Assembly (NCBI GenBank): GCA_022340745.1
Contig: JAJDNL010000240.1
Coordinates: 1-33,558, forward strand
DNA length: 33,558 nt
Direction: 5' to 3'
Source of the DNA: Deltaproteobacteria bacterium
Lineage (GTDB): Bacteria; Desulfobacterota; Syntrophobacteria; BM002
The notes beneath the pieces are model-generated. The model worked only from the letters and a program-made list of their open reading frames with translations, ran no database searches and was not told where the DNA came from. Both the position numbers and the translations under genes were made by a program. The first letter of the stretch is position 1; every line of letters starts with the position of its first letter. Below are positions 1 through 33,558 of the stretch, piece by piece.

Positions 1-158
1 TCCACAACGAGCAATGCGCGCCATCTTATGGCAGTGTCCCTTATGAGAAGGCACCACATCTTCATGCAGACTCTAGCCGGGCGGAGATGTGCACAAAAAG
101 GTTGCTCAGATGCTCGTTGTTTCCCAGCCTCCCCTTTGTCCTTCCTGGTGTTTCTTCT
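1..158 (-). repeat. Dispersed repeat R2, copy 1 (cut by the window edge)
   Basis: Read on the minus strand from 158 down to 1, this stretch aligns with 9622-9780 on the plus strand. It starts with the same AGAAGAAACACC block and ends with TTGCTCGTTGTGGA. In the best-aligned 129 bases I count 24 differences, about 81% identity, with no gap there and one 1-base indel nearer the start. Both copies carry a 10-bp inverted pair, ACAACGAGCA (4-13) and TGCTCGTTGT (111-120). The unit may extend left of the window. Substitutions are not concentrated at third codon positions in the one open frame, so it does not look protein-coding. Its function is unknown. Confidence 0.75.
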
Positions 159-324
159 AAGTGACTGGTGAGAGGCCTGTGACACTTCCGCAGCTGTGGG
201 TGGGGGAGCCCCTGGCCCCGTTCTGCAGGAACGGGGAACAGGGAGGGGGTGCCTTCCCCCGCCTACAGCTGCGTTTGAAGTGACCAGGCCGGAGCCTCTG
301 AACGACAGAAGAAACACCAGGAAG
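141..324. repeat. 184-bp near-palindrome able to form one long hairpin
   Basis: The outer arms, 141-158 and 307-324, are a perfect 18-bp inverted repeat (CTTCCTGGTGTTTCTTCT and its complement). Pairing continues inward with small bulges: GCCTG and CACTTC blocks, then CGCAGCTG, then a G-rich run (197-207) against a C-rich run (255-265). It closes with CCCCGTTC (216-223), a TGCAG loop and GAACGGGG (229-236). Both mismatches in the G-rich stem become G-U wobbles if the plus strand is transcribed. The left arm overlaps the end of repeat R2. No gene lies inside. It could be a structured RNA, a mobile-element remnant or a recombination product. The rest of the gap before bioY (325-515) shows nothing I recognise. 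Confidence 0.8.
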
Positions 325-515
325 ACATTTTCACTTCCATATGAGACCTTAACTGGCGAATAGCTCCAAAGTATAAACATCAATCATCCATTTTTGGGAT
401 AACTCCTGGAGAAAGAACCTCTAAAAGATGGTAATATTACGAAGCCGAACTGGTTTTCTTCTGCTCTTGACCGAGGTAAGCTCTTTGGTTAGGGTTCAAC
501 TCGGTAAAGGGGAGT

Positions 516-1106
516 ATGTCGTTGGTTACTGAAAGTGAAAAGACAAGATGGCTGAGTGCGCGCGAGCTGAGCTTGGTGGCTCTTTTTGCAGCCTTCACTG
601 GCATTGGCGGCTTCATTCGGGTTCCCATTCCCTTTGTGCCCCTTACCTTGCAGACCCTGATGGTCATGTTTTCCGGCGTGATTTTGGGGGGACGGTTAGC
701 TGCTCTCAGTCAGCTAGTCTACATTCTAGTGGGGTTGATGGGCATCCCCATTTTTGCCCATGGGGGTGGACCTGGCTATGTGCTACAACCCACTTTTGGT
801 TACCTGGTGGGTTTTGTCTGTGGTGCCTATGTCATTGGCCGGTTCACTGAAAGGCGAAATCCCTTGACTCGCTCTTTCCTCTGTATGGCTCTCGTGGTCG
901 GCACCATAGCAATCTATATTCCGGGAGTAAGTGTGCTCTATCTCAATTTGAATTTTATTCAACAAAAGGCGGTTTCCCTCAGTACTGCCATGACCATAGG
1001 ATGTCTTGTGGTTCTGCCCGGAGACTTGATCAAGATTGGCGTCGTGCTCTACTTCGGCCCTCTCCTGCGCCAAAAAATCCAGATGTCTAGCCCGGATATT
1101 TCATGA
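516..1106 (+). CDS. bioY: BioY-type biotin transporter substrate-binding subunit
   Basis: This is the integral membrane S component of an ECF-type biotin transporter, which binds biotin and delivers it across the inner membrane. The 196-residue protein is almost entirely hydrophobic segments. It shows the family pattern of an N-terminal helix with FIRVPIP-FVPLTLQTL, then LSQLVYILVGLMGIPIF, a glycine-rich GPGY loop, and PGDLIK near the end. No ECF ATPase or T-subunit gene is nearby, so it would work alone or with shared energising subunits. The GGGGAG sequence lies only one base from the ATG at 516. A TTG at 522, in frame, has the better 7-base spacing and may be the real start. The last six residues (SSPDIS) and the stop codon lie in the terminal repeat of the element beginning at 1088, so the original C terminus may have been replaced. 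Confidence 0.9.
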   Translation: MSLVTESEKTRWLSARELSLVALFAAFTGIGGFIRVPIPFVPLTLQTLMVMFSGVILGGRLAALSQLVYILVGLMGIPIFAHGGGPGYVLQPTFGYLVGFVCGAYVIGRFTERRNPLTRSFLCMALVVGTIAIYIPGVSVLYLNLNFIQQKAVSLSTAMTIGCLVVLPGDLIKIGVVLYFGPLLRQKIQMSSPDIS

Positions 1107-1573
1107 ATCACTTGCTGCGACTACGGATATGGCCGTCCTTCCTGACGTCCTCGGGTGTCGGCCCCTGCGACGTACCGTTCAGGTACGGAAACCAATCCCG
1201 CGGTGCCGCGGGACGAGTTGCCAGGTGGCACGCCCATCCTGTTCGCGCTCGCTGCGCTCCGCTCAGTCCCGCAAGCGGGTTCCCAGTTTCTTCGCGCTCG
1301 CTGCGCTCCGCTCAGTCCCGCAAGCGGGTTCCCGGTTTCTTCGCGCTCGCTCCGCTCCGCTCAGTCCCGCAAGCGGGTTCCCAGTTTCGTGGTCTCGCGA
1401 CAGCAATTGAAGCTTCCTGCAGCAAGACCTGTCGACGAGCTCAGGTCGAGTCGCTGCAGGGAAGTTTCGAAATGTAAGGTACTTAGATTATTTTATTGTA
1501 GTTCGCTCGCTAACCCCGCAACCAAGCACGGGGGATGCGCTCGCTAGAGCATTTTCATGAAATATCCGGGCTA
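1088..1573. mobile_element. R1 element A: 486-bp MITE-like element with perfect 20-bp inverted ends
   Basis: The left end (1088-1107) reads TAGCCCGGATATTTCATGAA and the right end (1554-1573) is its exact reverse complement. Just inside the left end, 1115-1138 (CTGCGAC, CGGATATG and CCGTCC) is the reverse complement of the inner motif of elements B and C. The interior holds a 49-bp triplicate and a cassette (1403-1463 plus 1533-1553) shared with the DNA before fmdB. It has no credible open reading frame and no transposase, so it is non-autonomous or a remnant. No clear target-site duplication is visible. The stop codon of bioY (1104-1106) lies in the left end. Confidence 0.75.
1242..1388. repeat. 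Tandem repeat, three units of 49 bp
   Basis: Units span 1242-1290, 1291-1339 and 1340-1388. Each starts TTCGCGCTCGCT and ends in CCAGTTTC or CCGGTTTC. They differ at only two positions by eye: G to C in CTGCG of the third unit, and A to G in CCCAG of the second. Each unit contains a CCCGCAAGCGGG inverted pair that could form a small hairpin. The array is internal to element A. Near-identity suggests recent expansion. Confidence 0.9.
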
Positions 1574-1864
1574 AGATGAAACTTTCTGGGTGACTGGCCA
1601 TTGGACTCCATAAGACGTGGAACTCCCAAAAATCCTTGCTATTTCAGCACGTTTGTAGTAGTAGAGTGCCAACTCTGTGGACCGCCTGTTGGTGGGTTGC
1701 CCTTCACTTTAATGAGGAAGGCAGCGGTCATGGTGGCACAGTTTTAGCTAGGCTAAACAGCAACTTTAGAAGAAAAAGAAGGCTGTCTTTCTGGTTCTTT
1801 ACAGTTTATTGTTCATCTCTTTGCTTACGTACCAGTTCGACTCATTCTTTGAGGGTGGAGTATT
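1574..1864. other. Gap between element A and selA
   Basis: This is 291 bases with no coding potential I trust. It is AT-rich towards selA. A GGTGGAG ribosome-binding sequence lies at its right edge, a few bases before the selA ATG. I see no recognisable terminator, riboswitch or tRNA. Confidence 0.5.
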
Positions 1865-3286
1865 ATGGTAGGTTCAGGCAGCAAGGACATGCTGCGTTCT
1901 CTACCGGCGGTCGACGAATTATTGCGCCAAGAAGCTATCAGTGAGGCGGTTGAGACGTATCCTCGCACCCTGGTGGTGCGAGCGATACGGAACGTTCTGG
2001 ACCGGATGAGGCAAACCATCCTGAGCGGAAAACTCGCCATTGACTCGCAGGGATTTGAGCAGGCTAACTTGGTGGGCGAGATTGTAGCAGAAATACAGGA
2101 CCTGGCATCTTTTACCCTCCGTCGAGTTATAAATGGCACAGGCATCATCGTCCATACCAATTTGGGTCGTTCACTCCTCTGTCAGGACGCCTTGGACAGA
2201 TTGCAGCTCATCGGCAGTGGCTACTCCACCTTAGAGTACGATTTGGAGGCGGGTAAAAGGGGTTCTCGCTATGTCCATGCCGAGGCCATATTGTGTGAAA
2301 TAACCGGAGCAGAGGGTGCTCTCGTCGTCAATAACAATGCGGGCGCAGTGGTGCTTGTCCTCAACACCCTGGCGCAGGGTAAGGAAGTTGTGGTGTCGAG
2401 GGGACAGTTGATTGAGATTGGCGGCTCATTCCGCATTCCCGACATCATGTCTCGGAGTGGCGCCCGTCTCAGGGAGGTAGGCTGCACCAATCGAACTCAC
2501 CTCTCTGACTATGAGGGAGCTATCGGTCCGGAAACCGGACTTTTGCTGGATGTGCACGCCAGTAACTACCAGATAGTTGGATTCACTGCTGAAGTTGATC
2601 TCGAGGAACTGGTGGAACTGGGGCGGAAACATGAAGTCCCTGTCATGCAGGATCTGGGCAGCGGCTGCTTTGTGGATGTTACGCCTTTTGGGCTTCAGGG
2701 AGAACCACTGGTCCAAGACACGGTCCGCTCTGGTGCGGACGTCATTACTTTTAGCGGTGATAAACTATTGGGAGGCACGCAGGCGGGAATTATTCTGGGA
2801 AGAAAAGAGTTCATTGCAGAACTGAGACGAAATCCGCTCACCCGCGCCTTTCGAGTTGACAAGTTAACCCTGGCGGCTTTGGAAGCCACCCTCAGACTCT
2901 ATCGAGACGAGGATACTGCCATCCAGGCCATCCCCACTCTTCGAATGATTGCCACCGACCACAAAACTCTGGCAGATCGAGCCCACGGTTTGGTACAAAC
3001 TCTGCGGGCCATTATCCCTGAGTCAATTGAAGTGGAAATAATGGATGGTTCCTCGATGGTAGGCGGTGGAGCCCTTCCGACTCAGACACTTCCCACAAAA
3101 CTGGTGGCCATCAGCTCCAAAGAAACGTCGACGGCTCGTTTGGAGGCTCACTTTCGAGGATATATGCCGCCCATTATTGGCCGGGTGGAACAGGAGCTCT
3201 TCTTGCTGGATGTAAGAACTTTGCAGCCAGACGATGAGGAGGCCATCGTTGCTGCAGCTGCCAAGCTGGATATTTTACTGGACTAA
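1865..3286 (+). CDS. selA: L-seryl-tRNA(Sec) selenium transferase (selenocysteine synthase)
   Basis: SelA is a cytosolic, PLP-dependent enzyme that converts seryl-tRNA(Sec) to selenocysteinyl-tRNA(Sec) with selenophosphate. The 473-residue product has the family's usual length. The N-terminal tRNA-binding region includes LPAVDELL. The central block has INGTGIIVHTNLGRS (about 89-103) and NNNAGAV (about 156-162). The PLP lysine lies in FSGDKLLGGTQAG and is Lys300 by count. The C-terminal domain ends with a normal LDVRTL section. The ATG at 1865 follows GGTGGAG at good spacing. No selB, selD or tRNA(Sec) gene lies within the window, and the neighbours are unrelated. The host therefore probably makes selenoproteins, but none of the genes here has an in-frame TGA that I could see. 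Confidence 0.97.
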   Translation: MVGSGSKDMLRSLPAVDELLRQEAISEAVETYPRTLVVRAIRNVLDRMRQTILSGKLAIDSQGFEQANLVGEIVAEIQDLASFTLRRVINGTGIIVHTNLGRSLLCQDALDRLQLIGSGYSTLEYDLEAGKRGSRYVHAEAILCEITGAEGALVVNNNAGAVVLVLNTLAQGKEVVVSRGQLIEIGGSFRIPDIMSRSGARLREVGCTNRTHLSDYEGAIGPETGLLLDVHASNYQIVGFTAEVDLEELVELGRKHEVPVMQDLGSGCFVDVTPFGLQGEPLVQDTVRSGADVITFSGDKLLGGTQAGIILGRKEFIAELRRNPLTRAFRVDKLTLAALEATLRLYRDEDTAIQAIPTLRMIATDHKTLADRAHGLVQTLRAIIPESIEVEIMDGSSMVGGGALPTQTLPTKLVAISSKETSTARLEAHFRGYMPPIIGRVEQELFLLDVRTLQPDDEEAIVAAAAKLDILLD

Positions 3287-3552
3287 GTGGGGAGGTTTTT
3301 CTCAAGCAAAGCAAACCCAAGAGGCATATACTAAGATCACAAATCCGCAGTCCGAAGCAAATTGGGAAATTGAGGGAATGGGACGCAATGTTGTTTCATT
3401 CCTGAATTTCTGAATCCCTACATTCTTAACGTAAGATGGGATTTCGATATTCGAATTTGATAGGCTTCATTCCGCATAGTTTTCCTTGATGGATCTTGCC
3501 TTTGGTTTGGTGCTGCAAACTAGATTGTGCAACCTATGCTACGAGGATTGCC
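3287..3552. repeat. Intergenic GAATTCC-rich simple inverted repeat
   Basis: This gap of 266 bases holds a run around 3361-3382 (AAATTGAGGGAATGGGAC) and a roughly complementary run at 3398-3429 (CATTCCTGAATTTCTGAATC). Together they could form an imperfect hairpin. The same arrangement recurs at about 15072-15182. I see no promoter with good spacing and no small gene. GAGG (3543-3546) is the ribosome-binding site of the next gene. Confidence 0.5.
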
Positions 3553-5718
3553 ATGGGACTCTACTCCATTGAGTTGACTCCGGCGGATACGATGGACCAG
3601 CAAAGTGTTTTCCAACAAGAAATGGCTGATCTGCTGGGCTGCCGACAACTCACCATTCTTCCTCCTTTCCCTGACTACAGTCTTCTGAGTCAAAACCATT
3701 CTCCGAAAACTCTGTTGAAGATAGTCAATGAAGTGATTCTTAGCCGGAGACCTTCCTATGAAAACGAACTCGGCTGGCTTCTGCTTCCTTTGGTTCAAGG
3801 CGAGGGAGTGGTGGGAGTTCTCTTTGCTGAAGAGGTAGATCAGAAGTATGCGGATGCTGAAAACCTGGTGCTTCTGGAGCGGCTCGCGCGTCTCTGTATT
3901 GACAGATTGCAGTGGGAAAAAAAAGGCTGGAGAGATGGGGAAACTTCATTGTGGCGGCGAGAGGTGTTGATGAAGGAGGTAAGCCGTGTGATTGCCCAGG
4001 CAGAAAATGGTGGCAGTTTGACTCCCAGGCGATTGCTTGGTGACGGCCCCAGGGTAGCGCACTTTACCTTCATCTGTTTTACCGTCACCCCAGCCCCGGA
4101 GCCGTGGGCTGGGGCCGGGCCGATATGGAAGCAACTGGGTCCGCAACTGGCGGAATCCCTGCCCAATGAGGTCCTGGCAGCACACCTGGGAGGTGGCTAT
4201 GTTGGAATCTATTGGCCTAGGGCCAAGGCAAGAGATGCTCATCTTTGGGCCGAGCGGTTGCACCAAACCCTGTGTGGCAGTGACAGGGAGACAAAGAGAG
4301 GTGGCGAGGAGTGGGACTTGGCGGCGGGAGTGGTGCGCTTCCCTGAGGATTTTTACGATGATGGACCCTCACTCCCCTGGGACAAGAGCGATCTTGGCGT
4401 GGAATTGACCGCAGCCGAGGAAGTGATTAGACGGGCAACCCTGGCGGCGGAGACGGCCAAGAAGAAAAATGAGAAAATATTGGCCTACAAAGCACTTCGT
4501 GAACGCGGGTTGGTAAAATTAGAATCAGCCATTGAAAGGCGGCTATCCTCTTTGTTAGCTGACGACGAACCGGGTGCGCTCCTGTTGGTTAAGCTGGACG
4601 ATTGGGAGGTATGGCTGAGGCAACATGGCTCGAAAGGTGCTGCCAATCGGGCTAAACGTGTCCTGGCGGCGAGTGAAGGTGAGTGTCCTGTGGGCGCTGT
4701 CGTGGATTGGGCGGAACCCGATCGGTTCGGGGTGTTTTTGCCCGGCGCAGATGCTGATTCCGCCCAAGAGCGGGGGCGGGCTATTCGGCAGCGAGTAAAA
4801 TCGGTGCTGAGCACCACGGTGCAGATGGGTATCAGCGTTCATCCTTGTCCTGGTTTTGCCAAACAGGATATGCTAGACAGCAGCCGTAAGGCATTGATCC
4901 ATACAGGGTTTCTTGGGCCCAATAGCCAGACTCTCTTTGACGCGACTAGTTTGAACATCAGTGGAGATCGGTTTTATGAAAGTGGGCGGCTGGAAGAGGC
5001 AGTGCAGGAGTTTCAAAAAGCCCTGACCCTGGATCCCGATAACGTGAATGTCCACAATAGCCTTGGCGTTTGCTACGCCAACATGGGCAAGTTCGAGGAA
5101 GCAGTTGCTGAATTTTCCCGGGTGACCGAACTGGAGCCCAACGATTTCATGGCTCATTACAATCTGGGCTGTGCCCTGCTGAGCCTAGCACACAAGGGCG
5201 AAGCTGAGCATGCCTTCAGTCGGGCTGCCGCCTTGGAACCTGATAATGCTGCCGCCCATTTCCAACTGGCAAAGCTGTGCAGAAAGCAAGATAGGCTGGA
5301 AGAGGCCCTAACTCACCTTGGGCGCACCGTAGATTTGAACCCCAATTGGGCGAAAGCGTGGCGATTGTTTGGTGAGTGTTTCCTAGAGAAGGGGAACCAC
5401 GAGGAGGCCATGGATGCTTTCAAAAAAGCTCTCAATATCAACGGGAAAGATGGGGCTGCACTGAGCGGTCTTGCTCTTTTGTATGGACGTACCGAGACAA
5501 ACCTGGAGGTGGCCCTTTCTCTCGCACGTCGCAGTGTTGAACTGAATCCTACCAATGCTTTGTTTGTTCAGAGATTGGTGGAGTTACTAATACGAAACCG
5601 AGAATTAGAGGAAGCCCTGGCACAATGCGAGCGAGCTGTGGCAATGGCCCCGCAGGACGAGCAACTTCGTCGACTACAGGAAGAGATCACTGCAGCTCAG
5701 CGGGTATCAACCTCATAG
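3553..5718 (+). CDS. TPR protein with GAF-like and two degenerate GGDEF-like domains
   Basis: This 721-residue cytosolic protein has no signal peptide or membrane segment. Residues about 20-125 look GAF-like (WLLLPLVQGEGVVGVLFAEE, then a long helix). Residues about 165-310 resemble a GGDEF domain: HLGGGYVGIYWP takes the place of the active-site hairpin, followed by LAAGVVRFPED. A second GGDEF-like unit at about 320-460 has WAEPDRFGVFLPG at that position. Neither keeps an intact GGDEF motif, so diguanylate cyclase activity is unlikely. Residues about 465-700 are six or seven TPR units (YESGRLEEAVQEFQKAL, LDPDN and so on), which normally bind partner proteins. I prefer the ATG at 3553, preceded by GAGG, over an upstream in-frame start at 3496. 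The final 22 bases overlap the end of ilvA tail to tail. The specific function is unknown; a scaffold or signal-sensing role is an inference. Confidence 0.85.
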   Translation: MGLYSIELTPADTMDQQSVFQQEMADLLGCRQLTILPPFPDYSLLSQNHSPKTLLKIVNEVILSRRPSYENELGWLLLPLVQGEGVVGVLFAEEVDQKYADAENLVLLERLARLCIDRLQWEKKGWRDGETSLWRREVLMKEVSRVIAQAENGGSLTPRRLLGDGPRVAHFTFICFTVTPAPEPWAGAGPIWKQLGPQLAESLPNEVLAAHLGGGYVGIYWPRAKARDAHLWAERLHQTLCGSDRETKRGGEEWDLAAGVVRFPEDFYDDGPSLPWDKSDLGVELTAAEEVIRRATLAAETAKKKNEKILAYKALRERGLVKLESAIERRLSSLLADDEPGALLLVKLDDWEVWLRQHGSKGAANRAKRVLAASEGECPVGAVVDWAEPDRFGVFLPGADADSAQERGRAIRQRVKSVLSTTVQMGISVHPCPGFAKQDMLDSSRKALIHTGFLGPNSQTLFDATSLNISGDRFYESGRLEEAVQEFQKALTLDPDNVNVHNSLGVCYANMGKFEEAVAEFSRVTELEPNDFMAHYNLGCALLSLAHKGEAEHAFSRAAALEPDNAAAHFQLAKLCRKQDRLEEALTHLGRTVDLNPNWAKAWRLFGECFLEKGNHEEAMDAFKKALNINGKDGAALSGLALLYGRTETNLEVALSLARRSVELNPTNALFVQRLVELLIRNRELEEALAQCERAVAMAPQDEQLRRLQEEITAAQRVSTS

Positions 5719-6902
5719 CCGTTGGCACTCAGCGCCTTCAGCAGTTCCTCAATGTGGTCCGAGCCTCTGGTCTCCACCTCCAATTCTACTCTACTTAATT
5801 CCACAGGCAGATGCCGCCCCAAGCGATCGTGGTAGACGTGAAGAATGTTGCCGCGGCAGTCAGCAACCACCTTGAGAAGGTTAGCGAGGGCACCAGGTAC
5901 ATCCCTCAGCTGCACTGAGAACCTCATGATTCTATGGCTCTTGAATAGCCCTTTTCGGAGGATTCTTGCCAGCAAATGAGTGTCCACGTTGCCTCCGCTG
6001 ATAACAAGAACCACCGCCCGTCCGCGCAGATTACTGAGTTGCTTGCCCGCGAGTGCTGCCAGCGGGACTGCGCCACTTCCTTCGGCCAAAATCTTTTTGC
6101 GTTCCAGCAACTCGAGCATGGCGGTGGCGATCTCCTCCTCTTCCACGGACAATATGTCGTCGACTAACCGCTGTATAATGGCAAAAGGAAGTTGTCCTAC
6201 TTTTTTGACGGTGATACCGTCTGCAATGGAATACTTGGCTGGAACATTGACAGGTTTACCCAGCCTGAGAGCAGCCTTGACCGAAGCGCTCGTAGCTGCC
6301 TGCACGCCGATAATTGATGCTTGCGGGCGCAGGGATTTTACCGCTGTGGCAATCCCGGCAATGAGGCCACCGCCGCCAACTGGGATGAGGATTGCTTCCA
6401 CCTCGGGTAATTGAGAGACAATCTCTAAACCGATGGTTCCCTGGCCGGCTATGATATCTTCGTCGTCATAAGGGTGAATGAAGGTTTGGCCTTCTGCTTC
6501 TAGGGTGCGGGCCCGGTCCAAACTCTCTGCCAGGCTTGTGCCGGCGAGGATCACCTGGCCACCGTAAGATTGGGTGGCAAGCTGTTTGCTGATGGAGGCC
6601 CATTCGGGCATGACGATTGAGGAGGGTATGGACATCAGGTGCGCAGCATGGGCGACTCCCTGAGCATGGTTGCCTGCTGAGGCTGCGACAACGCCCTTGG
6701 GACCAAGGGTGTCGCGTATCTTAGTTAACTTGTGGTAAGCCCCACGGAATTTGAATGAACCCGTCCTTTGGAGATTCTCCAGTTTGAGATAGACTCTGGC
6801 ATCAAAGCGACTGCTGAGGGAATTGGAGTAAACTAGCGGGGTTTCGAAGGCGATGCCTTCCAGTATCGTTGCGGCTTGGTTGATTTTTTCAAGGCGAAGC
6901 AT
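5697..6902 (-). CDS. ilvA: Threonine ammonia-lyase with C-terminal ACT domain
   Basis: This PLP enzyme deaminates threonine to 2-oxobutanoate, the entry step to isoleucine. The 401-residue protein has the catalytic domain at about 1-320. It includes the PLP lysine in SFKFRGA (Lys51), the asparagine-containing SAGNHAQG loop and the phosphate-binding VGGGGL loop. A single ACT-like regulatory domain follows at about 325-401 (FSVQLRDVPGALANLL). This architecture is shorter than the two-ACT biosynthetic IlvA of E. coli and resembles TdcB-like or Bacillus-type forms. It is the only minus-strand gene and is transcribed away from the sppA-like gene. A class IV aminotransferase, possibly acting on branched-chain amino acids, lies 1.6 kb away on the other strand. 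The ATG is preceded by TGAGGT. A threonine or serine dehydratase of broader specificity is possible. Confidence 0.93.
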   Translation of the reverse strand: MLRLEKINQAATILEGIAFETPLVYSNSLSSRFDARVYLKLENLQRTGSFKFRGAYHKLTKIRDTLGPKGVVAASAGNHAQGVAHAAHLMSIPSSIVMPEWASISKQLATQSYGGQVILAGTSLAESLDRARTLEAEGQTFIHPYDDEDIIAGQGTIGLEIVSQLPEVEAILIPVGGGGLIAGIATAVKSLRPQASIIGVQAATSASVKAALRLGKPVNVPAKYSIADGITVKKVGQLPFAIIQRLVDDILSVEEEEIATAMLELLERKKILAEGSGAVPLAALAGKQLSNLRGRAVVLVISGGNVDTHLLARILRKGLFKSHRIMRFSVQLRDVPGALANLLKVVADCRGNILHVYHDRLGRHLPVELSRVELEVETRGSDHIEELLKALSANGYEVDTR

Positions 6903-6983
6903 GGTTGTAGACCTCAGGGTGTTCGCTTGTGAGAAGTCGGCAATGGCCAGTGAAGGAAAAATATAACATTATGACACCTTAGC

Positions 6984-7012
6984 CTAATAACAGAACGGGG
7001 ATAGACCGTCAA
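6984..7012 (-). promoter_or_regulatory. Candidate sigma-70 promoter for ilvA
   Basis: On the minus strand a TTGACG -35 box (7012-7007) is followed after 17 bases by a TATTAG -10 box (6989-6984). This would place transcription start about 75 bases before the ilvA ATG. A TGACA-N5-TGTCA dyad at 7016-7030 abuts the -35 box upstream and could be an operator. The match was made by eye only. Confidence 0.45.
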
Positions 7013-7070
7013 CTCTGACATGTATTGTCAAAGTTCAATGACTTTGTCGGTAAAAATTCGAACTTTTGCA

Positions 7071-7188
7071 GAGGTTTCAGGTGTCAGGAAATATAGCCAT
7101 AAGAGCTGAAATCTGAACACTGAAACCTCAGATAGTGAAAGACTACTGAAACCCCCTCGGGGCACAGCCCAAAGCCGGGTCCTTTGGG
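7071..7188. repeat. Two stem-loops in the gap before the sppA-like gene
   Basis: The arms 7071-7087 and 7113-7129 (GAGGTTTCAG and its partner) pair at 15 of 17 positions. A second stem, CCCAAAG (7168-7174) and CTTTGGG (7182-7188), encloses a 7-base loop and is followed by a T-rich stretch just before the gene. It could be a leaky attenuator or simply repeat DNA. The rest of the 6903-7229 gap shows only the ilvA promoter candidate. Confidence 0.5.
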
Positions 7189-7229
7189 TCCGGATTCTTT
7201 ATTTTAATATGAACCGGAAGGAGATGGAC

Positions 7230-8225
7230 ATGAACGTAAGGAAAAAGCGAGGGAGTGGTTTGTTAGCTTTCTATCTGGTAGCGGCATTGTTCAGCGTAAG
7301 CACAGCTGGATGCGCGTTTGTTAACGTAACCCTTTATCAGCCGGCATTACCGCTACAGGAGAAAGTTATTGAAGGGGCAGGACCAGGCAAAGTACTCGTA
7401 ATGGACATAAGCGGAGTGTTAACCTATGAGGAGGAAAAGAGGGGCGGCAGTTTCAAAGAGCAGGTAAACCTAATTGCCAGAGTGAAGGAGGAACTGGAAA
7501 AGGCGTCCCAGGATAATGAGGTAAAAGCTCTTATTCTGCGCATCAATACACCGGGCGGAACAGTCAGTGCCAGTGATTTGCTGTACCACGAGATCATGCA
7601 GTTCAAGAAGAAAAGAAAGGTCAAGGTTGTTGCCTGTTTCCTCGGAATGGCCACATCAGGAGGATATTATGTTGCCAGTGCGGCCGACCATATCGTGGCC
7701 CAGCCAACCACGTTGACCGGCAGTGTCGGTACGATAGCGCTTAAATTCAATGTACAGGGATTAATGGAAAAGGTAGGGGTTGAGGAAGAGACGGTGAAGT
7801 CAGGAAACAAAAAAGACATGTGGTCACCCTTCCGGCCAGCAACGAGTGAAGAAAAAGTGATTTTTCAGCGAATCATCGACGAGTACCAGAGTAGATTTCT
7901 CGAGGTGGTTCGAGCGGGAAGAAAGAACATGACTGACTCGGATCTGACCACGGTGGAAGACGGGCGGGTCTTCTCCGGAACCCAGGCGTTCAGACTGCAT
8001 TTAGTAGATGAATTGGGCTACATGAACGATGCGGTCCAGTGGGCAAAAGCCGCTGCGGGAGTGGAGAAAGCTCAGGTGATTATATATCATCGGCCTGGAA
8101 CGTATGTAGACAATATCTATTCCAAATCACCAGGAGAGGCATTGAGCTGGGCGGACCGCTTGCAGCAGGGAGAGCTGCTGCCCCAGAGGCCGGAACCGCG
8201 CTTTATGTATTTGTGGCTGCCGTAA
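7230..8225 (+). CDS. sppA: S49-family signal peptide peptidase (SppA-like), probable lipoprotein
   Basis: This envelope serine protease of the S49/ClpP fold digests signal peptides and other membrane-proximal peptides. The 331-residue product carries a basic N terminus, a hydrophobic stretch and STAGC ending at Cys28, which fits the general prokaryotic lipoprotein pattern. It may therefore be lipid-anchored rather than held by a transmembrane helix. The protease domain includes RINTPGG (about 104-110), the likely nucleophile Ser143 in GMATSGGYY, and the general-base lysine Lys195 in SGNKKDMWSP. The 52-residue gap between them equals the Ser147-Lys199 spacing of Bacillus subtilis SppA, as I recall it. 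This is the short, single-domain form. AAGGAG at 7218-7223 favours the ATG at 7230 over ATGs at 7209 and 7224. Confidence 0.9.
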   Translation: MNVRKKRGSGLLAFYLVAALFSVSTAGCAFVNVTLYQPALPLQEKVIEGAGPGKVLVMDISGVLTYEEEKRGGSFKEQVNLIARVKEELEKASQDNEVKALILRINTPGGTVSASDLLYHEIMQFKKKRKVKVVACFLGMATSGGYYVASAADHIVAQPTTLTGSVGTIALKFNVQGLMEKVGVEEETVKSGNKKDMWSPFRPATSEEKVIFQRIIDEYQSRFLEVVRAGRKNMTDSDLTTVEDGRVFSGTQAFRLHLVDELGYMNDAVQWAKAAAGVEKAQVIIYHRPGTYVDNIYSKSPGEALSWADRLQQGELLPQRPEPRFMYLWLP

Positions 8226-8524
8226 GACCGTCGGGATCCAGAATTGCGGATTGGCGAAGGCATAGAGCATGGAGCATGGGTAGTACAGTAGTCATTTGCC
8301 TCCGGCGTCAATAGGTCACTACGCTGCGCTGTCATTTGTTGTAATAGGTAGAGGACAGAGTTTAGATTGGGATTTCGGATTCAGCATTTTTCATTTCGTA
8401 TTTCCTGTAAACTGATCAGCTAACCTAAGAAAATGGGTTAAGGAACGATTGACGGAATGGGCGGGATTTTCTATGGTAGAGGTCTTGTGGCTGGGAGAGT
8501 GGAAAAAAGTCAGAGGAGTACCTT
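8226..8524. other. Gap between the sppA-like gene and the aminotransferase gene
   Basis: This is 299 bases without a gene. The left part has a GGCATAGAGCATGGAGCATGG low-complexity patch (about 8257-8279), similar to the GCGCATAGCGC patches near other stop codons here. The middle (8367-8410) is T-rich, with ATTTCGGATTCAG-type repeats. AGGAG just before 8525 is the ribosome-binding site of the next gene. I see no terminator. Confidence 0.4.
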
Positions 8525-9508
8525 ATGACATTACCCCATCTGAGTTTGGAGGACTGCAAACGTCTGGCAGAGGATTTGGTCAAGCCCTATCATCAGAACT
8601 ATCTAGCCATGTATAGTAGTGTTCTGGGAGGTGTGGTCACCGACCCTTTTCTTATGACCGTCCCGGTGGACGATCACATCGTTCACCGCGGGGATGGAAT
8701 TTTTGAGGCCTTTAAGTGCGTCAACGGGAATATTTATAATCTCAGAGCCCATCTGGAACGTTTGGAGCGTTCGGCTCGGGCGGTATACTTGAGATTACCA
8801 GCAAGCTTGGAGCAGATTTCCGAGCTCGTGATTGGGACAATACGCATAGCCGGAGCCCGGGGTTGTCTGATTCGGGTTTTCGTCTCTCGTGGCCCGGGAG
8901 GCTTCACCACCAATCCTTATGAGTGCCCGTCCTCCCAGATCTATATCGTTGTATGTAATCCCAGTGTATACCCAAAAGAGCAGTCAACAGAAGGTGTCCT
9001 GATAAAAAGCAGCAGCATTCCGGTAAAAAAATCCTACTTTGCCAACATCAAGAGTTGTAACTACCTCCCCAACGTCCTCATGAAGAAGGAGGCGGTGGAT
9101 GCGGGGGTGCAATACACTGTTTCAATAGACGAGAACGGATTTCTGGGTGAGGGATCCACTGAAAACATCGGATTGGTGACACCGGACCGTACTCTCAAGT
9201 TGCCCCGGTTTGCCAGAATTCTCAAGGGTACCACCGTAACCCGGGTTGCAGAGTTGGCCGAGTCTCTGGTTGCTAGCGGTGCGCTTGCACAAGTGGTGTT
9301 CGAGGACATAACATTGAACGAGGCTTACAGCGGCGCTGAGATTCTGCTCTTCGGAACCACCTTTGATATCATGCCAGCGGTGATTTTTGACGGCCATGCC
9401 ATCGGGTCCGGCAGGCCCGGAGAGATTTTTCAGCTGCTGCGGGAATTGTTGACCCGGGACATTGAGAGTAACGCGGCTCTCCATACTCCGGTGTTTGAAG
9501 GCGCATAG
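8525..9508 (+). CDS. Class IV PLP aminotransferase (branched-chain or D-amino-acid type)
   Basis: This fold-type IV PLP enzyme of 327 residues transfers an amino group between an amino acid and a 2-oxo acid. Visible family marks are HRGDGIFEAFK (about 54-64), RAHLERLERSA (about 74-84), the PLP lysine in NIKSCNYLPNVL (Lys176) and the phosphate-binding ENGFLGEGSTENI region (about 203-215), followed by ILKGTTVTRV. Family members include IlvE, D-alanine aminotransferase and aminodeoxychorismate lyase (PabC), which are hard to tell apart by eye. The nearby ilvA makes a branched-chain role plausible but not shown. The ATG at 8525 follows AGGAG. The stop codon lies in a GCGCATAGCGC microrepeat, so the C-terminal EGA residues are partly repeat-derived. 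Confidence 0.9.
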   Translation: MTLPHLSLEDCKRLAEDLVKPYHQNYLAMYSSVLGGVVTDPFLMTVPVDDHIVHRGDGIFEAFKCVNGNIYNLRAHLERLERSARAVYLRLPASLEQISELVIGTIRIAGARGCLIRVFVSRGPGGFTTNPYECPSSQIYIVVCNPSVYPKEQSTEGVLIKSSSIPVKKSYFANIKSCNYLPNVLMKKEAVDAGVQYTVSIDENGFLGEGSTENIGLVTPDRTLKLPRFARILKGTTVTRVAELAESLVASGALAQVVFEDITLNEAYSGAEILLFGTTFDIMPAVIFDGHAIGSGRPGEIFQLLRELLTRDIESNAALHTPVFEGA

Positions 9509-9540
9509 CGCAAAGAGCATAGCGCATGGCGCATAGCGTT
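9501..9540. repeat. GCGCATAGCGC microrepeat patch
   Basis: This run of GCGCATAGCGC, GCGCATGGCGC and similar units covers the stop codon of the preceding aminotransferase gene. Related patches occur at 11461-11480, at the end of the deoxyhypusine-synthase-like gene, and at 24329-24350, just after truA. A weaker relative lies at about 8257-8279. Confidence 0.7.
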
Positions 9541-9621
9541 CGACCTGATTGGGGTGAAGCGATACAAATGTTCTACACGGAGATGGTTATCTACAGGGCG
9601 ATTCTTGGTAGGACAGGAAAC

Positions 9622-9780
9622 AGAAGAAACACCAAGAAGACCAAAGGGGGAGACTGGGAAACAACGAGCACCTGAGCCTCCTGTCTTTACGCATCTCAGC
9701 TTGGCGAGAGCCAGCATGAAGATTTGGTGCATTTTCAAATGCGACACTGCCACAAAATGGCGCGAATTGCTCGTTGTGGA
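9622..9780 (+). repeat. Dispersed repeat R2, copy 2
   Basis: This is the inverted partner of the repeat at 1-158. It begins AGAAGAAACACCAAG and ends TTGCTCGTTGTGGA, with the inner inverted pair ACAACGAGCA (9661-9670) and TGCTCGTTGT (9768-9777). A small GCCA/TGGC stem near the right end is kept in both copies while its loop differs. The large near-palindrome beside copy 1 is absent here. It occupies most of the 402-base gap between the aminotransferase gene and gmhA. An open frame crosses it, but the changes between copies do not look selected for protein. Confidence 0.75.
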
Positions 9781-9846
9781 CGAGCCTTCCCCCTTGGCCA
9801 GTGCCGCTCATAACATTTTTGGGGGAATTCCTGTAGGCGTAACAGT

Positions 9847-9873
9847 TTGACAAGCATAGGTTGCTGATATAGA
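9847..9873 (+). promoter_or_regulatory. Candidate promoter for the gmhA operon
   Basis: A perfect TTGACA (9847-9852) is followed after a short 15-base spacer by TATAGA (9868-9873). It lies about 60 bases before the gmhA ATG, with no other promoter-like sequence nearer. The short spacer lowers confidence. Confidence 0.35.
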
Positions 9874-9910
9874 AGGGGCGAAAGCTCCGAAAGGAAACCC
9901 AGGTGCAGTC

Positions 9911-10504
9911 ATGGAGGATATGAAGTCTATTGTTGATCGCAGTTTCGAGGAAAGTATCGAGGCAAAGCGCAGCTGCATGGAGCACAACCAAGAGTCATTG
10001 ATCAGAGCCGCCACCATGATTGTGGACGCCTTTCACAATGAAAACAAGTTGATGCTTTTCGGAAATGGTGGTTCTGCTGCGGACGCGCAGCATATTGCGG
10101 CGGAATTTGTTAACCGCTTTATGATCGAACGCCCACCGCTGCCGGCAATGTCGCTAACCACAGACACCTCTGTTCTCACGAGTGTGGGAAACGATTACAC
10201 CTTTGACGACGTTTTCAGCAAACAGGTAAAAGCGCTGGGAATGGAAGGGGATGTGGCCTGGGGCATGAGCACAAGTGGAGATTCGGTCAATGTATTGGAA
10301 GCACTGATCGTGGCCAGAGAACGGGGGCTGCGCACCATTGGTATGACTGGTGCCAACGCCGGTAAAATGGCAGAGGTGGCGCAGGTGCTGCTCAGGGTAG
10401 ACGCAGAAAATACTGCTCGCATTCAAGAGTGTCACATCACCATGGCCCATATCATCTCTGAACTGGTTGACTACCAGCTTTTTCAAAGGCGTGTATCTCA
10501 ATGA
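9911..10504 (+). CDS. gmhA: Phosphoheptose isomerase (sedoheptulose 7-phosphate isomerase)
   Basis: GmhA converts sedoheptulose 7-phosphate to D-glycero-D-manno-heptose 7-phosphate, the first step to the heptose of the LPS inner core. The 197-residue protein is a single SIS domain with the phosphate-binding GNGGSAADAQH loop (about 51-61), the STSGDS loop and an ECHITMAHIISELVDY C-terminal helix. Glu65 and His180 fall at the positions I recall for the catalytic pair of the E. coli enzyme. AGGTG lies five bases before the ATG at 9911. The stop codon overlaps the next ATG as ATGA, which suggests translational coupling to the deoxyhypusine-synthase-like gene. No other heptose gene lies in the window. 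A more general SIS sugar-phosphate isomerase is the alternative. Confidence 0.92.
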   Translation: MEDMKSIVDRSFEESIEAKRSCMEHNQESLIRAATMIVDAFHNENKLMLFGNGGSAADAQHIAAEFVNRFMIERPPLPAMSLTTDTSVLTSVGNDYTFDDVFSKQVKALGMEGDVAWGMSTSGDSVNVLEALIVARERGLRTIGMTGANAGKMAEVAQVLLRVDAENTARIQECHITMAHIISELVDYQLFQRRVSQ

Positions 10505-11481
10505 AAGAAAATCGGCCCAAGATGAAGCCCATTTCTCTAAAAAATGTCCGTACCGGTCGTCTCAGTGAACGGCAAAGTAAGGTTTCATTGGCAATCACTG
10601 GGCAGGCCTGGGAACCGGGGCAATCACTACAGGAATTTCTGCAGCGGCTCCCCTCCGTCCTGGGGGCGGCTGACTTGCGGGAGGTGGCCAGGAGGATATG
10701 TGAGGCTTTGGAGCAGAAACGGCCGGTACTGCTTGGCATGGGAGCCCACCCAATCAAGGTTGGACTCAATCCCATCATAATAGACCTCATGGAGAGGGGC
10801 GTGCTGAGTGGCGTGGCCATGAACGGCGCCGGAATTATCCACGATGCCGAGATGGCATTGGTGGGAGGGACCTCGGAGGATGTCGACATAGCACTGGCAG
10901 ACGGCAGTTTTGGCATGAGCCATGAGACTGCCGATTTCCTAAACAGGGCGATAGCCCAGGAAAGGGAAGCGGATATGGGGCTAGGCGCGGCGGTGGGGGA
11001 GGCACTGCTGCGGGCTAACGTTCCCCATGTGGAGCAAAGCATTCTGGCCGCAGGTGTTAGACTCTCAATCCCTGTCACCGTGCATGTTGCCCTGGGCACG
11101 GATGTTATCCACATTCACCCCAGCGTGGATCCAGCAGCGACCGGAAGCGCTACTCACCTGGATTTTAGGATCTTCGCTGGGCTTGTGGCTTCCCTGGAAG
11201 GTGGCGTTTACCTGAACCTGGGATCGGCGGTACTGTTACCGGAAATCTTTCTAAAAGCTATTGCTCTCGTGAGGAACCTCGGTCACCAGGTTAAGAATTT
11301 TACCACTGTTAACATGGATTTTAATCGCCACTATCGGCCCCTGGTTAACGTGGTGGAACGACCGACCCAGGCAGGCGGTAGAGGTTTCGAACTTGTCGGC
11401 CACCACGAGATCATGTTGCCGCTGCTAGCAGCGGCGGTCATTGAGTTGCTCGAGACAGAGCGCAAAGAGCATGGCGCCTAG
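10501..11481 (+). CDS. Deoxyhypusine-synthase-like protein without the catalytic lysine
   Basis: This is a 326-residue cytosolic protein. By memory alignment with human deoxyhypusine synthase, residues 75-120 (VLLGMGAHPIKVGLNPIIID onward to NGAGIIHDAEM) match that enzyme's LGYTSNLISSGI and TTAGGVEEDL region. Residues 238-252 (NLGSAVLLPEIFLKA) match its LGGGVVKHHIANA. Residues 303-315 match its LVFPLLVAETF end. The WGKI motif that holds the human catalytic lysine has no counterpart: there is no lysine between Lys265 and Lys322. Bacteria lack eIF5A, so the true substrate must differ. The gene overlaps gmhA by four bases and the cyclophilin-like gene by eleven, so all three are surely co-transcribed. 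Function is unknown; family membership is tentative. Confidence 0.8.
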   Translation: MKENRPKMKPISLKNVRTGRLSERQSKVSLAITGQAWEPGQSLQEFLQRLPSVLGAADLREVARRICEALEQKRPVLLGMGAHPIKVGLNPIIIDLMERGVLSGVAMNGAGIIHDAEMALVGGTSEDVDIALADGSFGMSHETADFLNRAIAQEREADMGLGAAVGEALLRANVPHVEQSILAAGVRLSIPVTVHVALGTDVIHIHPSVDPAATGSATHLDFRIFAGLVASLEGGVYLNLGSAVLLPEIFLKAIALVRNLGHQVKNFTTVNMDFNRHYRPLVNVVERPTQAGGRGFELVGHHEIMLPLLAAAVIELLETERKEHGA

Positions 11482-11860
11482 CATCCAAAAAATCGTGATC
11501 AAAGCCAGCCACATTGCAGCTGAGGCAGAGCTCAATGAGTCGGCGACGGCCACACTCATCTGGCAGGCACTACCCCTTAAGGGTGTGGCAAACACCTGGG
11601 GAGAAGAGATATATTTCCGGATTCCGGTGTCACACGACCTGGCGCCTGATGCCAAAGAGGTGGTGCAGCCTGGAGATTTGGCTTACTGGCCTCAGGGCCA
11701 GGCTTTTTGTATCTTCTTCGGTGCCACCCCCATCAGCGGGCCCGGGGAAATTAGGCCAGCCAGTGCTGTCAACGTGGTTGGCCGGCTGTTAGATGATCCC
11801 ACTAGGTTTTTGTCAATTCAGGCAGGCACATCAGTGCTGATGGAACCGGCTGCACCATGA
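11471..11860 (+). CDS. Cyclophilin-like domain protein (TM1367 / DUF369 type)
   Basis: This 129-residue protein starts with a beta strand (IQKIVIKASHIAAEAELN). It then has ALPLKGVANTWGEEIYFRIP, a block around VVQPGDLAYWPQGQAFCIFFG, and TPISGPGEIRPASAVNVVG. This order matches the small prokaryotic cyclophilin-like family typified by Thermotoga TM1367, which adopts the cyclophilin barrel but lacks demonstrated prolyl isomerase activity. The ATG at 11471 lies inside the end of the previous gene, eleven bases of overlap. An upstream in-frame start at 11441 would overlap more and lacks a better ribosome-binding site. It is the last gene of the gmhA operon. Its role is unknown; a link with the deoxyhypusine-synthase-like protein is suggested only by tight coupling. 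Confidence 0.82.
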   Translation: MAPSIQKIVIKASHIAAEAELNESATATLIWQALPLKGVANTWGEEIYFRIPVSHDLAPDAKEVVQPGDLAYWPQGQAFCIFFGATPISGPGEIRPASAVNVVGRLLDDPTRFLSIQAGTSVLMEPAAP

Positions 11861-11992
11861 GGACATGGGAGGCAGTTGGGCAGTCGAGTCTTGATCTATT
11901 GTCAGGCGTTCGTGGTACTGGTATTATACCTACTTTATGGTGGTTAGTTGCATCATTTGTGGGGTCGACTATGTTGCAACACCTTTAACTGC

Positions 11993-12079
11993 TAACCCGG
12001 ATGTTTCATGAATTGATGTCGCGAGACCGTCATATCCGCGGTCGCAGTCACGCCGGGGCGTGGTGAAATATCCGGGCTA
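11993..12079. mobile_element. R1 element B: 87-bp element with inverted ends
   Basis: The left end (11993-12012) matches the R1 end at 18 of 20 positions. The right end (12061-12079, finishing AAATATCCGGGCTA) is its inverse. The middle holds GATGTCGCGAGACCG and GTCATATCCGCGGTCGCAG (12029-12047), the inner motif shared with elements A and C. It has no coding capacity. It lies in the 371-base gap between the cyclophilin-like gene and fmdB. The left part of that gap (11861-11992) shows nothing recognisable. Confidence 0.75.
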
Positions 12080-12108
12080 AGATTCAGCAGGCCATTAAGT
12101 ACGCGTCT

Positions 12109-12220
12109 GCAATTGAAGCTCCCTGCAGCAAGACCTGTCGACGAGACTTGTCGACGAGCTCAAGTCGTGTCGCTCAGGTCGGGTCGCTACGGGGAATGCG
12201 CTCGCTTTAGCATTTTCTAC
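12109..12220 (+). repeat. Copy of the element A interior cassette before fmdB
   Basis: Positions 12109-12145 match 1403-1439 of element A at 36 of 37 bases. Positions 12174-12217 match 1440-1463 joined to 1533-1556, so this copy lacks about 69 bases found in A. It also contains a local duplication of TGTCGACGAG. Similarity stops at CATTTTC, a few bases before the fmdB ribosome-binding site, without the terminal R1 end. It is a degenerate or rearranged relative of element A. Confidence 0.7.
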
Positions 12221-12231
12221 AGGAGTGGTTG

Positions 12232-12465
12232 ATGCCCATTTACGAATATTACTGCGAAAGTTGTGATGACCAGTTCGAGATCCTGGTTTTTCGGTCTTCA
12301 GATCCAGTGGGCTGCCCAACCTGCAATACAGAGAACGTCAAGCGCGTACTCTCCGTATTCGGTTTCAAAAGTGGTGGAGACAAAGGGGCAGCCAGCAGTA
12401 GGATGGGAAGCGGCGCCAGCGGCTGCAGCGGCTGTGCCGCCACTAATTGCAGCAGTTGCCACTAA
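12232..12465 (+). CDS. FmdB-family zinc ribbon protein
   Basis: This small protein of 77 residues starts MPIYEYYCESCDDQFE, the hallmark of the FmdB / CxxC-CxxC zinc-ribbon family. The zinc ligands would be the pairs CESC (about 8-11) and CPTC (about 29-32). The C-terminal tail is glycine- and serine-rich with extra cysteines (GCSGC and CSSCH). Such proteins are often annotated as putative regulators, but their role is not established. AGGAG at 12221-12225 sits six bases before the ATG at 12232, which I prefer over a TTG three bases upstream. The stop overlaps an in-frame ATG of hemC, so the two genes are probably one transcript. Confidence 0.9.
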   Translation: MPIYEYYCESCDDQFEILVFRSSDPVGCPTCNTENVKRVLSVFGFKSGGDKGAASSRMGSGASGCSGCAATNCSSCH

Positions 12466-12479
12466 TGAGAAGTATGTCC

Positions 12480-13415
12480 ATGACTGAAAAGAGACGGCTG
12501 CGTATTGGCACTCGGGGAAGCGCTTTAGCCCTGTGGCAAGCGGAGTGGGTAAAAGCTCAACTGCTGGCAGCTCATGAAGAACTGGCAGTAGAGCTGCTGG
12601 TGATCAAGACCACGGGCGACAAGATTCTTGACGTGCCTCTCGCTAAAGTGGGCGGCAAGGGTCTCTTTGTCAAAGAGATTGAGGAGGCCCTGTTAGGCGG
12701 TAAGGCAGACCTGGCCGTCCACAGCGTTAAGGATATGCCGGCAGAGCTCCCCGAGGGGCTGCACTTGGCGGTAATGCCTCCCAGAGAAGATCCACGGGAT
12801 GCGATCATCAGCAGAAACGGGGCAGGTCTTGAGGCGCTGCCAAACGGGGCTCGAGTGGGTACGAGCAGTCTGCGGCGCGCTGCCCAGCTTCTTCACCTTA
12901 GGCCTGATCTGCGCATTGAAACCTTGAGGGGAAATGTTGATACCCGCTTGCGTAAGCTGGAAAGTGAAGGTTTTGATGCCATTGTACTAGCTGCTGCGGG
13001 GCTCAAACGGATGGAATTGAGCCATGTGGTTTCCGAGTACCTTGAGCCGGAGCGGATAGTACCGGCAGTTGGACAAGGGGCACTGGGAATAGAGACCAGA
13101 ACGGCCGATGCTTTCACTAACGAGATGGTGGCAAGCCTTGCCCACCAACAAACTATGACCATAGTTAGTGCGGAGCGTGCTTTTCTCAAACGTTTGGAAG
13201 GTGGCTGCCAAGTGCCCATCGGCGCTCACGCAACCATGGAAGGTGATACTTTGATCCTCACTGGAATGGTGGCCGATCTAGAGGGTGTCCGGCTGATCCG
13301 GAGGGAACTACGCGGAGATACCCACCAGCCAGAGGCTGTTGGAGAGAGGTTGGCGGGAGTGATTCTGGAATCAGGCGGGGCTGAGATTCTGGCGGAGTTT
13401 TATGACAATCAGTAG
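12480..13415 (+). CDS. hemC: Porphobilinogen deaminase (hydroxymethylbilane synthase)
   Basis: HemC polymerises four porphobilinogens to hydroxymethylbilane in the cytosol, using a covalently bound dipyrromethane. The 311-residue protein shows RIGTRGSALALWQ at the N terminus, KGLFVKEIEEALL, AVHSVKDMPAELP, GTSSLRRAAQL and LRGNVDTRLRKL. The cofactor cysteine is in LEGGCQVPIGAHA. With the ATG at 12480 this is Cys243, one off E. coli Cys242, and GAGAAG lies seven bases upstream. An ATG at 12465 that overlaps the fmdB stop is the alternative start. The next gene, cobA-hemD, uses its product, so the pair forms a tetrapyrrole module. Confidence 0.97.
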   Translation: MTEKRRLRIGTRGSALALWQAEWVKAQLLAAHEELAVELLVIKTTGDKILDVPLAKVGGKGLFVKEIEEALLGGKADLAVHSVKDMPAELPEGLHLAVMPPREDPRDAIISRNGAGLEALPNGARVGTSSLRRAAQLLHLRPDLRIETLRGNVDTRLRKLESEGFDAIVLAAAGLKRMELSHVVSEYLEPERIVPAVGQGALGIETRTADAFTNEMVASLAHQQTMTIVSAERAFLKRLEGGCQVPIGAHATMEGDTLILTGMVADLEGVRLIRRELRGDTHQPEAVGERLAGVILESGGAEILAEFYDNQ

Positions 13416-13468
13416 ATTCTCAGTCCCTTTTGGACCAGATACTTCAACCAGGAAAGGGTGCTTAGCCG

Positions 13469-15001
13469 TTGGACGTACAGCAAGGAAGGGTATATTTGGT
13501 CGGGGCCGGACCTGGTGATCCGGCCCTTGCTACTCTAAAAGCAGCAGAGTGTCTTCAGCAGGCAGAGGTAGTTATCTACGATTACCTGGCCAGTGAGAAA
13601 CTGCTGGAATTTGCGCCCCTGGAAGCAGAGCGGCTTTACGTGGGAAAAAAGGCCGGGGATCATGCAATGCGTCAGGAGCAAATCAATGCTCTGTTGGTGG
13701 AGAAAGGGCGCAATTCAATTGTGGTTCGTCTAAAAGGGGGGGATCCCTTCATCTTTGGACGCGGCGGCGAAGAGGCGCTTGCCCTGAGGGAAGCTGGCAT
13801 CCCTTTTGAGGTCGTACCGGGGGTTACATCCGCTATCGCTGTGCCGGCTTATGCAGGTATTTCTTTGACCCATAGAGGATTGTCTGCCTCGGTGGCCTTT
13901 GTTACCGGACATGAAATGCCAGGAAAGGAGGAGTCCGACATCCACTGGGACCGACTAGCCACCGGTGTGGGCACCCTGGTTTTTCTCATGGGAGTAAGAA
14001 ACCTGGAGTTCATCAGTTCTCAATTGATGGAGCACGGCAGGGCAGCGGAAACCCCAGTGGCAGTCATTCGCTGGGGTACGACTGCAAAACAGCAGACGGT
14101 TACCGGGACGCTTGACAGTATTGTCCAGGTTGCCGAGGAAGTGGGGATCAAGCCCCCCGCCATCATCGTGATTGGGGAAGTGGCAGGGTTACGCCAACAT
14201 CTCAACTGGTTCGAAGAACGCCCACTGTTTGGCAAGACAGTGGTGGTAACTCGGGCGCGAGAACAGGCCAGTGCTTTCCGTATCCTACTGGAAGGGAAAG
14301 GAGCCCAGTGTCTGGAGTTTCCCACTATTGAAGTGGTTCCGCCCGCCAGTTGGGGACCACTAGATGAGGCGATTCGGAACCTTGGGCTTTATGACTGGTT
14401 GATTTTTACCAGCGTCAATGGCGTGCGCTTCTTTTTTCAACGTCTCCAAGAGCACGGTGAGGATGTGCGGGCCCTTCATGGAATCCGCCTTGCTGCCATA
14501 GGCCCTAAAACTGCGGCAAAGCTGATGGAAAGAGGTCTACGGCTTGATCTCGTTCCATCAGAGTATCGAGCCGAGGCGGTGATCGAAGAACTGGGTGAAC
14601 AAGAGGTGCGTGGGAGAAAATTTCTCCTGCCGAGAGCTGCCAAGGCACGCGAGATTCTGCCGGAAAAACTAGAAGAAATGGGCGGACAGATAGACGTAGT
14701 GACAGCCTATGAGACTATTCGTCCAGCCGGGAAAAGTGAGGAGGTTCGCAGTCTCTTGAAAAAAGGTGCCATCTCCTGCATCACTTTTACCAGTTCCTCC
14801 ACGGTTGAGAACTTCGCTGCCATGTTTCCTGGCGGCGATTTGCCGTCCCTTTTGGATAAGGCCGCCATTGCCTGCATAGGGCCAATCACCGCCCAGACAG
14901 CACGTGAGCATGGCTTAGAGGTGGACATTATGCCAGCAGAGTATACTGTCGAGGCGCTCGCTACCAAGATTGTGGAATATTTCTACCGCACGGGTGGCTG
15001 A
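13469..15001 (+). CDS. cobA-hemD: Fused uroporphyrinogen-III C-methyltransferase and uroporphyrinogen-III synthase
   Basis: This 510-residue protein joins two enzymes. Residues about 5-245 are the SAM-dependent methyltransferase ([18 protein letters not shown], then [18 protein letters not shown] and [16 protein letters not shown]), which makes precorrin-2 for sirohaem, cobalamin or alternative haem routes. Residues about 255-508 are uroporphyrinogen-III synthase ([38 protein letters not shown]). It thus both makes and methylates uroporphyrinogen III. The start is a TTG at 13469, with GGAAAGGG about ten bases upstream; no in-frame ATG precedes it. It lies 53 bases after hemC, whose product is its substrate. 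The fusion is a known arrangement in anaerobes. Flux to protohaem versus sirohaem cannot be told from here. Confidence 0.96.
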
Positions 15002-15009
15002 AGCCCTCA

Positions 15010-15182
15010 TTCCACCGTTCCAGCATTCCAGCAATCCCGTATTCTGAGCAAGGTATCCAGTATAGTAGAGATTTGGCAATTGAGGAATTGCGAAATTAAG
15101 AACTGTGTTTTTTTGGTTGGTCTGGAGAGGATGTCTATTTTTTTAATTCCTGAATCCCTGAATTCCCGAATTCCTAAATTTA
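15010..15182. repeat. Simple-sequence intergenic DNA before the helicase gene
   Basis: The left part is CATTCCA-type repeats (15010-15041). The right part (15145-15182) is about four 8-base GAATTCCC-like units. Between them, AATTGAGGAATTGCGAAATT (15075-15094) is roughly complementary to the right run and could pair with it. It resembles the gap at 3361-3429. No gene or clear promoter is seen in this 207-base gap. Confidence 0.6.
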
Positions 15183-15208
15183 GGCTAGACATTTAACTTT
15201 ATTCTGCC

Positions 15209-17344
15209 ATGACAGCTAGACAGATAGACTATGAAAGTGAGCTCAATAGCGCCCAGTACCAAGCAGTAACTGCAGGTGACGGACCCATACTGGTCGTAGC
15301 AGGTGCAGGAAGCGGCAAGACACGAACGTTAGTCTATCGGGTTGCCTGGTTGGTGGAGCAAGGGATAGCCCCAGGATCCATCTTGCTGCTCACTTTCACC
15401 CGGAGAGCGGCCGGGGAAATGATCGCCCGAGCCTCGTCTATGCTTGATCATCGCTGCCAAGAGGTGGTGGGTGGTACCTTCCATTGGCTGGCAAACAGGG
15501 TGCTCCACCGCTATCACAAATACCTTTCTTTAGAGCCAGATTTCGGCATCATTGACCGTTCGGACAGCGAGCAGGTAATAAACCTACTCGTGGGGAATCT
15601 TGGCCTCCGAGATCAACACCGACGTTTTCCCAAGAAAAGGACTATTGCTGAGATCTTTAGTAAAGCAGTGAATCGGGCCGAAACTCTTGAGCAGATGCTT
15701 TCTCGTGAATACGGCCAGTTCCTTCAGTACCAGGGGCAACTATCAAGGCTCTGGGAACACTATTCCTCTTATAAGCGTCAACATCATATGATGGACTTTG
15801 ACGACTTGCTTATCTATCTCAACCAACTTTTGCGGGAACACAGAGATGTGAGTTCGGAACTCTCCTCACAGTACAACTACGTTCTGGTGGACGAATACCA
15901 GGACACCAACCTGGTGCAAGCAGAGATAGTTCAAGCTCTGGCTTCTTTCCATCAGAACGTCATGGTTGTGGGTGATGACAGCCAATCGATTTACTCTTTT
16001 CGTGGTGCTCACTTTCGCAATATTCTAGACTTCCCCACGCTGTTTCCTGAGACCACACTTTTCAAACTTGAAGAAAACTATAGAAGTCCCCAACCGATAC
16101 TCGATCTGGCCAATGGCATCATACAATTGGCGCGAGAGAAGTATACCAAGTGCCTCTACACCCGCAAGACTGAGGGACCACGCCCCCTGTTACTCAGACC
16201 CGCAGACGAAGGTGGACAGTCTGAGTTTATTTGCCAGAAAGTAAAGGAATTGCAGCTTCAAGGGATACCTTTGCGGGAGATGGCAGTGCTTTTCAGGGCA
16301 AGTTACCATTCCTTTGATCTGGAGATAGCCCTGACCAGGTTCGGCATACCTTTTGTCAAGTATGGTGGGTTCAAGTTCATTGAGTCGGCCCATGTCAAAG
16401 ATGTCTTGGCCCACTTAAGAGCTTGGAAAAACCCCAGAGATCGAATCAGCTGGAATCGACTACTACTGTTGGTTAACCAAGTGGGAAGCAAACGGAGTCA
16501 GGCAATCCTCCACTATCTTGGCCAGAACAAGCAGAGCGTGAGGAGATTGGCTTCGTATGCCAAAACGCTTCCGGCAAAACACGGTCTTCACCGTCTGGTA
16601 GATCTCTTTGAAGAGCTTTCCAAACCGGGTCTTAGCGTAAGTCAACAAGTGCGGGCGGTGCGTAGTTACTACGAGCCCATTTTGCTGACCAAGTTCGACG
16701 ACCATCCCAAACGACTTCGAGAACTGGATTATCTGCAGGACTGGACCTTGAAGTACGATAGGCTGGCAGAATTTTTGGCAGATGTTGCTTTGGAACCACC
16801 CAGTGCCAACGTACCACAAGACCATTCGGACTCAGCCAGGGACCACTTGGTGCTCTCTACCATCCATTCGGCGAAGGGACTTGAATGGCGAGCGGTATTT
16901 TTGATTTCGGCTGTGGAAGGGCGTTTACCTCCCAGCCAAGCCTACGCTGATGATGAGGTGCTGGAAGAGGAGCGGCGGCTGGTTTATGTTGCAGTTACGA
17001 GAGCCAAGGAGTTTCTGTATCTCTGCTGTCCGCACAGAGTTTTTGATCGCGGCACAGGTTTTCGATCTGTCCCCCTTTCGCTCTTTCTGGAGCAACTCCC
17101 CTCTGGGAGATATTTTCATAATGGAGACGCCGTGGCAGTTCCTAGTGGCGCAGATTCTGGAACTGATTTGCAGGAAGAAGCGAGCTTCAGTCCCGGAGAT
17201 GCGGTGCGGCACCCATTTTTTGGCAGGGGGAAGGTTGTCGCTGTTCCTGACAGCCTAAAAGTGCAGATTCAGTTTGAGGATGGGCGTACCAGACTGCTCC
17301 ATCTCGACTATGCGCCTTTGGAGCGCGTCGGCTCCATATACTGA
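15209..17344 (+). CDS. pcrA: UvrD/PcrA-type superfamily 1 DNA helicase
   Basis: This ATP-dependent 3'-5' DNA helicase is likely used in nucleotide excision repair and in removing obstacles from DNA. The 711-residue protein has Walker A AGAGSGKT (31-38), TFTRRAA of motif Ia, LVDEYQDTN (about 227-235, Walker B) and VGDDSQSIYSFRGA (motif III). Later motifs are STIHSAKGLEW, EEERRLVYVAVTRAKE and the arginine finger region. Residues about 660-705 (GDAVRHPFFGRGKVV to LLHLDYAPLERV) match the Tudor-like C-terminal domain that binds RNA polymerase in PcrA/UvrD. That supports PcrA/UvrD rather than Rep. The ATG at 15209 follows a T-rich leader without a strong ribosome-binding site. It stands alone between repeat-rich gaps. 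Confidence 0.93.
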   Translation: MTARQIDYESELNSAQYQAVTAGDGPILVVAGAGSGKTRTLVYRVAWLVEQGIAPGSILLLTFTRRAAGEMIARASSMLDHRCQEVVGGTFHWLANRVLHRYHKYLSLEPDFGIIDRSDSEQVINLLVGNLGLRDQHRRFPKKRTIAEIFSKAVNRAETLEQMLSREYGQFLQYQGQLSRLWEHYSSYKRQHHMMDFDDLLIYLNQLLREHRDVSSELSSQYNYVLVDEYQDTNLVQAEIVQALASFHQNVMVVGDDSQSIYSFRGAHFRNILDFPTLFPETTLFKLEENYRSPQPILDLANGIIQLAREKYTKCLYTRKTEGPRPLLLRPADEGGQSEFICQKVKELQLQGIPLREMAVLFRASYHSFDLEIALTRFGIPFVKYGGFKFIESAHVKDVLAHLRAWKNPRDRISWNRLLLLVNQVGSKRSQAILHYLGQNKQSVRRLASYAKTLPAKHGLHRLVDLFEELSKPGLSVSQQVRAVRSYYEPILLTKFDDHPKRLRELDYLQDWTLKYDRLAEFLADVALEPPSANVPQDHSDSARDHLVLSTIHSAKGLEWRAVFLISAVEGRLPPSQAYADDEVLEEERRLVYVAVTRAKEFLYLCCPHRVFDRGTGFRSVPLSLFLEQLPSGRYFHNGDAVAVPSGADSGTDLQEEASFSPGDAVRHPFFGRGKVVAVPDSLKVQIQFEDGRTRLLHLDYAPLERVGSIY

Positions 17345-17350
17345 AGTGAG

Positions 17351-17551
17351 CCCTAATGTTGCAGACCCAAACCGGTAAAAATCGCTACGCTCGCGTGATA
17401 GCACCACAGCTGCGAGCGTGCTCACCTCGGACAGGATCTCATGTACGGTCAAGTACTGTTCAACCTGTCCCAGCCTGCGCGCGCTCACATTTGGCGCACT
17501 CTAACTCATTTTTCCTCGGCGTGGGCATGCAACATTAGGGTAAGACCCTAA
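17351..17551. repeat. 190-bp element with perfect 13-bp inverted ends, plus adjoining hairpin
   Basis: The ends CCCTAATGTTGCA (17351-17363) and TGCAACATTAGGG (17528-17540) are exact reverse complements. Overlapping the right end is a second perfect stem, TTAGGGT / ACCCTAA (17535-17551), with a 3-base loop. Inside, GGACAGG and CCTGTCC form a further pair around a 28-base loop. It fills most of the gap between the helicase gene and folC. It has no coding capacity. A MITE-like element or a folC leader structure are both possible. Confidence 0.65.
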
Positions 17552-17594
17552 ATGAGTAAGGTTCTTCACCACCGAAACAGAGGAACACCGTAAA

Positions 17595-18902
17595 GTGGGC
17601 GGACAAAACTACGATCAGACTCTGAGCTATCTCTATGACCTGCAGAAATATGGCATCAAGTTCGGCCTTTCCAGTACAAGCAGCTTGTTAGGGCGAATCG
17701 GCAATCCCCAGGCGGGGTTGAAGACAATCCACATTGCAGGTACCAACGGGAAAGGGTCCACTGCAGCCATGCTTTCCGCTGTTCTGGTGCGGGCAGGCTT
17801 CAAGGTTGGCCTGTATACCTCGCCTCATCTGGTCAGATTCAATGAGCGCTTTCGCCTGAACGAGCAGGATAGTGGGGACGAGGAGATTATGGAAGTTTTC
17901 AAAAAAGTGAGGGCTGTGGTGGATGAAAGCGAGCCGCCCACCTTTTTTGAGATGACCACTGCCATGGCGCTCAGCCTTTTTGCGGAAAAGGGGGTGGATT
18001 GGGCTATCTTGGAAGTGGGCATGGGAGGGCGTCTTGATGCCACCAACGTGGTCCAGCCACAACTGACAATCATCAACAACGTATCCTTTGACCATCAGGA
18101 GTTTCTCGGCTCCACCCTGAGTCGAATCGCCCGGGAAAAAGCGGGGATTATTAAGAAGCAAGTACCACTGATAACCGCGGTAAAGCAGCCAGTTGCCCTG
18201 GCGGTTATTAAAACCAGGTGTTCGGCCCTCAATGCTCCCTGTTATCGTCTTGGCCGACAGATTAAGGTCCGGACGCTGGGTAAACAGCACTTTTCTTACA
18301 GCGGGTTGGGATGGCGACTGGAAAATCTGCATTTACCCCTTGCCGGTCGCCACCAGGTGGTGAATGCCGCCACTGCCTTGGGCGGTCTTGAGGTTCTGGA
18401 GCGATGGGGCTACTATAATCTGGACGCAGAGCAGATCAGGGAAGGGTTGGTCAAGACCCGCTGGCCCGGAAGACTGGAATTGCTTGGCATGAAGCCGCCA
18501 ATACTTTTAGATGGGGCCCACAACTACGCCGGTATAGTGGCTCTCCGTCAGGCCTTGCAGGAACAGTACACCTATAGAAGACTCATCGTAGTGCTGGGAA
18601 TTATGGCCGACAAGGATCTTCGCGGTATGTTCCTCAAATTGGCCCCTCTGGCAGAGCGTATCATTCTCACCCGGCCCACATATGAAAGGGCAGCAGAGCC
18701 GGAGTCCCTCCGGGCAGTGGCAGGGGAGTTTGCCGATCGAACTGAGCTGATAAGACCTGTTGGAGAAGCGCTCGATAGGGCTATAAGGTTGGCTACTTCC
18801 GAAGATTTGGTACTGGTGACTGGCTCGCTCTACTTTATCGGTGAGGTCAAGGAGATCCAGGAAGAAAAGAACAGGGCAAACCCGGTGAAATATCGGGGCT
18901 AG
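17595..18902 (+). CDS. folC: Folylpolyglutamate synthase / dihydrofolate synthase
   Basis: FolC ligates glutamate to dihydropteroate and then adds further glutamates to folates, using ATP. It is a Mur-ligase-type cytosolic enzyme. The 435-residue protein has the P-loop IAGTNGKGSTAAML (about 47-60), TSPHLVRFNERF, the metal-binding EVGMGGRLDATNVV region, SFDHQEFLG, and a C-terminal GAHNYAG block. The start is a GTG at 17595 with AGGA about ten bases before it. In many bacteria folC follows accD; here it is preceded by a repeat element and followed by lptD. The stop codon and last codons (PVKYRG) lie in an R1 half-site, so the native C-terminal end may have been altered. Confidence 0.95.
   Translation: MGGQNYDQTLSYLYDLQKYGIKFGLSSTSSLLGRIGNPQAGLKTIHIAGTNGKGSTAAMLSAVLVRAGFKVGLYTSPHLVRFNERFRLNEQDSGDEEIMEVFKKVRAVVDESEPPTFFEMTTAMALSLFAEKGVDWAILEVGMGGRLDATNVVQPQLTIINNVSFDHQEFLGSTLSRIAREKAGIIKKQVPLITAVKQPVALAVIKTRCSALNAPCYRLGRQIKVRTLGKQHFSYSGLGWRLENLHLPLAGRHQVVNAATALGGLEVLERWGYYNLDAEQIREGLVKTRWPGRLELLGMKPPILLDGAHNYAGIVALRQALQEQYTYRRLIVVLGIMADKDLRGMFLKLAPLAERIILTRPTYERAAEPESLRAVAGEFADRTELIRPVGEALDRAIRLATSEDLVLVTGSLYFIGEVKEIQEEKNRANPVKYRG
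18885..18902. repeat. R1 half-site supplying the folC stop codon
   Basis: GTGAAATATCGGGGCTAG matches the right end of element B (GTGAAATATCCGGGCTAAG) with one substitution and one missing base. The final TAG is the folC stop. No left partner was found nearby, so this is a remnant or a chance match. Confidence 0.5.
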
Positions 18903-18948
18903 CTGTACACCCCGTCGTGCTGCAAGACGTATCCTCATAGGGTAGGCT

Positions 18949-21201
18949 ATGAGAAAGACGGTAAGAATCGTTGGGCTTTGCCTTTTGATGGTATTCCTAT
19001 TCTTTCCTGACTTAGCCGCGGAATCCCAGGACGGAGTTGGAAAGTCCGTTGCTGCAGCGGGAGAAGATTCAAGATACCAGTTGCGGGCCGACCATTTTTC
19101 CTACGATGAGCGCCAGAATATCTATACGGCGAGGGGGAATGTTACCCTGCACGCCCCGGGTAGGGTGATCACCGCCGATGAGGTTCGTTTGGACGCGCTT
19201 ACCCGGGAGGCTATCCTTGAAGGTCACATTCGGATTGAGCAAGACAATGACTGGCTGGAAGGGGAGAAGGCATTCCTAGATCTAGACCAGGAGACAGGCA
19301 TCATTGAGTCTGGCAAAGGTTTCCTGGCCGAAGGAAATTTTCACTTTAGCGGCGCAGTCATTGAAAAACTAGGCCCTCAAACCTATCATGTGGAGCAGGC
19401 CACATTCACCACTTGTGACGGGGATCGTCCCAGTTGGCATTTCCGCACCAGTGACCTGCGCGTTACTTTGGAGGGGTACGGTTTTGCCAAACACACCAGG
19501 TTTCATCTGAGATCTGTTCCTGTGCTGTACACCCCTTATTTGGTATTTCCAGCCAAAACAAAGAGACAAACGGGCTTGTTGCCGCCCCGACTGGGGAAAG
19601 GTAAACTCCTGGGTTACAACGTTGATCTTCCCTTTTTTTGGGCTATTTCGAGAAGCACAGATGCCACCATATACTCGCATTATATGAGCAAGCGCGGTGT
19701 GATGTTGGGGCCCGAATTTCGTTATGCTGCCAGCAAACAGAGTAAGGGAGTGTTTCGTTTCGATTATCTCCATGATCAGGCCGATAGAGATGAGCTGCAG
19801 GAGCAAAACTTCTATTCGCTACCGGGCCTCACCCGAACAACCCGGGATCGTTGGTGGTGGCGATCCAAACAGGATATTGCTCTGCCCCATGGTATTCAAG
19901 GGAACATGGATCTCGATTTAGTCAGTGACCCGGATTACCTGCAGACGTTCTCTTCAGGGTTTGGTAGTTGGGTTGAGTCTGATCGGGTTTTCCGCAAGAC
20001 TTTCGGCCGAGGGCTCATAAATGATGACACCATTACCACTCGGGAGTCAAATCTCCTGCTCAATAAGACCTGGGCTGCACAGGCCGCTAATTTTGAGCTC
20101 CACTATTATCAAAATCTTAACGACGATGAAGACGAAACCACCTTACAACAGCTCCCCCTGGTGACCTACAGTGCTTCGAAACAACCCCTTCTGGGAGGGC
20201 CCTTTTTTTGGCAAGGCGATGGAATCTACGTGGACTACTGGAGGCCGGAGGGTACCCGAGGCCATCGAGTGAACCTCGAGCCACAGCTGTCCTTACCACT
20301 GCGCCGCGGTGGCTACCTGGAACTTGAACCCTTTGTCGGTATGCTGGAGACGGCCTACCTAATTGAGCATTACGATGAATCTGCAGACAGTCGGGTGAGA
20401 GAGAAGACCTTTAACAACAGGGCTCTCTATGAGGCTGGAATGGATGCCTCCAGCGAGATCGTTGGGATCTTCAGGATGGATGGTGAGACCTGGACCAAGA
20501 CCAAACACACAGTGAGGCCGCAGATTGGTTATGAATACAGGCCCGAGGTGAGTCAGAACAAGCTGCCATCGTTTGACAGTACGGATCGGGTTAACAGCAG
20601 GAACCGCATCGCCTACGGCCTTGTCAACTTCTTCAGCGCCCGGCTCGATCAGGCTCCAGGAGAAGTGGAATATCTTGACTTTGCCAGACTAGAGATCAGC
20701 CAGTTCTACGACATCAGCCAGCCCGACGGGGGAGAGCCAGACCCCAGCACCAGTCGAGATCGGCCATTTTCTAATATTTTTACTCAACTCGACTTCACCC
20801 CCAAACGCTACCTGAACTTCACTTACAAGAACGGGTTTTCACCCTACGATATGGACTTCAAAAGCCATAACTTATTGGCGCATCTTTGGGATAATCGAGG
20901 CGACAAACTGATAATTGATTACCAGCGGCAGCTCGACCAAGACGACAAAACCATCTTGGATGAGATCAGTACAGAGCTTAAGCTGAACGTATGGGAGGGG
21001 GTCTCCCTCAACGTGCGGAATGACTACGACCTAAAGCGGACAAGGAATATCAAGTCCGAATACAACATAACGATACAAAGGCAGTGCTGGGGGATATCTG
21101 CCAGTTACGTTGATGATCCTGACGATCGCAGAGTTGCGCTGGGTATTAGTCTTTATGGGGTTGGGGAACTACAAGCCAATACATACAGCTCAGGCGATTA
21201 A
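18949..21201 (+). CDS. lptD: LPS-assembly outer membrane protein LptD
   Basis: LptD is the outer-membrane barrel that, with LptE, places lipopolysaccharide in the outer leaflet. The 750-residue precursor has a signal peptide (about 1-25, ending near LAA). An LptA-like N-terminal jellyroll follows at about 40-150 (ARGNVTLHAPGRVITADEV), then a beta-rich barrel to the end. The mature part contains only two cysteines, Cys156 (TFTTCDGD) and Cys713 (RQCWG), placed as one pair joining the N-terminal domain to the barrel. E. coli LptD has four cysteines and two such bonds. The ATG at 18949 lies 46 bases after folC. No lptE or surA is adjacent, but lolC/lolD at the window end serve the same envelope. 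Confidence 0.93.
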   Translation: MRKTVRIVGLCLLMVFLFFPDLAAESQDGVGKSVAAAGEDSRYQLRADHFSYDERQNIYTARGNVTLHAPGRVITADEVRLDALTREAILEGHIRIEQDNDWLEGEKAFLDLDQETGIIESGKGFLAEGNFHFSGAVIEKLGPQTYHVEQATFTTCDGDRPSWHFRTSDLRVTLEGYGFAKHTRFHLRSVPVLYTPYLVFPAKTKRQTGLLPPRLGKGKLLGYNVDLPFFWAISRSTDATIYSHYMSKRGVMLGPEFRYAASKQSKGVFRFDYLHDQADRDELQEQNFYSLPGLTRTTRDRWWWRSKQDIALPHGIQGNMDLDLVSDPDYLQTFSSGFGSWVESDRVFRKTFGRGLINDDTITTRESNLLLNKTWAAQAANFELHYYQNLNDDEDETTLQQLPLVTYSASKQPLLGGPFFWQGDGIYVDYWRPEGTRGHRVNLEPQLSLPLRRGGYLELEPFVGMLETAYLIEHYDESADSRVREKTFNNRALYEAGMDASSEIVGIFRMDGETWTKTKHTVRPQIGYEYRPEVSQNKLPSFDSTDRVNSRNRIAYGLVNFFSARLDQAPGEVEYLDFARLEISQFYDISQPDGGEPDPSTSRDRPFSNIFTQLDFTPKRYLNFTYKNGFSPYDMDFKSHNLLAHLWDNRGDKLIIDYQRQLDQDDKTILDEISTELKLNVWEGVSLNVRNDYDLKRTRNIKSEYNITIQRQCWGISASYVDDPDDRRVALGISLYGVGELQANTYSSGD

Positions 21202-21249
21202 GACGTGGGCGACAGGTCTATATTTTTCACCAATTGCTGATGGTTTTGC

Positions 21250-21279
21250 TTGACAAGTAGTATCCACCATGGTTATATG
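21250..21279 (+). promoter_or_regulatory. Sigma-70-type promoter for rplM-rpsI
   Basis: A perfect TTGACA (21250-21255) and TTATAT/TATATG (21273-21279) are separated by 17 or 18 bases. Transcription would start near 21286, giving a leader of about 29 bases before the rplM ATG. This is the best promoter match in the window. Confidence 0.7.
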
Positions 21280-21314
21280 CAACGTTTCTGATGTACCATT
21301 TATGGAGCCGAACC

Positions 21315-21749
21315 ATGAAGACAGTGAGTGCCAAAACCGTTCCCGGAAATCGCCTTTGGTATCTGGTGGATGCCACCGACCTGACACTCGGTCGACTAGC
21401 CAGCCAAGTAGCAAGTAGACTGCGAGGAAAACACCAGCCGACCTTTACCCCTCATGCCGATACCGGGGATTTCATTATCGTTATCAATGCTGAGAAGGTT
21501 AGATTGACCGGTAGGAAGTGGCAGCAAAAGACATACCATCGTCACACGGGTTACATGGGAGGTCTCAAGTCAATTACAGCCCGGAAACTGAGAGACAAGA
21601 GGCCCGAAGATCTGGTGCGCTTCGCAGTATGGGGTATGTTGCCCAAGAATCGGCTGGGCCGGAAGCTTTACAAAAAGCTCAAAGTTTATGCCGGACCCGA
21701 TCATCCCCATGAAGCCCAACAGCCACAACCACTGGAATTACCGTACTGA
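21315..21749 (+). CDS. rplM: Large ribosomal subunit protein L13
   Basis: L13 is an early-assembly protein of the 50S subunit. The 144-residue protein has the normal length. It shows [40 protein letters not shown], the [14 protein letters not shown] loop and the [13 protein letters not shown] block near the C terminus. GGAG sits seven bases before the ATG at 21315. An in-frame ATG-like extension upstream would put the start before the ribosome-binding site and is rejected. It is followed after 16 bases by rpsI, the usual pairing. Confidence 0.98.
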
Positions 21750-21765
21750 AAGCAGGAGCTAGTTC

Positions 21766-22158
21766 ATGAGCGAAGAACGTTATTACGCCACTGGCAGAAG
21801 AAAGACATCCGTTGCCCGCGTATGGCTGATGCCGGGCGAGGGGAACGTAACGATAAATAAACGGTCCATTGATGACTATCTGAAACGGGAAACCGCTAAA
21901 ATGATTATCCGCCAGCCTCTGGAATTGACAGAGACTCTAGGGAAATTTGATATTTATGTGAATGTACGAGGTGGTGGCATCTCGGGTCAGGCAGGCGCGA
22001 TCAAACATGGCATTTCCAGGGCTCTTCTAACAGTTAATCCTGATTTTCGCCCCCTCCTCAAAAAGTCAGGCTTCCTCACGCGCGACTCGCGAGTTAAAGA
22101 ACGGAAAAAATACGGCCAGCCGGGTGCCAGGAAAAGATTCCAATACTCTAAACGATAG
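21766..22158 (+). CDS. rpsI: Small ribosomal subunit protein S9
   Basis: S9 is a 30S subunit protein whose C-terminal tail reaches the P-site tRNA. The 130-residue protein starts with [16 protein letters not shown] and carries [20 protein letters not shown]. It ends with the conserved KRFQYSKR tail, so it is full length. GGAG precedes the ATG at 21766. It forms an operon with rplM that ends at the terminator 24 bases downstream. Confidence 0.98.
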
Positions 22159-22181
22159 GCTTGTATACTTTGGGATTTAGG

Positions 22182-22209
22182 AGGAGGGCGCGGCCCTCCT
22201 TTTTTTTTT
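22182..22209 (+). terminator. Rho-independent terminator of rplM-rpsI
   Basis: The stem AGGAGGGC (22182-22189) pairs perfectly with GCCCTCCT (22193-22200) around a 3-base loop. It is followed by an unbroken run of nine T (22201-22209). The position just after rpsI fits exactly. Confidence 0.95.
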
Positions 22210-22385
22210 AGCATTCGGAACCACGCTCTGAGCTTAATCTCAGAATCTTTGTTTTTGATCTGGTCGGGGTCCAACACCAGATGGCGTGCTGGAGTACTCC
22301 ACCATGGTCGAACTCATAGCTGTATAGATTGGAACCGTACTTACTAGGGAGATTGTCAACACAGAGCCTGGGTATTCTACGTATA

Positions 22386-22413
22386 GATGTCGCAAGACCG
22401 CGAAATATCTGGG
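22386..22413. repeat. R1 remnant next to the argC ribosome-binding site
   Basis: GATGTCGCAAGACCG (22386-22400) matches 14 of 15 bases of element B at 12015-12029. It is directly followed by CGAAATATCTGGG, a degenerate R1 right end. It looks like element B with its middle deleted. The GGGGAGGAG ribosome-binding sequence of argC follows immediately. The rest of the gap back to the terminator holds short hairpins (for example ATCTGGT/ACCAGAT at 22258-22282) but nothing I can name. Confidence 0.5.
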
Positions 22414-22427
22414 GGAGGAGGGTAGCT

Positions 22428-23468
22428 GTGAAAGTACGTGTAGCGGTAGTTGGGAGCACGGGGTACACTGGCTTTGAGCTTGTTGCTCTCCTTCAGCAAC
22501 ACCCCAGAGTAGAACTGGTTGCCATCACTTCTCAGTCCTATGCAGGACAGCCCATTGCTGAGGTGTTTCCAGCGCTGAGAGGGATGAGTTCTCTGGTATG
22601 TGAACCATTGGATCTCGAGAGCCTGGTGGCAAGAGCCGACTGCGTCTTTGTTGCCTTACCGCACAAGACGGCCATGGAGGTGGTAGCTCCATTGGTGCGG
22701 GCCGGCAAGCGGGTGGTGGACCTCAGTGCTGATTTTCGTTTCCGAGATGTGGCAGTTTACGAACAGTGGTATCAGAAACATACAGCCAAAGATCTTCTGG
22801 ACGCAGCCGTATATGGTCTCCCAGAACTTCATGGCGATCAAATTCGATCTGCCCTTCTGGTCGGCAATCCAGGCTGTTATCCCACCGGCGTTATCTTGGC
22901 GGCTGCACCACTGTTGACCGCTGAAATTCTCGATCCTGACAGCTTGATAGCCGATTGTAAATCAGGAGTGAGCGGTGCTGGTAGGACGCCTTCCCTCACC
23001 ACTCACTTTTGTGAAACCAATGAGGGATTCAAGGCTTACAAAGTTGGAGAGCACCGCCACACTCCGGAAATCGAACAAGAACTCAGCAGCCTCGCTGGAA
23101 GATCAATCAACGTGGTGTTTACCCCGCATTTAGTTCCTATGTCGAGGGGGATATTGACCACTCTTTATGCGAACCTTTCAGGAAGGGTTACCGACGAAGA
23201 AATCAACGGTTTTTACCAGAAAGCTTATGGTAAAGTTCCTTTTGTCAGGGTTTTGAAACCAGGACAACTTCCCTCTACTCTACACGTCCGGGGAACTAAC
23301 TACTGTGATATCGGTTGGCGGTTAGAGCCTCGTACCAATAGAATCATCGCTATATCCGCCATCGACAATTTGACCAGGGGCGCCTCTGGCCAAGCCATCT
23401 GCAACATGAACCTGATGTTTGGTTTTGATGAGGATGAAGGCCTCAAGCTTCGAGTTTGGCAGCCGTAG
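22428..23468 (+). CDS. argC: N-acetyl-gamma-glutamyl-phosphate reductase
   Basis: ArgC reduces N-acetylglutamyl phosphate to the semialdehyde with NADPH, the third step of arginine synthesis. The 346-residue protein opens with the Rossmann motif VAVVGSTGYTGFELV. It has FVALPHKTAMEV, VVDLSADFRF, the catalytic cysteine in GNPGCYPTG (Cys150), and the HRHTPEIEQEL histidine. The start is a GTG at 22428 behind GGGGAGGAG; an upstream in-frame ATG at 22329 would extend it into repeat DNA. No other arginine gene is adjacent. truA follows after 101 bases. Confidence 0.96.
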   Translation: MKVRVAVVGSTGYTGFELVALLQQHPRVELVAITSQSYAGQPIAEVFPALRGMSSLVCEPLDLESLVARADCVFVALPHKTAMEVVAPLVRAGKRVVDLSADFRFRDVAVYEQWYQKHTAKDLLDAAVYGLPELHGDQIRSALLVGNPGCYPTGVILAAAPLLTAEILDPDSLIADCKSGVSGAGRTPSLTTHFCETNEGFKAYKVGEHRHTPEIEQELSSLAGRSINVVFTPHLVPMSRGILTTLYANLSGRVTDEEINGFYQKAYGKVPFVRVLKPGQLPSTLHVRGTNYCDIGWRLEPRTNRIIAISAIDNLTRGASGQAICNMNLMFGFDEDEGLKLRVWQP

Positions 23469-23569
23469 TCGCAAGGTCTAGAGGCTTTGCGCCCGACGTA
23501 CTGCGGAACGATGGGGAGAAGGGGTGTCGCGCTGACGCGGTGAAACAAACAATAGATGATGAATCACCC

Positions 23570-24328
23570 ATGCCCATGACCCATGACCAGAGAAAGAATT
23601 ACAAACTCGTCCTCGAATATGATGGCTCTAACTACCACGGCTGGCAGCGCCAGAGGGGTGTGCTGAGCATCCAAGAAGTCGTGGAAACGAGTCTGGCGAT
23701 TATGACCCAGGCTCCGGTTCGATTGACAGGAGCTGGCAGAACCGATGCTGGTGTCCATGCCAGGGGTCAGGTAGCCAACTTCTTCAGTGAAACCAGGATT
23801 CCCCCGAAGAGACTGCGCCGTGGTTTAAATGGCCTGCTTCCGGATGACATTGTTGCCCTGGACTTGACTCAGGTATCTAATCGGTTTCATGCTCGCTTCC
23901 AAGCACGTAGCAAGGTCTATGAATACCGGATTTATAACGGCCCGATACCGCCGGCCTTGGGGAGGCAGTACGGTTGGCATATAGGGCAACCACTGAGATG
24001 GGATTCCATGGAGAGCTGTTTGAAGCTCCTGGAAGGAAGACATGATTTTACCTCATTCCGGGCAACGGGGAGCCATGTTCGGAGCAGTGAGAGGATAGTC
24101 CTGTCCACCGGGATCGCCTCGACCGGAAAAGATATTCGGGTCATCACCATCGAGGCCAATGGCTTCCTCAGATACATGATGCGCAACATAGTCGGCACCT
24201 TGGTGGAGGTGGGACGGGGCAAGCTCACAGCTGAAGGGTTTTCTGCGGTTGTGGCTGCCTGCGACCGCAAACAAGCGGGAATGACAGCACCGGCTCGGGG
24301 CCTCTGCTTGCTGGAGGTTCGGTATTAG
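23570..24328 (+). CDS. truA: tRNA pseudouridine(38-40) synthase
   Basis: TruA converts uridines 38-40 of the tRNA anticodon arm to pseudouridine. The 252-residue protein has YDGSNYHGWQRQ near the N terminus and the catalytic aspartate in GAGRTDAGVHARGQ (Asp59, against Asp60 in E. coli). It also has RFHARFQARSKVYEYRI, HDFTSFRA and FLRYMMRNIVGTLVEVG. The start is either the ATG at 23570 or the one at 23576. The ribosome-binding site is weak for both. Longer in-frame extensions from 23456 overlap argC and are not family-like. A GCGCATAGCGC microrepeat follows the stop. Confidence 0.95.
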   Translation: MPMTHDQRKNYKLVLEYDGSNYHGWQRQRGVLSIQEVVETSLAIMTQAPVRLTGAGRTDAGVHARGQVANFFSETRIPPKRLRRGLNGLLPDDIVALDLTQVSNRFHARFQARSKVYEYRIYNGPIPPALGRQYGWHIGQPLRWDSMESCLKLLEGRHDFTSFRATGSHVRSSERIVLSTGIASTGKDIRVITIEANGFLRYMMRNIVGTLVEVGRGKLTAEGFSAVVAACDRKQAGMTAPARGLCLLEVRY

Positions 24329-24813
24329 GGAGCGCATAGCGCATGGCGTTTCTCTGGCGGTTAGGACTCATCAGCCGGATCAATGAGGTCGAGAGTTCCA
24401 GGTTTGTGGGTCCAAATCCGCTGACTAATCTTATGCCGAATTTATGTAAGTGAGACTCTGGACCCTGTGATCTCGTGCGCGGCTCATTAGATGTGTCAAT
24501 TGAAGCACTGAGCGAGCAATCGACTGTCGGTGTTTTAGGGAGGCCTCACGGAGTGAACCTATTCAAGTACGAAATGTACAAATACGGTGAATCAAAAAGT
24601 GTACCGCAAGGTGATAAAGCCACAGATCACTGCAATGAAATTTGCCTTGACAAAGAAAAGTTGTTTTCCTAAGTTGAAATTATCATTAGTGATTTTGGAT
24701 ATTAACTTACATTCTCCATAGTGGATTGCTGTGGCTGCTGGATGGGATGGGACTTAAGGCCCTTGGTCTGTATTTTGCATAAAAACCCCGAGACCAAGAT
24801 AAAAAAATCCTGT
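24329..24813. other. Long gap after truA, left of element C
   Basis: The first 25 bases hold a GCGCATAGCGC microrepeat. A 65-codon frame with a GTG start (24475-24672) has no ribosome-binding site and no recognisable motif, and I do not call it. TTGACA (24647-24652) with TAAGTT after 17 bases is a weak promoter candidate pointing at pilB. CTTGGTCT (24762-24769) and AGACCAAG (24791-24798) form a perfect 8-bp inverted pair. Nothing else is recognised. Confidence 0.4.
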
Positions 24814-25071
24814 TAGCCCGGATATGGCACGAATCGCCCTCTCGAGATCGTGGAGAAGGGTATGCCTGCCCGCCATGCGAACAAGGCGAGGTGGGCGGGT
24901 CACCGGGTCATCACAGGGGGGCGGAGCGAACCGCACTTGAACAGTTCCTTGCAGAGGGAGCTTGTCCTGAGCGTAGACGAAGGAACACGCGAGGACGCCC
25001 GGCTTCCGGTTCGTAGAGAAGGACGGTCATATCCGCGGTCGCAACAGTTCGTTCATGAAATATCCGGACTA
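24814..25071. mobile_element. R1 element C: 258-bp element abutting pilB
   Basis: The left end (24814-24833, TAGCCCGGATATGGCACGAA) and right end (25052-25071, TTCATGAAATATCCGGACTA) are imperfect inverted repeats of the R1 end. The inner motif GGTCATATCCGCGGTCGCA (25025-25043) is present. The middle carries GCTTGTCCTGAGCGTAGACG (24959-24978), which resembles a motif I have seen dispersed in many environmental genomes. No coding capacity is seen. The GGGAGG ribosome-binding sequence of pilB starts two bases after the right end. Confidence 0.7.
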
Positions 25072-25090
25072 AGGGAGGTAAGGTCCTTAA

Positions 25091-26782
25091 ATGGCGCAAA
25101 AGCTGGGCAATTTTTTGGTGCGCGAGGGTTTGATCACAACCGAACAGCTGGATAGCGCACTCCAAGAGCAAAAGTCCAACGGGGGCATGCTGGGAAGCAA
25201 CCTCGTGAAGATGGGGTATATCGAAGAGGCCGAGCTCATGGAGTTCTTGAGCAAGCAATTCGGTGTGCCCTCCACCGACCCTTCCAAGTTGGACGTTGAT
25301 TCTGATGTGATCGAGATGATACCGGGGAACATCGTCCAGAAGTATAAGATCGTTCCTATTTCCTTGGAGGGGCAGACGCTGACCATAGCCATGGTCGATC
25401 CCTCCAATATTTTTATCATTGATGACATTAAATTTCTCACCCGGAAAAACATTCGTGTTACGGTAGCCACAGAGACTTCGATCAAGTCGGCCATGGACAG
25501 GTTCTACGATGCTGGTGCTTCCTTGGAAGATGTTATGAGTGAGTTCGATGAAGAAGGCGTAGATGTGGTCGAGTCTTCTGAAGACCTCGATCTTGGGGAA
25601 CTGGAAAGCGCGGCCGAGCAGGCGCCAGTGGTGAAGCTGGTAAATCTGATCCTGGTGGATGCCATCAAGAAGATGGCCAGTGACATCCACATTGAACCCT
25701 ATGAAAAGAGTTTTCGGGTACGCTACCGTATTGATGGAGTCCTCTATGAAGTGATGAAGCCGCCGATGAAGCTGAGAAATGCGCTTCTCTCGCGGATCAA
25801 GATCATGTCCAGGCTCGATATTGCAGAACGCCGCTTGCCTCAAGACGGTCGCATTAAACTCAAGACCAAGGGCAAGGAGATGGATTTCCGTGTGTCTGTG
25901 CTCCCAACCCTGTTTGGAGAGAAGATAGTCCTCAGACTTCTGGACAAATCCAATCTCCAACTGGACATGACCAAGTTGGGCTTTGAGCAAAAGCAGCTGG
26001 ATCATTTTAAAGATGCGATCTATAAGCCGTTTGGGATGGTGCTGGTAACCGGGCCCACCGGGAGCGGCAAGACCACCACTCTTTACAGTGCTCTCTCAGA
26101 ATTGAACAAAGCAACAGAAAACATATCCACTGCAGAGGATCCCGTGGAGTTCAACCTGGGCGGGATCAACCAGGTGCAGATGCATGAATCCATTGGACTC
26201 ACCTTTGCAGCGGCCCTGCGCTCCTTTCTGCGTCAGGACCCAGACATAATTATGGTGGGCGAGGTCCGTGATTTCGAGACCGCGGAAATAGCAATCAAGG
26301 CGGCGCTCACGGGCCATATGGTTTTGAGCACCCTTCATACCAATGACGCTCCAAGCACCGTCAACCGTTTGCTCAATATGGGGGTGGAACCCTTTCTGGT
26401 TTCCTCGGCAGTAAACCTTATTCTTGCTCAGCGGCTTTCCCGCCGAGTCTGTGAGGATTGCAGAGAGGAGTTGGAAATCCCCAAGGAGACGTTGCTGGAT
26501 TTAGGAGTCCCTGACGAAGAGGTGGGTAGCTTCAAGTGCCACCATGGTACTGGTTGCCCCACCTGCAGCCAGACAGGGTATAAAGGCCGCATTGCCCTTT
26601 ATGAGGTTATGCCGCTGTACGAGGAGCTTAAGGAGCTGGTTCTGGTAGGAGCTTCCAGCACCGAGATCAAACGTGAAGCGATGCGGTTAGGTATGCTGAC
26701 CCTAAGGCAGTCAGGCATCAATAAACTGAAAGAAGGAATTACTACCGTGGAGGAAGTGGTTCGCTGTTCAGTCAAAGATTAG
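25091..26782 (+). CDS. pilB: Type IV pilus assembly ATPase PilB (GspE family)
   Basis: PilB is the hexameric cytosolic ATPase that drives pilus extension. The 563-residue protein has an N-terminal GspE/PilB domain (about 1-140, LGNFLVREGLITTEQLDSAL). The secretion ATPase core carries Walker A GPTGSGKT (321-328), an Asp box, and an EVRDFETAEIA Walker B. A zinc-binding set has CEDC (Cys454, Cys457) and CPTC (Cys489, Cys492), typical of PilB/GspE and absent from PilT. The ATG at 25091 follows GGGAGGTAAGG. pilC and pilS follow in order, which favours PilB over a type II secretion GspE. No pilT retraction ATPase is present in the window. The upstream region is a mobile-type element, so its promoter may lie in or before repeat DNA. 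Confidence 0.93.
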   Translation: MAQKLGNFLVREGLITTEQLDSALQEQKSNGGMLGSNLVKMGYIEEAELMEFLSKQFGVPSTDPSKLDVDSDVIEMIPGNIVQKYKIVPISLEGQTLTIAMVDPSNIFIIDDIKFLTRKNIRVTVATETSIKSAMDRFYDAGASLEDVMSEFDEEGVDVVESSEDLDLGELESAAEQAPVVKLVNLILVDAIKKMASDIHIEPYEKSFRVRYRIDGVLYEVMKPPMKLRNALLSRIKIMSRLDIAERRLPQDGRIKLKTKGKEMDFRVSVLPTLFGEKIVLRLLDKSNLQLDMTKLGFEQKQLDHFKDAIYKPFGMVLVTGPTGSGKTTTLYSALSELNKATENISTAEDPVEFNLGGINQVQMHESIGLTFAAALRSFLRQDPDIIMVGEVRDFETAEIAIKAALTGHMVLSTLHTNDAPSTVNRLLNMGVEPFLVSSAVNLILAQRLSRRVCEDCREELEIPKETLLDLGVPDEEVGSFKCHHGTGCPTCSQTGYKGRIALYEVMPLYEELKELVLVGASSTEIKREAMRLGMLTLRQSGINKLKEGITTVEEVVRCSVKD

Positions 26783-26938
26783 CTTGCTTTACTTTCCTCA
26801 GCTGGCAACCATAGGCAGCAGGACGACTGCAGGGCACGAAGCGCTAAGATGCAGAAACAAGCGTGGTCATGGTGATTAGGCCGGGAGGATGTAACCATCC
26901 GTAACATTAACGCCTACTAGATTAACAAAGGAGCGACC

Positions 26939-28150
26939 ATGCCAGATTTCATATGGACAGGGGTCAATCGCAAGGGCAAAAAGAAAAAGGGTGAGATGGA
27001 AGCCGACAGCGAAAATTTTGTTCGCCTCACCCTAAGGCGTCAGGGTATTGAGCCCACGAAGATCAAACCGAAACCCAAAGACCTCTTTGCAAACGTCAAG
27101 TTTCTCCAGCCCAAGGTGACCGAAAAGGACATCGTGGTTATGACCCGCCAGTTTGCGACTATGATTGACGCGGGTCTGCCGTTGGTTCAGTGTCTGGAGA
27201 TTCTTTTCAGCCAGCAAGAAAATAAGACGTTTAAAAGGATACTGAAAAACATAAAAGAGGACGTTGAGGAAGGGTCCACCTTTGCTGACGCGTTGAAACA
27301 GCATCCTGATGTCTTTGACGACCTTTTTGTTAACCTTGTGGCCGCGGGCGAGATCGGCGGTATTCTGGATATCATCTTGAATCGACTGGCGGCGTACATC
27401 GAGAAGGCTGCCAAATTAAAGAAGAAGGTGAAAGGAGCCATGACCTATCCCATCGTGGTTATGGTTATTGCTGTTCTGGTGGTGGCCGTTATCCTTATTT
27501 TTGTGATCCCGGTGTTTCAGTCAATGTTCGCCGACTTCGGCAAAGCACTACCTGTTCCCACCCAGATAGTGGTAGCGATGAGTAATTTCGTCAAGAGCTA
27601 TATCCTCTACATCATTGTCGGAGTGGTTCTCCTGATATTTGCTTTTAGGCGATTCTATAAAACTGAAAAAGGCCGAGCTCTGGTGGACAAGTGGGTCCTC
27701 AAACTTCCCGTTTTCGGCATGCTACTGCGCAAGGTAGCTGTGGCTAAATTCACCCGTACTCTGGGCACTATGATCAGCAGTGGTGTCCCAATCCTGGATA
27801 GCCTGGACATCGTAGCAGCTACCGCTGGGAATATGACCATCGAGGGGGCAATCCGGGAAACCAGACAAAGCATCAGTGAGGGCCGGACCATTGCCGAACC
27901 CTTAGCCGACAGTGATGTTTTTCCGTCCATGGTTGTCCAGATGATCTCGGTGGGTGAAGCCACTGGTGCCTTGGATACCATGTTGGGTAAAATTGCCGAT
28001 TTCTATGATGATGAAGTTGATGCAGCCGTTGACGCTCTTACCGCTATGCTCGAGCCGTTTATGATGGTTTTTCTGGGAGGCACCATAGGTGGTCTCGTAG
28101 TATCCATGTATCTTCCCATATTTCAGATGGCCGGAGCCATGGGTGGCTGA
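26939..28150 (+). CDS. pilC: Type IV pilus inner membrane platform protein PilC
   Basis: PilC is the inner-membrane platform on which PilB acts to insert pilin subunits. The 403-residue protein contains two GspF/PilC domains (about 70-195 and 270-395). They are marked by FATMIDAGLPLVQCLEIL and FTRTLGTMISSGVPILDSL, each followed by a GGxLD-type turn (GEIGGILD and GEATGALD). Three hydrophobic segments appear at about 170-195, 220-240 and 375-398. AAGGAG lies six bases before the ATG at 26939. It follows pilB by 156 bases, a gap with a small GGATG/CATCC hairpin, and precedes pilS by 6 bases. Confidence 0.95.
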   Translation: MPDFIWTGVNRKGKKKKGEMEADSENFVRLTLRRQGIEPTKIKPKPKDLFANVKFLQPKVTEKDIVVMTRQFATMIDAGLPLVQCLEILFSQQENKTFKRILKNIKEDVEEGSTFADALKQHPDVFDDLFVNLVAAGEIGGILDIILNRLAAYIEKAAKLKKKVKGAMTYPIVVMVIAVLVVAVILIFVIPVFQSMFADFGKALPVPTQIVVAMSNFVKSYILYIIVGVVLLIFAFRRFYKTEKGRALVDKWVLKLPVFGMLLRKVAVAKFTRTLGTMISSGVPILDSLDIVAATAGNMTIEGAIRETRQSISEGRTIAEPLADSDVFPSMVVQMISVGEATGALDTMLGKIADFYDDEVDAAVDALTAMLEPFMMVFLGGTIGGLVVSMYLPIFQMAGAMGG

Positions 28151-28156
28151 TCAACC

Positions 28157-29887
28157 ATGTCTGAGTTGGAACAGGATCCGACAGAGCGCAACAAGGAGCT
28201 TCTGGAAAGAATCAAGTGGCTCATGGTCCTCAGGTTGCTCTTTGCCACCTTTCTCCTTGTTGCCACCGTTGTTGTGCAGGCCCGGGCTTATCCCTCCGTC
28301 TCTAATACCTCACTTGCCTCATTGTACATTCTCACCGGCGTCATCTACTTTCTAACTCTTTGCTATGCCTTGTTGCTAGACCGCATCAAGAGATACACTC
28401 TTTTTGCTTATGTACAGCTCTTTTTCGATGTGCTTTTCGTGACGGCATTGATTTATGTCACCGGAGGCATCGAGAGTATTTTTTCGTTCATGTACATACT
28501 CACAATTATCAATGCTGCCATCATGCTCTACCGTCGTGGAGGCCTTCTCATAGCTTCGGCTAGTAGCATCGGTTACGGCTCCTTGCTGGACCTCCAATAT
28601 TTCGGCATTATTCATCCTTATTACACCCGCGCTTCCGCGCTGATGACCTACACCATTGGCTACTACTTCTATACCCTGCTGATGAACATTGCCGCCTTTT
28701 ATCTGGTGGCTTTCTTGAGCAGTTATCTGGCCGAGGAGCTTCGCCGCAGCAGCGTCAAGCTGAAAGCAAAGCAGTATGACTTGGACCAACTTGAGCTGCT
28801 AAACCGCAATATTGTTCAAAGTATCAATACTGGACTTATGACTCTGAACAATCAACTCGAGATTTCATATATTAACCCGGCAGCCGAACAGATTTCTGGA
28901 TTCGGCTATAGGGATCTAGAGGGGGTTCATATTGGTGATATTTTTCCGAAAATTGTACCCTATCTAGGTATCAGTGATACAAGGAGCGGCAATGATGACA
29001 TGCCTCAACCGCAGAAAGGGATTGACGTTGATTTTGATCGACGAGATGGGATTAGGCTCCATTTAGGCTTCTCCCAATCGATTCTAAAAGATCCAGGGGG
29101 CGAAGAAATAGGGTTGATCTTAATATTTCAGGATCTAACTGAATTTCGTCAGATGCAGGATCAGGTGCGACGGATGGACCGCTTGGCAGTGGCGGGTGAA
29201 CTTGCAGCTGGTATTGCGCATGAGATTAAGAATCCCCTCGCTTCACTGAGCGGCTCCATACAGATGCTCAGGGACGAGGTGAATTTCGGACCGATGCAAC
29301 AGCGGCTGATGGACATCACCATGCGGGAAGCGGAAAGGCTCAATGCGCTGGTGAACGAGTTTCTCCTTTTTTCCCGGCCGGAAAAAGCGGTGGATAGATC
29401 GGTTGAGGTGAACGAGGTTATTGACGATACCTTGGAGATGTTGAAAAACAGCCCAGAGCTCTCCCGGCCCATTCGTATCGAAAAGACTCTGAGCAAGAAC
29501 CTATGGGTTCACATTGATTCTCAACGGCTTCAGCAGGTGATCTGGAACCTGGTGCTCAATGCTGTCCAAGAAATGAAAAACAGTGGTCGTCTCTCCGTCA
29601 CCACTGCTATCCGTAAGAAGCGAGGATCAGGAGATGCTCAGGAAAAGCTGGCCGAGATTTCAATTTCAGACACAGGCCCAGGGATTTTGCCGGAGAATCA
29701 GGGGAAAGTGTTTGATCCGTTCTTTACCACCAAGGACCAGGGCACGGGTTTGGGCCTGACCATCGTTCACCGGATAGTAGAGAACTATGACGGTAAGATC
29801 TTCATCAACAGCGATGGACACAGTGGTACTACCTTCACACTCCACTTCCCTCTAGCGGAGGAAGACCCCCAAGACAGACCTCAGTAG
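28157..29887 (+). CDS. pilS: Membrane sensor histidine kinase, PilS-like
   Basis: This is a two-component sensor kinase. The 576-residue protein begins with about six transmembrane helices (about 20-205). A PAS domain follows (about 215-335, ILLLNRN-type start then INTGLMTLNNQLEISYINPA). The HisKA domain has the phosphorylated histidine in GIAHEIKNPL (His355). The ATPase domain has N box NLVLNAVQEM, G1 SDTGPGI and G2 GTGLGLTIVHRIVE. Six-helix sensors next to pilB-pilC are typically PilS, which with the sigma-54 activator PilR controls pilin expression. No pilR follows; lysS does. The start ATG is six bases after pilC, so it is probably co-transcribed with it. The sensed signal is unknown. Confidence 0.88.
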   Translation: MSELEQDPTERNKELLERIKWLMVLRLLFATFLLVATVVVQARAYPSVSNTSLASLYILTGVIYFLTLCYALLLDRIKRYTLFAYVQLFFDVLFVTALIYVTGGIESIFSFMYILTIINAAIMLYRRGGLLIASASSIGYGSLLDLQYFGIIHPYYTRASALMTYTIGYYFYTLLMNIAAFYLVAFLSSYLAEELRRSSVKLKAKQYDLDQLELLNRNIVQSINTGLMTLNNQLEISYINPAAEQISGFGYRDLEGVHIGDIFPKIVPYLGISDTRSGNDDMPQPQKGIDVDFDRRDGIRLHLGFSQSILKDPGGEEIGLILIFQDLTEFRQMQDQVRRMDRLAVAGELAAGIAHEIKNPLASLSGSIQMLRDEVNFGPMQQRLMDITMREAERLNALVNEFLLFSRPEKAVDRSVEVNEVIDDTLEMLKNSPELSRPIRIEKTLSKNLWVHIDSQRLQQVIWNLVLNAVQEMKNSGRLSVTTAIRKKRGSGDAQEKLAEISISDTGPGILPENQGKVFDPFFTTKDQGTGLGLTIVHRIVENYDGKIFINSDGHSGTTFTLHFPLAEEDPQDRPQ

Positions 29888-30119
29888 CCCGCCTATAGTG
29901 CTTGACTCCACTGGGTAAATGATTTATCGTAACGCGTTTTGAGGCCCTGAGACCACAGGGTGTGACCACTCATTTTGTGCAGGGGGAGTCACAACCAGAG
30001 AGACGAGAAATACTCCTGCGAACTTCGGTTGGAAACTGCATCTTTTTCTCCGTGTCCTCGGTGGTCTGTGGTTCATTTTTCTTGGCCGCCGGGTTCCCCA
30101 TCATTCTAGAGATATGACC

Positions 30120-31601
30120 ATGAGCGAAGAAAGCCAGGTATTGCAACAGCGAAGACAAAAGGCTCGTGAGTTACGAGATGCGGGTGTCCAATTATACCCG
30201 AATGATTTTAGCGTTCAGGATCACCTGATGGATGTTAAGGAACATTACGGGGCATGGAGTGAAGAGGATCTAGCTCAAGAGCAGAAGATTTTTCTCTGTG
30301 CGGGCCGTATCATTTCCATACGTTCCTTTGGCCGAGCTTCTTTTATGCACATCAAAGATGCTACTGGTAAATTGCAAGTCTACGTTCAACGAGACGTGAT
30401 AGGTCAAGACGAGTATCGATTTTTCAAAAAGATGGACATAGGTGATTTTGTCGGCATCAAGGGTACGGTTTTTCGCACTCGTAAAGGTGAGTTGACCTTG
30501 CAAGCCCAGGAGGTAAGACTCCTGAGCAAGAGTCTGCGACCTTTACCCGAAAAATGGCACGGGCTTCGTGATGTCGAAACCAGGTACCGTCAGCGCTATG
30601 TAGATCTAATGGTAAACGACTACGTTCGCGAGGTTTTCATCAAGAGAGCCAAGATCATCCAGAAAACACAAGAATTTCTCAAGGGTCGCGGTTTCATTGA
30701 GGTGGAGACCCCGATGATGCAACCTATTCCCGGTGGTGCCACTGCACGTCCGTTCAAGACCTTTCACAATGCCCTAGGCATAGACCTGTATCTTCGAATC
30801 GCTCCTGAACTGTATCTCAAACGCCTTCTGGTGGGTGGCTTTGAGCGGGTTTTTGAGATAAATCGAAATTTTCGTAATGAAGGGATATCGTTCCAGCACA
30901 ATCCAGAATTTACCATGTTGGAATTCTATCAAGCGTATGCCACCTATGAAGACTTGATGACCTTCACTGAAGAAATGGTCTGCTGGGTGGCCCAGGAAGT
31001 AAATGGCAGCCTCCATCTATCGTTTCAAAGTAAGGCTATCGATTTGAGCCCACCCTGGCCGCGTTATCGACTCAGCGAATCACTCGTCTCCATTGGAGGT
31101 TTAGAGGGGAGCGAGGTGGAAGATGAGGAAAAACTCCGGATTAAGGCTGAGACTCTGGGAATTACTACGGCTGGACAGGAGTTTGGAAAAGTTCTCACCA
31201 AGCTATTTGATATCCTGGTAGAACCGCAGCTAGAACAACCAACTTTTATTACTCATTATCCCATCGATGTTTCTCCACTTTCACGGCGCAATGAGGAAGA
31301 TCCCTCTCTCGTGGATAGATTTGAACTTTTCATTGGTGGCTATGAAATCGCCAATGGCTTTTCCGAATTGAACGATCCCATTGATCAAAGGGAGCGATTT
31401 TTACAGCAAGTGGCGGCCCGTGAGGCTGGCGACGAAGAGGCCCACTTCATGGATGATGACTACATTCGCGCCCTGGAGTATGGCATGCCTCCCGCTGCCG
31501 GGGAGGGGGTGGGTATTGATCGATTGGTCATGCTGCTTACAGACCTGCCATCCATCCGGGAGGTGATCTTATTTCCCCACCTCAGGCCAGAGCGTAGCTA
31601 A
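30120..31601 (+). CDS. lysS: Lysyl-tRNA synthetase, class II
   Basis: LysS charges tRNA(Lys) with lysine. The 493-residue protein has an N-terminal OB-fold anticodon-binding domain (about 50-150, ICAGRI-type strand then ASFMHIKDATGKLQVYVQ). The class II catalytic domain has motif 2 FERVFEINRNFRNEG and motif 3 GEGVGIDRLVMLL. Length is normal. An ATG at 30114 is also in frame, but AGAGA lies seven bases before 30120. The gap upstream (29888-30119) holds no gene and includes a low-complexity CTCCGTGTCCTCGGTGGTC-like stretch. It is followed by lolC after 26 bases. Confidence 0.97.
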   Translation: MSEESQVLQQRRQKARELRDAGVQLYPNDFSVQDHLMDVKEHYGAWSEEDLAQEQKIFLCAGRIISIRSFGRASFMHIKDATGKLQVYVQRDVIGQDEYRFFKKMDIGDFVGIKGTVFRTRKGELTLQAQEVRLLSKSLRPLPEKWHGLRDVETRYRQRYVDLMVNDYVREVFIKRAKIIQKTQEFLKGRGFIEVETPMMQPIPGGATARPFKTFHNALGIDLYLRIAPELYLKRLLVGGFERVFEINRNFRNEGISFQHNPEFTMLEFYQAYATYEDLMTFTEEMVCWVAQEVNGSLHLSFQSKAIDLSPPWPRYRLSESLVSIGGLEGSEVEDEEKLRIKAETLGITTAGQEFGKVLTKLFDILVEPQLEQPTFITHYPIDVSPLSRRNEEDPSLVDRFELFIGGYEIANGFSELNDPIDQRERFLQQVAAREAGDEEAHFMDDDYIRALEYGMPPAAGEGVGIDRLVMLLTDLPSIREVILFPHLRPERS

Positions 31602-31627
31602 AAGGTTAGATCAAGATCCTTTCTGAT

Positions 31628-32872
31628 ATGTCCTATGAACTATTCATAGGCCTTCGTTATTTAAAGGCCAAACGCAAACAGACCTTCGTCTCCCTTATTA
31701 CCTTCATCTCCATTGCCGGGGTTATGGTGGGCGTGACCGCACTCATTGTGGTTATAGCAGTGATGAATGGGTTCAAGGAAGATCTGAGGGACAAAATTCT
31801 TGGGGTGACTTCCCATGTGGTGATTTCCCGTTTTGATGGAAATATTTCCAAGTACGATGAAGTAAGAGCCAAGGTGGAGGAAGTCTCTGGAGTGAACGCT
31901 GCCACACCTTTCATTTACACCCAGGTTATGATCAGTTCTCGTAAAGCCATATCTGGGGCAGTGCTCAGAGGAATAGAACCAAAGACTGCCAGCAAGGTTA
32001 TCAACCTACCAAAGAATCTGCGTGCTGGCAGTCTCGAAGAACTAGAAGCTGAAAAGAAGCCGGAAGGGATGAGATCCACTCCAGGAATCATTTTGGGTAA
32101 CGAACTTGCCAGGAATATTGGGGTCTCACGGGGAGACCCTGTGACGGTAATTTCTCCCCTGGGTCGTCTTACTCCCCTCGGCCGGGTACCCAGGAGTCAA
32201 ACATTTCGGGTGGCGGGAATATTTGACTCAGGAATGTACGAGTACGACTCTACCATAGCCTACGTGTCCCTATGGGCTGCTCAGCGGTTTCTCGGTATCG
32301 GAGATCGAGTCACAGGTATCGAGGTTCGGGTGGATGAAATCTATGAGGCAGATCGGGTGGCTAAAGCCATTGGCAAGGCGTTGGATGGCTATCCTTACTG
32401 GAGTAGGGACTGGATGAGGATGAACAAGAACCTTTTTTCTGCCCTAAAATTGGAAAAAATCGTGATGTTCATCATCCTCACCCTCATCATTCTGGTAGCA
32501 GCGTTCAATATAGTGGGCACGTTAATCATGGTAGTTATAGAAAAAACCAGGGATATTGCTATTCTTAAATCTATGGGGGCCACCCGCAGCAGTATTATGA
32601 AGATTTTTATGATTGAAGGAGCGGTGATCGGCCTGGTGGGAACGCTACTCGGGCTGCTTGGAGGCTACACTCTTTGCAAACTGCTGGCCACGTACAAGTT
32701 TATTGAATTGCCCAGCGATGTCTATTACATATCTACCTTGCCGGTTCAAATGAACCCACTTGACGTGGCACTCATCGCCCTAGCGGCAATAGTCATTACT
32801 CTGGCGGCTAGTGTGTATCCGGCCTGGCAGGCCTCGCGATTTGACCCAGCGGAGGCCATCCGCTATGAATAA
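31628..32872 (+). CDS. lolC: Lipoprotein-releasing ABC transporter permease, LolC/LolE family
   Basis: This inner-membrane permease extracts mature lipoproteins and hands them to LolA for transport to the outer membrane. The 414-residue protein has one N-terminal transmembrane helix (about 22-48, FVSLITFISIAGVMVGV). A large periplasmic domain spans about 50-270. Three more helices lie near 275-300, 330-355 and 375-400, the MacB/LolC fold. It ends in PAWQASRFDPAEAIRYE, the typical FtsX-family tail. Only one permease gene is present, so it probably forms a homodimer in place of the LolC-LolE pair. The stop overlaps the lolD start by eight bases. Confidence 0.93.
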   Translation: MSYELFIGLRYLKAKRKQTFVSLITFISIAGVMVGVTALIVVIAVMNGFKEDLRDKILGVTSHVVISRFDGNISKYDEVRAKVEEVSGVNAATPFIYTQVMISSRKAISGAVLRGIEPKTASKVINLPKNLRAGSLEELEAEKKPEGMRSTPGIILGNELARNIGVSRGDPVTVISPLGRLTPLGRVPRSQTFRVAGIFDSGMYEYDSTIAYVSLWAAQRFLGIGDRVTGIEVRVDEIYEADRVAKAIGKALDGYPYWSRDWMRMNKNLFSALKLEKIVMFIILTLIILVAAFNIVGTLIMVVIEKTRDIAILKSMGATRSSIMKIFMIEGAVIGLVGTLLGLLGGYTLCKLLATYKFIELPSDVYYISTLPVQMNPLDVALIALAAIVITLAASVYPAWQASRFDPAEAIRYE

Positions 32873-33554
32873 GGACGAGTTTATCCTCCAGGTGAAGGGA
32901 CTGTATAAACACTTCGGCAGCGGCAAGCGCCGCGTTGATGTATTGCGTGGTATCGATCTCACCCTGGAAGGGCAGGAGAGCATTGCGATTGTGGGAGCTT
33001 CCGGTGTAGGAAAGTCAACCCTGCTCCATATCTTGGGAACTCTGGAGCGGCCTAGTGACGGTGAGGTTACCTATGGGGGAGTGAACGTTTTTGACTTCCA
33101 TGGACACCAATTGGCCGCCTACCGCAATCGCACCATCGGATTTATTTTTCAATTCCATCATCTGCTGTCTGAGTTTACTGCATTGGAAAACTGCATGTTG
33201 CCAGCGCTCATTGGACGCAAGAGTAAGAAGGAGTCGAAAGAGCGTGCGGAGTTCGTCTTGGATCTGGTAGGCTTAAGCCACCGATTGCAGCACCGTGTCG
33301 GCGAGCTATCTGGAGGAGAGCAGCAGCGGGTTGCGGTAGCGAGAGCACTGATGTTGAATCCTAAGGTGCTTCTTGCTGATGAACCCACCGGTAACTTGGA
33401 CACCAACAGTAGCCGGAACCTTCATGAACTCTTGCTGAGCCTTAACCGGGAACAAAACGTGAGCCTGGTTGTCGTTACCCACAACATGGAACTTGCAGGC
33501 ATGATGCAAAGACAGTTGCAGATGAAAGACGGACTACTAAACGAGCTCGAGTGA
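32865..33554 (+). CDS. lolD: Lipoprotein-releasing ABC transporter ATPase LolD
   Basis: LolD is the cytosolic ATPase of the lipoprotein-release transporter. The 229-residue protein has Walker A GASGVGKST (about 44-52), the Q-loop FIFQFHHLL, signature LSGGEQQRVAVARAL, Walker B VLLADEPTGNLD and the switch histidine in VVVTHNMELA. FIFQFHHLLSEFTALEN is typical of LolD among related ATPases such as MacB. The ATG at 32865 lies inside the end of lolC, an eight-base overlap that suggests translational coupling. An in-frame start at 32811 would overlap lolC further and is not preferred. The gene ends four bases before the window edge, so it is complete. Confidence 0.95.
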   Translation: MNKDEFILQVKGLYKHFGSGKRRVDVLRGIDLTLEGQESIAIVGASGVGKSTLLHILGTLERPSDGEVTYGGVNVFDFHGHQLAAYRNRTIGFIFQFHHLLSEFTALENCMLPALIGRKSKKESKERAEFVLDLVGLSHRLQHRVGELSGGEQQRVAVARALMLNPKVLLADEPTGNLDTNSSRNLHELLLSLNREQNVSLVVVTHNMELAGMMQRQLQMKDGLLNELE

Positions 33555-33558
33555 CCTG

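Follow-up and report, generated by a model that had tools for sequence, protein, structure and literature searches.

Palindromic mobile repeats and the locus upstream of bioY

Among the short mobile repeats of bacteria, Correia/NEMIS and RUP come close to the element reported here: as described in a review (Delihas, 2007; PMC2229807), they are short, dispersed elements with TIRs and target duplications, the transcripts of which are predicted to form long stem-loops. As tabulated in that review (PMC2229807), they measure ~100-200 bp and have TA termini, whereas the present element measures ~460 bp and is associated with 8-10-bp duplications; a further difference is that its hairpin core is also found in a second backbone with unrelated ends. 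ERIC/IRU, a 127-bp imperfect palindrome of enterobacteria, is likewise intergenic, palindromic, and present in many copies, and ERIC RNA, as summarized there, affects the stability of co-transcribed mRNA in an orientation-dependent manner (PMC2229807). Compared by description and with no sequence relation claimed, ERIC is the most suitable working model for an effect exerted at the RNA level. According to its entry in the review, ERIC has a 7-bp TIR and TA termini (PMC2229807), whereas the palindrome described here is internal to a larger TIR element. The Yersinia palindromic sequence and the Rickettsia palindromic elements (RPEs) are also mobile palindromic repeats; by the review's description they differ from the present element in size, hosts, and ends, and RPEs are also found inside genes (PMC2229807). 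Searches limited to open-access papers and chosen keywords returned no description of the present element family, and the unusual part of this MITE family is a kept hairpin core that is common to differently ended backbones.

The window, that is, the entire 33,558-nucleotide stretch analyzed (contig JAJDNL010000240.1 of a Deltaproteobacteria bacterium, assembly GCA_022340745.1), contains a 184-bp near-palindrome at positions 141-324 that had been interpreted in an initial annotation as a hint of a transcribed, structured RNA. The near-palindrome is the center of a dispersed, non-autonomous, MITE-like DNA transposon and not a single-locus RNA gene. The earlier interpretation holds in part: covariation and a plus-strand fold preference are in its favor, and against it stands the finding that the locus represents a single copy of an element inserted at many dispersed sites, rather than an individual RNA gene.

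Extent, ends, and neighbors of the element

Positions 1-408 (plus strand) cover the MITE-like element except for its left 53 bp; its full length is 461 bp, spanning -52 to 408. The window begins at a contig end, and its positions 1-141 are identical to bases 1-141 of another contig of the same genome (C274), an assembly overlap; the missing left 53 bp of the element correspond to C274 bases 142-194, read backwards, and joining the two yields the length of 461 bp. The element ends, CAGGAGTTTCTCCAAAAATG and CAGGAGTTATCCCAAAAATG, are 20-bp TIRs with 17 of 20 bases alike. The right TIR is at 389-408 (CAGGAGTTATCCCAAAAATG on the minus strand) and its partner, identified by a TIR pattern search, is at C274:175-194. 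The right copy of a 9-bp target duplication, GAGAAAGAA, could be read from the sequence at 409-417, and the left copy is on C274 before the left TIR, with one base between. The flank of the core inside the element at 1-140 (plus strand) can be folded through ACAACGAGCA / TGCTCGTTGT, if weakly (z -2.1); as a candidate second conserved RNA hairpin it was rejected given this weak fold and no consensus fold in 60 copies. A second, truncated copy of the element, which extends from the left TIR to the outer arm without the core and right end, is at 9622-9833 on the minus strand (own-genome match C92:9622-9780, minus; TIR C92:9814-9833, minus).

Downstream, the element is followed by bioY, encoding a biotin transporter (516-1106, plus strand; PF02632); C274 supplies the neighbor at the opposite end, a divergent gene that encodes a UvrB_inter domain (PF17757; Mfd/UvrB type). 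A second MITE-like element is present at 1088-1573 of the window, with perfect 20-bp inverted repeats, TAGCCCGGATATTTCATGAA / TTCATGAAATATCCGGGCTA, that are 446 bp apart and with three 49-bp tandem repeats between its ends. The stop and last codons of bioY come from the left end of this second element, which recurs in relatives (short matches; G008 sequence).

A false palindrome created by assembly at a contig end would be compatible with a window that begins at such an end inside the element and with the 100-N scaffold gaps found within 260 bp of 14 of 19 core matches in 0.8 Mb of the genome of a sister genus (G009). Gaps of this kind are to be expected where a repeated hairpin has to be assembled. 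Moreover, a census of fetched loci from several independent assemblies contained 114 different cores with a length of 110 bp or more, among them complete copies with both flanks, leaving the chance of an artifact negligible. It should be noted that the 'single contig' of G009 contains 64 joins of 100 N in 0.8 Mb.

Structure of the near-palindrome

The architecture proposed in the initial annotation was borne out in nearly all respects. The outer arms at 141-158 and 307-324 (18 nt each) are 100% complementary; they are specific to the backbone, the second backbone having another arm sequence. A G-rich stem at 189-207 / 255-273 (19 nt, 89% complementary) has the two mismatches claimed, 198/264 (G-T) and 201/261 (T-G), both of which would be wobbles in plus-strand RNA, and the hairpin is topped by the 8-bp closing stem around TGCAG (CCCCGTTC-TGCAG-GAACGGGG). 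The pairing had been described as running from the outer arms inward; these stems are present, but the path is interrupted by 159-173 / 288-306, a large internal loop that is unpaired for the most part. The conserved hairpin core, as delimited by a covariance model (R1) and common to the backbones, spans 160-306 (plus strand) and includes an apical hairpin at 216-236, which in other copies reads CCCGCC.../...GGCGGG on both sides with pairing kept.

Folding of 130-335 on both strands, a comparison suggested in the initial annotation, yielded -126.3 kcal/mol for the plus strand (z -9.64; 0 of 200 shuffles equal or better) and -111.8 kcal/mol for the minus strand (z -7.95; all 200 shuffles poorer), and the plus-strand minimum was the lower of the two in 41 of 43 core representatives. 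No match at the gathering score was obtained with Rfam 15 across the whole window, and a permissive Rfam scan of 100-420 returned only sub-threshold matches, the best of which were miRNA-type hairpins and a cobalamin match of 17.5 bits (cut-off 31.5). Scans detected no tRNA in the window and no sigma-70-type promoter, and a terminator scan had no match at the palindrome, the hairpin having no adjoining U-tract.

Dispersal and the search for a transposase

When window positions 1-400 were searched against the organism's genome (3.9 Mb, 301 contigs), 16 matches were returned: the query, the C274 overlap, three reverse-strand matches caused by the palindrome, and 11 other places. The TIR pattern CAGGANTTTCCCCAAAAATG, at up to 3 mismatches, was found at 19 sites in this genome versus 2 for a reversed control, and an 18-base TIR pattern, at up to 2 mismatches, was found at 160 sites in G009 versus 1 for the control. 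All fetched loci together provided 74 TIR-bounded elements with end pairs 60-620 bp apart and without N. Target duplications of 8-10 bp (at most 1 mismatch) flank 41 of these 74, whereas reshuffling the right flanks 200 times gave 0.89 on average and at most 4; the other 33 have no such duplication at that threshold. The TIRs and 8-10-bp duplications in relatives thus indicate a MITE-like non-autonomous transposon, and the element has TIRs, a target-site duplication, multi-copy dispersal, and no transposase gene within its 461 bp. Indels of 1, 2, and 4 bases among copies argue against a conserved reading frame.

Candidate partners were sought with three Pfam transposase families and with scans of TIR pairs, in assemblies that are broken at repeats. 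An ISAs1-type transposase (PF13808), which we took to be suggested by CAGG ends and 8-10-bp duplications, was rejected with matches in 0 of 10 genomes, as was an IS256-type transposase (PF00872; 0 of 10). The DDE_Tnp_1 type (PF01609) was matched in 3 of 5 genomes and was likewise rejected, none of the matches being between paired TIRs of the element; one such match in G009 adjoins a family element but is bounded by ends of another type. Between TIR pairs spaced 800-4000 bp, the ORFs read by eye included no recognized transposase. Many elements called MITEs have no known partner, and given assemblies fragmented at repeats and the gaps near G009 cores, an autonomous copy could be hidden.

Distribution of the core and its backbones

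With the palindrome alone as the query, matches were found in all nine genomes of the genus, and in the sister-genus genome G009 there were at least 42 (two on the reverse strand), with 40 of 93 first-look candidates scored. The model of the ~147-bp core, R1, was built from 43 representatives and, in a class-wide search run under the stricter filters used at that search size, matched 11 of 55 genomes. These all belong to one family, comprising 11 of its 12 members (all nine of the genus, G009, and G011, not G010) and 0 of the 43 other genomes; R1 did not confirm a 27-bp DNA match to G029 (E 8e-4), a genome from outside the family. An exact core pattern had 34 matching stretches among 84,980 named species genomes, all in six MAGs (bin617, bin40, CSMAG_2358, CSMAG_766, BM002, and FCS_29) labeled Deltaproteobacteria, Desulfobacterota, Desulfobacteraceae, or Syntrophobacterales, and had 0 matches among viral contigs.

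Of the 114 core copies in the census, 46 have a CAGGAG-type end on both sides and 36 on one side, 24 are in the second backbone, 6 are in neither type, and 2 are cut by gaps. The second backbone ends in TTACTACGGAGAGCACTAAA / TTATTAATGAGAGCATAATA and has outer arms of a different sequence, GATCATGAAGTCTTTTC / GAAAAGACTTCATGATC; its length is 288 bp (two intact copies measured), and 11 copies with both ends, inspected by eye, displayed no clear target duplication. Among second-backbone copies in G009 (e.g., L069, L072, L079, and L195; ends TTACTACGGAGAGCAC...), some flanks seem to be mutually complementary rather than direct repeats (e.g., CCCAG / CTGGG in L079, GTAG / CTAC in L195), as if this backbone had been inserted into small inverted repeats. 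One G009 core copy is in extended arms starting CTGGACACAGGGGG, a possible third backbone, and the G011 core is in neither known backbone. That the core occurs in two or more backbones whose ends are not related is a hint that there is some benefit in retaining the hairpin itself.

Additionally, G009 contains coreless CAGGAG elements of 325-340 bp in which both outer arms are kept; these fit stem deletion, in one case between AGTGAC repeats (by eye). In loci L189 and L205, an extra stretch of ~40 bp in the 3' strand of the core includes short inverted repeats (GCCATCGCGAGC...GGCGGGCGGGC), which may form another small hairpin nested within it.

History of the site upstream of bioY

The position of the hairpin between bioY and the divergent Mfd/UvrB-type gene is in favor of a locus-specific role, as a structured RNA gene or as a cis-regulator such as a bioY leader. 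The bioY gene is present in all nine genomes of the genus, and elements with CAGGAG ends occupy the interval in at least five of them (G000, G001, G003, G004, and G008), an observation in favor of that interpretation. However, the same core is found at dozens of unrelated loci, no Rfam family was matched at the gathering score, and the core itself is neither constant in orientation nor always present: relative to bioY it points one way in G000 and the reverse way in G001, where the flanks also differ, and in G008, where it has other arms, and it is missing from G003 (a coreless element with its own AGTAAGTGGT duplication), from G004 (an element with the core deleted), and from G006. A locus-specific RNA is therefore very improbable. 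In G006 there is no insert upstream of bioY, and owing to divergence of the sequence next to the insertion point, the comparison is one of presence and absence and not of a base-exact empty site. End remnants at most were seen in G002 and G005, and no element was recognized in G007. The elements in this interval differ in interiors and orientations, which could reflect an insertion hotspot or the exchange of interiors between elements.

Conservation and covariation of the core

In 40 full-length elements, mean divergence from the consensus was 0.141 at 17-140, 0.119 in the outer arms, and 0.262 at 325-405, compared to 0.098 in the core stems and 0.090 in the core loops; stems and loops each diverged less than the combined flanks in 38 of the 40. 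The most conserved core columns include the asymmetric loops AGTGACTGG / GGAACGAC, the AA of GGGAACAGGG, and a 3' GCGCC. Covarying copies in relatives, which the initial annotation had suggested looking for, were indeed found. Across 42 core pairs in 43 representatives, 96.4% of cells are standard pairs, 18 of the 42 pairs have two-sided change, and the apical stem is replaced as a whole, in both of its strands, between copies that keep the pairing. Pairing falls to 38-46% when partners are slid by 1-3 columns, and 0 of 500 shuffles reached any of the five observed covariation measures, figures that are not probabilities since core copies share kinship.

Possible selection at the level of RNA or DNA

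Helix mismatches in 93 copies comprise 87 G-U, 31 A-C (8 of which are an alignment artifact at the apical base), and 77 transversions; by copy, G-U mismatches are the more numerous in 47, A-C mismatches in 11, and the two are equal in 35. Transitional exchanges in core pairs passed through 45 G-U cells versus 6 A-C cells, with two pairs (columns 36/124 and 45/110) accounting for most of the wobble cells. By pair, G-U exceeds A-C in 15 versus 7 with the opposite (p 0.13), and among private substitutions in paired columns (those present in at most 2 copies) 28 make and 32 break a wobble (p 0.70). These data are read as single copies that decay freely and a source-element lineage that kept the pairing, tilted to plus-strand wobble. 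An RNA-level role in source elements would predict both kept pairing and such a tilt, and, judged from the sequences, an RNA-level function of these source elements is plausible. Further, the statement in the initial annotation that so long a palindrome needs a reason to persist is answered for the most part by copy number, some copies losing the stem that the source elements would keep.

The same transposon could exist without any RNA role. Its pairing would then be maintained at the DNA level, through arm-to-arm template switching in replication or conversion among copies, or would be required in transposition as a DNA hairpin or as a site for a protein. A 2022 PNAS study (PMC8794818) reports that RNA hairpins can be generated and maintained by template switching. 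Covariation in a DNA palindrome can also arise in this way, and it does not exclude DNA-level causes. Private changes without wobble preference, stem deletions in some copies, as expected of an unstable DNA palindrome, and apical stems swapped whole on both sides are all consistent with this explanation, and template switching together with simple shared ancestry can produce part of the pairing pattern. DNA template switching is a serious rival to an RNA role. On the other hand, it would be expected to remove differences between the arms, but loop sequences that are asymmetric rank with the best-conserved columns, and one-step copying of an arm would leave no G-U intermediates, yet these are seen in the exchanges of A-U to G-C. 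The conserved asymmetric loops in particular speak against arm-copying alone. Overall, a transposon with no RNA role is considered a substantial possibility, if one held at somewhat below even chance.

The presence of a long GC-rich hairpin between genes speaks for another reading, in which the element carries a transcription terminator or insulator. A naive count of gene orientations initially pointed the same way, with the 5'-side gene in sense in 24 of 75 cases and 8 convergent versus 25 divergent arrangements (p 0.005). Under stricter gene calls, the tandem split was 12 versus 22 (p 0.12) and the convergent/divergent ratio was not significantly off the base rate; the skew is therefore not used as evidence, and a terminator or 3'-UTR role was rejected. 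With no U-tract at the hairpin and no orientation preference surviving the stricter calls, a terminator or insulator is improbable.

The explanation that we favor, with good confidence, is that the near-palindrome is the core of a MITE-like transposon with a hairpin kept by selection on its source elements. First, a transposase acting in trans on CAGGAGTTTCCCCAAAAATG ends would have moved the element. Second, source (master) elements would have been selected to keep the hairpin, most likely via a plus-sense transcript that folds into it; one example would be the protection, cleavage, or protein binding of a read-through RNA. Finally, inserted copies would be free to decay, with stems lost by deletion between short direct repeats.

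Implications for MITE biology

As a more tentative and bolder extension, for which we see perhaps one chance in a few, the ~147-bp core may be a structured RNA module that a number of unrelated MITE lineages of a single bacterial family have picked up and retained. Such a shared 'passenger RNA', to which a protein of the host or of transposition perhaps binds, would be under selection in source elements only. Selection restricted to source elements would explain both the deep covariation and the neutral decay of individual copies. The natural stem variants at defined loci of relatives, namely the two apical stem types and the core-deleted copies, constitute a set in which such roles can be tested. 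Bacterial MITEs are usually viewed as mobile ends with filler between them. If the hairpin core is more conserved than its flanks, covaries, and is present in differently ended backbones, then in this family the interior of the MITE would be the selected part.
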